Source of the DNA: Sphingosinicella ginsenosidimutans
GTDB lineage: Bacteria > Pseudomonadota > Alphaproteobacteria > Sphingomonadales > Sphingomonadaceae
Length of the DNA: 64,000 bases
NCBI RefSeq assembly: GCF_007995055.1
Contig: NZ_VOQQ01000001.1
Location: forward strand, 868,001 to 932,000
Direction of reading: 5' to 3'
The notes under the pieces were generated by a model, which was not told the origin of the DNA, made no database searches, and saw only the letters and a program-made list of their open reading frames with translations. How positions within the stretch are numbered: the first letter of the stretch is position 1; the number at the start of each line of letters is the position of its first letter. Below, one piece after another: positions 1 to 64,000 of the stretch. The position numbers were made by a program, and so were the translations under genes.

Positions 1-344
1 CGGCCGGCCATATCCGTCCTGTCGCCACCGTTCAAACCGGCCTCCGTCCCTTACTCAATGTGCATCGAACGCGATCGCGAACCCGACGATCCGCGACCTC
101 AGGATCCGGGCCGGCACGAGACCGGCAGCCCTTGCGCCCCGGAACGTCCGCCCGAACGGCAGACCCCCGATCCCGGAGCGTCGGCCTGCCCGGCGCAGGC
201 CGAGCGCGGCATGAGGCCCGGGGCTCGCGAACGTCAACTTAAAAAGCCGACAGATAGGCGAGGGCAACGGCGAACATCCTCCGAGCGCGCCGAACGTCGC
301 GCCCTCCCAGAGACCGGCGCTTGGCCTTGACGCAAGGGGAAAGG
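1..344. other. Left-edge region without a supported gene
   Basis: I see no convincing gene here. Short open frames exist on both strands, but they are rich in Arg, Pro and Ala, carry no recognisable motif, and look like the chance frames usual in GC-rich DNA. The stretch lies downstream of the minus-strand tRNA-Gln. There is a short A-run near 241-245, which reads as a T-run in the tRNA's direction, but no convincing terminator stem precedes it. It could also be the flank of a gene outside the window. Confidence 0.5.
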
Positions 345-418
345 TGGATGCCCGACGTGGATTCGAACCACGATTGACGGAGTCAGAGTCCGTAGTCTTA
401 CCATTAGACGATCGGGCA
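345..418 (-). tRNA. tRNA-Gln (anticodon CUG)
   Basis: On the minus strand a 74-nt cloverleaf can be folded. The acceptor stem pairs TGCCCGA (412-418) with TCGGGCA (349-355); a D-arm follows, then an anticodon stem ACGGA/TCCGT around the loop CTCTGAC with anticodon CTG, a T-arm containing GGTTCGAATCC, and an encoded 3' CCA (345-347). CUG reads the glutamine codon CAG. The first pair is U1-A72, as expected for bacterial tRNA-Gln. The discriminator base (complement of position 348) is U, whereas E. coli tRNA-Gln has G. A consensus-like promoter lies just upstream, so it is probably its own transcription unit. Confidence 0.95.
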
Positions 419-429
419 ACGAGGCGGGC

Positions 430-458
430 GAGATAGGCGCGGGCGCGCCCGCTGTCAA
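430..458 (-). promoter_or_regulatory. Promoter of tRNA-Gln
   Basis: On the minus strand a perfect -35 TTGACA (453-458) is followed by a 17-bp GC-rich spacer and a -10 TATCTC (430-435). Transcription would start about 5 to 7 nt before the mature 5' end of the tRNA at 418. This is the closest match to the housekeeping sigma consensus in the window, as expected for a strongly expressed stable RNA. Confidence 0.7.
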
Positions 459-568
459 CGCGGCGCGGCGCCCGCCGCCTTGCTCCCGAAAAGCCGTTCA
501 TGTAGAAGGAGGGCAAGTCAAAGGGCAGCCCCGGCCGCCCGTAACGATAAGATAAGAGACGCCCTGAA

Positions 569-1639
569 ATGCCGCAGCAAGCCGCCTCGGCGCCCCAGGC
601 GCCGGCCCCGGACCCGGCGGAGGCCGACCGACCCGAAACGGACCTGCCCGCCGCGCGACCCTGGCGACGTCCGCCCCCCCGATACACTTATGGCGCGATC
701 GATCTCGGCACCAACAATTGCCGGCTGCTCGTCGCGCGGCCGAGCGACAACGGCTTCACCGTGGTCGATGCCTTTTCGAGGGTGGTTCGCCTCGGCGAGG
801 GTATGGCGACGAGCGGCAAGCTCTCCGAAGGGGCGATGGACCGCGCGGTCGCGGCGCTCGGCGTGTGCGCCGAGAAGCTGAAGCGCCGCCGCGTCGGGCT
901 GGTCCGTTCGGTGGCGACCGAGGCGTGCCGCCGCGCCGTCAACGGCCGCCAGTTCATCGAGCGCGTACGCCGCGAGACCGGCATCCGCCTGGAGATCATC
1001 GCGCCGGAGGAAGAGGCACGGCTGGCGATGCTGGGCTGCCACCGCCTGCTCGAGCCGGGCGACGGTCCGGCCCTGATCTTCGATATCGGCGGCGGATCGA
1101 CCGAACTCGTCCTCATCGACACCGACGCCGGCGAGCCGCGGATCAAATGCTGGTGGAGCGCGCCCTGGGGCGTCTATTCGCTGACCGAGAGCGAGGGGCG
1201 CGGATTCGCCACCGAAGCGGAACGGCTGGCTGCCTATTCGCGGATGCGCGAGCGGGTCCGCCACGCCTTCGCACGGTTCGTCGACCTGCTGCCCAAGGCG
1301 CGCGACGACATCCGCCTGATGGGCACCAGCGGCACGGTGACGACGCTGGCGAGCGTCCACCTTGCGCTGCCGAGCTACGATCGGCGGGCGATCGACGGTC
1401 TGAGGGTGCCGACCGAATCGATGCGCGAGATCAGCGCCACTTTGTCGCGGCTCAGCCAGGAGGAGCGCGCGCGCTTCCCCTGCATCGGCCACGAGCGCGC
1501 CGACCTGGTCGTCGCCGGCTGCGCGATCCTTGAGGCGATCATGGACATCTGGCCGGCGAAGACGCTTGGCGTCGCCGATCGGGGAATCCGCGAGGGGATA
1601 TTGCGCTCGCTGATGGCCCGTGACGGCCACGCAATATGA
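569..1639 (+). CDS. ppx: Exopolyphosphatase / pppGpp phosphohydrolase family (Ppx/GppA)
   Basis: A 356-residue member of the ASKHA-fold Ppx/GppA family, which removes terminal phosphate from polyphosphate or converts pppGpp to ppGpp in the cytoplasm. Visible motifs are the N-terminal phosphate loop at about residues 41-54 ([12 protein letters not shown]), the second glycine-rich loop [10 protein letters not shown] at 171-180, and [10 protein letters not shown] at 251-260. The first ~38 residues are Pro/Ala-rich and unlikely to be part of the fold. The protein lacks the C-terminal HD-like domain of the ~500-residue enterobacterial enzymes, as in many alphaproteobacteria. It overlaps rlmE by 4 bp (ATGA), so the two are co-translated. 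Sequence alone does not separate polyP from pppGpp specificity. Confidence 0.9.
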
Positions 1640-2310
1640 GCCGCGCCGGCGGCGGGCCGCGCACCCGCGTCAGGACCGCGAAGGGGCGACGGGTGAGCTC
1701 GACCCGCTGGCTCGAACGCCAGCTCAACGATCCTTATGTGAAGCGCGCCAAGGCCGAGGGCTATCGATCGCGCGCGGCCTACAAGCTGATCGAGCTCGAC
1801 GAACGGTTCGGCTTCCTGAAGGGGGTCGAGCGGGTCGTCGATCTCGGCGTCGCGCCGGGCGGATGGACGCAGGTGGTGCGGCTCAAGGCGCCGAAGGCGG
1901 CGGTGGTCGGGATCGATCTCTTGCCGACCGATCCGATCGACGGCGCGGTGCTGCTGCAGCTCGATTTCCTCGACGAGTCCGCGCCGGACCGCCTTCGGGA
2001 GGCGCTTGGCGGGCCGGCCGACCTCGTCCTGTCGGACATGGCCGCCAACACCGTCGGCCACCCCCAGACCGATCACCTGCGCACGATGGCGCTGGTCGAG
2101 GCAGGCCTCGAATTCGCCGGGGAGGTGCTTCGGCCGGGCGGCGCGTTCGTCGCCAAGGTCCTGGCCGGCGGCGCGGATTCAGGCCTGGTGGCCGAACTCA
2201 AGCGGCGCTTTTCCAGCGTGAAGCACGCCAAGCCGCCGGCGAGCCGCAAGGGATCGTCCGAATGGTATGTCGTCGCACAGGGGTTCAAGGGAGAGAATAG
2301 CGGGGGCTGA
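1636..2310 (+). CDS. rlmE: 23S rRNA 2'-O-methyltransferase RlmE (FtsJ)
   Basis: 224 residues. The enzyme methylates the 2'-OH of U2552 (E. coli numbering) in the 23S A-loop during late 50S assembly, using SAM. The SAM-binding motif [11 protein letters not shown] is at 67-77. The catalytic K-D-K-E tetrad is K50, D134, K174 and E209; the spacings (86/40/35) equal those of E. coli RlmE (K38, D124, K164, E199). The ATG overlaps the ppx stop as ATGA. The stop codon lies in the loop of a strong GC hairpin (2300-2318) that separates it from the convergent dsbA-like gene. Confidence 0.96.
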
Positions 2311-2318
2311 GCCCCCGC
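2300..2318. terminator. Hairpin between convergent rlmE and dsbA-like genes
   Basis: Perfect 8-bp stem GCGGGGGC (2300-2307) / GCCCCCGC (2311-2318) with a 3-nt loop that is the TGA stop codon of rlmE. There is no T-run on either side, so it is either a GC-only bidirectional terminator or a 3'-end stabiliser. Its place between convergent genes supports a role in 3'-end formation. Confidence 0.5.
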
Positions 2319-2334
2319 GCGCCCGAATGCCGCC

Positions 2335-3036
2335 TCAGCGCGCGCTGCGCGCCTCGGCGATGGCGGCCTTGAGCGCGTCATAGCCGACCGCGCCCTGGAG
2401 CACCTGGTTGCCGATCACGAAGGTCGGCGTGCCGGTGGCCCCGATCGCGCGGGCGAGCTCGTAATTGCGCTGCACCTCGCGGCGGATCTCATCGGTGAGC
2501 GCCGGCTCCGGAAGCCCGGCCGCCTGGCGCGCGGCGGCGATGGTCGAAGCGCTCGGCCGGCCGGCGGCATAAAGCGCATCGTGGAACTGTCGATAACGCC
2601 CCGCCCCTGCGGCGGCGAGGCTGGCGACGGCGGCCTGCTCGCTGTCCGGACCGAGGACCGGATAATCGCGCCACACGACCCTGAGCCGGCGATCCTCGCG
2701 GAGCAGCCGGGCGACGTCGGGGTTCGACGCGCGGCAATAGGGGCAGGCGTAATCGAAAAATTCGACCAGCGTGACATCGCCGTCGGCGGCACCGGCCCAG
2801 GCGCCGCGGAACGGGGTCTCGATCGCGGCGCGGTTGGCCGAGACGGCGGCGCTCGCCTCGCGATCGCGCAGCCGGTCCATCGCCTCCGGCAGGACCTCGG
2901 GATGCGCGAGCAGGTAGGAGCGCACGAAATAGCCATTGGCCGCGAGCATCGCACCGCCACCGATCACGATTCCGAGCAGCAGGGCAGCAAGGCCGGTGAG
3001 CCAGGTGCCGGCGGGCCGGCGGGACGAAGGCTCCAT
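2335..3036 (-). CDS. DsbA-family thiol:disulfide oxidoreductase, membrane-anchored
   Basis: 233 residues from the ATG at 3036, which shares one base with the stop of the upstream M48 gene (TGATG). An N-terminal hydrophobic segment (about 11-32) acts as signal anchor. The thioredoxin-fold domain has the redox motif CPYC at 98-101 and the cis-proline loop TGTPTFVIG at 201-209. It resembles the DsbA/Com1-like group (DSBA_oxidoreductase) that oxidises or isomerises periplasmic proteins. Residues 40-80 (YLLAHPEVLPEAM onward) match the short helical N-terminal region often found in this subgroup. A DsbB is encoded at 54032 in this window and could be the reoxidising partner, but a reductive role via DipZ is also possible. 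Confidence 0.88.
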   Translation of the reverse strand: MEPSSRRPAGTWLTGLAALLLGIVIGGGAMLAANGYFVRSYLLAHPEVLPEAMDRLRDREASAAVSANRAAIETPFRGAWAGAADGDVTLVEFFDYACPYCRASNPDVARLLREDRRLRVVWRDYPVLGPDSEQAAVASLAAAGAGRYRQFHDALYAAGRPSASTIAAARQAAGLPEPALTDEIRREVQRNYELARAIGATGTPTFVIGNQVLQGAVGYDALKAAIAEARSAR

Positions 3037-4424
3037 CAGTCGTTCCGGCGCCGGCGCTGCTGGGCGGTGCGCGAGACCATCGCGATGTCCTGCGCGCGCA
3101 GCCAATCAGGCGTGTTGGCGGGGATGCCCATCATCGCCCGCTCGGCATTGACGAGCGCCAGGCGCGGCTGGTTCTCGAGATTGTAGCGCTCCGCCGTGGC
3201 CAGCGCGGCGCGCGCCTCGTCGCCCTCGCGATCGTAGATGATGCCGAGCTGATACCAGGCGAACGGGTTGGAATTGTCGCGCTGCACGGCGAGCTTGAGC
3301 ACCTGTTCGGCCTCGTGGAAATTGGCCGGATCCTCGGTCGCGATCAGCGCGTGGCCGAAGAGCGCGCCGATCAGCGGCTGATCGGGCGCTGCCGTCACGG
3401 CCTGCCGGAGCACCGCCACCGCCTCGCGCGGGCGGCCCGATTCAAGCAGGATCTGGCCCTTGAGCTCAAGGAAGAAAGGATCGTTCGGCCGGTCGCGCAG
3501 CAGGCTGTCGGCCTCGGCGAGCGCGCGATCGGGATGGGCGGCGCGATGCCAGGCATAGGCGCGGGCATAGCGCGCCGGGATCGATTGATCGCTCTCCGGA
3601 TATTGCGTGAAGACGCGCTGCGGATCCTGGACGTAGCCGATCAGCTTCGCGCGCACGCGCTGGAAGCGCGCCTCGAGCGCCGGATCGGTCTGGTGGTTCC
3701 AGGCAGGATCGGCCTGCAGCGTCTGCTGGAGCAATGCGATACGATCGCCGGTCAACGGGTGATCGCTCGCGAAGCTGCCGTCGTCGGACGCCAGGCTCAT
3801 CCGATATTCCATGTTCTGCAGCCGTCCGAAGAAGGCGAGCAGGCCCTGGCCGCTGATGCCCGAGCCACGCAGATAGGCGACCGCCGCCTGATCCGCCGAC
3901 GCCTCCTGCGTGCGGCTGAAGGCGAGGAAGCTGCCCATCGCGGCCTGCTGGCCGGCAAGGACCGCGCCGATCCCCGCGTCGCCGGCGCCCGCCGCGACCG
4001 CGGCCGCGCCGATCAGCAGCGACAGGATCGAGATTCCCGTCGCCTGCCGCGCGCCGTCGGCGGTCCGGATGATGTGCCCGCCGGTGATATGGCCGAGCTC
4101 GTGCGCGACGACACCCTGCACCTCGTTGAGATTGTGCGCATCGACGATGAGGCCGGTCTGCAGATAGACGATCTGTCCGCCGGCGACGAAAGCGTTGATC
4201 GAAGGATCCTGGAGCAGGACCACCTGGACGTTGTCCGGCCTGAGGCCGGCCGCTTCCACCAGCGGCCGCGACATATCCCGGAACAGCGCCTCCGTCTCGG
4301 CGTCGCGGAGTATCTGCTGGGCGAAGGCAGGGCGCGCCATCGCCACGAAGCTGAGCGCGATCAGCATCCCGAGCCGCGCGAGAAAACGCCCCGCGCGCCG
4401 CGACGAATCGATCGATCCAGCCAT
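3036..4424 (-). CDS. M48-family periplasmic metalloprotease with TPR repeats (BepA-like)
   Basis: 462 residues from the ATG at 4424, chosen because it places a normal signal peptide at the N-terminus (cleavage near residue 35 after AFA). The zinc motif HELGH is at 108-112, with the likely third ligand E174 in QEASADQAA. Residues ~300-440 form tetratricopeptide-like helical repeats. BepA/YfgC-type proteins degrade stalled LptD and other outer-membrane assembly intermediates and act as chaperones; that role is inferred by homology. The gene is translationally coupled to the downstream DsbA-like gene, which fits a shared role in maturing disulfide-containing envelope proteins such as LptD. Confidence 0.88.
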   Translation of the reverse strand: MAGSIDSSRRAGRFLARLGMLIALSFVAMARPAFAQQILRDAETEALFRDMSRPLVEAAGLRPDNVQVVLLQDPSINAFVAGGQIVYLQTGLIVDAHNLNEVQGVVAHELGHITGGHIIRTADGARQATGISILSLLIGAAAVAAGAGDAGIGAVLAGQQAAMGSFLAFSRTQEASADQAAVAYLRGSGISGQGLLAFFGRLQNMEYRMSLASDDGSFASDHPLTGDRIALLQQTLQADPAWNHQTDPALEARFQRVRAKLIGYVQDPQRVFTQYPESDQSIPARYARAYAWHRAAHPDRALAEADSLLRDRPNDPFFLELKGQILLESGRPREAVAVLRQAVTAAPDQPLIGALFGHALIATEDPANFHEAEQVLKLAVQRDNSNPFAWYQLGIIYDREGDEARAALATAERYNLENQPRLALVNAERAMMGIPANTPDWLRAQDIAMVSRTAQQRRRRND

Positions 4425-4504
4425 GCCGGCCCGTTTCCGCCCGCCCGCCTGAACGGCCGATGAGCGGCGTTGGCGGCGGTGCGTGGCGTCCACGGGGCTA
4501 CGCC

Positions 4505-6988
4505 TCAGGCGCCGAACGTGCGCTGCCACCAGCCGCGCCGGGCCGGACCTTCCGGCTCGGCCTGTGCGGCAGGCGCCGTATCGGCCTCGCCTTCGGCGGC
4601 CGGCGCTGGCTCGGGAGCCGGCTCCGCCGCGGCCTTGGCGCGACTTGTTCGCCGGCGGCGCGGCGCGGGGCCGGCATCGTTGGCCGCCTCCGTCGCTGGC
4701 TCTGGCGCGGCCTGCGGCCCGGCGGGCGCCTGTTCGGCGGCGGCTTCGGCAACCGGCTCGGCAGCCTTGCGCCGACGCGTGCGCTTCGGCGCCGGGGCCG
4801 GCTCGGCGGCGGCCGGCTCGGGCGTCGCCTCGGCAACGGCTTCGGGCGCTTCGGGGGCAGCCTCCGGCGACGGCTCCGACGCCTCGGCGCTCACCGGAGC
4901 GGCATCGGATTCCTCGCGCTTGCGCGCCCGCGGACGCCGGCGACCCTTGCGGGCCGGTTCGGCCTCCTCCTCCGCCTCGGGCTCCGGCGCAGGCACGTCG
5001 GCCTCCTGAGGCTCCTCCGCGCTCGCCGTGTCGGCGGGCTCGCCATCCTCGCTCGCGCCTTCGGGGCGATCGCGACGGCGGCCGCCGCGGCGGCCACGGC
5101 GACGGCGACGGCGGCGACCGTCGCCCCGCTCTTCGCCACCACGCTCCGGGCGATCCTCGGCGGTCTGCGCCTCGTCCTCCTCGCCCTCGGCGTCGTCCTC
5201 GGCCTCTTCCTCGGCCTCGGCGACGTCATCGCCATCGTCGACGATCGCCGGCGCCGCGAACCGGGGCCGCTCGGCCGGCGGCGGACCAAAGGCCTCGACG
5301 CTCATCCGCGCGCCTTCCAGCCCCTCGTCGATCACCACCTCGATCGCGACATGGTAACGCTTCTCGACGTCGATGATCTCGTCGCGCTTGCGGTTGAGCA
5401 GATAGATCGCCGCCTCGCGGCCGGCGCGAAGCACGATCCGGCTGCCGCGACCCCGCGCCGCCTCGTCCTCAAGCATCCGCAGCGCCGACAGGCCCGCCGA
5501 CGAAGCGGTCCGCATCAGGCCGGTGCCCTCGCAATGCGGGCAGGGCTTGGTCGAGGCTTCGAGCACGCCGGTGCGCAGCCGCTGCCGGCTCATCTCCATC
5601 AGGCCGAACGAGCTGATCCGGCCGACCTGGATGCGGGCGCGATCGTTCTTCAGCGCCTCCTTCATCGCCTTCTCGACCTTCCGGACATGGCTGGACTGCT
5701 CCATGTCGATGAAGTCGATCACGACCAGCCCGGCCATGTCGCGCAGGCGAAGCTGCCGGGCGATTTCGTGCGCCGCCTCGATATTGGTCGAAAAGGCGGT
5801 CTGCTCGATATTGTGCTCGCGCGTCGAGCGCCCCGAGTTGATGTCGATCGAGACCAAGGCCTCGGTCGGGTTGATGACGATATAGCCGCCCGACTTCAGC
5901 TGGACGACCGGCTGGTACATGGCCGAAAGCTGGTCCTCCGCGCCATAGCGCTGGAACAGCGGCACCGCGTCGGCATATTGCTTCACCCGCCGCACATGGC
6001 TCGGCATCAGCAGCTTCATGAAGGTGCGCGCGTCGCGATAGCCGTCCTCGCCCTCGACGATCACCTCGTCGATGTCGCGATTGTAGAGATCGCGGATCGC
6101 CCGCTTCACCAGATCGCTGTCCTGGTAGATCAGGGCCGGCGCCGAGGAATGGAGCGTCTTGTCGCGAATCTCGTCCCACAGGCGGGCGAGATAATCGAAA
6201 TCGCGCTTGATCTCGGTCCGGGTCCGCTCGAGCCCCGCCGTGCGCACGATGAGGCCCATCGTGCGCGGCAGGCTGAGATCGGCCATGATCTGCTTCAGCC
6301 GCTTGCGATCCGAGCCGTTGGAGATCTTGCGGCTGATGCCGCCGCCATGGCTGGTGTTCGGCATCAGCACGCAATAGCGGCCGGCAAGGCTGAGATAGGT
6401 GGTGAGCGCCGCGCCCTTGTTGCCGCGCTCTTCCTTCACGACCTGGACGAGAAGCACCTGGCGGCGCTTGATGACGTCCTGGATCTTGTAGCGGCGGCGC
6501 AGCGCCTGACGCTTCTTGCGAAGGGTTTCGGCGGCGCTTTCCTCGGAACCGTTCTCCGCCTCCTCGGCCGGCGGCGGCGCGCCTTCCTCATCGTCGCCCT
6601 CGGCGTCGACCGGCGAGTCCTCGTCGGCCTCGACGACCTCGTCCTCATGTCCCTCTTCGCGCTCCATCTCGGCGGCGCGAAGCCGCGCCTCCTCCTCGGC
6701 ATGCTCCGCTTCCTCGCGCAGCAGCGCCTCGCGGTCCTCGCGCGGGATCTGGTAATAATCCGGATGGATTTCGGAGAAGGCGAGGAAGCCGTGACGGTTC
6801 CCGCCATAATCGACGAAGGCGGCCTGGAGCGACGGCTCCACGCGGGTCACCTTGGCGAGATAGATATTCCCCTTGAGCTGCTTGTGCTCGGCGGATTCGA
6901 AGTCAAATTCCTCGATCCGGCTTCCCTTGATCACCGCCACCCTGGTCTCTTCCTGGTGGCGCGCATCGATCAGCATACGCATTGTCAT
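4505..6988 (-). CDS. rne: Ribonuclease E
   Basis: 827 residues from the ATG at 6988, which has GGAG 8 nt upstream; the next in-frame ATGs are at codons 3 and 5. This is the endonuclease scaffold of the RNA degradosome, cutting single-stranded AU-rich RNA. The N-terminal S1 domain is interrupted by a strongly acidic insert (about residues 91-155), common in alphaproteobacterial enzymes. Catalytic Mg ligands are D382 (VSIDINSGR) and D425 (VVIDFIDME), 43 residues apart as in E. coli (D303/D346). The Zn-link CPHC is at 483-486. The C-terminal third is low-complexity Ala/Glu/Arg/Pro with basic blocks, a probable RNA- and partner-binding scaffold, ending in an aromatic RRGWWQRTFG segment. Its leader region is long (see 6989-7394). 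Confidence 0.97.
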   Translation of the reverse strand: MTMRMLIDARHQEETRVAVIKGSRIEEFDFESAEHKQLKGNIYLAKVTRVEPSLQAAFVDYGGNRHGFLAFSEIHPDYYQIPREDREALLREEAEHAEEEARLRAAEMEREEGHEDEVVEADEDSPVDAEGDDEEGAPPPAEEAENGSEESAAETLRKKRQALRRRYKIQDVIKRRQVLLVQVVKEERGNKGAALTTYLSLAGRYCVLMPNTSHGGGISRKISNGSDRKRLKQIMADLSLPRTMGLIVRTAGLERTRTEIKRDFDYLARLWDEIRDKTLHSSAPALIYQDSDLVKRAIRDLYNRDIDEVIVEGEDGYRDARTFMKLLMPSHVRRVKQYADAVPLFQRYGAEDQLSAMYQPVVQLKSGGYIVINPTEALVSIDINSGRSTREHNIEQTAFSTNIEAAHEIARQLRLRDMAGLVVIDFIDMEQSSHVRKVEKAMKEALKNDRARIQVGRISSFGLMEMSRQRLRTGVLEASTKPCPHCEGTGLMRTASSAGLSALRMLEDEAARGRGSRIVLRAGREAAIYLLNRKRDEIIDVEKRYHVAIEVVIDEGLEGARMSVEAFGPPPAERPRFAAPAIVDDGDDVAEAEEEAEDDAEGEEDEAQTAEDRPERGGEERGDGRRRRRRRGRRGGRRRDRPEGASEDGEPADTASAEEPQEADVPAPEPEAEEEAEPARKGRRRPRARKREESDAAPVSAEASEPSPEAAPEAPEAVAEATPEPAAAEPAPAPKRTRRRKAAEPVAEAAAEQAPAGPQAAPEPATEAANDAGPAPRRRRTSRAKAAAEPAPEPAPAAEGEADTAPAAQAEPEGPARRGWWQRTFGA

Positions 6989-7394
6989 TAAGATGTCTCC
7001 ACGCGCGGGCCGCAAGGCTTACGCCGCTGCGGCGCGCGCGCTCGAATAAGGACGCAGGCGCGGCGACAGGCGCACGCGCTTCGAATGTCCGGGTTGAAAA
7101 CTTGGCTGACATTCCCGCTGCGAGCGGCGTGCCGGCCACCGGGGCCGGCCGTCCGCCAGACGTGCCGCTTCCCGACAGGAAACGGTCAGGCCTGGGGATA
7201 AATTGCCTCATGCAGCGAAACCTCATGCCGGCACGGCCGGCAAAAATCCAAATCCCGCGCGAAACGACCGGATTTCCGGCCGTTTTTGCGCGACACACGG
7301 CTGCTAGCACCACAGTGAAGCAGCGGCAACCATCGTGCGCGCACCCATGCATTTTTGCTGGACCGCGGCGCGGCGGGGACGGCACAACGCGGCC
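6989..7394. promoter_or_regulatory. Divergent regulatory region between rne and amiC
   Basis: 406 nt without a supported gene. It must hold the promoters of rne (minus) and amiC (plus), although no clear -35/-10 pair stands out. Two hairpins are visible: a 7-bp GC stem at 7131-7149 and a long interrupted stem at 7257-7291. If rne is transcribed from near amiC, its leader would be about 300 nt, comparable in style to the long leader through which E. coli RNase E controls its own mRNA. Alternative in-frame amiC starts exist at 7335 and 7347. Confidence 0.5.
7257..7291. other. Long imperfect hairpin in the rne-amiC intergenic region
   Basis: Nested arms: GCGC (7257-7260) with GCGC (7288-7291), AAACG (7262-7266) with CGTTT (7281-7285), and CCGG (7268-7271) with CCGG (7276-7279), around the tetraloop ATTT. 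An A/C mismatch lies at 7267/7280. A T-run (7283-7287) occurs on the plus strand. As RNA in the rne direction it would be a structured leader element; as DNA it could be an operator or a terminator. The function is not known from sequence. Confidence 0.5.
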
Positions 7395-8246
7395 ATGACA
7401 TGGGTGCTGACGCTGCTCATCGCAATATTCGGCCCCTGGCCGCAGCAAAGCCCCGCGGCGGCGGGCGGATCCGTCACCATTCCGATCACGACCGCCCATA
7501 TCGCCGCCGACGGCCGGCTCCCCGCCGTCACCGCCGCGCGCGGCGTCGATCCGCCGCTGGTGGTGATCGACGCCGGCCATGGCGGGCGCGACCCTGGATC
7601 GAGCTCGCCCGCCTCGCCGGTGCCGGAAAAGGACATCACGCTCGCACTCGCCCGCGCGGTCCGCGACGAGCTGGCGCGCTCGGGCCGGGTGCGGGCCGCC
7701 CTCACCCGCGACGATGACACCTATCTCGTGCTGCAGGACCGCTACGCCATTGCGCGGCGGCTCGGCGCGGACCTGTTCATCTCGATCCACGCCGATTCCG
7801 CGCCAGCCAACGACGCGGCGCGCGGCGCGACGATCTACACCTTGTCCGAGGTCGCCTCGGACCGGCAGGCGGCGCTGCTCGCGAACCGGGAAAACGCCTC
7901 CGACACGCTCGCCGGCGCGCCGATGAGCCGCAATCCCGAGGTGAACCTGGTCCTCATCGACCTCGCCCAGCGCGAGAGCATGGACCGATCCGCCGATTTC
8001 GCGCGGCTGCTTTATCGCGAGGCCGCGCCGGTCTTCCCCTTCCGCCCCGAATGGCACAAGTTCGCCGCCTTCGTCGTGCTGAAGGCGCCGGACATCCCGT
8101 CGATCCTGTTCGAAAGCGGCTACATCACCAACGCAACCGACGCGGCCTACATCAATTCGGCCGAGGGCCGGCAGCAGATCGCCACCGGCATGCGCCGCGC
8201 GATCGAGGCCCATTTCGCGCGGCGGTTCCTGCGCACGGCCGGCTGA
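7395..8246 (+). CDS. amiC: N-acetylmuramoyl-L-alanine amidase (Amidase_3)
   Basis: 283 residues from the ATG at 7395, preceded by GGGGAC and beginning a signal peptide (MTWVLTLLIAIFG). The zinc amidase cleaves the bond between MurNAc and the stem peptide, for cell separation. Ligands and catalytic residues are visible: H62 (DAGHGG), E78, H132 (FISIHADS) and E240 (LFESGYI). It has only a short linker and no AMIN targeting domain. Amidases of this family usually need a LytM-type activator; an EnvC-like protein is encoded at 51446. It lies directly upstream of mrcA, 50 bp apart, so synthesis and cleavage of peptidoglycan are probably co-transcribed. Starts at 7335 or 7347 are possible but would spoil the signal peptide. 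Confidence 0.92.
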   Translation: MTWVLTLLIAIFGPWPQQSPAAAGGSVTIPITTAHIAADGRLPAVTAARGVDPPLVVIDAGHGGRDPGSSSPASPVPEKDITLALARAVRDELARSGRVRAALTRDDDTYLVLQDRYAIARRLGADLFISIHADSAPANDAARGATIYTLSEVASDRQAALLANRENASDTLAGAPMSRNPEVNLVLIDLAQRESMDRSADFARLLYREAAPVFPFRPEWHKFAAFVVLKAPDIPSILFESGYITNATDAAYINSAEGRQQIATGMRRAIEAHFARRFLRTAG

Positions 8247-8296
8247 GGCCGCGGCGGCTTCACGCTTCGATCCGGTTGGGCTAGACGCTCTTCGCG

Positions 8297-10810
8297 ATGA
8301 ACGATCAAGTTGCCGAGCGTATCACCCTCCGCCGCGCGCCGGGGCGGTTTGCGGACGTGAGATCCGCCCTCGCCAATGCCTGGCGCAAGCGCTGGGTGAA
8401 GATTCTCTCGGTGATCGTCGCGCTTCCGTTCATCGCCTATTTCATCCTCTGGCTGCTGTTCGCGCGCGGCCTTCCATCGGCCGATTCGCTGCTTCATTAC
8501 GAGCCGGCGCTGCCGACCTATGTCCGCGACGTCAACGGCACCCCGGTGCAGAGCTTCGCGCGCGAGCGGCGGGTGCAGCTTGCCTATGCCGAATTCCCGC
8601 CGCAGCTGATCGACGCCTTCCTCGCCGCCGAGGATCGCACCTTCTTCAGCCATGGCGGCATCGACTATCCGGGCCTGCTCGGCGCGGTGTGGGATTATGT
8701 CTCCAAGGCCGGGAGCGGCGAGCGCGCGCATGGCGGCTCCACGATCACCCAGCAGGTCGCCAAGATCTTCTTCACCGGCAACGAATATTCGGTGACCCGC
8801 AAGATCCGCGAGGCCTTCCTGGCCCGGCGGATCGAGGCGACGCTTTCCAAGCAGCAGATCCTCGAACTCTATCTCAACCAGATCTTCCTCGGCCGGAACG
8901 CCTATGGCGTGGCGGCGGCGGCGCGCGCCTATTTCAACAAGGACGTGAACCAGCTCACCATCGCCGAATCGGCGATGCTGGCGAGCCTGCCGCGATCGCC
9001 GACGAACTATGATCCGGTCGCGCACCATGATCGCGCGCTTTCGCGGCGAAACTGGGTGCTCGGCGAGATGCGGCGCAACGGTTTCATCACCCCCGCGCAA
9101 TATCAGGAGGCCGTCGCCCAGCCGCTCGCGACGGTGCGCGGCGGGGCCGCCGATGCGACCCGCAATGTCGGCGGCTATTTCATGGAGGAGGTTCGCCGCG
9201 ACCTGATCCAGCGTTACGGCGCCAGCGCCGAATCGGGCCCGAACAGCGTCTATGCCGGCGGGCTTTGGGTCCGCTCCTCCTACGATCCGGTCATGCAGCA
9301 GGCGGCTGAGACCGCGCTTCGCGACGGCCTGATCCGCTACGATCGCGGCCGCGGCGGCTGGCGCGATCCGGGCCTCACCGTCGATCTGTCGCGCGACTGG
9401 CGCAGCCAGCTCGCCGTCGCCCAGTTCGGCCCGGGGCCCTGGCGGGCCGCGGTGGTGCTCTCAAAGGAAGGCGGCAGCGCGACGATCGGCTTCGTCGACG
9501 GGACGACCGGCACGCTCCCTGCGTCCGGCGCGTCGATGCCGGTGCGTGGATCGGGGCAATCGGCGTTCAGCGCGCTTCGGCCCGGGGCGATCATCGCGGT
9601 CGCGCAGGACAATGGCGGAAGCTGGGGCCTGCGCTCCATCCCCGAAGTCCAGGGCGGCATGGTGGTCGAGGAGGTGGCGAGCGGCCGCGTCCTCGCCATG
9701 CAGGGCGGATTCGATCTTCGCGGCGGCGCGTTCAACCGGGCCACCCAGGCGATGCGCCAGCCGGGATCGACCTTCAAACCCGTCGTCTATTCGGCTGCGC
9801 TCGATGCGGGCATGACCCCGGCGACGCTGATCGTCGACGGGCCCTTCTGCGTGAACCAGGGCAGCCCCGGCCAGAAATGCTTCCGCAATTTCGGCGGCGC
9901 CGCCGGTGCCGGGCCACAGACCATGCGCTGGGGGGTCGAGCAATCGCGCAACCTGATGACGGTGCGCACCGCCAACCAGATCGGCATGAACCTCGTCGTT
10001 CGCCGCGCCCATGAACTCGGCGTCGGCGATTATCCGCCCTATCTCGCGATTTCGCTCGGCGCCGGCGAGACGACTGTCCAGCGGATGACCAACATGGTCG
10101 CGACGCTCGCCAATCAGGGGCGGGCGATGACGCCGACCCTGATCGATTATATCCAGGACCGGCACGGGCGCGTGATCTGGCGCGCCGACACACGGCCCTG
10201 CGACCGCTGCAACGCGCCCGACTGGGACGGCCGCCCGATGCCGCGCCCGCCGCTTCGCACCCGCCAGGTGATCGATCCGATGACCGCCTATCAGATGGTC
10301 CACATCATGGAAGGCGTCGTCCAGCGCGGCACAGCGACCGTGCTTCGCGATCTCGGCCGCCCCTTGTTCGGCAAGACCGGCACCACCACCGGGCCGACCA
10401 ACGTCTGGTTCGTCGGCGGATCGCAGCAGGTCGTCGCCGGCATCTATCTCGGGTTCGATAATCCGCGGCCGATGGGCGGCTATGCCCAGGGCGGCACGAT
10501 TGCGGCGCCGGTCTTCCGCCAGTTCGCGCAGACCGCGTTCCAGGGCATGCCGGTGATCCCCTTCCGCGCCCCGCCGGGCATCCGCATGGTCGCGATCGAC
10601 CGGCGCACCGGCAACCGCGCCTTCGGCGTCTGGCCGGGCAGCGACCCGCGCGCCGCCGTGATCTGGGAGGCGTTCAAGCCGGAGAGCGAGCCGAGGCGCA
10701 CCGCGACCCGCGAGGAGCTCGCCGCGCCGCCGCCGCAGACCCGATCGGCCGAGCACGCGGCGGACCGGCGCGACAGCGATTTCTTGCAAAGTCAGGGCGG
10801 GATTTACTAA
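8297..10810 (+). CDS. mrcA: Penicillin-binding protein 1A (bifunctional transglycosylase/transpeptidase)
   Basis: 837 residues, a class A PBP anchored by one membrane segment (about 35-57). The GT51 domain has catalytic E112 in EDRTFFSHGG and the GGSTITQQ motif at 146-153. The transpeptidase domain has the SxxK motif S491-K494 (PGSTFKP), an SRN motif, and KTGTT starting at K693. An OB-like insertion, typical of PBP1A, lies between the two catalytic domains. The C-terminal tail (about 790-837) is polar and probably disordered. The rne-amiC-mrcA-prfB order is familiar from sphingomonads. Confidence 0.97.
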   Translation: MNDQVAERITLRRAPGRFADVRSALANAWRKRWVKILSVIVALPFIAYFILWLLFARGLPSADSLLHYEPALPTYVRDVNGTPVQSFARERRVQLAYAEFPPQLIDAFLAAEDRTFFSHGGIDYPGLLGAVWDYVSKAGSGERAHGGSTITQQVAKIFFTGNEYSVTRKIREAFLARRIEATLSKQQILELYLNQIFLGRNAYGVAAAARAYFNKDVNQLTIAESAMLASLPRSPTNYDPVAHHDRALSRRNWVLGEMRRNGFITPAQYQEAVAQPLATVRGGAADATRNVGGYFMEEVRRDLIQRYGASAESGPNSVYAGGLWVRSSYDPVMQQAAETALRDGLIRYDRGRGGWRDPGLTVDLSRDWRSQLAVAQFGPGPWRAAVVLSKEGGSATIGFVDGTTGTLPASGASMPVRGSGQSAFSALRPGAIIAVAQDNGGSWGLRSIPEVQGGMVVEEVASGRVLAMQGGFDLRGGAFNRATQAMRQPGSTFKPVVYSAALDAGMTPATLIVDGPFCVNQGSPGQKCFRNFGGAAGAGPQTMRWGVEQSRNLMTVRTANQIGMNLVVRRAHELGVGDYPPYLAISLGAGETTVQRMTNMVATLANQGRAMTPTLIDYIQDRHGRVIWRADTRPCDRCNAPDWDGRPMPRPPLRTRQVIDPMTAYQMVHIMEGVVQRGTATVLRDLGRPLFGKTGTTTGPTNVWFVGGSQQVVAGIYLGFDNPRPMGGYAQGGTIAAPVFRQFAQTAFQGMPVIPFRAPPGIRMVAIDRRTGNRAFGVWPGSDPRAAVIWEAFKPESEPRRTATREELAAPPPQTRSAEHAADRRDSDFLQSQGGIY

Positions 10811-10846
10811 CGCCCCCGCGAGCCCGACATTTTTTAGGAACATGAG

Positions 10847-11974
10847 ATGCGCGCCGAAGCGCAAGCCTCGATCGATCAGATCAATGCCGCCCTCGCTTTG
10901 CTGCGCCGCTTCCTCGACTGGGACCGCGCGCTGAAGCGGCTCGACGAGCTCAATGCGCGCGTCGAGGACCCCAAGCTGTGGGACGACGCCAAGGCCGCGC
11001 AGGACGTGATGCGCGAGCGTCGCCGGCTCGACGAGGCGATCGGCGCGACCCGGGCGATCGAGAAGGAGCTCGCCGACACCACCGAGCTCATGGAAATGGC
11101 CGAGGCGGAGGGCGACGAGTCGCTGGTCGACGACGCCGTCACCGCGCTCGCCGACCTCGCCCGGCGGGCCGAGAGCGACAAGGTGAAGGCGCTCCTCGCC
11201 GGCGAGGCCGACGCCAACGACACCTATATCGAGATCAATGCCGGTGCGGGCGGCACCGAGAGCCAGGATTGGGCCGAGATGCTCCAGCGCATGTACACGC
11301 GCTGGGCCGAGCGCCATGGCATGAAGGTGGAGCTGATCGATCACCATGCCGGCGAGCAGGCCGGGATCAAATCGGCGACCCTGCTGATCAAGGGCGAGAA
11401 CGCCTATGGCTATGCCAAGACCGAGAGCGGGGTTCACCGGCTGGTGCGGATCAGCCCCTATGACAGCTCGGCGCGGCGGCACACCAGCTTCTCGTCGGTC
11501 TGGGTCTATCCGGTGATCGACGACAATATCGACATCGAGATCAACGAATCCGATCTGCGCATCGACACCTATCGCGCGAGCGGCGCGGGCGGGCAGCATA
11601 TCAACACCACCGATTCGGCGGTGCGGATCACCCATTTGCCGACCGGAATCGTCGTCCAGTGCCAGAACCAGCGTTCGCAGCACAAGAACCGCGCGGAGGC
11701 CTATAACCAGCTGCGCGCCCGCCTTTACGAGCGCGAGCTGGCCGAGCGCGAGGCCGCCGCCAATGCCCAGAACGCGACCAAGACCGATATCGGCTGGGGC
11801 CACCAGATCCGATCCTATGTCCTCCAGCCCTATCAGCTGGTGAAGGACCTGCGGACCGGCGTGACGTCGACCGCGCCGTCCGACGTTCTCGACGGGGATC
11901 TTGATCGTTTCATGGCCGCCGCGCTGTCGCAGCGCGTGACGGGCGAAAAGGTGGACGTCGAGGATGTGGACTAA
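10847..11974 (+). CDS. prfB: Peptide chain release factor 2
   Basis: 375 residues. RF2 recognises UAA and UGA and triggers peptidyl-tRNA hydrolysis. The GGQ motif is at 248-250. The stop-codon recognition tripeptide is SPY at 203-205, where E. coli has SPF; the Tyr variant is conservative. The frame is open from the first ATG, so expression does not need the programmed +1 frameshift found near codon 26 in E. coli prfB. AGGAAC precedes the ATG. The last 11 bp overlap the start of the methyltransferase gene. Confidence 0.97.
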
Positions 11975-12656
11975 GCGGGCGGTCCTTCTCGCCGCGCTCG
12001 TCCTGGCCGGCTGTCACGAGGCGCAGCCGCAAGCCTCGCCCTTTCCGGAGCCGCGCCGCCCGGTCGCGCCGATCGTCTCGTCGCGCTACCTCAACGAAGA
12101 CGCCCGCGACGATGTCGGCGAATTCGCGACGGTGGTCCGCCTCGCCGAGGTCGCGCCCGGCATGTCGGTCGCCGATATCGGCGCGGGCGAGGGCTATTAT
12201 ACGGTGCGCCTGTCGCCGATGGTCGGCGCGCGCGGCCGCGTGCTCGCCGAGGATATCGTGCCCGAGACGATCCGCGCGCTCGCCCAGCGCGTCCAGCGCG
12301 AGCGGCTCGACAATGTCGCGATCAAGCTCGGCCAGCCCAACGATCCGCAGCTCCCCGCCGTCTCGTTCGACCGCATCTTCATGATCCACATGTATCACGA
12401 GATCGCACGGCCGAGCGAATTCCTGTGGCACCTGCGCGACGCCCTGAAGCCCAATGGCAGCATCGTCATCGTCGACGGCGATCGGCCCACCAACCGCCAC
12501 GGCACCCCGCCACGGCTGCTGGTCTGCGAGCTCAACGCCATCGGCTACGACCTGAAAAGGTTCGAGCGGCTGCCCGATTCCGAATCCTATTTCGCCTGGT
12601 TCGAGGCGCGCGGCCCCAAGCCCGCGCCGCGGGACATCCCGGTCTGCGGACCCTAG
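11964..12656 (+). CDS. SAM-dependent methyltransferase with lipoprotein signal
   Basis: 230 residues. The N-terminus is a textbook lipoprotein signal, a basic start and hydrophobic stretch ending in LVLAGC with the lipid cysteine at 17, so the product should be exported and lipidated. The rest is a class I methyltransferase fold with SAM loop [12 protein letters not shown] at 69-80 and an acidic end of the second strand (AEDIVPE). A periplasmic methyltransferase is puzzling because SAM is cytosolic. Similar predicted periplasmic methyltransferases are annotated in sphingomonads, with substrate unknown. It starts inside prfB (11-bp overlap) and its TAG overlaps, on the other strand, the TAG of the RadC-like gene. 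Confidence 0.8.
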
Positions 12657-13033
12657 AGCAGCCCGAGCTCGCGAAAGCTGCGGCAATCGCCGCCGGCGAA
12701 GATCAGATGGTCGTGGAGACGGATGCCGAGGCTGGCCGCGGCGCGCGCGAGACTGCGCGTGGCGGCGACGTCGGCCGCGCTCGGCCGCGGATCCCCGCCC
12801 GGATGATTGTGCGCGAGGATGAGGCCTCGGGAGTCACGCTTCAGCGCGGCGGCGAGGATGTCGCGGATCGGCAGCGGCGCCGAATCGCCCGGCGTCACCG
12901 CGCTCTCGTCGCAGCCGAGCACGCGTCGCTCCGGCCCGAGATGGAGCACCGCGATCCGCTCGCCGGCGACATGGCGGAAATGGTGCGCAAGGAGAGTGGC
13001 GGCATCACGCGCGCTTCCGACGATCATGGGCAT
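12653..13033 (-). CDS. Stand-alone RadC/JAMM-domain protein
   Basis: 126 residues, consisting only of the JAB1/MPN-like domain of RadC. The JAMM motif H75-x-H77-x7-S85-x2-D88 is intact ([14 protein letters not shown]), and E25 is the probable fourth active-site residue. Standard RadC proteins (~220 residues) also carry an N-terminal helix-hairpin-helix domain, which is missing here. Predicted zinc isopeptidase or nuclease-like fold; despite its name, RadC has no proven repair function. It is convergent with the methyltransferase (shared CTAG) and divergent from thyA. An ATG two codons downstream is an alternative start. Confidence 0.78.
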
Positions 13034-13094
13034 TCAATGCCATGCGCGCGAGCGGAGTTGCGCCGAATCGACTCCATTCCGGCGCCATTTTGGA

Positions 13095-13123
13095 TTGGAA
13101 ACGCCGCGTCCGAGCGGTCATAA
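13095..13123 (+). promoter_or_regulatory. Candidate thyA promoter (possibly leaderless mRNA)
   Basis: -35 TTGGAA (13095-13100), 17-bp spacer, -10 TCATAA (13118-13123). The -10 ends only 7 nt before the thyA ATG, so the transcript would begin at or next to the start codon. No Shine-Dalgarno sequence precedes the ATG, which agrees with leaderless initiation. Confidence 0.4.
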
Positions 13124-13130
13124 ACGGGCG

Positions 13131-13925
13131 ATGCAGGCCTATCTCGATCTCCTGAAACTGATCCTCGACGAAGGCGTGCCGCAACAGGATCGCACCGGCG
13201 TCGGCACGCGATCGGTGTTCGGCCACCAGATGCGATTCGACCTCGCCAGAGGCTTCCCCCTGGTGACGACCAAGAAGCTCCACCTTCGCTCGATCGTCAT
13301 CGAATTGCTCTGGTTCCTGAGGGGCGACACCAATGTGCGCTGGCTGCAGGAGCAAAAAGTCAGCATCTGGGATGAATGGGCCGACGCGAACGGCGATCTC
13401 GGCCCCGTCTACGGCAAGCAATGGCGGCATTGGGAGACGCCCGACGGGCGCGAGATCGACCAGATCGCCGGGCTCGTCGATCTCATCAAGCGCGATCCCG
13501 CCTCACGCCGCCAGATCGTCACCGCATGGAACCCGGCGGACCTGCACAGGATGGCGCTCGCCCCCTGCCACTGCCTGTTCCAGACCCAGGTCGCGAACGG
13601 CCGGCTCAATCTCCAGCTTTACCAGCGCAGCGCCGACGTGTTCCTGGGCGTGCCGTTCAACATCGCCAGCTACGCGCTGCTGACCCATATGCTGGCGCAG
13701 CAATGCGGGCTCGAGCCGGGCGTGTTCGTGTGGACCGGCGGCGATTGCCACCTTTATTCGAACCATCTCGATCAGGCGCGCGAGCAGCTGACCCGCGATC
13801 CGCGGCCGCTGCCAAAGCTCACCATCCTTCGCCGCCCGCACGCGATCGACGATTATCGTTACGAGGATTTCGAGATCAGCGGCTACGACCCGCACCCGCA
13901 CATCAGGGCCGAGGTGGCGGTGTGA
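13131..13925 (+). CDS. thyA: Thymidylate synthase
   Basis: 264 residues, the same length as E. coli ThyA. Converts dUMP to dTMP with methylene-tetrahydrofolate, producing dihydrofolate. The nucleophile is C146 in [10 protein letters not shown], at the identical residue number to E. coli; [17 protein letters not shown] is the nucleotide-binding segment. The start at 13131 fits the family N-terminus exactly ([15 protein letters not shown]); upstream in-frame codons overlap the divergent RadC-like gene. The stop overlaps the GTG of folA (GTGA), coupling it to the enzyme that recycles its product. Confidence 0.98.
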
Positions 13926-14422
13926 CCCGTCCGCCGATCGCGCTGGTAGTGGCGCGCGCGGACAATGGCGTGATCGGGCGCGACGGCCGGCTTCCCTGGC
14001 ATCTCCCTGACGATCTGAGGCGCTTCAAACGGCTGACCATGGGCACGGCGATGATCATGGGCCGCAAGACCTTCGAAAGCCTCCCCGGATTGCTCCCCGC
14101 CCGGCGCCACATCGTCCTGACCCGCGATCGCGGATGGCGGGCCGAGGGGGCCGAGGTGGTCCACGACGTCGGCGGCGCGATCGCGGCGGCCGGGGACGAC
14201 GCAGCCGTCTCCGTCATCGGGGGCGCCGACATCTTCCAGCTGTTCCTGCCGATCGCCGACCGGATCGAGCTCACCGAGGTCCATGGCGACATCGCCGGCG
14301 ACGTGACGCTGCCCCCCTTCGATCCCGCGCGCTGGCGCGAGATTTCACGCGAGGATCATCCGGCGGCCGAGGGTCGTCCGTCGTTCAGCTTCGTGACACT
14401 CGCGCCGCACGCCGTTGTTTGA
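13922..14422 (+). CDS. folA: Dihydrofolate reductase
   Basis: 166 residues from a GTG at 13922 that overlaps the thyA stop (GTGA). Reduces dihydrofolate to tetrahydrofolate with [18 protein letters not shown] at about 24-36 contains the active-site acid (D31, aligned with E. coli D27). IMGRKTFES and the glycine pair in VIGGADIF are NADPH-binding segments. The first residues ([17 protein letters not shown]) match the family, which supports the GTG over any internal ATG. thyA-folA pairing ensures recycling of dihydrofolate. Confidence 0.95.
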
Positions 14423-14443
14423 TCACCGGCACTTTCCTATAGC
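14415..14443 (+). promoter_or_regulatory. Candidate ribF promoter inside the folA 3' end
   Basis: -35 TTGTTT (14415-14420), 17-bp spacer, -10 TATAGC (14438-14443), ending 7 nt before the chosen ribF ATG (14451). The geometry is the same as at thyA and again suggests a leaderless or nearly leaderless transcript. No FMN riboswitch can fit in the 28-nt gap. Confidence 0.4.
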
Positions 14444-14450
14444 CCGATCC

Positions 14451-15392
14451 ATGGAGCGCCTCGACGGGGGCTCGGCGGTTCCGGAGCGGCTTCGCGGGGG
14501 CATCGTCGCGCTCGGCAATTTCGACGGTTTTCACGAGGGCCACCAGGCGGTGGTCGGTCGCGCCGTCTCGCGCGCCCGCGCCGAGGGGCGGCCGGCGCTG
14601 GTCGCGACCTTCGATCCGCATCCGGTTCATTATTTCAGGCCGGACCTGCCGCCCTTTCGCCTCACCAGCCTCGACCAGCGCCAGCGCCTCTTCGCCGAGG
14701 CGGGGGCCGATGCGATGCTGGTGTTCCGCTTCGACGCGGAGCTCGCGGGCGTCACCGCTCCCGATTTCGTCACCGATCATCTCGCCAGCCGGATCGGCGC
14801 CGCCGGCGTCGTCACCGGCGAGGATTTCACCTTCGGCAAGGGGCGCGGCGGCAATGTCGACGTGCTGAAGCTGCTCGGCCAGGCGAACCGCATCTCGGTC
14901 GATGCGGTGGCGCCGGTGGTGGAGGATGGCGAGGCCGTCTCGTCGAGCCGCATCCGCGATGCGCTGCGGGCCGGCGATTGCCCCCTCGCCGCGCGTCTCC
15001 TTACCCGGCCCTTCGCGATCGAGGGGGTTGTGGAGCATGGCGACAAGCGCGGCCGCGAACTCGGCTTTCCGACCGCCAATCTGGCGATGGGCGATTATCT
15101 GCGCCCCCGATTCGGCGTCTATGCGGTGCGCGGCCGCCTGCCCGACGGACGCATGGTGGACGGCGTCGCCAATCTCGGCACCCGGCCGATGTTTGATCCG
15201 CCCAAAGAGCTGCTCGAGCCGTGGTTCTTCGATTTCGACGGCGATCTCTACGGGCAGACGATCGAGGTCGCGCTGATCGCCTTCCTGCGCGACGAGACGA
15301 CCTTCGACGGGCTCGACGCACTGAAGGCGCAGATCATGCGCGATGCCGAGGCGGCGAAGGCGGCGCTTGCCGCGACGCCGCCACAACCTTAA
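14451..15392 (+). CDS. ribF: Bifunctional riboflavin kinase / FAD synthetase
   Basis: 313 residues. The N-terminal nucleotidyltransferase (FMN to FAD) shows GNFDGFHEGHQ at 22-32 and SSSRIR at 164-169. The C-terminal flavokinase (riboflavin to FMN) shows GFPTANL at 205-211. An in-frame ATG at 14415 would overlap folA and add 12 residues unlike the family, so 14451 is preferred. ileS begins 12 bp downstream, and the ribF-ileS-lspA order is conserved in many proteobacteria. Confidence 0.96.
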   Translation: MERLDGGSAVPERLRGGIVALGNFDGFHEGHQAVVGRAVSRARAEGRPALVATFDPHPVHYFRPDLPPFRLTSLDQRQRLFAEAGADAMLVFRFDAELAGVTAPDFVTDHLASRIGAAGVVTGEDFTFGKGRGGNVDVLKLLGQANRISVDAVAPVVEDGEAVSSSRIRDALRAGDCPLAARLLTRPFAIEGVVEHGDKRGRELGFPTANLAMGDYLRPRFGVYAVRGRLPDGRMVDGVANLGTRPMFDPPKELLEPWFFDFDGDLYGQTIEVALIAFLRDETTFDGLDALKAQIMRDAEAAKAALAATPPQP

Positions 15393-15404
15393 GTCCCGCG
15401 CTTC

Positions 15405-18401
15405 ATGTCCGACAAACCAGATTATAGAGACACCGTCTTCCTGCCGAAGACGGATTTCCCGATGAAGGCCGGCCTCGCGAGCAAGGAGCCGGTCATGCTC
15501 GCGCGCTGGGCGGAGGAGAAGCTGTACCAGCAGCTCCGCGCCGCCCGCGCCGGCCGCAAGCGCTTCATCCTTCACGATGGCCCGCCCTACGCCAATGGCG
15601 ACATCCACATGGGCCACGCGATGAACAAGATCCTGAAGGACATCGTCGTGCGCTCGCGCTCGCTGATGGGCCTCGACGCGCCCTACGTTCCGGGCTGGGA
15701 TTGCCACGGCCTGCCGATCGAATGGAAGGTCGAGGAAGCCTATCGCAAGAAGAAGCAGGACAAGGACGAGGTCCCGGTCGACCAGTTCCGCGCCGAATGC
15801 CGCGCCTATGCGGAAAAATGGGTCGCGGTGCAGTCCGAACAGTTCCAGCGGCTCGGCGTCATGGGCGAGTGGGACGATCCCTATCTCACCATGAAATATG
15901 AGTCCGAGGCGATCATCTGCGCGGAGCTGCTGAAGTTCGCCGAGTCCGGCCAGCTCTATCGCGGCGCCAAGCCGGTGATGTGGTCCCCGGTCGAGAAGAC
16001 CGCGCTCGCCGACGCCGAGGTGGAATATGAGGACATCACCTCGACCCAGATCGACGTGGCGTTCGAGATCGTCGAGAGCCCGATCCCGGAGCTGGTCGGC
16101 GCCCATGCGGTGATCTGGACGACGACGCCGTGGACGATCCCGGTCAATCAGGCTTTGGCCTATGGGCCGGACGTTGAATATCGCCTCTACGAGATTGGCG
16201 TAGCTGTCGACGCCGCCCCCGGCGTGGACGTTTTTGAAGATCCAACGGTGAAGGCGCTCCAAGGGCGCAAAATCCTGATCGCCGATAACAATGTCCTGAA
16301 ATCCGAATTCGAGTACCGCCTGAGGCGCCTTTGGCCAGGTGCTGTGCTGGTGGACCACGGTGACTGGTCGGGGGAGGGTAGGCTGCTGGAGGGCACCGTC
16401 GCCCACCACCCCATGCATAAACTCGGCGGCTTCTTCGCGAAGCCCCGCCCCTTCCTGCCCGGCGATTTCGTCACCACCGATGCGGGCACGGGTCTCGTCC
16501 ATATGGCGCCGGATCATGGCGAGGACGATTTCCTGCTCTGCAAGGCGCGCGGCATCGATCCGGTCTTCGCGGTCGAGGGCGACGGGCGCTATCGGAGCGA
16601 CTGGGCCTGGCTCGGCGGCAATCCGCTGTCGGTCATCAACAAGAAGCTGAACGCGCCCGACGGGCCGATCTGCACGGATTTGCGCGAGGCGGGGGCATTG
16701 CTCGCGGCGTCGGACGATTTCCAGCATAGCTATCCGCACAGCTGGCGATCCAAGGCCAAGGTGATCTTCCGCTGCACGCCGCAATGGTTCATCCCGATGG
16801 ATACTCCCTCTCCCCGGCGGGGAGAGGGTCGGGGTGAGGGGGAGCGAGCCGCAGGCGAGCGTCCAGCCTCCGAAGCAAATCTCAACCCGCAGAGCCCCCT
16901 CACCCAACCCTCTCCCCCCGGGGGAGAGGGCTATGGAAGCAACGCTCCCACCCTGCGCGAGATCGCGCTCGACGCGATCGAGCGGACGCGCTGGGTGCCG
17001 GAGCGGTCGATCAACCGCATCCGATCGATGGTGGAAGGCCGCCCCGACTGGGTGATCAGCCGCCAGCGCGCCTGGGGCGTGCCGATCGCGCTCTATGTGA
17101 ACCGGGCGACCGGCCAGTATCTCAACGATCCGGCGGTCAATGCGCGGATCGTCGAGGCGTTCAGGGCGGGCGGCGCGGATGCCTGGTTCACCGCCGATCA
17201 TCAGGCGCTGCTCGGGCCCGACCACAAGCTCGCCGATTACGAGCCGCAGAACGACATTCTCGACGTGTGGTTCGACAGCGGCTCCACCCATGCCTTCGTG
17301 ATCGAGCAGCGTTACGGCGATGGCGTTCGCGCCGATCTCTATGTCGAGGGATCGGATCAGCATCGCGGCTGGTTCCAGTCGTCGCTGCTCGAAAGCTCGG
17401 GCACGCGCGGGCGCGCGCCCTATGATGCGGTGCTGACCCACGGCTTCGCGCTCGACAGCCAGGGCCGCAAGATGTCCAAATCGGTCGGCAATGTCGTCGA
17501 TCCGCTGGCGATCATCCGCGACAATGGCGCGGACATCCTTCGCCTGTGGGTCGCCTCGACCGACTATTTCGAGGACGTGCGGATCGGCAAGGAGGTGCTT
17601 GCGGGCACGTCCGACGCCTATCGCAAGCTCAGGAACACCTTCCGCTATCTGCTCGGCGCGCTCGACGGGTTCAGCGAGGCCGAGCGGGTCGCGCCGTCCG
17701 AAATGCCCGAGCTGGAACGCTGGGTGCTTCACCGGCTGGCCGCACTGGACGCGGAGCTGAAGGCGGCGAACGAGGCCTATGACTTCAACCGCTACACGCG
17801 GGCGATCATGGCCTTCGCGAACGACGATCTTTCGGCCTTCTTCTTCGATATTCGCAAGGACAGCCTCTATTGCGACGCGCCGTCGAGCGCGAAGCGGCGC
17901 GCCTATCGCACCGTGCTCGACATCACGTTCGAGGCGCTGGTGCGCTGGCTGACGCCGGTGCTGTGCTTCACCTGCGAGGAAGTGTGGGGCACGCGCTATC
18001 CGGAGGGCGGATCGGTCCACCTGCTCGAATGGCCAGAGATCGACGCCGGCTGGCGCGACGAGGCGCTGGCGGCCCGCTGGGCCCGTCTCAGGACGCTTCG
18101 CGCGCTCGTCACCGAAGCGGTCGAGCCGATGCGGCGCGAGAAGAAGATCGGCTCCAGCCTGGAGGCGGAGATCGCGCTCGGGCTCGCAAGCGAGGCGGAT
18201 CGCGCGCTGGTGGCCAGCGTCCCGTTCGAGGAAATCTGCATCGTTTCCCGGGTTTCCGTCGCGCCGGAAGACGGGCAGACCGAGAGCGTGACGGTGACGC
18301 CGACGGAGCGCCACAAATGCGGGCGCTGCTGGCGGCACCTGCCCGAGGTCGAGGAGGACGGTGATTTGTGCGATCGCTGTGACGAGGTGGTGAATGGCTG
18401 A
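15405..18401 (+). CDS. ileS: Isoleucyl-tRNA synthetase with in-frame palindromic insert
   Basis: 998 residues, a class I synthetase charging tRNA-Ile. The HIGH motif is HMGH at 68-71, KMSKS is at 689-693, the CP1 editing domain lies between them, and two CxxC pairs at the C-terminus (about 970-995) bind zinc. Between QWFIPMD (to residue 466) and LREIALDAIERT, where relatives have only a short connector, about 43-47 extra residues rich in Pro, Gly and Glu are encoded. They come from a palindromic DNA element (16806-16930) inserted without breaking the frame. The flanking catalytic sequences are intact, so the enzyme is presumably functional, with a surface loop. The 3' end overlaps lspA by 8 bp. 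Confidence 0.97.
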   Translation: MSDKPDYRDTVFLPKTDFPMKAGLASKEPVMLARWAEEKLYQQLRAARAGRKRFILHDGPPYANGDIHMGHAMNKILKDIVVRSRSLMGLDAPYVPGWDCHGLPIEWKVEEAYRKKKQDKDEVPVDQFRAECRAYAEKWVAVQSEQFQRLGVMGEWDDPYLTMKYESEAIICAELLKFAESGQLYRGAKPVMWSPVEKTALADAEVEYEDITSTQIDVAFEIVESPIPELVGAHAVIWTTTPWTIPVNQALAYGPDVEYRLYEIGVAVDAAPGVDVFEDPTVKALQGRKILIADNNVLKSEFEYRLRRLWPGAVLVDHGDWSGEGRLLEGTVAHHPMHKLGGFFAKPRPFLPGDFVTTDAGTGLVHMAPDHGEDDFLLCKARGIDPVFAVEGDGRYRSDWAWLGGNPLSVINKKLNAPDGPICTDLREAGALLAASDDFQHSYPHSWRSKAKVIFRCTPQWFIPMDTPSPRRGEGRGEGERAAGERPASEANLNPQSPLTQPSPPGGEGYGSNAPTLREIALDAIERTRWVPERSINRIRSMVEGRPDWVISRQRAWGVPIALYVNRATGQYLNDPAVNARIVEAFRAGGADAWFTADHQALLGPDHKLADYEPQNDILDVWFDSGSTHAFVIEQRYGDGVRADLYVEGSDQHRGWFQSSLLESSGTRGRAPYDAVLTHGFALDSQGRKMSKSVGNVVDPLAIIRDNGADILRLWVASTDYFEDVRIGKEVLAGTSDAYRKLRNTFRYLLGALDGFSEAERVAPSEMPELERWVLHRLAALDAELKAANEAYDFNRYTRAIMAFANDDLSAFFFDIRKDSLYCDAPSSAKRRAYRTVLDITFEALVRWLTPVLCFTCEEVWGTRYPEGGSVHLLEWPEIDAGWRDEALAARWARLRTLRALVTEAVEPMRREKKIGSSLEAEIALGLASEADRALVASVPFEEICIVSRVSVAPEDGQTESVTVTPTERHKCGRCWRHLPEVEEDGDLCDRCDEVVNG
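16806..16930. repeat. Bipartite palindromic (REP/RPE-like) element inside ileS
   Basis: Two hairpins, each with a 10-bp stem CCCTCTCCCC/GGGGAGAGGG and 3-nt loop, lie at 16806-16828 and 16908-16930. Each is followed inward by a G/C-rich box (TCGGGGTGAGGGG and its near-complement CCCCTCACCCAA), so the two arms are inverted copies of each other around a ~55-bp centre. Elements of this look (translated as LTPTLSP..GRG on one strand) are common between genes in many proteobacterial genomes. Here it sits in frame inside an essential gene, like the palindromic elements known from Rickettsia. A related hairpin is at 30562-30586. Confidence 0.88.
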
Positions 18402-18960
18402 GGCCGAGGTCGCGAACGCCGAAGCGCCGCGCGCCACCGCGCCGGCCGACTGGCGCCTGAAGCGCAACCGCGCGGTCGCCATGGTGATCGCCCTGCTCGT
18501 CTTCGCGCTCGATCAGGCGACGAAATGGGTGGTGACCTATCCGCTCGGGCTCGAGAACCAGCCGGGGCAGAACATCCGCATCACCAGTTTCTTCAACCTG
18601 CACTGGGTGGAGAATAACGGCGTGTCGCTCGGCCTGCTTTCCGCCGATGGGCCGATGGGCCGCTGGCTGCTGGTGGCGATGACGGCGGCGATCGCGGTCT
18701 TCGTCTCCGTCTGGCTGTGGCGCGAGAAGCGGCGGGACGATTCGGCGGCGCTGGCGCTGGTGCTCGGCGGCGCGCTCGGCAACATCCTCGATCGGGTGCG
18801 CTTCGGCCATGTCGTCGATTTCGCCGATCTGCATTTCGGCACGTGGCGGCCGTTTTTGGTCTTCAATGTCGGCGATGCCGCGATTACCATCGGCGTGCTG
18901 CTTTTGCTTGTGCGCGCGTTGCTCATGCGCGATGGCAAGGGCGCGAAGAAGGAATCCTGA
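18394..18960 (+). CDS. lspA: Lipoprotein signal peptidase (signal peptidase II)
   Basis: 188 residues with four predicted membrane helices and a polar N-terminal extension of ~25 residues. Cleaves prolipoproteins before the lipidated cysteine. Catalytic aspartates are D133 (GNILDR) and D161 (FNVGDAAI). The usual NxGVAFG motif reads NNGVSLG. Its substrates in this window include the adjacent DUF3035 lipoprotein and those encoded at 11964, 44504 and 45963. Overlaps ileS by 8 bp, the classical ileS-lspA arrangement. Confidence 0.96.
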   Translation: MAEAEVANAEAPRATAPADWRLKRNRAVAMVIALLVFALDQATKWVVTYPLGLENQPGQNIRITSFFNLHWVENNGVSLGLLSADGPMGRWLLVAMTAAIAVFVSVWLWREKRRDDSAALALVLGGALGNILDRVRFGHVVDFADLHFGTWRPFLVFNVGDAAITIGVLLLLVRALLMRDGKGAKKES

Positions 18961-18963
18961 TCG

Positions 18964-19386
18964 ATGCGTTTGACCCATATCGTCCTGGCCGGATCGGCCG
19001 CACTGGTTCTGGCCGGATGCGCCGGGGGCGGGCCGTTCCATCGCCAGCGCCCGGACGAATTCGCCGTCGCGCGCAACGCGCCCCTGGTCGTGCCGCCCGA
19101 TTTCGCGCTGGCCCCGCCGCGCCCGGGCCAGCCTGACGCCGGCTCCGATCCACATGCCCAGGCGCTGCAGGCACTGTTCGGCGGCCCCGCGCCGCGCGCC
19201 GAGGTCGAACGCAACATGCTCCAGGTCGCTGGCGGCGATCAGGCCGTGCTCGGCGCACGTTCGGTGGCCGGCGACTCGCAGACGACGGTCGTCAACCGCG
19301 GCACGCTTGTGCAGACGATCATGCAGCTGCCCGAGGGCGACGGCCGCGAGGCATCGGTGACGACGCCGCAGCCGTCGGCGCAATAG
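18964..19386 (+). CDS. DUF3035 outer-membrane lipoprotein (BamF-like family)
   Basis: 140 residues with a lipoprotein signal ending in LAGC (Cys19). The mature part has the family's conserved segment of type PDEFAVARNAPLVVPPDF followed by PPRPG, typical of DUF3035 (PF11233), a small alphaproteobacterial lipoprotein family that has been linked to the BAM outer-membrane assembly complex as BamF. I recall that link rather than derive it from the sequence. The C-terminal half is variable. It starts 3 bp after the lspA stop, so it is in the same operon. Confidence 0.8.
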   Translation: MRLTHIVLAGSAALVLAGCAGGGPFHRQRPDEFAVARNAPLVVPPDFALAPPRPGQPDAGSDPHAQALQALFGGPAPRAEVERNMLQVAGGDQAVLGARSVAGDSQTTVVNRGTLVQTIMQLPEGDGREASVTTPQPSAQ

Positions 19387-19401
19387 CGACCCCGCCCGGC
19401 G

Positions 19402-20124
19402 TCAGAACCTCAACGCCGCCGACAGCAGCAGGCCCGCATCCTGCCCTCGTGTCGAGGGCAGGTCCGTGTCGACATAGCGAAGGCCGATTTCGGCCGCGGT
19501 GCGCCGGGCGATCGCGATCCGATAGCGTGCGCCCAGCGACCAGTTCCAATAGCTTCCGAACCGGCCCCAATCCTGCCGTCCCGCCTCGGCCGTGAAGGCG
19601 ATCGGGCGGCCCGGCAGATCGACGCTCGCCTGACCGAAGAGATAGAGCCGGTCCTCGTCGCCCGTGCCCCGCTGCGACGGCGCGTAGCGGGCGCCGGCGG
19701 CGAACTGGGCGGGGCCGATCAGATAGCCGATCGAGGCATAGGGCTCCGCGAGATCGGCATGCCCCGCCGCCCCCGCGAAGGCATAATAAGTGAGGCCGGC
19801 GTCAAGATCGAAGCCGCGCCCGAGCGCGCCGCGCCAGCCGGCATAGAGATCGAACTCGCCGTCGCCGAAATCCGGCCCGCCGCCGGTCCTCAGCGTCGTC
19901 GCGGTGACGCCGGTGTAAAGACCGCTGGTATGGCTTAGCGTCAGATTGCCCTGGAGCGCGGGGTCTTCGTCGGAGCGGGAAACACCCCGAAAACGGTAAT
20001 CGGACATCGCGACGATGCCGCCCGACAGGTCGAAATCCTGGAGCGGCGCGCTCGCCTGCTGCGCGTGCAGCGGTGCGGCGGCGAGGAGGACGAGGAGCGG
20101 TGGAAGCAAGCGGCGCATCGCCAC
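19402..20124 (-). CDS. TorF-family putative porin (TIGR02001)
   Basis: 240 residues with a signal peptide (cleavage after LHAQ near residue 22) and alternating hydrophobic strands ending in a terminal phenylalanine (SAALRF), the usual C-terminal signal of outer-membrane barrels. The start of the mature protein (DFDLSGGIVAMSDYRFRGVS) is diagnostic of the TorF/gcw_chp family found in sphingomonads and other proteobacteria. Presumed role: outer-membrane channel; substrate unknown. Convergent with the DUF3035 gene, 15 bp apart. An ATG two codons downstream is an equally good start. Confidence 0.85.
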   Translation of the reverse strand: MAMRRLLPPLLVLLAAAPLHAQQASAPLQDFDLSGGIVAMSDYRFRGVSRSDEDPALQGNLTLSHTSGLYTGVTATTLRTGGGPDFGDGEFDLYAGWRGALGRGFDLDAGLTYYAFAGAAGHADLAEPYASIGYLIGPAQFAAGARYAPSQRGTGDEDRLYLFGQASVDLPGRPIAFTAEAGRQDWGRFGSYWNWSLGARYRIAIARRTAAEIGLRYVDTDLPSTRGQDAGLLLSAALRF

Positions 20125-20199
20125 GGCCTGCCCCAGCCCGGCGGCGCGCGCAACCGGCGTTAGGCCTTCCTTAGCGCCGGGCCGCTAGCTTCGCGCGCC

Positions 20200-20544
20200 A
20201 TGACGCACCAGGCGCCACCGCCTCCGCCTTCGCCGGCCGATCCCGGCCGCCAGGTCGCGCAGCTTCGCGAGCTGCTCCGGCTCGTCGACGGCTTTGCCGG
20301 CAATGGCGGCGGCGCGCACGATTCGGCACTCGACGAAGCGGCCCGGGTCAGCGCCGCTTATGAACGCGCCCTTCCCATCGTCCAGCGGCGGTTCGACACG
20401 CGCGCCGCGGAGGCGGCGATCTGGGCCGCCGCCGGCGTCGAGGCGCTGCTCGCGAGCGGAGAGGTGCCGCCTCCGGCTGCGGCGGCACGGCTCGCCGGCC
20501 AGGTCGCCCGGGCGCTGGACGGCCTCGCGAAAATCCTCGACTAA
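20200..20544 (+). CDS. Conserved-looking hypothetical protein, helical
   Basis: 114 residues, not recognised. A Pro-rich N-terminus (MTHQAPPPPPSPADPG) precedes a helical, Ala- and Leu-rich domain with conserved-looking charged positions. No cysteine, membrane segment or signal peptide. It lies between a divergently read porin gene and a convergent metC-like gene, and its stop overlaps the end of the latter by 4 bp. Codon usage matches the neighbours, which supports a real gene. Function unknown. Confidence 0.65.
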   Translation: MTHQAPPPPPSPADPGRQVAQLRELLRLVDGFAGNGGGAHDSALDEAARVSAAYERALPIVQRRFDTRAAEAAIWAAAGVEALLASGEVPPPAAAARLAGQVARALDGLAKILD

Positions 20545-21719
20545 AGTCGCGCCAGGCCGGCCGCCAGATCGGCGATGAGATCTTCCGGATGCTCGAGCCC
20601 GATGTGCAGCCGCACGATCGGCCCTTCCCAGTCCTGGTGCGTCGCAGTGCGGGTCGGCTCGGCGGGAACGGCGAGGCTTTCGAAGCCGCCCCAGCTATAG
20701 CCGATGCCGAACAGCTCCAGCGAATCGATCAGCCGCGCGGCCGCCGCCGCGTCGCCACCGTCCAGCACGAAGGCGAACAGGCCGCTCGCGCCCTTGAAGT
20801 CGCGCGACCAATATTCGTGGCCCGGGCAATCGGGCAGAGCGGGGTGGAGGACGCGCGCGACCTGCGGCTGATCCTTGAGCCAGCGCGCCACCCTCAGTCC
20901 ATTCTCCTCGTGCCGCCGAAGCCGAACGTCGAGCGTCCTCAGGCCCCGCAGTGCGAGCCAGCAATCGTCCGGCCCCGCCGTTTGCCCGAGCGCCCGCGTC
21001 GCCAGATCGAGCTTCTTCGCAAGCGCCGCGGTCGCCGTCACCGATCCCAGCATCACGTCGGCATGGCCGCCGATATATTTGGTGCAGGCGAGGATCGACA
21101 TGTCGCATCCGGCCGCAATCGCCGGGAAGAGGAGCGGCGTCGCCCAGGTATTGTCGATCATGGTGACGATCCCGCGCGCCTTCGCGACCGCGCAGATCGC
21201 CGGCACGTCCTGCACCTCGAAGGTCAGCGAGCAGGGGCTTTCGAGGAAGATCGCCTTGGTCTTGTCGCCGATGAGATCGGCGATGCCGGGGCCGATCAGC
21301 GGATCGTAATAGCGGGTTGCGACTCCCAGGCGACGCAGCATCCCGTCGCAGAAGGCGCGCGTCGGCCCATAGACCGAATCGACCATCAGGACCTCGTCGC
21401 CGGCCGCAAGGACCGAGAGCAGCGCCGCCGCGCAGGCCGCTGCGCCCGACGGGAACAGCCTGGTCGTTTGCGCGCCCGGCTCGAGGCTGGTCAGCGCCTC
21501 GCTCAGCGCCCAATGGGTCGGCGTCCCGCTGCGGCCATATTGGAACTTGCCCGTCTCGGGCGGCCAGGATGCGTGCATCGTCGCGACGTCGTCGAACAGG
21601 ACGGTCGAGGCGCGCCACACACCGGGGCTCACGATGCCGCCCTTCGCCGCGTCCACATGGGTCCATTCGCGGCGGCGGCCGGCCTCGACGAGCCGCGTTT
21701 CGGACCTGTGTTCGCTCAT
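20541..21719 (-). CDS. metC: Cystathionine beta-lyase (PLP enzyme, Cys/Met metabolism)
   Basis: 392 residues from the ATG at 21719, which overlaps the sseA stop (ATGA). Member of the Cys/Met metabolism PLP family: the Schiff-base lysine is K214 (ACTKYIGGHADVM), the phosphate/substrate loop is PSGAAA at 90-95, YGRSGTPTH is near 61-69, and the PLP-stacking region lies in SVYGPTRAF. Best assigned as MetC-type cystathionine beta-lyase (cystathionine to homocysteine, pyruvate and ammonia), though gamma-lyase or related activity cannot be excluded. Coupled to the sulfurtransferase sseA, giving a small sulfur-amino-acid operon. Confidence 0.9.
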   Translation of the reverse strand: MSEHRSETRLVEAGRRREWTHVDAAKGGIVSPGVWRASTVLFDDVATMHASWPPETGKFQYGRSGTPTHWALSEALTSLEPGAQTTRLFPSGAAACAAALLSVLAAGDEVLMVDSVYGPTRAFCDGMLRRLGVATRYYDPLIGPGIADLIGDKTKAIFLESPCSLTFEVQDVPAICAVAKARGIVTMIDNTWATPLLFPAIAAGCDMSILACTKYIGGHADVMLGSVTATAALAKKLDLATRALGQTAGPDDCWLALRGLRTLDVRLRRHEENGLRVARWLKDQPQVARVLHPALPDCPGHEYWSRDFKGASGLFAFVLDGGDAAAAARLIDSLELFGIGYSWGGFESLAVPAEPTRTATHQDWEGPIVRLHIGLEHPEDLIADLAAGLARL

Positions 21720-22558
21720 GCTTCCCCCGTTGCCTTGGGCGTCGCCGGATCGGCGCCCCACTCGCTCCAGCTGCCGTCGTAGAGCCGGACGTCATCCTTG
21801 CCGAGCAGGTGCGCGGCGAACAGGACGACCGCGGCGGTGACGCCCGATCCGCAGGTCGTGATCATCGGCCTTTCAAGATCGATCCCGGCGTCGGCGAAGG
21901 CGGCACGCAGATCATCGCCCCGCCTGAAGCTGTTGTCGGCGTTGAACAGCCGATCCTGCGGCAGGTTGCGCGCGCCGGGAATGTGGCCGGCGGCGAGGCC
22001 CTTGCGCGGCTCCGGCTCGGCGCCGGCGAAGCGGGACGCGCCGCGCGCGTCGACGATTTCGTGGCTCCCAGCGCCGACCAGTGCCAGCAGCGCGGCCTTG
22101 TCGACGATCCGGTCGGCATCGAGCTGCGGCGTGAAATGTCCGGGCCGGGCCGCAGGCACGCCGCTTTCAACCGGGCGCCCCTCGGCGCGCCATTTCTGGA
22201 AGCCACCGTCGAGGATCGCGACATCGTGCGCGCCGAAGGCGCGGAGCATCCACCAGGCGCGCGCCGCGCTGTGATGCGGGCTGTTGTCGTAGACGACGAG
22301 GCGCTCGTGATCGCCAAGCCCGATCGCCCGCATCCGGCTGGCGAAGCGCGCCGCATCCGGCATCATGTGCGGCAGCGGATCTTCGGGGTCCGAAACGTCA
22401 TCGAGGTCGAAAAACACGGCGCCGGGGATATGCGCGGCTTCATATTCCGCGCGCGCATCGCGGCCCAAAGCGGGGAGGAACCAGCTCGCGTCGATCACGC
22501 TGAGGTCCGCCGCGCCGAGATGAGTGGCGAGCCAGTCGGTGGAAACGAGCGAGTCCAT
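21716..22558 (-). CDS. sseA: 3-mercaptopyruvate sulfurtransferase
   Basis: 280 residues in two rhodanese domains. The active-site loop is CGSGVTA with nucleophile C236; this CG(S/T)GVT form marks mercaptopyruvate rather than thiosulfate specificity. The N-terminal domain (1-~145) is the inactive rhodanese repeat. Transfers sulfane sulfur from 3-mercaptopyruvate to a thiol acceptor, forming pyruvate. First gene of the sseA-metC pair (4-bp overlap). Confidence 0.93.
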   Translation of the reverse strand: MDSLVSTDWLATHLGAADLSVIDASWFLPALGRDARAEYEAAHIPGAVFFDLDDVSDPEDPLPHMMPDAARFASRMRAIGLGDHERLVVYDNSPHHSAARAWWMLRAFGAHDVAILDGGFQKWRAEGRPVESGVPAARPGHFTPQLDADRIVDKAALLALVGAGSHEIVDARGASRFAGAEPEPRKGLAAGHIPGARNLPQDRLFNADNSFRRGDDLRAAFADAGIDLERPMITTCGSGVTAAVVLFAAHLLGKDDVRLYDGSWSEWGADPATPKATGEA

Positions 22559-22578
22559 CTCCGCCTGTTAGCGGCACC

Positions 22579-24312
22579 TCAGCCGAAGGTGAAGGAGAAG
22601 GCCTGGATGCCGGGATCGAGGAAGCTGATCTCGAACGTGCGGTCCTCGATCGCCCCCGACTGGCGGACGAGCTGGTAGAGCCGCTGGCCGGTCACCGTGC
22701 CGTTGCCGGCCGCATCCACGTCCATACCGGCGGACGCGCCCGGGGCATGGCCGTCGATCGTGATCCGGAACCGCACCGGCCGCCCGCTCGCGCTGCCGAG
22801 CACGAGGTGGAGATCGCGGGCGTGGAACCGGAAAGCGATCCGCGATCCGGCCGCACCGTCCGCCTGTTGCGGGCGCACCGTCCACTGGCCGGCGAGCGCC
22901 CATTGGTTGAGCTGCAGCGACGCCGGTGTCGCATAGGTGCTCGCGACGTCCTGCTTCTGCCCGCCGGGCGAGGTGAAATTCTGCGCGCGGGCATAGCCGA
23001 TATAGGTTTCCGGGGAGCGCAGCTCGGCCCCGTTCGCCTGCGCGCCGGTGCCGCTCCCGTCCACCTGGACCATGTCGCCCCGCGGCGGATGGCCGGCCTC
23101 GGTCAGGAGAGCGCGGATCACCCGCTCGGACTGTGCGTAATCGCCTTCGCCGAAATGATGGTAGCGCACGCGCCCCTCGGCATCGACGAAGTAATGCGCC
23201 GGCCAGTAGTGATTGTCGAAGGCGCGCCACACGGCGTAATCATTGTCGAGCGCGACCGGATAGGGGATGCCGAGCTGCTGGATCGCGCGCTGCACGTTGG
23301 CGGGATCGCGCTCGAACGCGAATTCGGGGGCATGGACGCCGATGACGACCAGCCCGTCCGGCCCGTAGCGCTCCGCCCAGGCCTTCACATAGGGGAGCGA
23401 GCGCAGGCAGTTGATGCAGCTGTAGGTCCAGAAATCGATCACCACGACCTTGCCGCGAAGCCCCTCGCGGGTGAGCGGCGGCGTGTTGAACCACTGGACG
23501 ATGCCGTCGAGGGAGGGCAGCTCGCCTTCGACCGGGAGAACCAGGCGTCCGTCCGCCCCCTGCCGAAGCGCGGTGTCGCCACGCGGCATGTCCATGCCGA
23601 GGCGCGCGGCGAGGCCGCTTTCGATCCGGTCGGTCTGGGTCGAGGAGAGGCGCGAGAGATAATTGGTGTCGACGCCGAGCGCGATCGCGCCGACGCCGAT
23701 GAGGACGAGCAGCCCGAGGCCGCGGCGGACCCATTCGCCGGCGCCGAGCGAGCGCTTCATCATCGTGAAGACCTTGCCGCCGATCAGCAGGGCGAGCGCG
23801 AGCGACGTCGCCGCGCCAAGCGCATAGGCGAGCAGGAGAACGGTGGTGCCCGCGCTTGCGCCCTGGAGCGCGGCGCCGGTCAGGATGAGGCCGAGGATCG
23901 GGCCGGCGCAGGGCGCCCAGAGCAGCCCGGTGGCGACGCCAAGCAGCAGCGAGGAGCCGATCCGTTCGCGCCCCTTCTCCTCCGCCGAATTGGAGAGACG
24001 CGAGCCCAGGCGGACCAGCGGCTGCATCGCCCGGTCGGCAAGGTGCGGGAAGAGCAGGGTCAGCCCGAAAAAGGCGAGCAGGATGAGCGCGACCCAACGC
24101 CCCGCCTGGTTCGCCTGCACCGCCCAGCCGCCGCCGACCGCCGCAAGCGTCGCGACCAGTGCGAAGGTCGCCGCCATGCCGGCGAGGAGCGGCAGGCCCG
24201 AGCGCAGAAACGAGCGGTTGGCGCGCGCGAACACGAAGGGCAGCACCGGCAAGATGCAGGGGCTGAGGATGGTGAGGACGCCGCCGAGATAGGCGAGGAG
24301 GAAGAGGAGCAT
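22579..24312 (-). CDS. dipZ: DipZ-type fused CcdA / thioredoxin-like protein
   Basis: 577 residues in three parts. Residues 1-~225 form a CcdA/DsbD-like membrane domain with C19 (LSPCILP) and C134 (APCAGP) on separate helices, the electron-relay pair. Residues ~265-430 form a periplasmic TlpA/AhpC-like thioredoxin fold with WTYSCINC (C299, C302). Residues ~430-577 form a beta-rich C-terminal domain seen in DipZ proteins. Predicted to carry reducing power from cytosolic thioredoxin to periplasmic thiols. The CINC redox pair and fusion layout are typical of DipZ. Lies 20 bp upstream of sseA on the same strand. Confidence 0.9.
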   Translation of the reverse strand: MLLFLLAYLGGVLTILSPCILPVLPFVFARANRSFLRSGLPLLAGMAATFALVATLAAVGGGWAVQANQAGRWVALILLAFFGLTLLFPHLADRAMQPLVRLGSRLSNSAEEKGRERIGSSLLLGVATGLLWAPCAGPILGLILTGAALQGASAGTTVLLLAYALGAATSLALALLIGGKVFTMMKRSLGAGEWVRRGLGLLVLIGVGAIALGVDTNYLSRLSSTQTDRIESGLAARLGMDMPRGDTALRQGADGRLVLPVEGELPSLDGIVQWFNTPPLTREGLRGKVVVIDFWTYSCINCLRSLPYVKAWAERYGPDGLVVIGVHAPEFAFERDPANVQRAIQQLGIPYPVALDNDYAVWRAFDNHYWPAHYFVDAEGRVRYHHFGEGDYAQSERVIRALLTEAGHPPRGDMVQVDGSGTGAQANGAELRSPETYIGYARAQNFTSPGGQKQDVASTYATPASLQLNQWALAGQWTVRPQQADGAAGSRIAFRFHARDLHLVLGSASGRPVRFRITIDGHAPGASAGMDVDAAGNGTVTGQRLYQLVRQSGAIEDRTFEISFLDPGIQAFSFTFG

Positions 24313-24393
24313 CTTTGGGTGCCTTTCGTCGCGGGCTGGCCCGCCGCGTACCTCCTGTTCGCGCGGCGTGCGCGAATCGTTACGTCCGCCGGC

Positions 24394-25173
24394 TCAAAGC
24401 ACGCCTGGAAAGGCGCCGCCGTCGATCAACAGGCTCTGCCCGGTGATGTAGCCAGCCTGCACAGAACAGAGGAAGGCGCAGGCGGCGCCGAACTCGGCCG
24501 GATCGCCGAGCCGTTTCGCCGGAATGCCGGCCTCGCGCTCACGCAGAACCTCGGCGGGATCGCGGCCGCTCTTCCTTGCCTGGCCGGCGACCATCGAGGC
24601 GATCCGGTCGGTGTCGAACGAGCCCGGCAGCAGGCTGTTGATCGTGACATTGGCGTGCGCGACCGATCGAGCGACACCGGCGACGAAGGCGGTAAGCCCG
24701 GCCCGGGCGCCGCTCGACAGGTCGAGGCCGGCGAGCGGCATCTTCACCGAACCCGACGTGATGTTGACGATGCGGCCGAACCGCCTGTCGATCATCCCGT
24801 CGATCACCGCCTGGGTGAGGCGGATCGGCGCGATCATGTTCGCCTCCACGCCAGCGATCATCGCGGCCTCGTCAATCTGGCGGAAGTCGCGCGGTGGCGG
24901 GCCGCCATTGTTGTTGACGAGGATGTCGACCCGGGGAAGCGCGCCGATCAGCGCGGCGCGGCCCTCTTCGGTCGAAATGTCGGCGGCGACCGCGATCACC
25001 TCTGCCCCGGTTTGCGCGGCGATCTCGGCACGGGTCTCCTCCAGGCGATCCGCGTCGCGGCCGTTGACGACGACCCGGCAGCCGGCCCTGGCGAGCTCGA
25101 GGGCGCAGGCGCGGCCAAGCCCCTTGCTCGAGGCGCAGACGATCGCGTTCTTGCCGGCGAGTCCGAGATCCAT
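24394..25173 (-). CDS. SDR-family oxidoreductase with atypical active site
   Basis: 259 residues, a classical-length SDR. The cofactor loop is CASSKGLGR (13-21), D65 is in the adenine pocket (AADIS), and NNNG at 87-90 replaces the usual NNAG. The catalytic serine S140 is present, but at the exact canonical distances the Tyr is S153 and the Lys is R157 (S140-x12-S153-x3-R157). SDRs with this S/R variant occur among FabG-like paralogues, so it is probably not an error, but ordinary keto-reductase chemistry is doubtful. The ATG at 25173 overlaps by one base the stop of the upstream permease gene (TGATG). Confidence 0.85.
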   Translation of the reverse strand: MDLGLAGKNAIVCASSKGLGRACALELARAGCRVVVNGRDADRLEETRAEIAAQTGAEVIAVAADISTEEGRAALIGALPRVDILVNNNGGPPPRDFRQIDEAAMIAGVEANMIAPIRLTQAVIDGMIDRRFGRIVNITSGSVKMPLAGLDLSSGARAGLTAFVAGVARSVAHANVTINSLLPGSFDTDRIASMVAGQARKSGRDPAEVLREREAGIPAKRLGDPAEFGAACAFLCSVQAGYITGQSLLIDGGAFPGVL

Positions 25174-26219
25174 CAGGCAGGCCTCTTCAGGTAGAATTCG
25201 CTGTAATAAGCGGAAAAGAAGGCGGCGGCGGGCGTCGCGACGATCGCGCCGAGCAGCCCGAAGGCGAGCGCGAAGGCGAGCGTGAAGAAGATGATGAGCA
25301 CCGGATGGAGCTGCATCGTCGTGCCGCGAATCTTGGGCGCGACGACGCTCCCCAGTATCTCGCCGCTGACGATGTAGAACAGGATCACCCATATGGCCGT
25401 CATCGGGCTGATCGCGATCGCGAGCAGGACCGGCGGAAAGGCCATGATGTAGCCGCCGATGCGGGGGATGAAATCCGCGAAGAAGGCGAGCGCCGCCCAG
25501 ACGAGCGCACCGGGCACGTCCATGATCGTGAGGAAGATCATCACCGCCACCGCCTGGATCGCGCCGACCGCGAGGCTCGCCTTGCTCCAGCCGATCACGG
25601 CATGGGCGGAGCGGCGCAGGGCGCGCATCCCGGCGCCGCGATAGGCGACGGGAAGGCTGGCCCGATAGGCGCGGACGATCGGGCGCGGATCGAGCAGGAT
25701 ATAGGCGACGATGCTGAAGAAGATGATGAGCAAGGCGAGGAAGCCGAGCAGCGACAGCGACACGCCGCCGAGCCCACGGAACAGATCCACCGCGCTCGGC
25801 GCCGCGCCGGAAAAGGCCCCGCGCGCGTTCACGTAGGGCGCCAGATCGGGATAGCGCGTGACGAGCGCCTGTCCCTGTTCCTGGATGCGCCCGACGAACT
25901 GCGGGACCGAATTGGTAAGGGCGATGATCTGCGTGATGAGGCGCGGGATCACCAGCGCGGCGAGCAGCAGGATCGTCGCGAAGAACAGGAGCAGGGTCAG
26001 CGCTCCGGCCCAGCGCCGGGACAGGCCACGGCGCATGAACCAGCCGACCGGCGCCGACAGCGCGATCGCCACCACCATCGCGAAGAACAGGAGCAGGATC
26101 GCCGCGATCGCCTGGTAGAAGAACCATAGCAGCGCGACCGCGACGCCGCCCACAAGGATAACGGCGGTCGCGGTCGCGATCGGGCTCGGCCGAGCCGGCG
26201 GGACGGGCGATCGGGCCAT
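25173..26219 (-). CDS. AI-2E/PerM-family membrane transporter
   Basis: 348 residues with about eight hydrophobic segments in the family arrangement: two at the N-terminus, a pair near 65-90, a soluble loop, and a cluster in the C-terminal half. The block [19 protein letters not shown] with GGYIMAFPP is the conserved core of the AI-2E transporter (UPF0118) family. Members export autoinducer-2 or act in Na+/H+ exchange; the substrate here is unknown. Translationally coupled to the SDR gene. Divergent from queF (87 bp). Confidence 0.88.
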
Positions 26220-26306
26220 GCGCGACGCTTAGCGCAAGCGCACCGCCTTCGCCCATCCCCCATGCGCGGATTGTTCCCACGCCGGCCGCTCGTTAAGAGG
26301 ACCGGC

Positions 26307-26753
26307 ATGTCGCTCACCCACCTTGGCCAGCCAAGCGCGCTGCCGGCCTCGCCCGAAGCAGCGCGGCTCGATTACGTGCCGAACCCGCGCCCCGGCGCGC
26401 TCTACCTGGTGCGCTTCGCCGCGCCCGAGTTCACGTCGCTGTGCCCGGTCACCGGACAGCCGGATTTCGCGCATCTCGTCATCGATTATGCGCCGGGCGA
26501 GACGATCGTCGAATCCAAGTCGCTGAAGCTGTTCCTCGCCGCCTTCCGCAACCACGGCGCCTTTCACGAGGACGTGACGGTGGGCATCGGCCAGCGGCTC
26601 GCCGCGGAGATGAAGCCCCTGTGGCTGCGGATCGGCGGCTATTGGTATCCCCGCGGCGGGATTCCGATCGACGTTTTCTGGCAGACCGGCGACGCCCCGG
26701 CGGGCCTGTGGGTGCCGGATCAGGGCGTGGCCTCCTATCGGGGCCGGGGCTAG
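26307..26753 (+). CDS. queF: NADPH-dependent 7-cyano-7-deazaguanine reductase
   Basis: 148 residues, the short unimodular QueF. Reduces preQ0 to preQ1 for queuosine in tRNA. Nucleophile C46 in [13 protein letters not shown], general acid D53, and the family motif ESKSLK at 69-74 with H87-E88. The ATG at 26307 is chosen over 26262 because it fits the family start and has AGAGGA upstream. A -35/-10-like pair (TTGTTC at 26271, TTAAGA at 26293, 16-bp spacer) precedes it. No preQ1 riboswitch fold is apparent in the short leader. Confidence 0.95.
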
Positions 26754-26756
26754 GCC

Positions 26757-27806
26757 TTGGCGAGCGCCGACAATCCGAGAATCCTGGTCTTCGGCGCCGG
26801 CGCGGTCGGCTGCTTCATCGGCGGCGCGTGGAAGGCGGCGGGGCTCGACGTCCACTTCGCCGGGCGCGAGCGGCTGCAGCGCGAGATCGGCGAATATGGC
26901 CTGACGCTGACCGACCAGAACGGATGGAAGGCCGTGTTCGCGGCGGCCGACATCGATTACCAGACGAAGCCACAGGCGTTGCGCCAGGCCGACATCGTCC
27001 TCCTCACCGTGAAGACCGTCGGGATCGAGGCGGCGGCGAAGGAGATCGCGAAACATGCCCGGCCCGGCACGCGGGTGCTGAGCTTCCAGAACGGCGTCAC
27101 CGCGGCGGAGCGTCTGAAGAAGCTGCTGCCGCGCCAGCAGGTGCTCCACGGCATGGTGCCCTTCAACGTCGTCCGCCTGGGCCCCGGCCGCTGGCATCGC
27201 GCGACGTTCGGCGAGCTCGTCGCCGAGGCGAGCGAAACGACGCGCGCGCTGGCGGCACGGATCGGCGACCAGCCCGGCAAGCTCCTCCTTGCCGACGACA
27301 TGCGCGGCGTCGCCTGGGGCAAGCTGCTCTACAATCTCAACAATGCGATCAACGCACTGTCGCGCGAGACCATCCTCGCCGAGCTCAGGCAGCGCGACTA
27401 TCGCCGCGTCTTCGCCGCCGCGATCGTCGAGGCGCTAAGCCTGCTCGACGCCGCCGGGATCGAGCCGGCGAAGATCGGTCTCGTGCCGCCGCGCCTGCTG
27501 CCCCATGTCATCGGATCGCCCGATCTCGTCTTCCGCTCGATGTTCCTCAAGGTGCAGAAGATCGATCCCAAGGCGCGGGGATCGATGTCCGACGATTTCG
27601 AAGCGGGCCGGCGGACCGAGATCGACGACCTCAACGGCGAGGTCGTCCGCCTCGCGGCCACGCTCGGGCGCAGCGCGCCGGTCAACAAGGCGATCGTCGA
27701 TCTGGTCAAGATGGCGGAAGCGGGCGTCGAGCGGCGCTGGACGGCCCGCGAGCTCGCCGACCATGTGCTCCAGCGCCACAAATCGGCCCGCGGCTTCGGT
27801 TACTGA
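26757..27806 (+). CDS. panE: 2-dehydropantoate 2-reductase family protein
   Basis: 349 residues from a TTG at 26757, 3 bp after the queF stop. Rossmann loop FGAGAVGCFIGG at 12-23, followed by the ketopantoate reductase domains; K191-type lysine in WGKLLYNLNNAINAL and the N/N pair are the family's substrate site, and the C-terminal helical domain contains SMSDDFEAGRRTEIDDLNG. Converts ketopantoate to pantoate with NADPH in coenzyme A synthesis, or acts on a related 2-oxoacid, since several paralogues exist in this family. The TTG start is supported by homology of residues 8 onward; no in-frame ATG lies nearby. Confidence 0.85.
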   Translation: MASADNPRILVFGAGAVGCFIGGAWKAAGLDVHFAGRERLQREIGEYGLTLTDQNGWKAVFAAADIDYQTKPQALRQADIVLLTVKTVGIEAAAKEIAKHARPGTRVLSFQNGVTAAERLKKLLPRQQVLHGMVPFNVVRLGPGRWHRATFGELVAEASETTRALAARIGDQPGKLLLADDMRGVAWGKLLYNLNNAINALSRETILAELRQRDYRRVFAAAIVEALSLLDAAGIEPAKIGLVPPRLLPHVIGSPDLVFRSMFLKVQKIDPKARGSMSDDFEAGRRTEIDDLNGEVVRLAATLGRSAPVNKAIVDLVKMAEAGVERRWTARELADHVLQRHKSARGFGY

Positions 27807-27826
27807 GGCGCGGGTGCCTTAAGCAT

Positions 27827-27832
27827 TTGACA
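27827..27832 (+). promoter_or_regulatory. Candidate -35 box for the M1 aminopeptidase gene
   Basis: A perfect TTGACA lies 40 bp upstream of the gene start. No good -10 is found at 16-18 bp (CATCCG at 27850 is the nearest), so only the -35 element is claimed. Confidence 0.3.
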
Positions 27833-27872
27833 CACTCTGCGCGGCGGCGCATCCGGTGGCCACGATCCCGAA

Positions 27873-30548
27873 ATGAAAGGCTTTTCCAGGATGCGTCTTA
27901 CCGCCTTCGCCTCCACCCTCGCCCTTGCCGCCAGCCTTGCCGTCGCACCGCCGGCCTACGCCCAGCCGGCCGCCGCGCAGGTGCCGCCGATCCGCACCGA
28001 CGTGCCGAGCCAGCTGCCGCGCACCTCGCGCCCGATCCACTATACGCTGCGGATCACGCCGGACGCCGAGCATCTCACCTTCGCCGGCAACGAGCGGGTC
28101 GACCTGGCGGTGCTGGAGGCGACCGACAGCCTGACGCTGAACGCGATCGACATGGAGTTCGGCGCGGTGACGCTGACCGGCGCGGACGGCGCGGCGCTCC
28201 ATCCGGCCTCGACAACGCAGGACGAGGAAAACCAGACCGTCACCTTCCATTTCGACCGCCAGCTGGCGCCGGGCCGCTACCAGCTCACCATCGACTATCA
28301 CGGCAAGATCTACACGCAGGCCGCGGGCTTCTTCGCGCTCGATTACGAGGCGGACGGGGCGCACAAGCGCGCGCTCTTCACCCAGTTCGAGGCGAGCGAC
28401 GCGCGCCGCCTCTTCCCCGGCTGGGACGAGCCGCAGTTCCGCACCCCCTATGATCTCAGCGTCGTCGTGCCGCGCGACGAGCAGGCGATCGGCAACATGC
28501 CGACCGCGACGCGGACGCCGCAGGCCGACGGCACCGACCTCGTCACCTTCCAGACCACGCCGGCCATGTCCTCCTACCTGCTGTTCCTGGGCACCGGCGA
28601 GTTCGATCGGATCACGACGCGCGCCGGCAACACCGAAATCGGCGTGGTCAGCCGTCGCGGCGCCGGCGAGCAGGGCCGCTGGGCGCTCGAGAGCGCGGCG
28701 CGGATCCTGCCTTATTACAACGACTATTTCGGCACGCCCTTCCCGCTGCCGAAGCTCGACAACGTCGCCGGCCCGGGCTCCAGCCAGTTTTTCGGCGCGA
28801 TGGAGAATTGGGGCGCGATCTTCACGTTCGAAAATGTGCTGCTCAACGATCCGGCGATCACCAGCGAGGGGCGGCGGCAGGACATCTTCGTCGTCGCCGC
28901 GCACGAAATGGCGCACCAGTGGTTCGGCGATCTGGTCACCATGGCCTGGTGGAACGACATCTGGCTGAACGAGGGCTTCGCCTCGTGGATGGAGACCAAG
29001 TCCACCGCCGCGATCCACCCGGAGTGGGAGCCGCTGCTCGGCCGCATCGACGGGCGCGAGGGCGCGATGGGGCTCGATTCGCTTCGCACCACCCATCCGA
29101 TCGTGCAGGACATCCGCACCCCCGACCAGATGAGCCAGGCGTTCGACGCGATCACCTACAACAAGGGTGAAGCGGTCATCACGATGCTGGAGGATTATGT
29201 CGGCGAGGCCGGATGGCGCGATGGCGTGCGCGCCTATATCCGCGCGCACCGGCTCGGCAACACGGTGACGGACGATCTTTGGCACGCGATCGAAGGCGCG
29301 AGCCATCGCGAGATTTCCGCGATCGCGCATGATTTCACGCTCCAGCCCGGCGTGCCGATGATCGAGGTGACCGCCACCCAGTGCACCGCCGGCAGCACCC
29401 GCGTGACCCTGCGCCAGAGCCAGTTCAGCCGCGACAATCGCGAGGGCCAGCCGCTGCGCTGGCGGGTGCCGGTGATCGCCTCGGCCGGCGGCGCGGAGGC
29501 GCGCACCGTCGTCGAAAATGGCGAAGGCACGCTCACCGTCCCCGGCTGCGGCCCGCTCGTCGTCAATTACGGCCAGACCGGCTATTACCGCACGCTCTAT
29601 GCGGCGCCGGCGCTCGCCCAGCTGACCCGGAATTTCGCGACGCTGCGGCCGGTGGACCAGATCGGCCTGCTCGCCGACAATTGGGCGCTCGGCCTTGCCG
29701 GCTACCAGAATGCCTCGCTGGCGCTCGACATGGCCAATGCCGCGGCTCCCGATGCGAACAACCGCGTCTGGGAGCGGATTGCCGGCATGCTCGATTCGAT
29801 CCACGGCATGTATGACGGGGACGAGGCGCACCAGGCGATGGTCGCGCGCCTCGCCTCGGGGAAGCTTACGCCGCTGCTCCAGCGGGTCGGCTGGTCCGTC
29901 CGCGCGGACGAATCGCCGACCGATGCGATCCTCCGCACGGACCTGATCGGCACGCTCGGCGACCTTGGCGACCGCGCGGTCGTCGAGGAGGCCAACCGCC
30001 GCTTCGCCGCCAACGACGCCTCGGTCCGCGAAGGCCCGCTGCGCACGACGATCCTCGCCATCGTCGCCGCCAATGCCGATGCCGCGACCTGGGATCGGCT
30101 GCACCAGATGGCGCGCGCCGAGACCAACCCGCTGGTCAAGCAGCAGCTCTATCGCCTGCTCGGCGCGGCGCGCGATCCGGCGCTTGCCCAGCGCGCGCTG
30201 GATCTGGCGCTCACCGATGAGCCGGGCGCGACCAATTCGAGCGCGCTCATCTCCGCGGTTTCGGGCGAGCATCCCGACATGGCCTTCGATTTCGCTCTTG
30301 CGCATCGCGAGCAGGTCGAAGGGCTCGTCGATGCCTCCTCGCGCTCGCGCTATCTCGCCGGGCTCGGCGGGCGCTCGCACGATCCGGCGATGATCGAGAA
30401 GCTCCGCCAATATGCCGAGCAGCACATGACGCCGCAGTCGCGCGGCTCGGTGGACCGGGCGATCGCCTCGATCCAGGATCGCATCCGGGTGCGGCAGGAG
30501 CGGCTTCCGGACATCACCCGCTGGCTGGACGCGCACGCGGCCGGCTGA
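27873..30548 (+). CDS. M1-family zinc aminopeptidase, secreted
   Basis: 891 residues with a signal peptide ending after AYA (about residue 30). The substrate-binding GAMEN motif (GAMENWGA) is at 308-315 and the zinc site HEMAH at 344-348 with E367 in NEGFASW, the standard HExxH-x18-E spacing. ERAP/PepN-like C-terminal helical domain from about 550. Releases N-terminal amino acids from peptides, here probably in the periplasm. The convergent neighbour is an oligopeptide transporter, suggesting peptide scavenging. An internal ATG at codon 7 (27891) is a possible start that also preserves the signal peptide. Confidence 0.93.
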   Translation: MKGFSRMRLTAFASTLALAASLAVAPPAYAQPAAAQVPPIRTDVPSQLPRTSRPIHYTLRITPDAEHLTFAGNERVDLAVLEATDSLTLNAIDMEFGAVTLTGADGAALHPASTTQDEENQTVTFHFDRQLAPGRYQLTIDYHGKIYTQAAGFFALDYEADGAHKRALFTQFEASDARRLFPGWDEPQFRTPYDLSVVVPRDEQAIGNMPTATRTPQADGTDLVTFQTTPAMSSYLLFLGTGEFDRITTRAGNTEIGVVSRRGAGEQGRWALESAARILPYYNDYFGTPFPLPKLDNVAGPGSSQFFGAMENWGAIFTFENVLLNDPAITSEGRRQDIFVVAAHEMAHQWFGDLVTMAWWNDIWLNEGFASWMETKSTAAIHPEWEPLLGRIDGREGAMGLDSLRTTHPIVQDIRTPDQMSQAFDAITYNKGEAVITMLEDYVGEAGWRDGVRAYIRAHRLGNTVTDDLWHAIEGASHREISAIAHDFTLQPGVPMIEVTATQCTAGSTRVTLRQSQFSRDNREGQPLRWRVPVIASAGGAEARTVVENGEGTLTVPGCGPLVVNYGQTGYYRTLYAAPALAQLTRNFATLRPVDQIGLLADNWALGLAGYQNASLALDMANAAAPDANNRVWERIAGMLDSIHGMYDGDEAHQAMVARLASGKLTPLLQRVGWSVRADESPTDAILRTDLIGTLGDLGDRAVVEEANRRFAANDASVREGPLRTTILAIVAANADAATWDRLHQMARAETNPLVKQQLYRLLGAARDPALAQRALDLALTDEPGATNSSALISAVSGEHPDMAFDFALAHREQVEGLVDASSRSRYLAGLGGRSHDPAMIEKLRQYAEQHMTPQSRGSVDRAIASIQDRIRVRQERLPDITRWLDAHAAG

Positions 30549-30561
30549 GCGTCGATCGGCG

Positions 30562-30586
30562 CCCTCTCCCCCTCAGGGGGAGGGGG
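30562..30586. terminator. GC-rich hairpin between convergent aminopeptidase and OPT genes
   Basis: 11-bp stem (30562-30572 with 30576-30586, one G-T wobble) around the loop TCA. Starts with CCCTCTCCCC, the same stem as the palindromic element in ileS, so it is probably half of such an element serving as a bidirectional terminator. There is no T-run. Confidence 0.6.
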
Positions 30587-30594
30587 CAGCGCGA

Positions 30595-32580
30595 TCAGCC
30601 GACAATCTTCATCGTGCGGCGATAGAGCCACCAGGCGAGGGCGAAGAACAGGATCGTCCCGCCCGCCAGCGCGACCGGGCCATAGCCGTCGCCGAGGCCG
30701 AGCAGGCCGGTGACCTCGATCGGCGCATCGCTGCCGGCGCCGGCGACCAGCCCGGCGAAGGCGACGCCCCACAGGCTCTCCCCGACGATCAGGCCGGTCG
30801 CGGTCAGCGTGCCGAGCCGGATCGCGAATTCGGGGTTGGAGCGCTTGGCCGCCCAGCGATCGTAGAACCAGCCGATGATCGATCCGGTGACGGTCGGCAG
30901 GATCACCGCCATCGGCAGGTAGATGCCGATACCGACACCGAGTGGTGGCAGGCGCAGCAGCTTCGCCTTGCCGAGTGCCTCGTCGAGGATGACGAGGGCG
31001 ACGCCGGCGGCGGCGCCATAGCCGATCATCGTCCAGTTGAGATCGCCGCCGAGCACGCCCCGGGCGAGCGCGGAGATCAGCGCGGCCTGCGGCGCGGCGA
31101 GCGCGTTCGGGCCGGCGCCCGGCATTCCGGCGAAGCCGAGCTGGCTGCCGAGCAGGTTCAGCACCGGCGGAACGACGATCGAGCCGAAGACAACGCCGAA
31201 CAGCAGCGCCACCTGCTGCCGCCAGGGCGTCGCGCCGACCAGCTGTCCGGTCTTGAGGTCCTGGAGATTGTCGTTGGAGATGGTCGCGACGCCGAACACG
31301 ATCCCGGTGACGATGAGCGCATAGGCGACCAGGGCCTGCGTCGTCGCCCCGCCGCTCTCCCGACCGAACAGGCCGACGAGCATCAGCGAGGCGGCGACGA
31401 CGGCGAGGATGCCGACGCCCGAAATCGGGCTGTTCGATGCTCCGATCAGCCCCGCCATGTAGCCGCAGACCGCGGCGATCATCAGGCCGATCACCAGCAC
31501 GAAGACGAGCGCGCCGCCGATCAGCAGCACCGCCGAGCCCTGGAGCGGCCCGCCCGCGATCGTGCTCCACAGGATGAGCGCGATCGGCACCAGCAGCGCG
31601 AGGGTTCCCAGCGCGACCGCGGCGATCGGCATGTCGCGCTCGCCGATCGCCAGAAGCTCGCCGCGATCGCGCGCCCGGCTCGCCGCCATTGCCGAGCGGA
31701 TGCCGCCGAGCACCGGGCCGGCGATCTTGAGGAGGGTCCAGACCGCGGCGACGCCGATCACGCCGGCGCCGAAGAAGCGGACATTGGCGGTGAAGACGCT
31801 TTGCGCCCAGGTCGCCGCGTCGGCCGCCATCGGCTGCTGCGCGGTGAGGATCGGGAGCAATATCCACCAGCCGATGACGAGGCCCAGCGCCATCGCCATG
31901 CCGACCGAGATGCCGACGAGATGGCCGACGCCCATCAGCGCATAGGAGAGCCCACCGGATATGCCCGTCGCGCCGCCGCCGACCCGAAACCAGGTCGCGG
32001 CCTCGGCGACGACCAGCTTGGTCTGGGTGAGCGCTGCGAAGGCGGCCGATGCGATGGAGTTGACCACCAGCACCTTGAGCCCGAGCGCGCTTTCCTCGGC
32101 GCCCTCGCGCGATTCCGAGCCGACCCGGAGCACCTCGGCCGCCGCCTTGCCTTCGGGATAGGGAAGATCGGGCGTGTCGACGATCAGCGCGCGCCGAAGC
32201 GGCACCGAGAAGAGGACGCCGAGCAATCCGCCGGTCAGGGTGATGAGGGCGGTCGTCCAATAGGGAAAGCCCTGCCACCAGCCGATCATCACCAGGCCCG
32301 GCAGCACGAAGATGATCGCCGCCAGCGTGCCCGCAGCGGAGGCGACCGTCTGGACGATATTGTTCTCGAGGATCGAGCTGTTCCTGAACATCCGCAGCAC
32401 CGCCATCGAGATCACCGCGGCCGGGATCGAGGTGGCGAAGGTCAGGCCGACCTTGAGGCCGAGATAGACGTTGGCGGCGGTGAAGACGAGGGTGATCGCG
32501 CCGCCGAGCAGGATCGCGCGAAGCGTGAGCTCGGGAACGGACGGGGCGGGAGCGGAGGCGTCCGCGGCGTTCCGCGCCAT
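30595..32580 (-). CDS. OPT-family oligopeptide transporter
   Basis: 661 residues, very hydrophobic, with about 14-16 membrane segments. The N-terminal segment (ILLGGAITLVFTAANVYLGL with GLTFATSIPAAVISMA) and internal NDNLQDLKTGQLVGATPWRQQ are characteristic of prokaryotic OPT transporters (OPT_sfam/TIGR00733 type). Takes up small peptides by proton symport, or possibly metal-chelator complexes. The stop is 46 bp from that of the M1 aminopeptidase, its likely functional partner. Preceded on the same strand by the HerA-like ATPase gene, 2 bp apart. Confidence 0.92.
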   Translation of the reverse strand: MARNAADASAPAPSVPELTLRAILLGGAITLVFTAANVYLGLKVGLTFATSIPAAVISMAVLRMFRNSSILENNIVQTVASAAGTLAAIIFVLPGLVMIGWWQGFPYWTTALITLTGGLLGVLFSVPLRRALIVDTPDLPYPEGKAAAEVLRVGSESREGAEESALGLKVLVVNSIASAAFAALTQTKLVVAEAATWFRVGGGATGISGGLSYALMGVGHLVGISVGMAMALGLVIGWWILLPILTAQQPMAADAATWAQSVFTANVRFFGAGVIGVAAVWTLLKIAGPVLGGIRSAMAASRARDRGELLAIGERDMPIAAVALGTLALLVPIALILWSTIAGGPLQGSAVLLIGGALVFVLVIGLMIAAVCGYMAGLIGASNSPISGVGILAVVAASLMLVGLFGRESGGATTQALVAYALIVTGIVFGVATISNDNLQDLKTGQLVGATPWRQQVALLFGVVFGSIVVPPVLNLLGSQLGFAGMPGAGPNALAAPQAALISALARGVLGGDLNWTMIGYGAAAGVALVILDEALGKAKLLRLPPLGVGIGIYLPMAVILPTVTGSIIGWFYDRWAAKRSNPEFAIRLGTLTATGLIVGESLWGVAFAGLVAGAGSDAPIEVTGLLGLGDGYGPVALAGGTILFFALAWWLYRRTMKIVG

Positions 32581-32582
32581 GC

Positions 32583-34178
32583 TCAGCGACCCCGGAACAG
32601 GCTGCCGAGGACGCCGCGGACCAGTCCGCTCACCAGGCCGCCGCCGCCGGACGATGACGAGGAGCGGCGCGCCGGCCGGCCCAATATCTCGCGCCCGATC
32701 TCATTGGCGACCTGACGCGCGATCGCGGAGCTGGCCGAGCGCGCGGCGGAGGTGGCCGCGGACGTCGCGACCTTGCCCCAGGTGCTGCCCTGCGCGGCCG
32801 TGCGGCCGGTCGGCGGCGCCGGCGCCTGCGCGGCCTCCTGTGCCGCCTGGTCCGCGCGCGCCTTCAGCATCTCGAACGCGCTCTCGCGGTTGACCGGCGT
32901 GTCGTATTTCGTGCCGATCGCATCGGTTTCGATCATCGTCCGTCGCTCGTCGGGAGTGATCGGCCCGACGCGGCTCGACGGCGGCCTGATAAGCGTGCGC
33001 TCGACGGGTTCGGGCGATCCGTCCGGCTGGAGCAGCGAGACCAGGGCCTCGCCGACCGCGAGTTCGGTGATGACCGTTGCGACATCGACGCCGGGATTGG
33101 CCCGGAAGGTCGTCGCCGCCGCCCGAACGGCCTGCTGGTCGCGCGGCGTATAGGCGTTGAGCTTGTGCTGCACGCGGTTGTTGAGCTGCCCGGCGACCGT
33201 CTCGGGAATGTCGATCGGGTTCTGGGTGATGAAATAAATGCCGATCCCCTTGGAGCGAATCAGCCGGACGACCTGCTCGATCTTGTCCTCCAGCGCCTTG
33301 GGGATGTCGTCGAACAGCAGGTGCGCCTCGTCGAAGAAGAAGCAGAGGACCGGCTTGTCCGGGTCGCCCACCTCCGGCATCGTCTCGAACAGCTCGCTCA
33401 TCAGCCACAGCAGGAAGGTGGAATAAAGCTGCGGGCTCTGCATCAGCTTGTCGGCGGCGAGGATGTTGACGACCCCGCGGCCGCTGTCGTCCGTCTTCAG
33501 GAAATCGCGAAGCTCGAGCGCCGGCTCGCCGAAGAAATGATCGCCACCCTGGCTGCGCAGCTGCAGCAAACTGCGCTGGATCGATCCGATCGATTGCTTG
33601 GTGACGTTGCCATAGGTGGTCGTGAGCTCGCTCGCGCGGTTCGCGCAATCGGCGAGCATCGCCTGGAGATCGTCGAGATCCAGGAGCAGCATCCCGTCCT
33701 TGTCGGCGACGGTGAAGGCGATCGTCAGCACGCCTTCCTGAACGTCGTTGAGGCCCATCAGCCGCGCGAGCAGCAGCGGGCCCATCTCGCTCACCGTCGT
33801 GCGGATCGGGTGCCCCTGCTCGCCGAACAGGTCCCAGAACTGGACCGGCGTGTCGGCATAATGCCAATCGGTATCGCCGATCTGCTGCGCGCGGGCGGCG
33901 AAGCTTTCATGCGTTTTCGACTGGGGCGATCCGGCCATGGCGAGGCCGGAAAGGTCCCCCTTCACGTCGGCGACGAAACAGGGGGTGCCGATGGCCGAGA
34001 AGCCCTCGATCAGCCCCTGCAGCGTCACCGTCTTGCCGGTGCCGGTGGCGCCCGCGATCAGGCCGTGGCGATTGGCGCGCTTGAGCTCGAGTTCCTGGCG
34101 CTTCGACGTGTCGTTGGTGCTCGCGCCGATGAAGATACTCGTCCCGCCCACGCTCGCCTCCGTGCTTTCCTGCCGCAC
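32583..34178 (-). CDS. HerA-like P-loop ATPase (DUF853, YjgR family)
   Basis: 531 residues. Walker A GATGTGKT at 43-50, Walker B with DEAH at 283-286 (CFFFDEAHLLF), and an FtsK/HerA-type core. The last ~90 residues are Ala/Ser-rich low complexity ending in a Gly/Arg segment. YjgR/DUF853 proteins are widespread but uncharacterised; the fold suggests a hexameric DNA-translocating ATPase, without a NurA nuclease partner here. Lies 2 bp upstream of the OPT transporter gene, so the two are probably co-transcribed. Confidence 0.88.
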   Translation of the reverse strand: MRQESTEASVGGTSIFIGASTNDTSKRQELELKRANRHGLIAGATGTGKTVTLQGLIEGFSAIGTPCFVADVKGDLSGLAMAGSPQSKTHESFAARAQQIGDTDWHYADTPVQFWDLFGEQGHPIRTTVSEMGPLLLARLMGLNDVQEGVLTIAFTVADKDGMLLLDLDDLQAMLADCANRASELTTTYGNVTKQSIGSIQRSLLQLRSQGGDHFFGEPALELRDFLKTDDSGRGVVNILAADKLMQSPQLYSTFLLWLMSELFETMPEVGDPDKPVLCFFFDEAHLLFDDIPKALEDKIEQVVRLIRSKGIGIYFITQNPIDIPETVAGQLNNRVQHKLNAYTPRDQQAVRAAATTFRANPGVDVATVITELAVGEALVSLLQPDGSPEPVERTLIRPPSSRVGPITPDERRTMIETDAIGTKYDTPVNRESAFEMLKARADQAAQEAAQAPAPPTGRTAAQGSTWGKVATSAATSAARSASSAIARQVANEIGREILGRPARRSSSSSGGGGLVSGLVRGVLGSLFRGR

Positions 34179-34215
34179 CTATCCCCCAGCGGGGACGGCG
34201 CGGCAAGATCGCTTC

Positions 34216-35820
34216 TTACTGGCGACGCTGTGGTGTCGACGGCCGCGCTGAGGGCCGGGCCAGTTCGAGCCCGACATAGCGGGGCGGATTGGCGCCGCGC
34301 GCGACGAGCGCCAGCACGCTGGTCCGGCCCGCCCGACGCGCGGCCTCGATCACCGACTGGACCGCCTCGGGCGTCGTGGTCGGCGTCTGGTTGAGCGACA
34401 GGATCACGTCGCCCGTCTGCAGGCCTTTCTGCCCGGCGTCGCTGTTCGGATCGACATCGTCGACGACGACGCCGCGCAGGGTCGTGTCGCGAAGGCCGAT
34501 GCGGCGGGCGATGTCCGCCGTCAGCGGCTCGACCGTGACTCCCAGCCCGTCGCGGACGGCCCGCTGGCCGCTCGACGGCTCGGGCGCGCGCGGCTTGCCG
34601 GGCACGTTGCCATCCTCGCCATTGTCGTTGCCGGTATCGATGCCGTTGAGCCGCGCGAGCTCCTCGTCGCTCGGCCGTTCCGCAATCGAGATCGTGACGG
34701 TGCGATGCTGGCCTTGACGGATGAACTCGATCGGCACCCGCGCGCCGACCTGCTGCTGGGCGATGAGATAGCCGAGCGTCTGATCCTGGGTCACCGGCTG
34801 GCCGGCGACCGAGACGATCACGTCGCCCTGCTGGATGCCGGCGCGGGCGGCCGGCCCGCCGGGCGTGACCGACTGGATCAGCGTACCGCGATTGCGCTGG
34901 ATGCCCAGCGCGGCCGCGATGCTTTCGTCCACATCCTGCATCGCGATGCCGATATAGCCGCGCCGGACGCGCTGGCCGCGGCGCAGCGTTTCGACGACCG
35001 GCTGGATCTGCTCGGCGGGAATCGCGAAGCCGATGCCGACATTGCCGCCGGTCGGCGAGATGAGCGCCGTGTTGATGCCGATTACATTGCCGTTGAGATC
35101 GAACATCGGTCCGCCCGAATTGCCCGAATTGATCGATGCGTCGGTCTGGATGTAGCGATCATAGGGGCCGGCGTTGATGTTGCGGTGGAGCGCGGAGACG
35201 ATGCCCGCGGTCACCGTGCCGCCGAGACCGAAGGGATTGCCGATCGCGAGCACCCAATCGCCGACGCGCACCCGCGTCGAATCGCCGAAGCGGACGAACG
35301 GCAGCGGCCGGGTCGGGTTGATCTTCAGCACCGCGATGTCGGCGGTCGGATCGCGCCCCACGACCTCCGCGTCATATTCGGTGCGATCGGACAGCGTCAC
35401 CGTGATCTGCTCGACCACCGCGTCCGGCCGGGCCGGGGCGACGACGTGATTGTTGGTGACGACATAGCCGTCCGGCGAGATGATGAAGCCGGAGCCGAGC
35501 GAGCCGCCGCGCTGCGTCACGGTGCCGCCGTCGCCGCCGCCGTTCGGCACCGGCGCGCCGAAGCGCCGGAAGAACTCCTCGAAGCCCGGCGGCAGCTGCT
35601 GCTGGCGCACCTGGATGCTCTGGCGGGTGGAGATGTTGACCACGGCCGGCTGGAGCCGCTCGACGAGATCGGCGAAGGTCGGCGGGGCGCCGGGGCGCGG
35701 CGCGCTGGCCATCGTACCCGGATCGTTCTGGGCCGTCTGCGCGCCGAGCGGATTGAGGGTCAGCGTCGTCGCCGCGCCGCCGAGCAGCAGGGCAGCGGTG
35801 ACTCCATAGACATAACGCAC
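34216..35820 (-). CDS. degP: Do-family periplasmic serine protease (HtrA/DegP/MucD type)
   Basis: 534 residues from a GTG at 35820 with AGGAGGA a suitable distance upstream. The N-terminus is a signal peptide (MRYVYGVTAALLLGG). The catalytic triad is H125 (VTNNHVV), D161 (DIAVLKI) and S235 (GNSGGPM). Two PDZ domains follow, at about 285-385 and 430-520. Degrades or chaperones misfolded envelope proteins. Next upstream, on the same strand, are hflC and hflK, which makes a run of protein quality-control genes. Confidence 0.95.
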   Translation of the reverse strand: MRYVYGVTAALLLGGAATTLTLNPLGAQTAQNDPGTMASAPRPGAPPTFADLVERLQPAVVNISTRQSIQVRQQQLPPGFEEFFRRFGAPVPNGGGDGGTVTQRGGSLGSGFIISPDGYVVTNNHVVAPARPDAVVEQITVTLSDRTEYDAEVVGRDPTADIAVLKINPTRPLPFVRFGDSTRVRVGDWVLAIGNPFGLGGTVTAGIVSALHRNINAGPYDRYIQTDASINSGNSGGPMFDLNGNVIGINTALISPTGGNVGIGFAIPAEQIQPVVETLRRGQRVRRGYIGIAMQDVDESIAAALGIQRNRGTLIQSVTPGGPAARAGIQQGDVIVSVAGQPVTQDQTLGYLIAQQQVGARVPIEFIRQGQHRTVTISIAERPSDEELARLNGIDTGNDNGEDGNVPGKPRAPEPSSGQRAVRDGLGVTVEPLTADIARRIGLRDTTLRGVVVDDVDPNSDAGQKGLQTGDVILSLNQTPTTTPEAVQSVIEAARRAGRTSVLALVARGANPPRYVGLELARPSARPSTPQRRQ

Positions 35821-35932
35821 GATTTCTTCCTCCTGACTTGCCGACGGCCGCCTTTGGTTCGTCCCCTCGCGGGCGCACGCTAGAATCGGCGGCTGAACGG
35901 AAATTGAATGACCTCGACCATTTCCCGATCTC

Positions 35933-36808
35933 CTAACGCGGCGCCGCGCCCTGGCCCCGGAACTGGCGCAGATAATCGTTGTTCGGCGACAGGATGATGC
36001 TGGCGCGGCCGCGCGGATTATCGGCCGTGCCGGGCGTCAGGAAGCTGGTCCGGTAGGACTGCATCGCGCGATAGAAATCGTAGAATTGCGGATCGCGGTT
36101 GAAGGCGCTCGCATAGGTCGCGGAGGCCTCCGCATCGGCCTCGGCCCGGATGATCTGCGCCTGCTTGAGACCCTGCGCCTGGATCGCCCGCGCCTCCTGC
36201 TCGCGAGCCGAGCGCATCCGCGCATAGGCGGATTCGAGCGGCGTGCCGTCCGGCAGATCGGCGCGCTTGATCCTGACGTCGACGATCTCGGCGCCATATT
36301 GGCGCGCGACCCGATTGAGCGCGTTCTGGATATTGTCCATCATCTGACTGCGTTCAGGACTGAGCAGCGAGGCGAACGGGCTGCGTCCCAATTCGTTCCG
36401 GAGCGCCGAGGCGAGGATCGGCTGCAGCTGCGCCGTCACATTGTCCTCGGTCCGCGCGGAGATATACATCCGCAACGGATCGACGATGCGGTAGCGGGCG
36501 AAGGCATCGACCTGGAGCCGCAGCTGATCGGCGGAGAGCACCTGCTGGTTCTCCATGTCGATCGACTGGATGCGCTTGTCGATCCACACGATGCCGTCGA
36601 CGAACGGAACCCGGGCGGCGAGCCCGGCGCCGCTCGCCCCGAACTGCTCGTTCGGGCGATAGCGGTTCAGAATACGTTCCGGCTGGCCGAAACGGACGAC
36701 CACCGCCTGCTTCGTTTCGGGAATGATCGAGAAGGTGCTGCCGACGACGATCAGCAGCACGATCGTCACGAACAGGAGCACGATCGGATTGGAGAGCGTG
36801 CGGTTCAT
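35933..36808 (-). CDS. hflC: FtsH regulator HflC
   Basis: 291 residues: one N-terminal membrane anchor (about 8-28), then a stomatin/prohibitin (SPFH) domain and an Ala-rich coiled region with EQEARAIQAQG, followed by a tail of type YDFYRAMQSY seen in HflC. Forms with HflK a large membrane assembly that encloses and restrains FtsH. Overlaps hflK by 4 bp. Its client ftsH is encoded at 46764. Confidence 0.96.
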   Translation of the reverse strand: MNRTLSNPIVLLFVTIVLLIVVGSTFSIIPETKQAVVVRFGQPERILNRYRPNEQFGASGAGLAARVPFVDGIVWIDKRIQSIDMENQQVLSADQLRLQVDAFARYRIVDPLRMYISARTEDNVTAQLQPILASALRNELGRSPFASLLSPERSQMMDNIQNALNRVARQYGAEIVDVRIKRADLPDGTPLESAYARMRSAREQEARAIQAQGLKQAQIIRAEADAEASATYASAFNRDPQFYDFYRAMQSYRTSFLTPGTADNPRGRASIILSPNNDYLRQFRGQGAAPR

Positions 36809-37923
36809 TGGCGCTGGCCCTCCTGCGGCTGGCTCGGTGCCGGCTGGGCCCGGCGCTGGAGCTCGGGAAGCGCAAGATAGGGCGTCACGCCAGGCGCCTC
36901 GACGATCGTGGTGTCGACATGCTGGAGGACCGATTCCATCGTCTCGTAATACATGCGCCGCCGGGTGACTTCGGGCGCCGCGCGATACTGGGTGTAGATC
37001 TTCTCGAACGAAGCCGCCTCGCCCTGCGCCTGGGCGGTCACCTGGAGTGCGTAGGCCCGGGCATCGTTGATGTTGCTCTGCGCCTCCTGCTGGGCGGCCG
37101 AGACGCGAAGGAAGGATTCGTTGACCGCGGCGGGCGGCACCGACTGGTTGATCGCGACGCCCTGGATCCGAACGCCGGCGCCGTAATCGTCGAGCAGCTG
37201 CTGCATGTTCTGTTCGACGGTCTGGGCGATCTGGGCGCGGCCAGCCCCGATCGCATCGTCGAGAGAGACGCGCGAGACGGCGGCGCGCATGGCGCTTTCC
37301 GCGACCTCCCTGATCGTTCCTTCCGGGTCACGGATCTGGAACAGGTAGCGTTGCGGATCGCGGATGTTCCAGCGCACCGAATAGGCAAGGTCGATCACGT
37401 TCTGGTCGCCGGTCAGGATCAGATTCTCCGTATTGTTGCCCGGGATCGAAATGGTCCGAATCTGTTCGACGTCGACGACCTGGACGGAGCTGATCGGCGC
37501 CGGGAAAGTGAAGCCGATGCCGGGCTGGAGCGTGCCCGAAAAGGAGCCGAGCGTGGTGATGACGCCGCGTTCCTGCGGCCCGACGCGGTGGATCGAGGTG
37601 AAACCGATCCACAGGACCAGGAAGACGGCAAGGCCGTACAGCCAGTAGGGTCGCCCGCTGCCCGGCTGCGGGAAGCGGTTGCCGAACCGTTCGCGGCTCT
37701 TCTTCAGGAATTCGTCGAAGCCGCCGCCTTCGAGGCCCCGGCCCGGCTTTCTCGACGGGCGATCCCAGGGATTGCGCGGCCCATCGCCGCCGCCGGAACC
37801 TCCAGCGCCGCCGCCCTCGCCATCACGGCTCCCGCCGCCGTCGCTGCCGCCGGCGCCCCACGGGCCGCGATTGTCGCTGAGGACTGCGCCGGCCGGAGCG
37901 CGGCGTCCGAAAAACCATCTCAT
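36805..37923 (-). CDS. hflK: FtsH regulator HflK
   Basis: 372 residues from the ATG at 37923, preceded by AGGGGAGG. The N-terminal ~80 residues are Gly-rich and disordered (HflK signature, PWGAGGSDGGG), followed by a membrane helix (about 92-110), the SPFH domain starting HRVGPQERGVITTLG, and a C-terminal coiled-coil. Partner of HflC. The start region contains TATATA (37930-37935), a possible -10 that reads in both directions and could also serve mrp. The -10-like sequence TTTATATAGG resembles the RpoH type, but no good -35 accompanies it. Confidence 0.95.
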   Translation of the reverse strand: MRWFFGRRAPAGAVLSDNRGPWGAGGSDGGGSRDGEGGGAGGSGGGDGPRNPWDRPSRKPGRGLEGGGFDEFLKKSRERFGNRFPQPGSGRPYWLYGLAVFLVLWIGFTSIHRVGPQERGVITTLGSFSGTLQPGIGFTFPAPISSVQVVDVEQIRTISIPGNNTENLILTGDQNVIDLAYSVRWNIRDPQRYLFQIRDPEGTIREVAESAMRAAVSRVSLDDAIGAGRAQIAQTVEQNMQQLLDDYGAGVRIQGVAINQSVPPAAVNESFLRVSAAQQEAQSNINDARAYALQVTAQAQGEAASFEKIYTQYRAAPEVTRRRMYYETMESVLQHVDTTIVEAPGVTPYLALPELQRRAQPAPSQPQEGQRQ

Positions 37924-37996
37924 GCCTCCCCTATATAAAGCGCCTGTGCGGAAAAACAGTGCCAAGCGGCGCGGCTTTGCCTATCGCGAGAATCGC

Positions 37997-39013
37997 ATGA
38001 GCGAGATCGAAAGCCTGGACCACGTGCTCGCCCGGATCGCCGACCCGGGCGGCAAGGGCAATCTGGTCACCGCCGGCCGCGTGGCGATGACCCGCGTTCG
38101 CGACGGCACGGCGACGATCGTGATCGACGCGACCGGCCTGTCCGCCGAACAGCGCGCCATGCTCGAACGGCAGGTGCGCGCCCAGATGGTCGCCGTGCCC
38201 GGCATCGCCGATACCCGCATCGCGATGACCGCCGAGCGGCTCGAGCGCACCATCGTCGCGGTCGGCAGCGGCAAGGGCGGCGTCGGGAAATCCACGGTCT
38301 CCGCCAATCTCGCGGTCGCGCTGGCGCGGCTCGGCAAGCGCGTCGGCCTGGTCGATGCCGACATTTACGGCCCCTCGCAGCCCAGGATCATGGGGCAGCC
38401 GAACCGGCCCGAGCTGGCGGGTGAGCAGATCGTCCCGCTCCCCGCCCATGGCGTCCGGATGCTCTCGATCGGCCAGTTGATCGAGCCGGGGACGGCGGTC
38501 GCCTGGCGCGGGCCGATGACGGCGAGCGCGCTTTCCAACCTGATGGAGGGCGATTGGGGCGATTGCGAGATCCTGATCGTCGACATGCCGCCAGGCACCG
38601 GCGACGTGCAGATGACGCTCACCCAGAAATGGAAGCCGGCCGGCGCCGTGATCGTCTCGACGCCGCAGGACGTGGCGCTGATCGACGCGACGCGGGCGAT
38701 CGACATGTTCCGCAAGATGGACGTGCCGGTGATCGGCTTCATCGAGAACATGGCCGGCTATGTTTGCCCGCATTGCGGAGAGACGAGCGACCCGTTCGGC
38801 AGCGGCGGCGCCGAGGCTGCGGCCGGCGTGATGGGCATCCCCTTCCTCGGCCGGATCCCGCTGAGGCTTTCGATCCGCACCGCCTCCGATGCCGGCACGC
38901 CGCCCGCGGCCGGACAGGGCGAGGAGGCAGCGCTGTTCAAACGCCTTGCCGAGCGACTGGTCGAGGAGCTCGCCCGCGCGGAAACCGGAGGACACCATGC
39001 CGCTGACGACTGA
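37997..39013 (+). CDS. apbC: Mrp/NBP35-family iron-sulfur cluster carrier ATPase
   Basis: 338 residues. An N-terminal MIP18/DUF59-like domain (1-~75) is followed by a deviant Walker A, GSGKGGVGKST at 90-100, and the cluster-binding CPHC at 257-260. Mrp/ApbC dimers bind and deliver Fe-S clusters with ATP hydrolysis. Divergent from hflK with 73 bp between. The frame is open further upstream, but the ATG at 37997 matches the family N-terminus (MSEIESLDHVLARI). Overlaps the downstream CoA-binding gene by 17 bp. Confidence 0.95.
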   Translation: MSEIESLDHVLARIADPGGKGNLVTAGRVAMTRVRDGTATIVIDATGLSAEQRAMLERQVRAQMVAVPGIADTRIAMTAERLERTIVAVGSGKGGVGKSTVSANLAVALARLGKRVGLVDADIYGPSQPRIMGQPNRPELAGEQIVPLPAHGVRMLSIGQLIEPGTAVAWRGPMTASALSNLMEGDWGDCEILIVDMPPGTGDVQMTLTQKWKPAGAVIVSTPQDVALIDATRAIDMFRKMDVPVIGFIENMAGYVCPHCGETSDPFGSGGAEAAAGVMGIPFLGRIPLRLSIRTASDAGTPPAAGQGEEAALFKRLAERLVEELARAETGGHHAADD

Positions 39014-39425
39014 CGATGAAATCCGCGACCTGCTGACGAACGTTCGGACGATCGCGATGATCGGCGCCTCGGATCGGCCCGACCGGCCGAGCTATGGGGT
39101 GATGGCCTTCCTCCAGGACCACGGCTATCGCGTGCTGCCGGTCAACCCGCAGATCACCGGCGAGCATGTGCACGGCGAGTTCGTGTGGCGCGAGCTCTCC
39201 CAGATCGGCGAGCCGATCGACATGGTCGACATCTTCCGCAATTCGGAAGCGGCCGGCGAGGCCGTGGACCAGGCGATCGCGGCCGGCGCCAAGGCGGTGT
39301 GGATGCAGCTTGGCGTCATCAACGAGGCGGCCGCGGCGCGCGCCGAAGCGGCGGGTCTCAAGGTCGTGATGAACCACTGCCCGAAAATCGAAATCTCGCG
39401 ACTTGGGATTCCGAAGATCGCTTAG
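38997..39425 (+). CDS. CoA-binding domain protein (YccU family)
   Basis: 142 residues, a single Rossmann-like CoA_binding_2 domain. Conserved segments are IAMIGASDRPDRPSYGV, GYRVLPVNPQ, and near the C-terminus VWMQLGVINEAAAARAEAAG and MNHCPKIE. Family members bind CoA or a related nucleotide; function unproven. The start at 38997 has GGAGGA 4 nt upstream, clearly better than longer in-frame options. Overlaps mrp by 17 bp. Confidence 0.9.
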   Translation: MPLTTDDEIRDLLTNVRTIAMIGASDRPDRPSYGVMAFLQDHGYRVLPVNPQITGEHVHGEFVWRELSQIGEPIDMVDIFRNSEAAGEAVDQAIAAGAKAVWMQLGVINEAAAARAEAAGLKVVMNHCPKIEISRLGIPKIA

Positions 39426-39426
39426 T

Positions 39427-40389
39427 TCAGCGGCTCGCCGCCGCCATCTGCACCGCGGGCGTCAGCGCCGAGGAACGGATCAGGAAGCGCACCCGCCGGT
39501 TGGCGAAATCGAACGACACCCGCTCGAACAGGTGAAGCGCATCCATCCCGAGCAGGAGCGCCGGGCGATCGGTGAGGTCGAGCTGGCGGAACGGATCGAC
39601 GTCCGCGAAGGCGACGGGAAGGTTCCGGACGCCTGCATCGCCGACCATGATCCGGTGCGCGATCGTGTAGCCGGCATCGACCCGCCCGCCGGTCACGCTG
39701 ATGAGCTGGATCGGTCGCATCGGGCCGAGCCTCCCGCGCCGGGCGAGCCGGTCGCGCAGCGCGGTATTGCCGACCGTCACCTGCGATCCGGTGTCCACGA
39801 TCACATAGACCCGCTCGCCCTCGAACGAGGCGTTGACGAGCATCAGGTGACCGTGTCGCTTGCGCGCCGTCACCACGATAGTGCCATCGGGCCAACGCTC
39901 CTCCGGACGGCTCGACGGCGTCACCGTCATTTCTCCGCGCACGAAGTCCATGTCGACCCGCTGAAGCTGAAGCGAATCGACGCCGAGCAGCCCGTCGCCG
40001 CCGAGATCGCTGCGCGACAAGGCGGGCGCCTGGATGTGGTTCACGCTGCGGTGCCCGACGCCGAGCTGGCCGATGATCACCGTGTCGATGTCGCTGACCT
40101 CGCTCATGCTCGACAACCGCGCCGCCTCGCCGGGGCGCAACGCCAGCCGCTGGGCGAGTTCGCGCGAAATCACCGTCCGCTCGGCGCCCGTGTCGACGAT
40201 GAAGGCATAGGGCCCACGCCCGTCGATACTGACCGGTACCGTCATGCGCGTCGACGTGTCGACGGCGAGATTGATCGTCTCGCTCGGCGGCGGCGGCGCG
40301 AGGGACACCGGCGGCGGCAGATCGACCGGGACTTGCGCGCCAGCGGACGCGGCGAAGGCGAGTAGGGGCAGCGCGAACAGGCGCATCAT
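39427..40389 (-). CDS. Retropepsin-like aspartic protease with two DTG motifs
   Basis: 320 residues with a signal peptide (cleavage after AGAQ). Two retropepsin-like halves are visible: FIVDTGAE with D66 and VIVDTGSQ with D199, each followed by a hydrophobic-Gly motif (LLGVDSL and LLGMDAL). A single chain with two active-site aspartates could form a pepsin-like pseudo-dimer, whereas many bacterial relatives have one. Probably periplasmic. Role unknown. Its stop lies 1 bp from that of the convergent CoA-binding gene. Confidence 0.85.
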   Translation of the reverse strand: MMRLFALPLLAFAASAGAQVPVDLPPPVSLAPPPPSETINLAVDTSTRMTVPVSIDGRGPYAFIVDTGAERTVISRELAQRLALRPGEAARLSSMSEVSDIDTVIIGQLGVGHRSVNHIQAPALSRSDLGGDGLLGVDSLQLQRVDMDFVRGEMTVTPSSRPEERWPDGTIVVTARKRHGHLMLVNASFEGERVYVIVDTGSQVTVGNTALRDRLARRGRLGPMRPIQLISVTGGRVDAGYTIAHRIMVGDAGVRNLPVAFADVDPFRQLDLTDRPALLLGMDALHLFERVSFDFANRRVRFLIRSSALTPAVQMAAASR

Positions 40390-40455
40390 CTTGGCCTCCC
40401 GCCCACCGGGTTTGGCGATCCTAGCCCAGAAACAGGAAAAATCCAGTGCGGTCGA

Positions 40456-41232
40456 TCAGACCACCGCCATCGCCCGGTCGCGCAGGCGATCGACCGCGGC
40501 GGCGTGGATGCCCGGGGTGGCGACGAGCACGCCGAAGGCCTCGCCCGATGCGGTGTTGAAGGCCAGCGGCTGCCCGAGCGCGCCGGTCACGGTCGCGCCG
40601 GCCTCCTCCGCGATCAGCGCGGCGGCGGCGATGTCCCATTCATAGCCCCAGCGAAGCGTCGCCACGAGATCGGCCTCGCCGGCGGCGACCATCGCGATCC
40701 GGAGCGCGATTGAATTGGGCCGCGCCACCGCGACGAGATCGCGGTCCACCGCGGGAAGCTGGTCCGCCGGGACGCGGGCGCCGGCGAGCGTCGCGCGCGG
40801 GCTCACATGGAGCCGCACGCCGTTGCGCCAGCTCCCCTGACCGCGAGAGCCGGTCCACACTTCCCCGCGCAACGGCGCGGCGAGCACGCCGAGCACCGGC
40901 ACACGATCCTCGACCAGCGCGATCGACACGCACCATCCGGTGCGTTCGCGCACATAATCGCGCGTGCCATCGATCGGATCGACGACCCAGAGCCGCCGGC
41001 GCTCGATCCGGTCCGACAGGTCCACGGTTTCTTCCGAAAGCCACCCCGCCTGCGGATCGATCGCCGCGAGCTCGCGGCGCAGGAAGCGATCGACCTCGAG
41101 ATCGATCTCGCACACGGGCGATCCGGCGCCGCGCTCGCCTGCGGCTTTCTCCCAGCGGCGGAAGTCCCCGCCAAAGCGGGCGGCGGCGATCCGTCCCGCC
41201 GCCTCGGCAATCTTCACGACCTCATCAAGCAC
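40456..41232 (-). CDS. cysQ: Inositol-monophosphatase family, probable 3'(2'),5'-bisphosphate nucleotidase
   Basis: 258 residues. Metal-site motifs: SEE at 66-68, DPIDGTRDY at 85-93, and WDIAAAALIAEEAGA near the C-terminus. This is the CysQ/SuhB superfamily; the length and DPIDGT(R/K) variant fit CysQ, which removes 3' phosphate from PAP formed in sulfate assimilation. Inositol- or histidinol-phosphatase activity cannot be excluded. Its first 8 bp overlap the end of pmbA on the same strand. Confidence 0.85.
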   Translation of the reverse strand: MLDEVVKIAEAAGRIAAARFGGDFRRWEKAAGERGAGSPVCEIDLEVDRFLRRELAAIDPQAGWLSEETVDLSDRIERRRLWVVDPIDGTRDYVRERTGWCVSIALVEDRVPVLGVLAAPLRGEVWTGSRGQGSWRNGVRLHVSPRATLAGARVPADQLPAVDRDLVAVARPNSIALRIAMVAAGEADLVATLRWGYEWDIAAAALIAEEAGATVTGALGQPLAFNTASGEAFGVLVATPGIHAAAVDRLRDRAMAVV

Positions 41233-42571
41233 CGGCGATCGTCATCCCTTCGATTCTGAGCGTAGGAACGTCGATCGCGCGCCGATGCTCCAGATCGTTC
41301 GCGGCGACCAGCGTCGCGAACATATCGATGAGATTGCCGGCAACGGTGATCTCGTCCACCGGCCCGGCGATTTCGCCATTTTCGATCAGGAAGCCCGAGG
41401 CGCCGCGGCTGTAATCGCCGGTCACGGGGTTCAGCCCCTGCCCGATCAGCTCGGTGACATAGAGCCCGCGCGTGATATCGGCCATGAGCTCGGCGGGAGA
41501 GAGCGGGCCGGGCGCGAGATGGACATTGGTCGCGCCGACGCCCGGCGCCGCGATGCCCGAGCGGGTGGCATGACCGGTCGTTTCGAGGCCGAGCTGCCGG
41601 GCGGCGGCCGAATCGAGCAGCCAGCCGGTGATCCGCCCCTCCTCGACCAGAACACGCGGCGCGGTCGCGACACCCTCCCCGTCGAACGGCTTGGATCGAA
41701 GACCGCGCGGGCGATGGGGATTGTCATGAATCCGGATCGCGGCGGGAAACAGTCGATCCGCCTCGCGCCCCAGCAGGAAGCTGGTGCGCCGCGCGATCGC
41801 CGGGCCGCTCATCGCGCCGATCAGGTGGCCGATCAGGCTTCCGCCGACCCGCGGATCGAACAGGACCGGCATCGTTCCGGACGACAGCTTGCCGGGGCCG
41901 AGCCGCCGCACCGCGCGGGTGCCGGCAAGCGTCCCGAGGGTCTCCGGCGCATCGAGGTCGGCCAAGTGGCGGACATTGTGGCTGGCGCTGTCGCGCTGCA
42001 TCGCCCCGCCTTCGCCGGCGATGACACCGACGCCCGAACCATAGACACTGGTCGAATAGCCGCGCGCGAAGCCGTGGCTCGTGGCGAGCGCGAAGACGGT
42101 GCGGCCGGCCGAAACGCTGGCGCCGTCGCTGTTGGTGACGCCGCGAACCGCGCGCGCCGCCGCCTCGGCCTCCAGCGCGCGGGCCTTGAGCTCGGCCGGG
42201 GCGGGGTTGCCGCCGTCGTCTGCGTCGAGCGGCGCGGCGCCGCCGCGATACAGCCGATCCTCCGGCGCGAGACCGGCATAGGGGTCTTCCGGCGCCTCGC
42301 GGGCCATCGCGACGGCGCGTTCGACAAGCGCCGCCAGCGCATCGCGCGAGAGATCGGACGAGGAAACGCTCGCCGACCGCTGGCCGATGAACACGCGCAG
42401 CCCGATTCCCTCGCCCTCGGCCCGGGTCACGTCCTCGAGCGCGCCGAGCCGCACCTGGACCTCGGTCGAAGCGTCGCCGTAATAGAGCGCGTCGGCGGCA
42501 TCGACGCCCGCCTTGCGCGCGGCCTCGACCAGAGCGGCGGCGCGCGCCTCGGCAGTCTCGATTGAAAGCAT
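41225..42571 (-). CDS. pmbA: PmbA/TldE-type metalloprotease subunit
   Basis: 448 residues of the TldD/PmbA family. PmbA (TldE) lacks the zinc-binding HExxxH helix and works as a heterodimer with TldD, which supplies the protease site; the complex processes peptides such as microcin B17 and CcdA. The block PFDGEGVATAPRVLVEEGRI and the C-terminal RGASGFLIENGEIAGPV are family landmarks. No tldD occurs in this window. Coupled to the cysQ-like gene by an 8-bp overlap. Confidence 0.92.
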   Translation of the reverse strand: MLSIETAEARAAALVEAARKAGVDAADALYYGDASTEVQVRLGALEDVTRAEGEGIGLRVFIGQRSASVSSSDLSRDALAALVERAVAMAREAPEDPYAGLAPEDRLYRGGAAPLDADDGGNPAPAELKARALEAEAAARAVRGVTNSDGASVSAGRTVFALATSHGFARGYSTSVYGSGVGVIAGEGGAMQRDSASHNVRHLADLDAPETLGTLAGTRAVRRLGPGKLSSGTMPVLFDPRVGGSLIGHLIGAMSGPAIARRTSFLLGREADRLFPAAIRIHDNPHRPRGLRSKPFDGEGVATAPRVLVEEGRITGWLLDSAAARQLGLETTGHATRSGIAAPGVGATNVHLAPGPLSPAELMADITRGLYVTELIGQGLNPVTGDYSRGASGFLIENGEIAGPVDEITVAGNLIDMFATLVAANDLEHRRAIDVPTLRIEGMTIAGA

Positions 42572-42610
42572 CGTGGCCGCTTAAGCCCGACGCGCGCAAA
42601 AGCAAGTTTT

Positions 42611-43540
42611 TCAGGCCGTCCCGACGACCAGGCAGGCGAGGAACATCAGCAACCCGGCCACCCGGTTCGACCGGAATCGCATCAGCGCATCGGCCCCGTC
42701 CCCGGTTCTGAGGCCGCCGACCTGCCAGGCGAGGTGGATTGCCATCGGCGCGAGACCGGCAAGCGCGAACCATTCACGCCGCACGTCATGGATCGCCACG
42801 GCCCACAGGAACAGCGCAAGGCCGTAGCAGACGGCGATGCCGAGCCGAGCATGACGGCCAAGCGCGCGGGCCGAGGACCTGACGCCGACGAGCGCGTCAT
42901 CCTCGATATCCTGGATGGCGTAGATCGTGTCGTAGCCGATCACCCAGAAGATCGACCCGGCGTAAAGAAACAGCATTGGCGGCTCCACCCGCCCGGCGGC
43001 CGCCGGCCAGCCGACCAGCGCGGCCCAGGAGAAGACCAGGCCGAGCCAGGCCTGCGGCCACCAGGTGATCCGCTTCATGAAGGGATAGGCAGCGACCGGA
43101 AGCAGGCTTGCCAGCCCGATCGCCTGCGCCAACCGATCGAGCTGGAGCAGAACGACAAGGCCGATCAGGCTCATCGCCACGAGCAGCGCCCAAGCGCCTT
43201 TCAGCGACACCCGGCCGCTTGCCAGCGGCCTCAGGCGCGTGCGCGCGACCTTGCGATCGAGATCGCGGTCGACGATGTCGTTATAGACGCACCCGGCGCT
43301 GCGCATCGCCCAGGCGCCGAGCGCGAGCCAGGCGATCAGCGCCCAGCCACGCGGGCTCGCAACGCCGCCCGCATTGCCCGCCAGCGCGACGCTCCACGCG
43401 CCGGGCCAGAACAGCAGCCAGGCGCCGATCGGCCGGTCGAGCCGGATCAGCGAGGCATAGGGGCGCGCCGCGGCGGGCAGGGCCCCGATCAGGCCGCGCC
43501 GCTCGCTGTCCGGGACGATCTCGGTCTCCGCCTCCGCCAT
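42611..43540 (-). CDS. ubiA: 4-hydroxybenzoate polyprenyltransferase UbiA
   Basis: 309 residues from the ATG at 43540. About eight membrane helices. Two Asp-rich Mg/diphosphate motifs: N87-D-I-V-D-R-D-L-D95 and D204 with DIEDD at 211-215. Attaches the polyprenyl tail to 4-hydroxybenzoate in ubiquinone synthesis. The upstream in-frame extension is non-homologous and is translated from the palindromic repeat at 43554-43626, so it is rejected. coq7, a later step of the same pathway, is at 54547. Confidence 0.94.
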   Translation of the reverse strand: MAEAETEIVPDSERRGLIGALPAAARPYASLIRLDRPIGAWLLFWPGAWSVALAGNAGGVASPRGWALIAWLALGAWAMRSAGCVYNDIVDRDLDRKVARTRLRPLASGRVSLKGAWALLVAMSLIGLVVLLQLDRLAQAIGLASLLPVAAYPFMKRITWWPQAWLGLVFSWAALVGWPAAAGRVEPPMLFLYAGSIFWVIGYDTIYAIQDIEDDALVGVRSSARALGRHARLGIAVCYGLALFLWAVAIHDVRREWFALAGLAPMAIHLAWQVGGLRTGDGADALMRFRSNRVAGLLMFLACLVVGTA

Positions 43541-43553
43541 TCCCGTCCAATGC

Positions 43554-43626
43554 CGATCGTGCCGGGCGAAGTCGAGGGCCGAGCGCGTCGCGGCCGTGGG
43601 CCACTCGACTTCGCTCGGGGCGAACG
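43554..43626. repeat. Palindromic repeat in the ubiA-rsmE divergent region
   Basis: 23-bp imperfect inverted arms (43554-43576 and 43604-43626), with an inner perfect 11-bp core GCGAAGTCGAG/CTCGACTTCGC and a 27-bp centre that adds GGCC/GGCC pairs. Motifs of the type CTTCGACTTCGCTC are common in sphingomonad intergenic palindromes. It occupies nearly the whole region between two divergent genes. Confidence 0.75.
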
Positions 43627-43640
43627 CATAAGGAATGAAG

Positions 43641-44378
43641 ATGCCCGCAACCCCCGCCTGGCCGCCGCGAAGCCTCCCGCGCCTGTTCGTCGAGAGCTCT
43701 CTGGCCGAGGGCGCGACGCTCACCCTCGACGGCGCGGCCGCCAATTATCTCGGCGCGGTCCTTCGGCTGCGGGCCGGCGAACGGGTGCTTCTGTTCGACG
43801 ATTCAAATGGCGAGTTCGTCGCGACGATCGCGGACGCCGGCAAGCGGCGCGTCGCACTGACCGTCGGCCCGCGCACCCGGGAACGCGAGACGGTCCCCGA
43901 TCTGTGGCTGCTGTTCGCGCCGGTGAAGCGCGGCCGGATCGACTGGCTGGTCGAAAAGGCGACCGAACTCGGTGTCGCGCGGCTGAGGCCGGTCGTGACG
44001 GAACGGACGATCGTCGATCGGCTCAACCTCGATCGCCTTCGCGCCCATGCGGTCGAGGCCGCCGAGCAGTGCGGCCGGACGGCCCTTCCCCTGCTCGATC
44101 CACCGGCGAAGCTTGCGGCGGTGCTGAAGGGCTGGCCGGACGATCGCACCCTCCATTTCGCCGACGAGACGGGCGGGGCGCCGCTGGCCGGGGTCGCCGC
44201 GCCGGCCCCCGCCGCAATCCTGATCGGCCCCGAAGGCGGCTTCACGGATGCCGAGCGTGGGGCGATCCGCGCCTTGCCGCAGGCCCGCGCCGTCGCGCTC
44301 GGCCCGCGCATCCTTCGTGCCGAGACGGCGGCGCTCGCCGCGGTCAGCCTGTGGATGGCCGCGGCCGGGGACTGGTAG
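43641..44378 (+). CDS. rsmE: 16S rRNA (uracil-1498-N3)-methyltransferase RsmE
   Basis: 245 residues, SPOUT-class. N-terminal PUA-like domain (1-~75), then the knotted domain with GPEGGF at 196-201 and LGPRILRAETA at the C-terminus, which form the SAM pocket. Methylates U1498 in the decoding region of 16S rRNA. The ATG at 43641 is preferred because AAGGA lies 6 nt before it; the ATG at 43635 would leave no spacing. Confidence 0.93.
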   Translation: MPATPAWPPRSLPRLFVESSLAEGATLTLDGAAANYLGAVLRLRAGERVLLFDDSNGEFVATIADAGKRRVALTVGPRTRERETVPDLWLLFAPVKRGRIDWLVEKATELGVARLRPVVTERTIVDRLNLDRLRAHAVEAAEQCGRTALPLLDPPAKLAAVLKGWPDDRTLHFADETGGAPLAGVAAPAPAAILIGPEGGFTDAERGAIRALPQARAVALGPRILRAETAALAAVSLWMAAAGDW

Positions 44379-44503
44379 ACTCTCGCCGACGATCCCGTTT
44401 GCCCGGCGGCCAAAGCGGCGATATTTCAGCATCACAGGCGCTTCGGCCGCGAACGGGATGAAGGCGCCGTCGCGCGGGTCCGGCCGCGCGGAGGGAGGAT
44501 GTG

Positions 44504-45949
44504 ATGATGCGTAAGCCTTCGCCTTTCGTGCTTGGACTCAGCGCCTTCCTGGCCGCCTGCGGCGGCGGCGGGAGCGGCGGCGGCTTTTCGGGAAGCACGC
44601 CCCCGGGCGCCGGCAATGGCGGAACGCCGCCATCGACCGGAACCTGCGCGCTGCGCAGCCGGCAGCAATGGGCCCTGGCCCAGCTCAGGGAATGGTATCT
44701 TTTCCCCGAAACCCTGCCCGCGAACCTCGATCCAGCGGGTTATTCGACGCTGGAAGACTATGTCGATGCGCTGACCGCCAACGCCCGTTCGCAGGGCAAG
44801 GACCGATTCTTCACCTACGTGACCTCGCGGTCCGCGGAGGACGCGTTCAACAATCAGGGGGCGAGCGCCGGCTTCGGCATCCAGCTCGGCTTCGATTCCG
44901 CGGCCAATCGGGTGTTCGTGATCGACGCCTATGAAGGCGCGCCGGCGCTTGCCGCGGGCATCGATCGGGGCACGGAAATCCTCGCAGTGGGCACGAGCAG
45001 CGGCAATCTCCAGAATGTGAGCACGCTCCTTGCCAGCGGGGGCTCGCAGGCATTTATCGATGCGCTCGGCCCGAGCACCGCGGGGACGACCCGCGTGCTG
45101 CGTGTCAACGACGCCGCGAACGGCACCCGCGAGGTGACGATCACCAAGGCCGATTATTCTCTTCAGCCGGTCTCGCCACGCTTCGGCGCGCAGATCATCA
45201 ACGATAACGGCCACCGCGTCGGCTACGTCAATCTTCGCACCTTCATCAGCACCGCGGACCAACAGTTGAGCGCGGCCTTCGCCTCGTTCCGAGCGCAGGG
45301 CATCACCGAGATCATCGTCGACCTGCGCTACAATGGCGGCGGACTGATCGATACGGCGGATCATTTCGGCGATCTGCTCGGCGGAAACCGCGCCTCGACG
45401 GACGTGTTCGAAACGATGGCCTTCCGCCCCGAAAAATCCTCCTACAACACGACCCATTTCTTCCGGGCGCAACCTCAATCGGTGTCGCCGACCCGGATCG
45501 CCTTCATCGGCACCGGCGGCACCGCATCGGCCAGCGAGCTGGTGATCAACGGAATGGTGCCCTTCCTCCACGCCAATGCGGCGCTGATCGGCACCAACAC
45601 CTATGGCAAGCCGGTCGGGCAGATCGCGATCGATCAGACGGAATGCGACGATCGGTTCAGGATCATTGCCTTCTCGCTTCAGAACGCCGCGCATAACGGC
45701 AATTATTTCAACGGCCTGGCGAGCACGGTCGAGGCGAGTTGCCGGGCCAGCGACGATATCGGCCACCAGATGGGCGATCCCGCCGAGGCGTCGACACGCC
45801 AGGCGCTCGACTTCGTCGAAGGGCGCGGCACCTGCACGCCGATAACCGCCGCGACCACTCAGGGCCTCCGCCAGACCCAGGCGCCGCGCGAACTGATCAT
45901 GCCGCGGCGGCCGAGCGCGGCGCAGTTCCAGGTGCCGGGTATGTTTTAG
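44504..45949 (+). CDS. S41-family C-terminal processing protease, predicted lipoprotein
   Basis: 481 residues from the ATG at 44504 (GGGAGG upstream); GTG at 44501 and ATG at 44507 are also in frame. Lipoprotein signal ends in LAAC (Cys19), followed by a Gly/Pro/Ser-rich linker. A PDZ-like segment (about 115-200) and the S41 core follow, with S342 (GTASASEL) and K369/Q373 (YGKPVGQ) as Ser-Lys dyad and helper. S41 lipoproteins of this form are frequent in sphingomonads and Bacteroidetes. Next gene, 13 bp on, is a cyclophilin lipoprotein. Confidence 0.88.
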   Translation: MMRKPSPFVLGLSAFLAACGGGGSGGGFSGSTPPGAGNGGTPPSTGTCALRSRQQWALAQLREWYLFPETLPANLDPAGYSTLEDYVDALTANARSQGKDRFFTYVTSRSAEDAFNNQGASAGFGIQLGFDSAANRVFVIDAYEGAPALAAGIDRGTEILAVGTSSGNLQNVSTLLASGGSQAFIDALGPSTAGTTRVLRVNDAANGTREVTITKADYSLQPVSPRFGAQIINDNGHRVGYVNLRTFISTADQQLSAAFASFRAQGITEIIVDLRYNGGGLIDTADHFGDLLGGNRASTDVFETMAFRPEKSSYNTTHFFRAQPQSVSPTRIAFIGTGGTASASELVINGMVPFLHANAALIGTNTYGKPVGQIAIDQTECDDRFRIIAFSLQNAAHNGNYFNGLASTVEASCRASDDIGHQMGDPAEASTRQALDFVEGRGTCTPITAATTQGLRQTQAPRELIMPRRPSAAQFQVPGMF

Positions 45950-45962
45950 GGGAGGAGGGACG

Positions 45963-46634
45963 GTGCGCGCGCTGCCGGTGGTCACTGCCTGTGTCCTCGC
46001 TATCGCCGGATGCGGCGGGGACGAGGTCGCCCGAAACGCGCCCGCCGTGAATCTCTTGCTGCCGACGCATCGTGCCGACCCGCCGGTCCCGACCAACCTT
46101 CCCGACATCGTCCCGGTCCGCATCGAGACCGAGCTTGGCGGCATCACCGTCGCGCTCGATCACAAGCACGCGCCGGTCACGGTCACCAACTTCATCCGCT
46201 ATGTCGACGACCATCGCTTTGATGGCACCGTCTTCTACCGCGCGTCGCGCACGCCGGGCGCGCCCAATCACGGCTTCGTGCAGGGCGGCATCCAGCACAG
46301 CTACCGGCTGATGCTGCCGCCGATCCGGCTCGAGCCGACGACCGAGACCGGGCTGCTCCACCGCGACGGGACCATCTCGATGGCGCGATCGACGCCCGAC
46401 ACGGCGATGGGCGATTTCACCATCTCTGTGGGGCCCAATCCCGGCCTCGACGCCCATCCGGACCGGCCCGGCGACAATCGCGGCTATGCGAGCTTCGGCC
46501 AGGTCACCGAGGGCATGGACGTGGTCCGGCGAATCCTTGCCCGGCCCACCGTGGCGCAGGAGGGACGCGGGCCGATGGCGGGCCAGCGCATCGAGGCGCC
46601 GGTGCGCATCATCTCGATCCGCCGGGCCGGCTAG
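45963..46634 (+). CDS. Cyclophilin-type peptidyl-prolyl isomerase, predicted lipoprotein
   Basis: 223 residues from a GTG at 45963 with GGGAGGAGG upstream. Lipoprotein signal with LAIAGC (Cys17). Cyclophilin core: FYRASRTP (catalytic Arg region), FVQGGIQ, and GTISMARSTPDTAMGDFTI, corresponding to the usual FxxGGD and MA(R)-x-QFFI segments; the SQFFI-like part is altered to GDFTI. Catalyses prolyl isomerisation in the periplasm. Follows the S41 protease lipoprotein by 13 bp; an operon is likely. Confidence 0.88.
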   Translation: MRALPVVTACVLAIAGCGGDEVARNAPAVNLLLPTHRADPPVPTNLPDIVPVRIETELGGITVALDHKHAPVTVTNFIRYVDDHRFDGTVFYRASRTPGAPNHGFVQGGIQHSYRLMLPPIRLEPTTETGLLHRDGTISMARSTPDTAMGDFTISVGPNPGLDAHPDRPGDNRGYASFGQVTEGMDVVRRILARPTVAQEGRGPMAGQRIEAPVRIISIRRAG

Positions 46635-46712
46635 CCGCCCCGCGCCGGGCCGTGGATCGGCGCGGCGGCGGGCCACGTCACCGCTAATCCGCCGTTCACC
46701 CCTTCGACCTAC

Positions 46713-46743
46713 ATTGCGCTCGGCGCCGGAAATCCTATCTTGG
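46713..46743 (+). promoter_or_regulatory. RpoH-like (heat-shock) promoter of ftsH
   Basis: -10 CCTATCTTGG (46734-46743) matches the alphaproteobacterial heat-shock consensus CYTATNTNNG at every fixed position. 17 bp upstream lies ATTG (46713-46716), one mismatch from CTTG. It can also be read as a housekeeping promoter (TTGCGC, 16 bp, TATCTT). A 9-bp inverted repeat, CCCTTCGAC (46700-46708) and GTCGAAGGG (46746-46754), brackets it. Transcription would begin near 46750, before the ftsH ATG at 46764. Confidence 0.5.
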
Positions 46744-46763
46744 GCGTCGAAGGGAAGCTTGAG

Positions 46764-49526
<2,763 letters not shown>

Positions 49527-49967
49527 GAAGATCGCGAACATCATGAAGACGGAGAACAGGAAGATCGCCATCGGCGAAACAAACCGCGCGCGCTCGCCCT
49601 CGACATAGCGACGGGTGAGCTCACCCGGCCGCCAGGCGAGCATCGGCAGGGTGCGCCAGATCTTGCCCTCGAAATGAAGCACGCCATGAGCAAGATCGTG
49701 CCAGAAGGCGGCGAGCGTGCGATGAACGTGAGCCGATTGGCCGCACTGGCTGCAATAATTCCCGGCGAGCTCGGCGCCGCAGTTCAGGCAGGCGCCATGG
49801 CCCGCCTCGTGCGCTTCGCCCGCCTCCGGCTCGACCGCGCGGGCCACGAGCCCGCCGCTGATCGCCTCGCCAATCCCCTCGATCCCGCTCATGAGCCTAT
49901 ATTGGCGAAAGCTGAACCGACCGTCGAGGCCGTTCGCAGCGCGTGCCGGCCATGCTAGGGCGCGGCG

Positions 49968-50645
49968 ATGATCCTCACCGGCCTTCTTGGCGGCTCCTTC
50001 AATCCGGCCCATGCCGGCCATCGCCGCGCAAGCCTCGCCGCGCTCGACCTGCTCGGCCTGGACGAGGTCTGGTGGCTGGTCTCCCCAGGCAATCCGCTGA
50101 AGGCCGAGGCAGGGATGGCGCCGCTGGCCGCGCGCTTCGCTTCGGCGCGACGCGTGGCCCGCCGCAGCCGGATCAAGGTCACCGCGATCGAGGCGGAACT
50201 GGGGACGCGCTACACCGCCGACACGCTCGCCGCCCTCGTCCGCCGCTATCCGCGCCGGCGATTCATCTGGCTGATGGGCGCGGACAATCTCGCCCAGTTC
50301 CACCGCTGGCGCGACTGGCGGAGGATCGCGCGGCTCGTCCCGATTGCCGTCGTCGGCCGTCCGGGTTATGATGGCGCTGCCCTGGCGGCTCCCGCCATGG
50401 CTTGGCTTCGGCGCTTCGTCCGGCCCGCAGCCGATGCGCAGAGCTGGACCGACTGGAGCTTGCCGTCGCTGGTGCTGCTTGCAACGCCGCCTGATCCGAC
50501 CAGCGCCACCGGCCTGCGCGCCGTCCACCCGAAGTGGCATGAAAATGTCATGGAATCGATCCATCCCGAAGCTGTCCGCGACGGCGTGACGCGGCGGCTT
50601 TTGCAGCAAAGGAGGCAGTTTGCCCGCGAACGCACCCGCTCCTGA
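49968..50645 (+). CDS. nadD: Nicotinate-nucleotide adenylyltransferase
   Basis: 225 residues. Adenylates nicotinate mononucleotide in NAD synthesis. The nucleotidyltransferase motif [11 protein letters not shown] is at 8-18, and the second ATP motif region is near residues 180-200. Overlaps rsfS by 26 bp; the nadD-rsfS-rlmH cluster is widely conserved. Divergent from the DUF3667 gene with 75 bp between. Confidence 0.95.
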
Positions 50646-51018
50646 AACCAATGGAGCAGACCAGGCCGAGGCTCTTCACGAACTCGTTCTTCGGTCCCTC
50701 GACGACGACAAGGCGATCGACGTCGTCTCGATCCCGCTCAAGGGAAAATCCAACATCGCCGATCATATGGTGATCGCCAGCGGCAACTCGACCCGGCAGG
50801 TCGCCTCGATGGCGCAAAAGTTGGTCGAGCGGATCAAGCGCGAGCTTGGCCGCAACGCCCGGGTCGAGGGCCTCTCGGTCGCCGATTGGGTGCTGATCGA
50901 TGCCGACGACGTGATCGTCCACCTCTTCCGGCCCGAAGTGCGCAGCTTCTACAATCTCGAGCGGATGTGGGCGTTCGAGGAGCATGGTCCCGGCGATCGC
51001 GCCGCGGCCGCGCGCTAG
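50620..51018 (+). CDS. rsfS: Ribosomal silencing factor RsfS
   Basis: 132 residues from a TTG at 50620, supported by AAGGAGG about 6 nt upstream and by family alignment ([18 protein letters not shown]). The conserved core includes [18 protein letters not shown] and [17 protein letters not shown]. Binds uL14 on the 50S subunit and blocks subunit joining in starvation. Its start is inside nadD, and its stop abuts the TTG of rlmH. Confidence 0.93.
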
Positions 51019-51441
51019 TTGCGGCTGCACATCGTCGCGCGCGGCAAGATCGGCCGCTCTCCCGAGGCCGATCTCGTCGATCGCTATATGAAGCGCATCT
51101 CCTGGCCGGTGCAGGTCACCGAACTGCCCGACACCGGCGGCCGGATGCCGCCCCCGCCCGATCATGGCGTGACCATCCTGCTCGACGAGAAGGGCGAGCA
51201 GCTTTCGTCCATGGATCTCGCCCGCCGGCTGGAACGCTGGCGCGACGAGGGGCGGCGCGAGGCGCGCTTCCTGATCGGCGCGGCCGACGGCTTCGACGAC
51301 GCCGAGCGCGCCTCGGCCGACCTGCTGATCGCCTTCGGACGGGCGACCTGGCCACACCTGCTCGCCCGCGCGATGCTGGCCGAGCAATTGTTCCGGGCGA
51401 CGAGCATCCTTGCGAACCATCCCTATCATCGCGAAGGGTGA
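51019..51441 (+). CDS. rlmH: 23S rRNA (pseudouridine-1915-N3)-methyltransferase RlmH
   Basis: 140 residues, SPOUT family. Starts with TTG immediately after the rsfS stop (TAGTTG). Conserved parts: RLHIVARGKIGRSPEADLV at the start, LLDEKGEQLSS, FLIGAADGF with the SAM-site GAADG (where GGADG is commoner), and the C-terminal EQLFRATSILANHPYHR. Methylates Psi1915 in helix 69. No internal ATG before the conserved start, so TTG is required. Confidence 0.94.
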   Translation: MRLHIVARGKIGRSPEADLVDRYMKRISWPVQVTELPDTGGRMPPPPDHGVTILLDEKGEQLSSMDLARRLERWRDEGRREARFLIGAADGFDDAERASADLLIAFGRATWPHLLARAMLAEQLFRATSILANHPYHREG

Positions 51442-51445
51442 GGCG

Positions 51446-52591
51446 ATGCGGTTCGTGATCCTCGGCCTGGTCGCGCTGATCCTCGCCGGCGCCGGCGCGG
51501 CGGCATCGATCGCGCCTGAGAATTTCGCCGAGGCCCGCCGCGAAGCTGCCGCCGCCGAAGCCCGCTACCGGGCGCTCGACGCCCGCGCCCGACGCGCCAC
51601 CGACGCCGCCGAGCGCGCGCGCGCCCAGAGCGAGGCGCTCGCCGCGCGGATCGAGGCCGCCGAGGCGGGCCTCACTCTCTCCGAACGCAGGATCGCCGCG
51701 GTCGCCCAGCTCCAGGCGGCGCAGCGCGCCCGGCTCGCCGAGCGTCAGCGGCCGCTCGCCCAGCTCACCGCCGCTCTGGAGACGATGGCGCGGCGCCCGG
51801 CGGCGCTCGCCCTCATCCAGCCGGGCACGGTCGGCGATGCCGCCCATGTCCGCGCGCTGCTCGCCGCGACGCTGCCGGAAATCCGCCGGCGCACCGCTGA
51901 TCTTCGCGCCGAGGTCGCGCGTAGCGAGGCGCTTCGCCGCCAGTTCGAATCGGCCCGCGCCGCGCTCGCCGGGAGCCGCGCCGACCTGGCCGAGCGCCGG
52001 GGCGCGCTGGCGCGCTTCGAGGCCGATCAGCGGGCCCGATCCTCCGCGCTCAGCGGCCTCGCCACGGTCGAGGCCGATCGCGCGCTCGCCTTCGGCGAGG
52101 AGGCCCGCGCCCTCGCCGCCACGATCGGCACCCGTCGCTACCAGGAGGCGCTCGCCGCAAGCCTCGCCCAGCTCCCCGGCCCGTCGCCCCGCCCCGGCAG
52201 CGGCGCGGCGCGGCCCGCGCGGCCGCGCGTCCCCTATCTGCTTCCGGTCGAAGGGCGGCTCGTCACCGGCGTCGGCGAGATTTCCGATGGCGGCGTCCAT
52301 GCGCGCGGCCTGACCTTCGAGACCGCGCCCAACGCGCCGGTCGTCGCGCCCGCCAACGGCCGCATCCTCTATGCGGCCCGGTTCGGGAGCTATGCCAATG
52401 TCGTCATTCTCGATCACGGCCGCGGCTGGGCGAGCGTCGTCACAAACCTCGCATCGATCGACGTCGCCGCCGGCCAGATGGTGCGGCGCGGAGACCCGCT
52501 CGGCAATGCCGGCGCCGGCGCTCCGCGCGTCTCGATCGAATTGCGCCATCAGGGCCAGCCGGTCCCGATCGCCGGCCTGCTGGCGCCCTAG
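51446..52591 (+). CDS. envC: EnvC-like murein hydrolase activator with degenerate LytM domain
   Basis: 381 residues. Signal peptide/anchor (MRFVILGLVALILAG), then a long Ala/Arg/Glu coiled-coil (about 28-235), then a LytM/M23 domain (about 265-375). The zinc ligands of active M23 enzymes are replaced: HARGLTF where HxGxD is expected, VTNL for the second His, and SIELR for HFEIR. It should therefore not cut peptidoglycan itself but activate an amidase, such as AmiC at 7395, as EnvC does for AmiA/B. Begins 4 bp after rlmH. ctpA follows 76 bp on, the usual order. Confidence 0.9.
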   Translation: MRFVILGLVALILAGAGAAASIAPENFAEARREAAAAEARYRALDARARRATDAAERARAQSEALAARIEAAEAGLTLSERRIAAVAQLQAAQRARLAERQRPLAQLTAALETMARRPAALALIQPGTVGDAAHVRALLAATLPEIRRRTADLRAEVARSEALRRQFESARAALAGSRADLAERRGALARFEADQRARSSALSGLATVEADRALAFGEEARALAATIGTRRYQEALAASLAQLPGPSPRPGSGAARPARPRVPYLLPVEGRLVTGVGEISDGGVHARGLTFETAPNAPVVAPANGRILYAARFGSYANVVILDHGRGWASVVTNLASIDVAAGQMVRRGDPLGNAGAGAPRVSIELRHQGQPVPIAGLLAP

Positions 52592-52667
52592 CCATTCATC
52601 GTCGGTTGCTTTTCGCCCGCCTAAAATGGCTGTAGAAGCCGCAATCCACCTTCGCGCAGGATCCCGA

Positions 52668-54023
52668 ATGGCCAATAATTTCCTTCCGTCGCTCGCCCTC
52701 GTTTCGGCACTTGCCTTCGTGCCGGCGGCGAGCGCGGCGCTCGCGCCTGTGGACGTCAATTCCTATCGCGAGCTCGACCAGTTCATGACCGTGCTCGATC
52801 AGGTGAAGGCCAATTATGTCGATCGGGTGGACGATCAGACGCTGATCCGCGGCGCGATCGACGGGATGCTGGCCAGCCTCGATCCCCATTCCTCCTACAT
52901 GGATGCGCGCGAATATCGGAACCTGATGACCACGACCGACGGCAATTATGGCGGCCTCGGCCTCACGGTCACGATGGACGACGGCGCGGTGAAGGTGATG
53001 GCGGCGACGCGCGGCACGCCTGCGGATCGCGCCGGGATCAAGCCGGGCGACTTCATCACCCATATCGACGGGCAGCTCTTCTACGGCGGAACGCTCGACG
53101 AGGCGGTCGATCGGATGCGCGGCAATCCGGGGACGAGCGTCCGGCTTACCATCGTGCGCCCAGGCCGCGAGCGCCCGTTCGACGTGAACATCACCCGCGC
53201 GATCATCGATATCCCGGCGGTGACCTCGTCGGTGCGCGACGGCGTCGGCATCCTTACCGTCAACACCTTCAGCCGGGTGACGACCGAAGGCACGCAGCGT
53301 GCGATCGCCGACATTCGCCGCCAGCTTGGCCACGATCCCTCGGGCTGGGTCCTCGATCTTCGCTCCAATCCGGGCGGGCTGCTCGATCAGGCGGTGAGCC
53401 TGTCGGACCTGTTCCTCGACAATGGCGAGATCGTGTCGCAGCGCGGCCGCAGGCCGACCGACATCGAGCGTTATTATGCCCATCCGGGCGATGCGACCAA
53501 CGGCGCCCCGATCATCGTTCTCGTCGATGCCGGAACCGCGTCGGCAGCCGAGATCGTCGCCGGCGCGCTCCAGGACCATCGCCGCGCGCTCGTCATGGGC
53601 GAACGCAGCTTCGGCAAGGGATCGGTGCAGACGCTGATTCCGCTCGGCGACGGCACGACCGCGCTTCGCCTCACCACAGCGCGCTATTACACGCCCTCGG
53701 GCCGATCGGTGCAGGAAGGCGGGATCGCGCCGGACGTGCCGGTGCCGCAGCTCTCCGACCCCGATTATCGCAGCCGCACCTCGGTCCGCGAATCCGATCT
53801 GCGACGCCACCTCATCAACGAGAGCGGGATTCGCGACGACGTCCTCCAGTCTGATGACCGGCCGGATCCGCGCTTCGCCGCGACCGCCGAGCAGCTGCGC
53901 GAGCGTCATGTCGACGATTACCAGCTCGATTATGCGGTGCGAACGCTCGCCCGGCTCGCGCCGCAGGCGGCCCGCCCCGCCCAGACCGCGGCAGCGGCCG
54001 CGCCGCGCGGCGGCCGGCACTAG
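52668..54023 (+). CDS. ctpA: Carboxyl-terminal processing protease CtpA (S41)
   Basis: 451 residues from the ATG at 52668, with a signal peptide (MANNFLPSLALVSALAF, cleavage near residue 23). PDZ domain (about 85-170). The Ser-Lys dyad is S292 (GTASAAEIV) and K317, with Q321 (FGKGSVQT), at the same spacing as known CtpB enzymes. Trims C-termini of periplasmic proteins, including hydrolase regulators in other bacteria. The in-frame ATG at 52626 would spoil the signal peptide. Follows envC. Confidence 0.95.
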   Translation: MANNFLPSLALVSALAFVPAASAALAPVDVNSYRELDQFMTVLDQVKANYVDRVDDQTLIRGAIDGMLASLDPHSSYMDAREYRNLMTTTDGNYGGLGLTVTMDDGAVKVMAATRGTPADRAGIKPGDFITHIDGQLFYGGTLDEAVDRMRGNPGTSVRLTIVRPGRERPFDVNITRAIIDIPAVTSSVRDGVGILTVNTFSRVTTEGTQRAIADIRRQLGHDPSGWVLDLRSNPGGLLDQAVSLSDLFLDNGEIVSQRGRRPTDIERYYAHPGDATNGAPIIVLVDAGTASAAEIVAGALQDHRRALVMGERSFGKGSVQTLIPLGDGTTALRLTTARYYTPSGRSVQEGGIAPDVPVPQLSDPDYRSRTSVRESDLRRHLINESGIRDDVLQSDDRPDPRFAATAEQLRERHVDDYQLDYAVRTLARLAPQAARPAQTAAAAAPRGGRH

Positions 54024-54031
54024 GGCGGGCC

Positions 54032-54550
54032 ATGATCGACGGCAGCGGCCCCGGCGGACTTCGGCTCGCCAAGACCCTGAGCCTCGTCGTCCCGGCCTGT
54101 CTTCTCGCCGGGGCCTATGGCTTTCAATATGTCTGGGCGCATCTCTACCCGTGCGAGATGTGCTGGTGGCAGCGTTATGCCCATTTCGCGGCGGTCGCCT
54201 TCGCGCTCGCGGCGATCCTCGGCGGATCAGCGCTGCCCGATCGCGGCCGGTCGCTGGTCTGGCTGGCCGCACTCGCGATCCTGACGAGCGGCGGCATCGC
54301 CATCTATCATGCCGGCGTCGAGGCGCGGATCTTCACCGGCTTCACCCAGTGCACGTCGGTTTCGACCGCGAGCAACCCGGCCGATCTCTTGAACGACATC
54401 ATGAACGCCCCGCTGGTGCGCTGCGACGAGATCCAGTGGTCGCTTTGGGGCGTGACGATGGCCGGGTGGAACGCGATCTTTTCCTGCCTTTCGGCGTTGG
54501 CGATCCTGTGGCTGAGCCTCAGACGATCCGCGCGCCTGATCGCGGCATGA
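54032..54550 (+). CDS. dsbB: Disulfide bond formation protein DsbB
   Basis: 172 residues, four membrane helices. Two periplasmic cysteine pairs: C41/C44 (CEMCWWQR) next to the quinone-binding Arg, and C107/C131, which contacts DsbA. Oxidises DsbA and passes electrons to ubiquinone. Starts 8 bp after ctpA and overlaps coq7 by 4 bp; linkage with a ubiquinone-biosynthesis gene fits its quinone dependence. Confidence 0.92.
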   Translation: MIDGSGPGGLRLAKTLSLVVPACLLAGAYGFQYVWAHLYPCEMCWWQRYAHFAAVAFALAAILGGSALPDRGRSLVWLAALAILTSGGIAIYHAGVEARIFTGFTQCTSVSTASNPADLLNDIMNAPLVRCDEIQWSLWGVTMAGWNAIFSCLSALAILWLSLRRSARLIAA

Positions 54551-55086
54551 CCGCCCCCGGCTGGCGGCCGGCCGGCGCGCGCGCCGACGCCGAGGCGATG
54601 CTTCGCGTCGACCAGGCCGGCGAATATGGCGCGACGCGCATCTATGCCGGGCAGCTCAACGTGCTCGCCGGTCGCCCGGCGGGGCGCGCGATCGCCCATA
54701 TGGCCGAGCAGGAAAAGCGCCATCTCGACCATTTCGACAAGATGGTCGCGGCGCGCGGCGTCCGCCCGACCGCGCTTCAGCCGATCTGGTCGATCGCCGG
54801 CTATGCGCTCGGCGCGGCGACGGCGCTGATGGGCCCGAAGGCGGCGATGGCCTGCACCGCGGCGATCGAGGACGAGATCGACCAGCATTATTCCGAGCAG
54901 CTCGAAGCGCTCGGCGACAGCGATCCGCCGCTCGCCGCCGCGATCGCCGATTTCCAGGCGGACGAGCGCGCCCATCGCGACGCCGCGATCGCCGCCGGCG
55001 CCGAGGAGACGATCGGCTATCCCGTGCTATATTCGGCCATCCGTGCGGGCTGCCGACTCGCGATCGAACTTTCGAAGAGGATCTGA
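54547..55086 (+). CDS. coq7: Demethoxyubiquinone hydroxylase COQ7
   Basis: 179 residues, diiron carboxylate protein with two ExxH motifs: E-K-R-H in EQEKRHLDHFD and E-R-A-H in QADERAHRDAA, plus bridging glutamates in VDQAGEYGA and IEDEIDQHY. Hydroxylates the ring of demethoxyubiquinone. The ATG overlaps the dsbB stop (ATGA). Family start MTAPGWRP... fits. Confidence 0.95.
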   Translation: MTAPGWRPAGARADAEAMLRVDQAGEYGATRIYAGQLNVLAGRPAGRAIAHMAEQEKRHLDHFDKMVAARGVRPTALQPIWSIAGYALGAATALMGPKAAMACTAAIEDEIDQHYSEQLEALGDSDPPLAAAIADFQADERAHRDAAIAAGAEETIGYPVLYSAIRAGCRLAIELSKRI

Positions 55087-55089
55087 TCC

Positions 55090-55638
55090 ATGCGTCTCGC
55101 GTCCCTTGCCATCGCCGCTCTGCTTCTCGTCCCGGCCGTCGCCTCGGCGCAGGACCGGCGGGAGCCGTCGCGCCCGGCGCCCGGGGCGGCCGGACCGGTC
55201 GAGCCGCGGATCAACCAGCTCATCATCTATGGCGACGATCCGTGCCCGCCGAGCACGGATAACGAGATCAACGTGTGCGCGCGCCTGCCCGAGGGCGACC
55301 GTTACCGGATTCCGCCCAACCTCAGGGACGATCCCAACGATGCGCGCCGCACCGCCTGGGCCAACGAGGCGATCGAGCTTTCCTATGTCGGACGCACCGG
55401 GACGGACAGCTGCTCGACGGTCGGCGGCGGCGGCTTCACCGGCTGCATGATGCAGATGATCAACGCCGCCCGCGCCGAACGCCGGAACAACGACCAGATC
55501 AACTGGGACGCGTTGATCCAGCAGGCCCGGGAGCAGCGGCTAGGTCGGATCGACGCGGCGGCGCGCGACGACGAGGGCGATGAGCATCCCAATTCGCGGG
55601 TGATCCACGAATCGGACCCGAACGCGCCGCAGCCCTAG
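55090..55638 (+). CDS. Periplasmic hypothetical protein (sphingomonad type)
   Basis: 182 residues with a signal peptide (cleavage after ASAQ near 21). The central segment INVCARLPEGDRYRIPPNLR resembles a motif repeatedly seen in exported sphingomonad proteins. Four cysteines (mature part) could form disulfides, which is notable with dsbB two genes upstream. The second half is polar, with QMINAARAERRNNDQINWD. Starts 3 bp after coq7, so co-transcribed. Function unknown. Confidence 0.8.
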   Translation: MRLASLAIAALLLVPAVASAQDRREPSRPAPGAAGPVEPRINQLIIYGDDPCPPSTDNEINVCARLPEGDRYRIPPNLRDDPNDARRTAWANEAIELSYVGRTGTDSCSTVGGGGFTGCMMQMINAARAERRNNDQINWDALIQQAREQRLGRIDAAARDDEGDEHPNSRVIHESDPNAPQP

Positions 55639-55641
55639 GCG

Positions 55642-56748
55642 TCAGGCGGTTTCCAGCTCCGCGGCGACGGTTTCCTCGATCCAGCCGCCGCCGAGCACGC
55701 GGGTGCCCTCGTAGAGCACCGCCGCCTGCCCCGGCGCGACACCATATTCCGGTGATTCGAACAGCAGCCGCTCGCCGTCGAATCGTGCCGGTGCCGGCCG
55801 GGCGAGCGAGCGGACTTTCGCCGCGAGCCCTTCGCGCTGGTCCTCGCCGAGCCAGTTCACGCCGGAAAGCCGCGCCGCGCGGACGGCGAGCGCGCGCTTC
55901 GGCCCGACGACGACGCGCTGACTCTCCGGCTCGAGCCTCAGCACATAGAGCGGCTCCGGCTGGCCGCCGATCTCGAGCCCGCGACGCTGGCCCACCGTGA
56001 AGTGGATGAGGCCGCGATGGCGCCCGAGCACCTTGCCCGCGCGGTCGACGATCTCGCCGGGGCGCACGGCATCGGGGCGGACCTTTTCGACGACACGGGC
56101 ATAATCGCCGTCCGGCACGAAGCAGATATCCTGGCTGTCGGGCTTGGCGGCGACCGGCAGGCGGATTTCGCGGGCGATGTCGCGCACCCTGTCCTTCGGC
56201 AAATGACCGAGCGGGAAGCGGAGGAATTCGAGCTGTTCGCGGGTCGTGGCGAACAGGAAGTAGCTCTGGTCGCGGGCGGGATCGGCGGCGCGATGGAGCT
56301 GCGGGCCGTCCGTCGTCGCGACGCGCCGCACATAATGGCCGGTCGCCAGGCAATCGGCGCCGAGATCGCGGGCGAAGCGCAAAAGATCGGTGAACTTCAC
56401 CCCCTGGTTGCACGAGATGCAGGGCACGGGGGTGCGGCCGCGCGCATAATCGTCGGCGAAACGATCGATCACGCTGGTGCGGAACCGGCTTTCATAATCG
56501 AAGACATGGTGGGCGATGCCGATCCGCTCGGCGACGGCGCGTGCATCATGGATGTCGCGACCGGCGCAGCAGCTCTTGGCCCGCTCCACCGCGACGCCCT
56601 GGTCGTAAAGCTGGAGGGTGACGCCGATCACCTCCGCCCCCGTCCTCGCGGCAAGCGCGGCCACCACCGAGCTGTCGACGCCGCCCGACATGGCGACGAC
56701 GATGCGCGCGCCCCTTGCGGGCCGGCCGAGCTGGAAATCCGCGTCCAT
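55642..56748 (-). CDS. mnmA: tRNA-specific 2-thiouridylase MnmA
   Basis: 368 residues from the ATG at 56748 (AGGA upstream). Adenylates and thiolates U34 in tRNA-Lys, -Glu and -Gln. PP-loop SGGVDSS at 21-27; catalytic cysteines C113 ([10 protein letters not shown]) and C209 (DSQDICF). The tRNA-Gln at 345 has C34, so it is not a substrate. A -10-like TATCTG precedes the start. Convergent with the 55090 gene; stops 3 bp apart. Confidence 0.95.
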
Positions 56749-56841
56749 AGGTCCTGCCAGATAGGGGCTGATGCGACCCACGGCCACCCCGGGGCCGAGG
56801 CTTTACCCCGCGTTCACCCTCTTTCGCTACTCCTGTCGCGC

Positions 56842-57114
56842 ATGGACATGGCTTTCCTCCGCCGGGCCGAACGGATGCTCGACGAACGCCGCGCCGCGCC
56901 GCTGGATCATTCGATCCTGCTTGCGGCCATGGCGGCGGGGCAGAGCATTCGCGCCGGTTGCCCGCTGCCACAAGCGGCCGCGGAGGGCGCGATGGCGGAA
57001 GGAGACTCGATCGCGGAGATCGTCCTCGCCGGCCCCGGGTGGCGCCGGGCGGTTTCCGCGCAGCGGGGGAGTTTCAGCCGTGCCGAAGCGGGACGCCGGG
57101 TCAATGGCCTGTAA
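56842..57114 (+). CDS. Small hypothetical protein
   Basis: 90 residues, not recognised. Helical, with MAFLRRAERMLDERRAAPLDHSIL at the start and no signal or membrane segment (one Cys). It lies between mnmA (divergent) and sciP (110 bp downstream, same strand). The frame is open far upstream antisense to mnmA, so length alone proves nothing; the evidence is codon-like composition and position. Could be spurious. Confidence 0.4.
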   Translation: MDMAFLRRAERMLDERRAAPLDHSILLAAMAAGQSIRAGCPLPQAAAEGAMAEGDSIAEIVLAGPGWRRAVSAQRGSFSRAEAGRRVNGL

Positions 57115-57224
57115 ACCCCCTTCACCGCGTTGTTTACCTTGGCGTTTCAGCCTTCCTTCAACGCTCGGCCGCTACGGACGTGCACATGAAGGCGCGAGCA
57201 AGTGAGGCGTAGAGAGCAGTAGTA

Positions 57225-57524
57225 ATGATCGAGAACCAGAAAATCCGCCCCGCCCAGGTCATCGGACCCCTTGGCGAGCCGCTGACCATCGAGTCGCTGC
57301 CGCCGGCATCGACGACTCGCTGGGTCGTGCGCCGCAAGGCGGAGGTCGTCTCGGCCGTCAATGGCGGACTGCTCAGCGTCGACGAGGCATGCGAACGCTA
57401 TGGCCTCAGCCTCGAGGAATTCGCAAGCTGGCAGCGCGCGGTGGATCGCTCCGGAATGCCGGGCCTTCGCGTCACGCGTATCCAGCATTATCGCACGCTC
57501 TACGAGCGCCAGCAGAAATACTGA
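57225..57524 (+). CDS. sciP: CtrA inhibitor SciP (DUF1153)
   Basis: 99 residues. Matches the DUF1153/SciP family: VIGPLGEPLTIESLPP, then RWVVRRKAEVVSAVNGGLLS and a helix-turn-helix with CERYGLSLEEFASWQRAVD. In Caulobacter SciP binds CtrA-controlled promoters and prevents CtrA from activating them in G1. Its presence implies a CtrA cell-cycle circuit in this organism. The leader before the ATG (57115-57224) lacks a strong Shine-Dalgarno and shows no full TTAA-N7-TTAA CtrA box that I can find. Confidence 0.93.
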   Translation: MIENQKIRPAQVIGPLGEPLTIESLPPASTTRWVVRRKAEVVSAVNGGLLSVDEACERYGLSLEEFASWQRAVDRSGMPGLRVTRIQHYRTLYERQQKY

Positions 57525-57561
57525 GCCGAGGAGGCTCGATCCCCCGATTCCTTTCCGCCCC

Positions 57562-57589
57562 GGAACAAAGCGCGCCACTGATGCGTCTT
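57562..57589 (+). promoter_or_regulatory. EcfG-like general-stress promoter upstream of glsB
   Basis: -35 GGAAC (57562-57566), 17-bp spacer, -10 CGTCTT (57584-57589); the alphaproteobacterial EcfG (PhyR-NepR pathway) consensus is GGAAC-N16/17-CGTT, so there is one mismatch in the -10. It lies 49 bp before the GlsB/YeaQ start, a gene of a stress-response family. Confidence 0.5.
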
Positions 57590-57637
57590 TGACCGAGTAT
57601 GCGGCGCAGGCGCGCCCCAACGGTGAAGGAGGGAATC

Positions 57638-57895
57638 ATGGGACTCATCATCTGGCTGATCATCGGCGGCGTCGTTGGCTGGCTGGCAAGCCTCGTCATG
57701 CGCACCGACGCGCAGCAGGGCATCTTTCTCAACATCATCGTGGGAATCGTCGGCGCGTTCATCGGCGGCCTGATCATGAACCGCGGCACGATCAACAATG
57801 CTGGTCTCAGCATCGAATCGTTCCTGGTCTCGCTGCTCGGCGCGATCGTGCTCCTCGCGATCGTCAACCTGTTCCGGCGCGGCTCGCTGCGCTAG
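57638..57895 (+). CDS. GlsB/YeaQ/YmgE-family small membrane protein
   Basis: 85 residues with three hydrophobic segments rich in glycine (IIWLIIGGVVGWLASLVM, LNIIVGIVGAFIGGLIM, SLLGAIVLLAIVNLF), the transglycosylase-associated (PF04226) pattern. Function unclear; often induced by stress. AAGGAGGG upstream supports the ATG at 57638. Convergent with a second member of the same family 13 bp away. Confidence 0.9.
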   Translation: MGLIIWLIIGGVVGWLASLVMRTDAQQGIFLNIIVGIVGAFIGGLIMNRGTINNAGLSIESFLVSLLGAIVLLAIVNLFRRGSLR

Positions 57896-57908
57896 GCGCC
57901 GCGCGGCC

Positions 57909-58178
57909 TCAGCGCCGCCCGGCGAACAGCCGGTATACCAGAAGGATGATGACCGCCCCGATCACCGCGGCCACGAAGCCGACGGCCTGACCGGGGCGGT
58001 ACCAGCCGATCTGCTCGCCCAGGTAGCCGGCGACGATCGCCCCGCCCACGCCCAGGAGGACGGTGACGATGCAGCCGCTTGGCCCCTTGCCGGGGGTCAG
58101 CGCGCGGGCGATCAGGCCTGCGAAAAAGCCGACGAAAATCCATCCAAGCCAGCTGTGATTCGCGAGATAGGCGGTCAT
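57909..58178 (-). CDS. GlsB/YeaQ/YmgE-family membrane protein, divergent paralogue
   Basis: 89 residues from the ATG at 58178 (GGGGAG about 10 nt upstream; an ATG at 58187 is also in frame). Three hydrophobic Gly-rich segments (GWIFVGFFAGLIARALTPG, CIVTVLLGVGGAIVAGYLG, VGFVAAVIGAVIILLVYRL), same family as the convergent gene. The GKGPSGCI loop is typical of the longer group. Function unknown. Confidence 0.87.
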   Translation of the reverse strand: MTAYLANHSWLGWIFVGFFAGLIARALTPGKGPSGCIVTVLLGVGGAIVAGYLGEQIGWYRPGQAVGFVAAVIGAVIILLVYRLFAGRR

Positions 58179-58187
58179 CGGCGACAT

Positions 58188-58380
58188 TCTCCCCGGCGAC
58201 CCCGGGGCGGCGCCGCTTCCATTCAGCATTGGTAAAGCGACGCGGAAGCTTGTAAAGGCCGGCGCGCGGCGGGCGGCCTCGGGGGAGGTACGCCCGCTAA
58301 TTTCACTTGGCGCAAGTGATTTATTCATGTAATACAGCACTGGTTCAGGCTGCGGCTTGCCGCGTTGCAGAGTGGGGACG
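58188..58380. promoter_or_regulatory. Divergent regulatory region upstream of the RND pump
   Basis: 193 nt between glsB-2 and the RND adaptor. It contains TCACTT (58303-58308) and AAGTGA (58314-58319), a perfect 6-bp inverted repeat with a 5-bp spacer, typical in size of TetR- or MarR-type operators, located about 60-75 bp before the adaptor start. An AT-richer stretch follows (58320-58345), which is a possible promoter. No regulator gene lies nearby. Confidence 0.4.
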
Positions 58381-59607
58381 ATGAAAGCGATGAACTTCGA
58401 AACGACCAAGTGGCGGCGCGATGCGCTCGACGACGTCATGGTCGACGACGAGACGCAGGCGCGGCGCAAGCGGCGGCGCAACATCATCATTGCGGCGATC
58501 GTCCTCGTCCTTGTCGCCATCGTTGCGGTCATGGCGCTCGGCGGACGCGGCGAAAAGGCCGCGGCGCCCCAGGCGCAGGCGGGCGACACCCTGCAGGCGG
58601 TCACCGTCGTCGCGCCGGGACGCCGCGAGATCGATCGGGTCATCACCGCCACCGGTTCGCTCGGCGCGCGCCGCGACATGCCGGTCGGCGTTCCAGGCAG
58701 CGGCGGCCAGATCGTCCGCGTGCTGGTGGAGCCGGGCCAGTGGGTCCGGGCCGGCCAGGTGCTCGCGGTCATCGATCGCAGCGTCCAGGCGCAGCAGGCG
58801 GCCCAGCAGGCGGCCTCGATCCAGGTCGCGCAGGCCGATCTCAGCCTCGCGCAGAACGAGCTCGATCGCGCCCAGGCCCTGGTGTCGCGCGGCTTCATCA
58901 GCCGCGCCGAGATCGATCAGAAGAGGTCGGCCCGCGACGCCGCCGCGGCGCGCGTCCGCGTCGCCCAGGCGCAGCTCGCCCAGACCCGCGCACAGATCGG
59001 CCAGCTCGACGTGCGCGCGCCGACCGCGGGGCTCGTCCTCACCCGCAATGTCGAGGCCGGCCAGGTCGTCGGGGCCGGTTCGCCCGCCCTGTTCCGGATC
59101 GCCAGCCAGGGCGAGATGGAGCTGCTCGCCCAGCTTTCGCAGGACGATCTGGCGCGGATCAGCGTCGGCACGCCGGCGCAGGTCACGCCGGTCGGCTCCA
59201 CGCAGAGCTATGCCGGCCGCGTGTGGCAGGTGTCGCCGACCATCGATCCACAGACCCGGCAGGGCATGGCGCGGATCGCCATTCCCTATAATCGCGATCT
59301 TCGGCCGGGCGGCTTTGCCTCGGTCCAGATTCGCGCGGGCACGACCACTGCGCCCTTGCTTCCGCAATCGGCGATCCAGAGCGACGATCACGGCAATTTC
59401 GTCTTCATCGTCGATGCGAGCGGCACCGTCGTGCGCCGCAACGTCACGCTGGGCGAGGTGAGCGACCGGGGCGTTGCGATCCTCACCGGCCTCAACGGTG
59501 ACGAGCATGTCGTCGCGATGGCGGGCGCCTTCCTCAATCCGGGCCAGAAGGTCCGGCCCGAGCTGGCGCGCGCATCGAGCGTGATGAACAGCGCCAACGC
59601 GAACTAG
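58381..59607 (+). CDS. RND efflux periplasmic adaptor (membrane fusion protein)
   Basis: 408 residues. One N-terminal membrane helix (about 37-54) after a basic segment, then the biotinyl-lipoyl-like domain, an alpha-hairpin (about 130-195), the beta-barrel (ISVGTPAQVTPVGS) and the membrane-proximal domain. Links an inner-membrane RND pump to an outer-membrane channel. The anchor is a helix rather than a lipid. Starts at 58381 (GGGGAC upstream) or codon 4. 44 bp upstream of the pump gene. Confidence 0.92.
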   Translation: MKAMNFETTKWRRDALDDVMVDDETQARRKRRRNIIIAAIVLVLVAIVAVMALGGRGEKAAAPQAQAGDTLQAVTVVAPGRREIDRVITATGSLGARRDMPVGVPGSGGQIVRVLVEPGQWVRAGQVLAVIDRSVQAQQAAQQAASIQVAQADLSLAQNELDRAQALVSRGFISRAEIDQKRSARDAAAARVRVAQAQLAQTRAQIGQLDVRAPTAGLVLTRNVEAGQVVGAGSPALFRIASQGEMELLAQLSQDDLARISVGTPAQVTPVGSTQSYAGRVWQVSPTIDPQTRQGMARIAIPYNRDLRPGGFASVQIRAGTTTAPLLPQSAIQSDDHGNFVFIVDASGTVVRRNVTLGEVSDRGVAILTGLNGDEHVVAMAGAFLNPGQKVRPELARASSVMNSANAN

Positions 59608-59651
59608 GGAGCGGTTTCGATGACGTTCCCCACCGCTGCGAGTGACAGGCC

Positions 59652-62600
59652 ATGAGCTTTCGCAACATCTCCTCCTGGGCGATCCGCAACCCGGTGACCC
59701 CGATCGTCCTGTTCATGTTCCTGACGCTGGCCGGGCTGATCTCGTTCATGCGGATGCCGGTTTCGCTTCAGCCGGACATCGATTTCCCGATCGTGTGGGT
59801 CAACGTCTCGCAGCCCGGCGCCTCGCCGATCGAGATGGAGACGCAGGTCGCCCAGAAGATCGAGGCCGCCGCGCGCTCGATCCAGGGCGTCGAGGAGATC
59901 AACTCCACCGTCAGAGAGGGCAGCTCGACGACGGTCGTGCAGCTCGCCATCGGCACGCCGATCGATCGCGCGGTCGAGGACATGCGCGGCCAGATCGCGC
60001 AGATCCGTGGCGACCTTCCCGAGGGCATCCTGGAGCCCCAGGTCGGCCGCGCCGATACGACGAGCGACAACGACCTCGCCAATTTTGCGGCCGTCTCGAC
60101 CGGCATGTCGCTGGAGCAGCTCAGCTGGTACGTCGACAACACCGTGTCGCGCGCCCTGCTCTCCGTGCCGGGCCTCGCCACGGTCGAGCGGACCGGCGGC
60201 GTGACTCGCGAGATCCGGGTCAATCTCGATCCGGTTCGCATGCAATCCTACGGGCTCACCGCGAGCCAGGTGAACCAGCAGCTGCGCGCCGCCAACCTCA
60301 ACGCGGCCGGCGGTCGCGCCGAGATCGCCGGCAGCGAGCAGACCGTGCGCGTGCTCGGCAACGCGGCGAGCGCCTACCAGCTCAGCCAGACCCAGATCGC
60401 CGCGGGCGGCGGCCGCTCCATCAAGCTCGCCGACATCGCCGACGTGCGCGATCTTTATGCCGAGCAGCGCAGCTATGCGACGCAGGATGGCCAGCAGATC
60501 CTGAGCTTCAATTTCTCGCGCGCCAAGAACGAATCGGACGTCACCGTTTATGACGGCGCGGTCGCTGCCCTGCGGCAGATCGAGCACAACGATCCCCGCG
60601 TCCACTTCGTCGAGCTCAACAATTCGGTTCACTACGCCAAGGCGCAGTACAAGGCCGCGATGGAAGCGATGGTCGAGGGCGCGGTGCTCGCCGTCATCGT
60701 CGTCTTCATCTTCCTCCGCGATTGGCGGGCGACGGTCATTTCGGCGCTCGCGATCCCGCTCTCCGCGATCCCGACCTTCTGGTTCATGAGCCTGATGGGC
60801 TTCACGCTCAACCAGATGACGCTGCTCGCGCTGAGCCTCGTCGCCGGCGTGCTCGTCGACGATGCGATCGTGGAGATCGAGAATATCGTGCGCCACATGC
60901 GGATGGGCAAAACCGCCTATCAGGCCGCGATCGACGCGGCCGACGAGATCGGCCTCGCCGTGCTGGCGACCACCATGTCGATCGTCGCGGTCTTCTTCCC
61001 GGTCGGCCTGATGCCCGGCATCGCGGGCCAGTTCTTCAAGAATTTCGGCTTCACCGTGGTCGTCTCGGTGCTGCTCAGCCTCGCCGTCGCGCGTCTGATC
61101 ACGCCGATGATCGCGGCCTATTTCCTGAAGGCCAAGGGCCAGGAGGCCCATGGCGAAGGCTGGCTCATGGACCGCTACATGGCGCTCCTCCAATGGACGT
61201 TGCGCTATCGCTGGGTCACGGTGGTCGCCGGAACGCTGTCCCTGGTCGCCACCGTATTCCTTCTGGCGATGCTGCCCCAGACCTTCCAGCCGCAGACCAA
61301 TGCGGAACGAAGCGTCGTCAACATCACCATGCCGCCCGGCACGACGCTGGCCCAGACCGGCCGTGTCGCCCAGGAGGTCGAGCAGATCCTGCGCACGCAG
61401 CCCGAGGTCGATTCGATCACCCAGCGGGTTCGGGTCGGGACCGCCTATGTGGCCGCGCGCCTCAAGGCCGACCGCACCCGGACCAGCGTCGAGTTCGAAC
61501 GCGCGCTGGCGCCGCGGCTGGCCCGGATTCCCGACGCCCGCGTCTCGTTCCGCTCGCAATTCGGCGGTCGCGACGTCGAAGTCACGCTTGGCGGCGAGGA
61601 CCCGGCAGAGCTCCAGCAGGTCGCGAACCAGCTCGTCGCGCAAATGGGCTCGATCCGCGAGCTCACCGCGCCGCGGATCAGCGGCAACCTGCCGACGCCT
61701 GAGATCGTGATCCGGCCGCGGCTCGACCTTGCGGCAACGATGGGCGTCACCACGGCCGCGCTCAGCAACGCGATCCGCATCGCGACGCTCGGCGAGATCG
61801 ACCAGAATACCGCCAAATTCTCGCTTTCGGACCGGCAGATCCCGATCCGCAGCGCGCTGGATCAGGATGCGCGTCAGCAGATGGCGACCATCCGCAACCT
61901 CCCGGTCCAGACCGCGACCGGCGGATCGGTGCCGCTCCATGTGGTGGCGGATATCGGCTTCGGCTCGGGCCCGAGCCAGATCGATCGCACCAACCAGATG
62001 CGCCAGATCACGATCGGTGCCGATCTGGCGCCGGGCGCGGTCACCAGCCAGGCCCGCGAGAAGATTCGCCAGCTGCCGATCATGCAGCACCTGCCGCCGG
62101 GCGTTCAGGAACTCGTCCTGGGCGAAGCCAAGTGGCAGGGCGAGCTGATCCAGAGCTTCATCATCGCGGTGCTGTCTGGCATCTTCCTGGTGTTCGCGGT
62201 GCTGGTGCTGCTCTACCGCCGCTTCCTGCCGCCGTTCGTGAACATGGGCTCCCTCCTGCTCGCGCCCCTGGGCGGCCTGCTCGCGCTGTGGATCGCCGGA
62301 TGGCCGATCTCGCTGCCGGTCTATATCGGCCTGCTGATGCTGCTCGGCATCGTCGCGAAGAACTCGATCCTGCTGATCGATTTCGCGCTCGAGGAGATGG
62401 AGAAGGGCGTCGACAAGTTCACCGCGATCATGGACGCCGGGCACAAGCGGGCCCAGCCGATCGTGATGACCACCGTCGCCATGACCGCCGGCATGATCCC
62501 GACCGCCGCCTCGCTTTCGGGGGACTCGGCGTGGACCGCGCCGATGGGCCTCACGGTGATCGGCGGCCTGCTGTTGTCGACGCTCCTCACCCTCGTCCTC

Positions 62601-62720
62601 GTCCCGGGCACGTTCAGCCTGGCGCTCGGGGTCGAACAAAGGCTCGGGCCGAAGCTTCGCAAATGGTTCACCACCGGGGGCGCTCACGCCGAGCTTCCCG
62701 CGCTCCAGCCGGCGGAATAG
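59652..62720 (+). CDS. RND-family efflux permease (HAE1/AcrB-like)
   Basis: 1022 residues, 12 predicted membrane helices and two large periplasmic domains. Starts [20 protein letters not shown], as in family members of the FusA/MdtBC-like side. Adjacent aspartates in helix 4 ([17 protein letters not shown]) are the proton-relay residues. Motif D/A regions are repeated in the second half ([16 protein letters not shown]). Exports drugs, detergents or lipids; substrate unknown. No outer-membrane channel gene is present in the window, so a shared TolC-type protein is presumably used. Confidence 0.95.
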
Positions 62721-62763
62721 CCGCGGATTTTGAACCTGCGCGCGCGCCGGCTATTGATCCGGC

Positions 62764-64000
62764 ATGAGCGCGCGCACGGTTCCCTCCCCCCGTCCCGCCG
62801 GCAATGGCGGGCGGGGGATGCGCGCCTTCGCGACGTCGATGCTGGTCGCCTGTGCCGGCTTGTTCGCCTTGGCGAGCTATTTCATCGACGCCCATCCGGC
62901 CTGGGGCTTCGTCCGCGCCTTCGCCGAAGCGGGCCTGGTCGGCGGCATCGCCGACTGGTTCGCGGTGACGGCGCTGTTCCGCCATCCGCTCGGCCTGCCG
63001 ATCCCGCACACGGCGATCATCCCCCGCAACAAGGACCGCATCGGCGACACGCTCGCCGCATTCCTGCGGACCAACTTCCTGACGCCGGCCGTCATCGCGC
63101 GACGGATGCAGGGCCTCGACGTCGCCGGCGCGATCGGCCGCTTCCTCTCCCGCCCGGCCGGCGAAGGGCGGCTTCGCGAGGGCGCATCCCGATTGCTCGC
63201 CGACATTCTCGAGGCGCTGGACGAGGAACAGCTCGGCGGGATGGTGAAGGGCGCAGTGGTCGCGCGGATGCTCAGCGTCGAAATCGCGCCATTGCTCGGC
63301 CAGACGCTCGAGGCCGCGATGACCGAGGATCGCCACGTTCCGATGGTCGACGCGATCGTCACCTGGACGGGGCGCACGCTCGACGCGAACGAAGACCTGA
63401 TCCGCAAGATGGTCCATCAGCGCGCGGGCTGGATCCTCAGGATGGCGGGGCTCGACGAACGGCTTGCCGATGCGATCATGGAGGGGCTTCGCAAGCTCAC
63501 CATCGACATGGCGATCGATCCCGATCACCCGCTGCGCGCCAAGGCCGAGGAGGGGCTGGCCCGGCTCGCAATCAATCTTCGCGACGATCCCGACACGCGC
63601 GCGCGCGTCGAGGAGTGGAAGAACGAGATGATCGGGAACAAGGCCGTCGGCGATTGGCTCGGTGGCCTGTGGGAGAAGAGCCGCGCCAGCCTGCTCAGGA
63701 GCGCGCGCGATCCCGACGCCGCGCTCGCCGGCAAGTTCGGCGATGCGTTGCGCCAGCTTGGGGAAACGCTGCAGACCGAACCGCGGCTCAAGTCGGCCAT
63801 CAACCAGTTCGCCCGCCGCGCCGCAGCCGGGATCGCCGCTTCCTATGGCGACGGCATCGTCAAGCTCGTGTCGGAAACGGTCCGCGGCTGGGATACGGGG
63901 ACGGTGACGGCGCGACTTGAAAATGCCGTCGGCCGCGATCTCCAATATATCCGGATCAACGGCACGCTGGTCGGCGGCCTCGTCGGCCTCGCCATCCACA
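62764..64000 (+). CDS. DUF445 membrane protein (partial, right edge)
   Basis: At least 412 residues, cut by the window end. Starts at the ATG 62764. A membrane helix (SMLVACAGLFALASYFI) is followed by the DUF445 hallmark AEAGLVGGIADWFAVTALFR and HPLGLPIPHTAIIPRNKDRIG, and the frame ends with LQYIRINGTLVGGLVGLAIH, the family C-terminal motif, so only ~10-20 residues are missing. DUF445/YheB-like membrane proteins have no settled function. 43 bp after the RND permease; possibly co-transcribed. Confidence 0.92.
   Translation, partial: MSARTVPSPRPAGNGGRGMRAFATSMLVACAGLFALASYFIDAHPAWGFVRAFAEAGLVGGIADWFAVTALFRHPLGLPIPHTAIIPRNKDRIGDTLAAFLRTNFLTPAVIARRMQGLDVAGAIGRFLSRPAGEGRLREGASRLLADILEALDEEQLGGMVKGAVVARMLSVEIAPLLGQTLEAAMTEDRHVPMVDAIVTWTGRTLDANEDLIRKMVHQRAGWILRMAGLDERLADAIMEGLRKLTIDMAIDPDHPLRAKAEEGLARLAINLRDDPDTRARVEEWKNEMIGNKAVGDWLGGLWEKSRASLLRSARDPDAALAGKFGDALRQLGETLQTEPRLKSAINQFARRAAAGIAASYGDGIVKLVSETVRGWDTGTVTARLENAVGRDLQYIRINGTLVGGLVGLAIH

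Follow-up and report, generated by a model that had tools for sequence, protein, structure and literature searches.

A palindromic element of 125 bp is located within the reading frame of ileS, the gene for isoleucyl-tRNA synthetase (IleRS), in a 64,000-nucleotide stretch of DNA from Sphingosinicella ginsenosidimutans (hereafter the window, at its whole length). Its position raises the question of what the element is, how it came to lie in an essential gene, and whether it marks a single insertion or a site that is occupied repeatedly.

The element and its place in IleRS

The ileS gene occupies positions 15405–18401 of the plus strand and was compared with the genes of relatives and with solved IleRS. 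The element spans 16806–16930 and is the long-spacer form of a repeat named here family A. The two inverted hairpins that the original prediction placed at its borders are present, with 10-bp stems and 3-nt loops and a length of 23 nt each: outer hairpin 1 (CCCTCTCCCCGGCGGGGAGAGGG) at 16806–16828 and, in inverted orientation, outer hairpin 2 (CCCTCTCCCCCCGGGGGAGAGGG) at 16908–16930. The ends of the element form 28-nt inverted arms that are 89% complementary. A subterminal pair of 11-nt arms, GGGTGAGGGGG at 16832–16842 and CCCCCTCACCC at 16895–16905, is fully complementary, and the first of these arms contains a TGA, which falls outside the ileS frame (G GGT GAG). The inner spacer of the long form lies between them (16843–16894). 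The sequence CCCTCTCCCC is found five times in the window, against 0.16 copies expected, and none of 100 shuffles reaches five; four of the copies are in the ileS hairpins and the fifth stands alone at 30562. The RNA fold of the 137-nt strand has a z score of −5.28, equalled by none of 200 shuffles. A comparison with Rfam gave 22 matches at E values up to 1, all under the gathering scores and 17 of them to microRNA families, and these were set aside as matches of shape only.

The insertion site is flanked by two well-defined segments, the conserved PQWFIPMD codons directly before it (residues 459–466, 16779–16802) and the codons of helix LREIALDAIER directly after it (residues 517–527, 16953–16985). 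The variable loop in between (residues 467–516, 16803–16952) has 50 residues in the window, counted from PQWFIPMD to LREIAL, and three in most of the loci fetched from outside the family. As had been predicted, the insert is read in frame without a stop, and the gene is open over all of its 998 codons. The predicted gain of about 42 residues fares less well. The frame is kept, but 125 bp does not divide into whole codons, and the gain of ileS is therefore not the bare element. On the minus strand, a 1365-codon open frame (14385–18482) runs antisense to ileS and the preceding gene; it is most likely a by-product of the coding bias of DNA with high G+C content.

A structure model of the enzyme based on 49 wider sequences has a mean pLDDT of 89.3, and its fold agrees with that of solved IleRS. 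It replaces a first, poor model from 32 close sequences (mean pLDDT 59.1). The sole stretch of at least three residues with pLDDT below 50 is 474–511, predicted to lie between a strand (454–463) and the helix at 517–527. The low confidence of this stretch is in part forced, as few rows of the alignment cover the insert.

Family A and other repeats in the genus

The copy number expected of a repeat is borne out in the own genome (3.04 Mb), which contains 23 palindromes of the form CCCTCTCCC..GGGAGAGGG, compared to none for the reversed control. They were grouped into 16 sites, 14 of which lie between genes or ahead of apparent starts, as judged by inspection of open frames and composition rather than by mapped starts. 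The other two fall in frame within genes, one in ileS and one in glyS (GlyRS beta chain), where the element follows NILKKEGW (G000:C1:74972-75075, L031). The usual doublet in this genome is about 104 bp long; the inner spacer is longer in the ileS copy, and no second copy of this spacer was found in the genome. One further palindrome (G000:C1:2948201-2948224) is located immediately past the apparent stop of rpoB.

No transposase could be linked to family A. The genome has a single Y1_Tnp (RAYT-like) gene, a 241-codon open frame at G000:C1:2113373-2114096 (L186), and the 5-kb stretch around it is free of hairpins of at least 8 bp. No target-site duplication was seen in the flanks of the copies, which were inspected by eye and with no empty allele of the same strain for comparison.

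Family A is found in 25 of the 26 genomes of the genus, the own genome included. A second repeat, family B, is found in 24 of the 26, with one match in the own genome, and in two of the others (G006 and G007) the matches include the ileS copies; the reversed-pattern control gave 0–1 matches per strand for both families. A third, family C, has 29–230 matches, both strands summed, in each of the six genomes chosen for it, against 0–1 for the control. Families B and C are independent multicopy families.

In-frame copies occur in other genes of the genus as well, namely glyS, valS, mutL, carA and cysG. All five of these genes carry one in genome G021 besides ileS, among the 29 repeat groups examined, which cover part of the 55 palindromes of that genome (the family A elements in mutL, cysG, carA and valS are L263, L274, L276 and L250, respectively). 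Two sites in glyS, after LVEEGI and after NILKKE, carry A, B, C, another repeat or nothing among the genomes of the genus, as read by eye. Judged from these in-frame hosts, aminoacyl-tRNA synthetases are frequent, though not exclusive, hosts. ValRS had been considered as a repeat-free control, but family-A-type hairpins are present in six of 27 loci (five of the 25 genomes with a match), so it provides no clean control.

A search with the window insert alone against 5.8 billion proteins gave 12 matches at E values up to 1 (99 candidates), six of them IleRS and six GlyRS beta chains. The family B peptide of a closely related IleRS (P0001, see below) gave six among 51 candidates, each of them an IleRS or a partial class I tRNA ligase. 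Both searches were restricted to proteins of 0.55–1.75 times the length that share 5-residue words.

The loop among relatives

The sampling of relatives was capped: of 590 loci the best 80 were used, and of 7997 proteins the best 120. The sample of 238 IleRS is weighted toward near relatives, and 11 of its rows duplicate the start and loop of another row; seven loci are outside the count, three because the pattern missed them (L179, L183, L184) and four because they were not extracted (L177, L178, L181, L182). The loop is longer than 16 residues in 214 of the 238, and in the Sphingomonadaceae sampled it is mostly longer at the same point, with up to 65 residues. By peptide, 117 loops belong to class A, 40 to B and four to C, one (L086) reads as A and B adjacent to each other, 52 match no named family, and 24 are short (16 residues or fewer); these classes were made by hand from the same loops, and four rows were moved to A by eye.

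The assignments were checked at the DNA level without peptide rules, by asking whether a loop shares at least four 11-mers with repeat copies outside ileS. For family A this is the case in 28 of 104 loops, compared to 23 of 2080 control windows. The numbers are 6/104 against 1/2080 for family B, although the score of one of these six is far higher for A, and 4/104 against 13/2080 for family C, where the four loops persist after one ileS-bearing locus is taken out of the reference. This stricter test superseded one with 12-mers and 25-bp flanks, which had marked 72 of 1040 control windows along with 34 of 104 loops. The DNA evidence therefore spans about one third of the 104 loops, and the other class calls are resemblances of peptide. 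Three or more palindrome families, unrelated to each other and all multicopy in the genomes examined, have given rise to loops at this one site.

Farther away, the short state prevails. The loop has three residues in most of the alphaproteobacterial loci fetched: three in 13 of 14 from other families of the order and 21 in the remaining one (L167; 53 genomes searched), and among 28 loci at the level of the class (56 genomes from outside the family searched) 3–4 residues in 23, 8–10 in four and 39 in one. This last loop, from a distant alphaproteobacterium (L301), is at the same IleRS site and has a repeat-like look. Within the family, five members (L168–L171 and L175) have 5–31 residues and no clear repeat, and repeat-free loops are conserved among some close species, for example in the sanguinis group and one Sphingomonas clade. 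Three genomes of the same genus (G003, G013 and G022) have only 4–7 residues.

The original prediction proposed to see whether the segment is missing from close relatives, and in these three genomes it is, whereas its picture of a single insertion does not hold, given the long loops in most of the sample and the several unrelated palindrome families at the same site. Its own counter-case had been one insert shared by all sphingomonads with no repeat elsewhere. What is shared is the place and not the insert, and families A, B and C are multicopy elsewhere.

Contigs in two genomes stop at or near the ileS loop (G011:C71/C57 and G019:C370/C197), as expected where a multicopy repeat interrupts assembly. 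In a low-quality genome that is 68% complete (G020:C23, L146), the ileS match falls in two different frames, with the break ahead of the loop; this may be an assembly error or a real lesion.

The distribution of hairpins along the gene was followed in 96 distinct ileS genes, obtained from 110 loci after five same-genus loci with no full gene and nine duplicates had been dropped; the genes were picked as long open frames, so that open frames were selected for. Between PQWFIPMD and LRxxALxAI there are 66 perfect hairpins (stem of at least 9, loop up to 6), spread over 38 of the 96 genes. Elsewhere in the open frames there are 29. Eight of these are of family A type; they come from six relatives (L054, L060, L070, L072, L080 and L086), and all eight lie shortly upstream of where ileS appears to begin. 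The remaining hairpins outside the loop bear no resemblance to the families by eye. IleRS has another length-variable region, of 49–114 residues in the 61 genes measured, and no repeat-type hairpin was found there in the genes scanned. Near this region, one protein (P0009) has a second insertion point in the editing region, after HPMHFL, where the peptide PSPGGDEGKVDPGLRRGDG resembles a different repeat.

Of 23 genes, 17 have the start of the first family A1 hairpin in one and the same phase, and the start points of the inserts vary by several codons among species. Among the 39 loops with family A hairpins, 15 retain the TGA of the repeat, and in all 15 it lies outside the reading frame, as it must in every open gene.

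The turnover of the loop is evident from the closest pair of proteins. The window enzyme and P0001, which is known as protein only, are 99.0% identical over 945 aligned core residues, and their loop peptides are of family A and family B, respectively. There are nine differences in 948 residues, three of which lie no more than 30 residues away from the loop (P = 0.016), and at these three P0001 is the one that departs from the relatives compared. Another relative (P0002), with 87% alignment identity to the window enzyme, has a loop of only 10 residues. In comparison, the ileS of G021 has the same long form as the window. The two elements are alike at 112 of 125 positions, whereas the third codon positions of the two genes agree at only 68.5%, and a 19-mer of the inner spacer occurs, among the 357 loci compared, only in the ileS of the own genome and of G021. 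On this comparison the change may have taken place in P0001, with A as the older state; alternatively, related copies may have arrived separately. The long-form peptide is found in 15 of the 238 ileS loops and also in GlyRS beta chains.

Inheritance of the loop class is weak but present. On the core tree, at least 30 changes between A and B are required (31–39 in 30 shuffles), or 48 when C and the short state are included (58–66 in 30 shuffles); the observed changes are fewer than in all 30 shuffles, so some inheritance persists. Strict vertical inheritance was rejected, with class agreement in 6/7, 56/75, 88/157 and 1038/1742 pairs in bins of falling identity. Once core identity falls under about 90%, agreement is at the level expected by chance (0.59).

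Origin of the loop and relation to known repeats

The 125-bp element is best explained as a palindromic repeat of the non-autonomous kind, with two head-to-head hairpins that make up a unit akin to a REP dimer or a MITE, in frame in ileS. Mobile palindromes are probably kept where the loop tolerates them and turned over quickly, with the ileS loop as a recurrent landing place. The elements would insert widely and be purged from most coding DNA. They would survive in ileS if their length and frame are right, as the loop could be extruded as a disordered segment with the fold undisturbed, and residents would later decay, be deleted or be replaced. Tolerance with turnover is the simplest account. 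Tolerance alone may be insufficient, since the other length-variable part of IleRS showed no repeat-type hairpin in the genes scanned, apart from the repeat-looking insert near it in P0009, and for this reason targeting and recombination are to be considered as well.

Targeted insertion, in which the DNA here or a resident palindrome attracts elements and the hot spot is as much a matter of preference as of tolerance, is possible but not favoured. It would account for three or more unrelated families in one short stretch of a 3-kb gene, for the common phase of the first A1 hairpin and for the adjoining A and B in L086. On the other hand, the inserts of different species begin several codons apart, the sites in glyS, valS, mutL, carA and cysG have no obvious common target by eye, and the flanks showed no target duplication on visual inspection. 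We regard as similarly doubtful that ileS segments are exchanged between species by homologous recombination through the conserved flanks, rather than by repeated transposition. The spacer confined to two ileS genes, an element better conserved between the window and G021 than third codon positions, and the cluster of substitutions in P0001 next to the loop argue for such exchange. The otherwise nearly identical flanks of the window and P0001 would require a very short tract, however, and the insertion could itself bring a local burst of substitutions; moreover, the long form is not everywhere confined to ileS, and the dispersed copies of A, B and C make a mobile source available.

It is improbable that the segment is under positive selection as a long, hydrophilic, variable peptide or an RNA hairpin with a use in folding, interaction or translation pausing. 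Long loops prevail in the sample and some repeat-free ones are conserved in close species, but sequences, lengths and families vary with no common motif, and three genomes of the same genus do with 4–7 residues. An old protein feature or low-complexity drift, instead of a mobile element, is very hard to sustain: many members of the family have a loop of some length and 52 of the 238 lack a named repeat, yet the perfect hairpins, the multicopy identity and the short state of most loci outside the family speak against it, and it is contradicted for the loops assigned to A, B and C by DNA. Just as implausible is removal of the segment from RNA or protein, or a functional split of the gene there, for which no support was found beyond the strong RNA hairpin; the frame is continuous through the loop in the 96 extracted genes, which were picked as long open frames, and no known mechanism fits.

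Recurrent landing in a tolerant loop recalls the palindromic elements of Rickettsia, short multicopy palindromes that are described as residing in frame in unrelated genes and adding a peptide segment (PMC10969869). Like these, the ileS element is a palindrome in the range of 100–150 bp in frame in a coding gene. Unlike these, its host is a sphingomonad rather than Rickettsia, and at a single point of ileS several unrelated families take turns and switch at 99% protein identity. The parallel drawn in the original prediction is apt for the process: the ileS element works in the same manner, a likeness of process that makes no claim on family membership.

REP dimers of the GTAG and CGTC super-families are described as head-to-head pairs of hairpins, dispersed and mostly intergenic (Di Nocera et al. 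2013, PMC3733652). Family A likewise consists of head-to-head dimers of short hairpins. Its stem has no adjoining GTAG or CGTC in flanks read by eye, in contrast to those REPs, and the lone Y1_Tnp gene lacks the flanking repeats of the RAYT-mobilised GTAG REPs; family C looks like CGTC REPs. That account also describes intragenic REPs, some of them in tRNA synthetases (of which kind is left unspecified) of X. oryzae, E. litoralis and S. alaskensis, and reports a common site in recB of two Xanthomonas and different sites in other genes of that functional category; ileS is not named in the passages compared. With MITEs, family A shares its non-autonomous nature, a length of about 100 bp, dispersal and, in the arms of the element, terminal inverted repeats, whereas no matching autonomous element was found for it, nor a target-site duplication in the flanks inspected by eye.

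In-frame palindromic elements (in Rickettsia) and intragenic REPs (in several bacteria) are thus already known. A search of open-licence papers found no publication on repeats at this ileS site, nor was a case found in print of one codon position of an essential gene filled successively by unrelated families, switching between near-identical proteins.

In-frame palindromic elements as a source of new protein segments have been discussed chiefly in Rickettsia. The sphingomonad ileS loop offers many natural replicates in one well-understood essential enzyme, with short-loop relatives as controls. The rate at which mobile repeats enter proteins, the speed of their replacement, the balance of targeting and tolerance, and the cost of a long disordered insert to an aminoacyl-tRNA synthetase could all be measured there. 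A stronger possibility, which we consider rather unlikely, is that ileS of the Sphingomonadaceae is a true cassette site, where insertion or recombination prefers this codon and swaps unrelated palindromes within species-level divergence, with glyS and valS as further sites. If so, an essential enzyme of this family would carry a rapidly diversifying segment.
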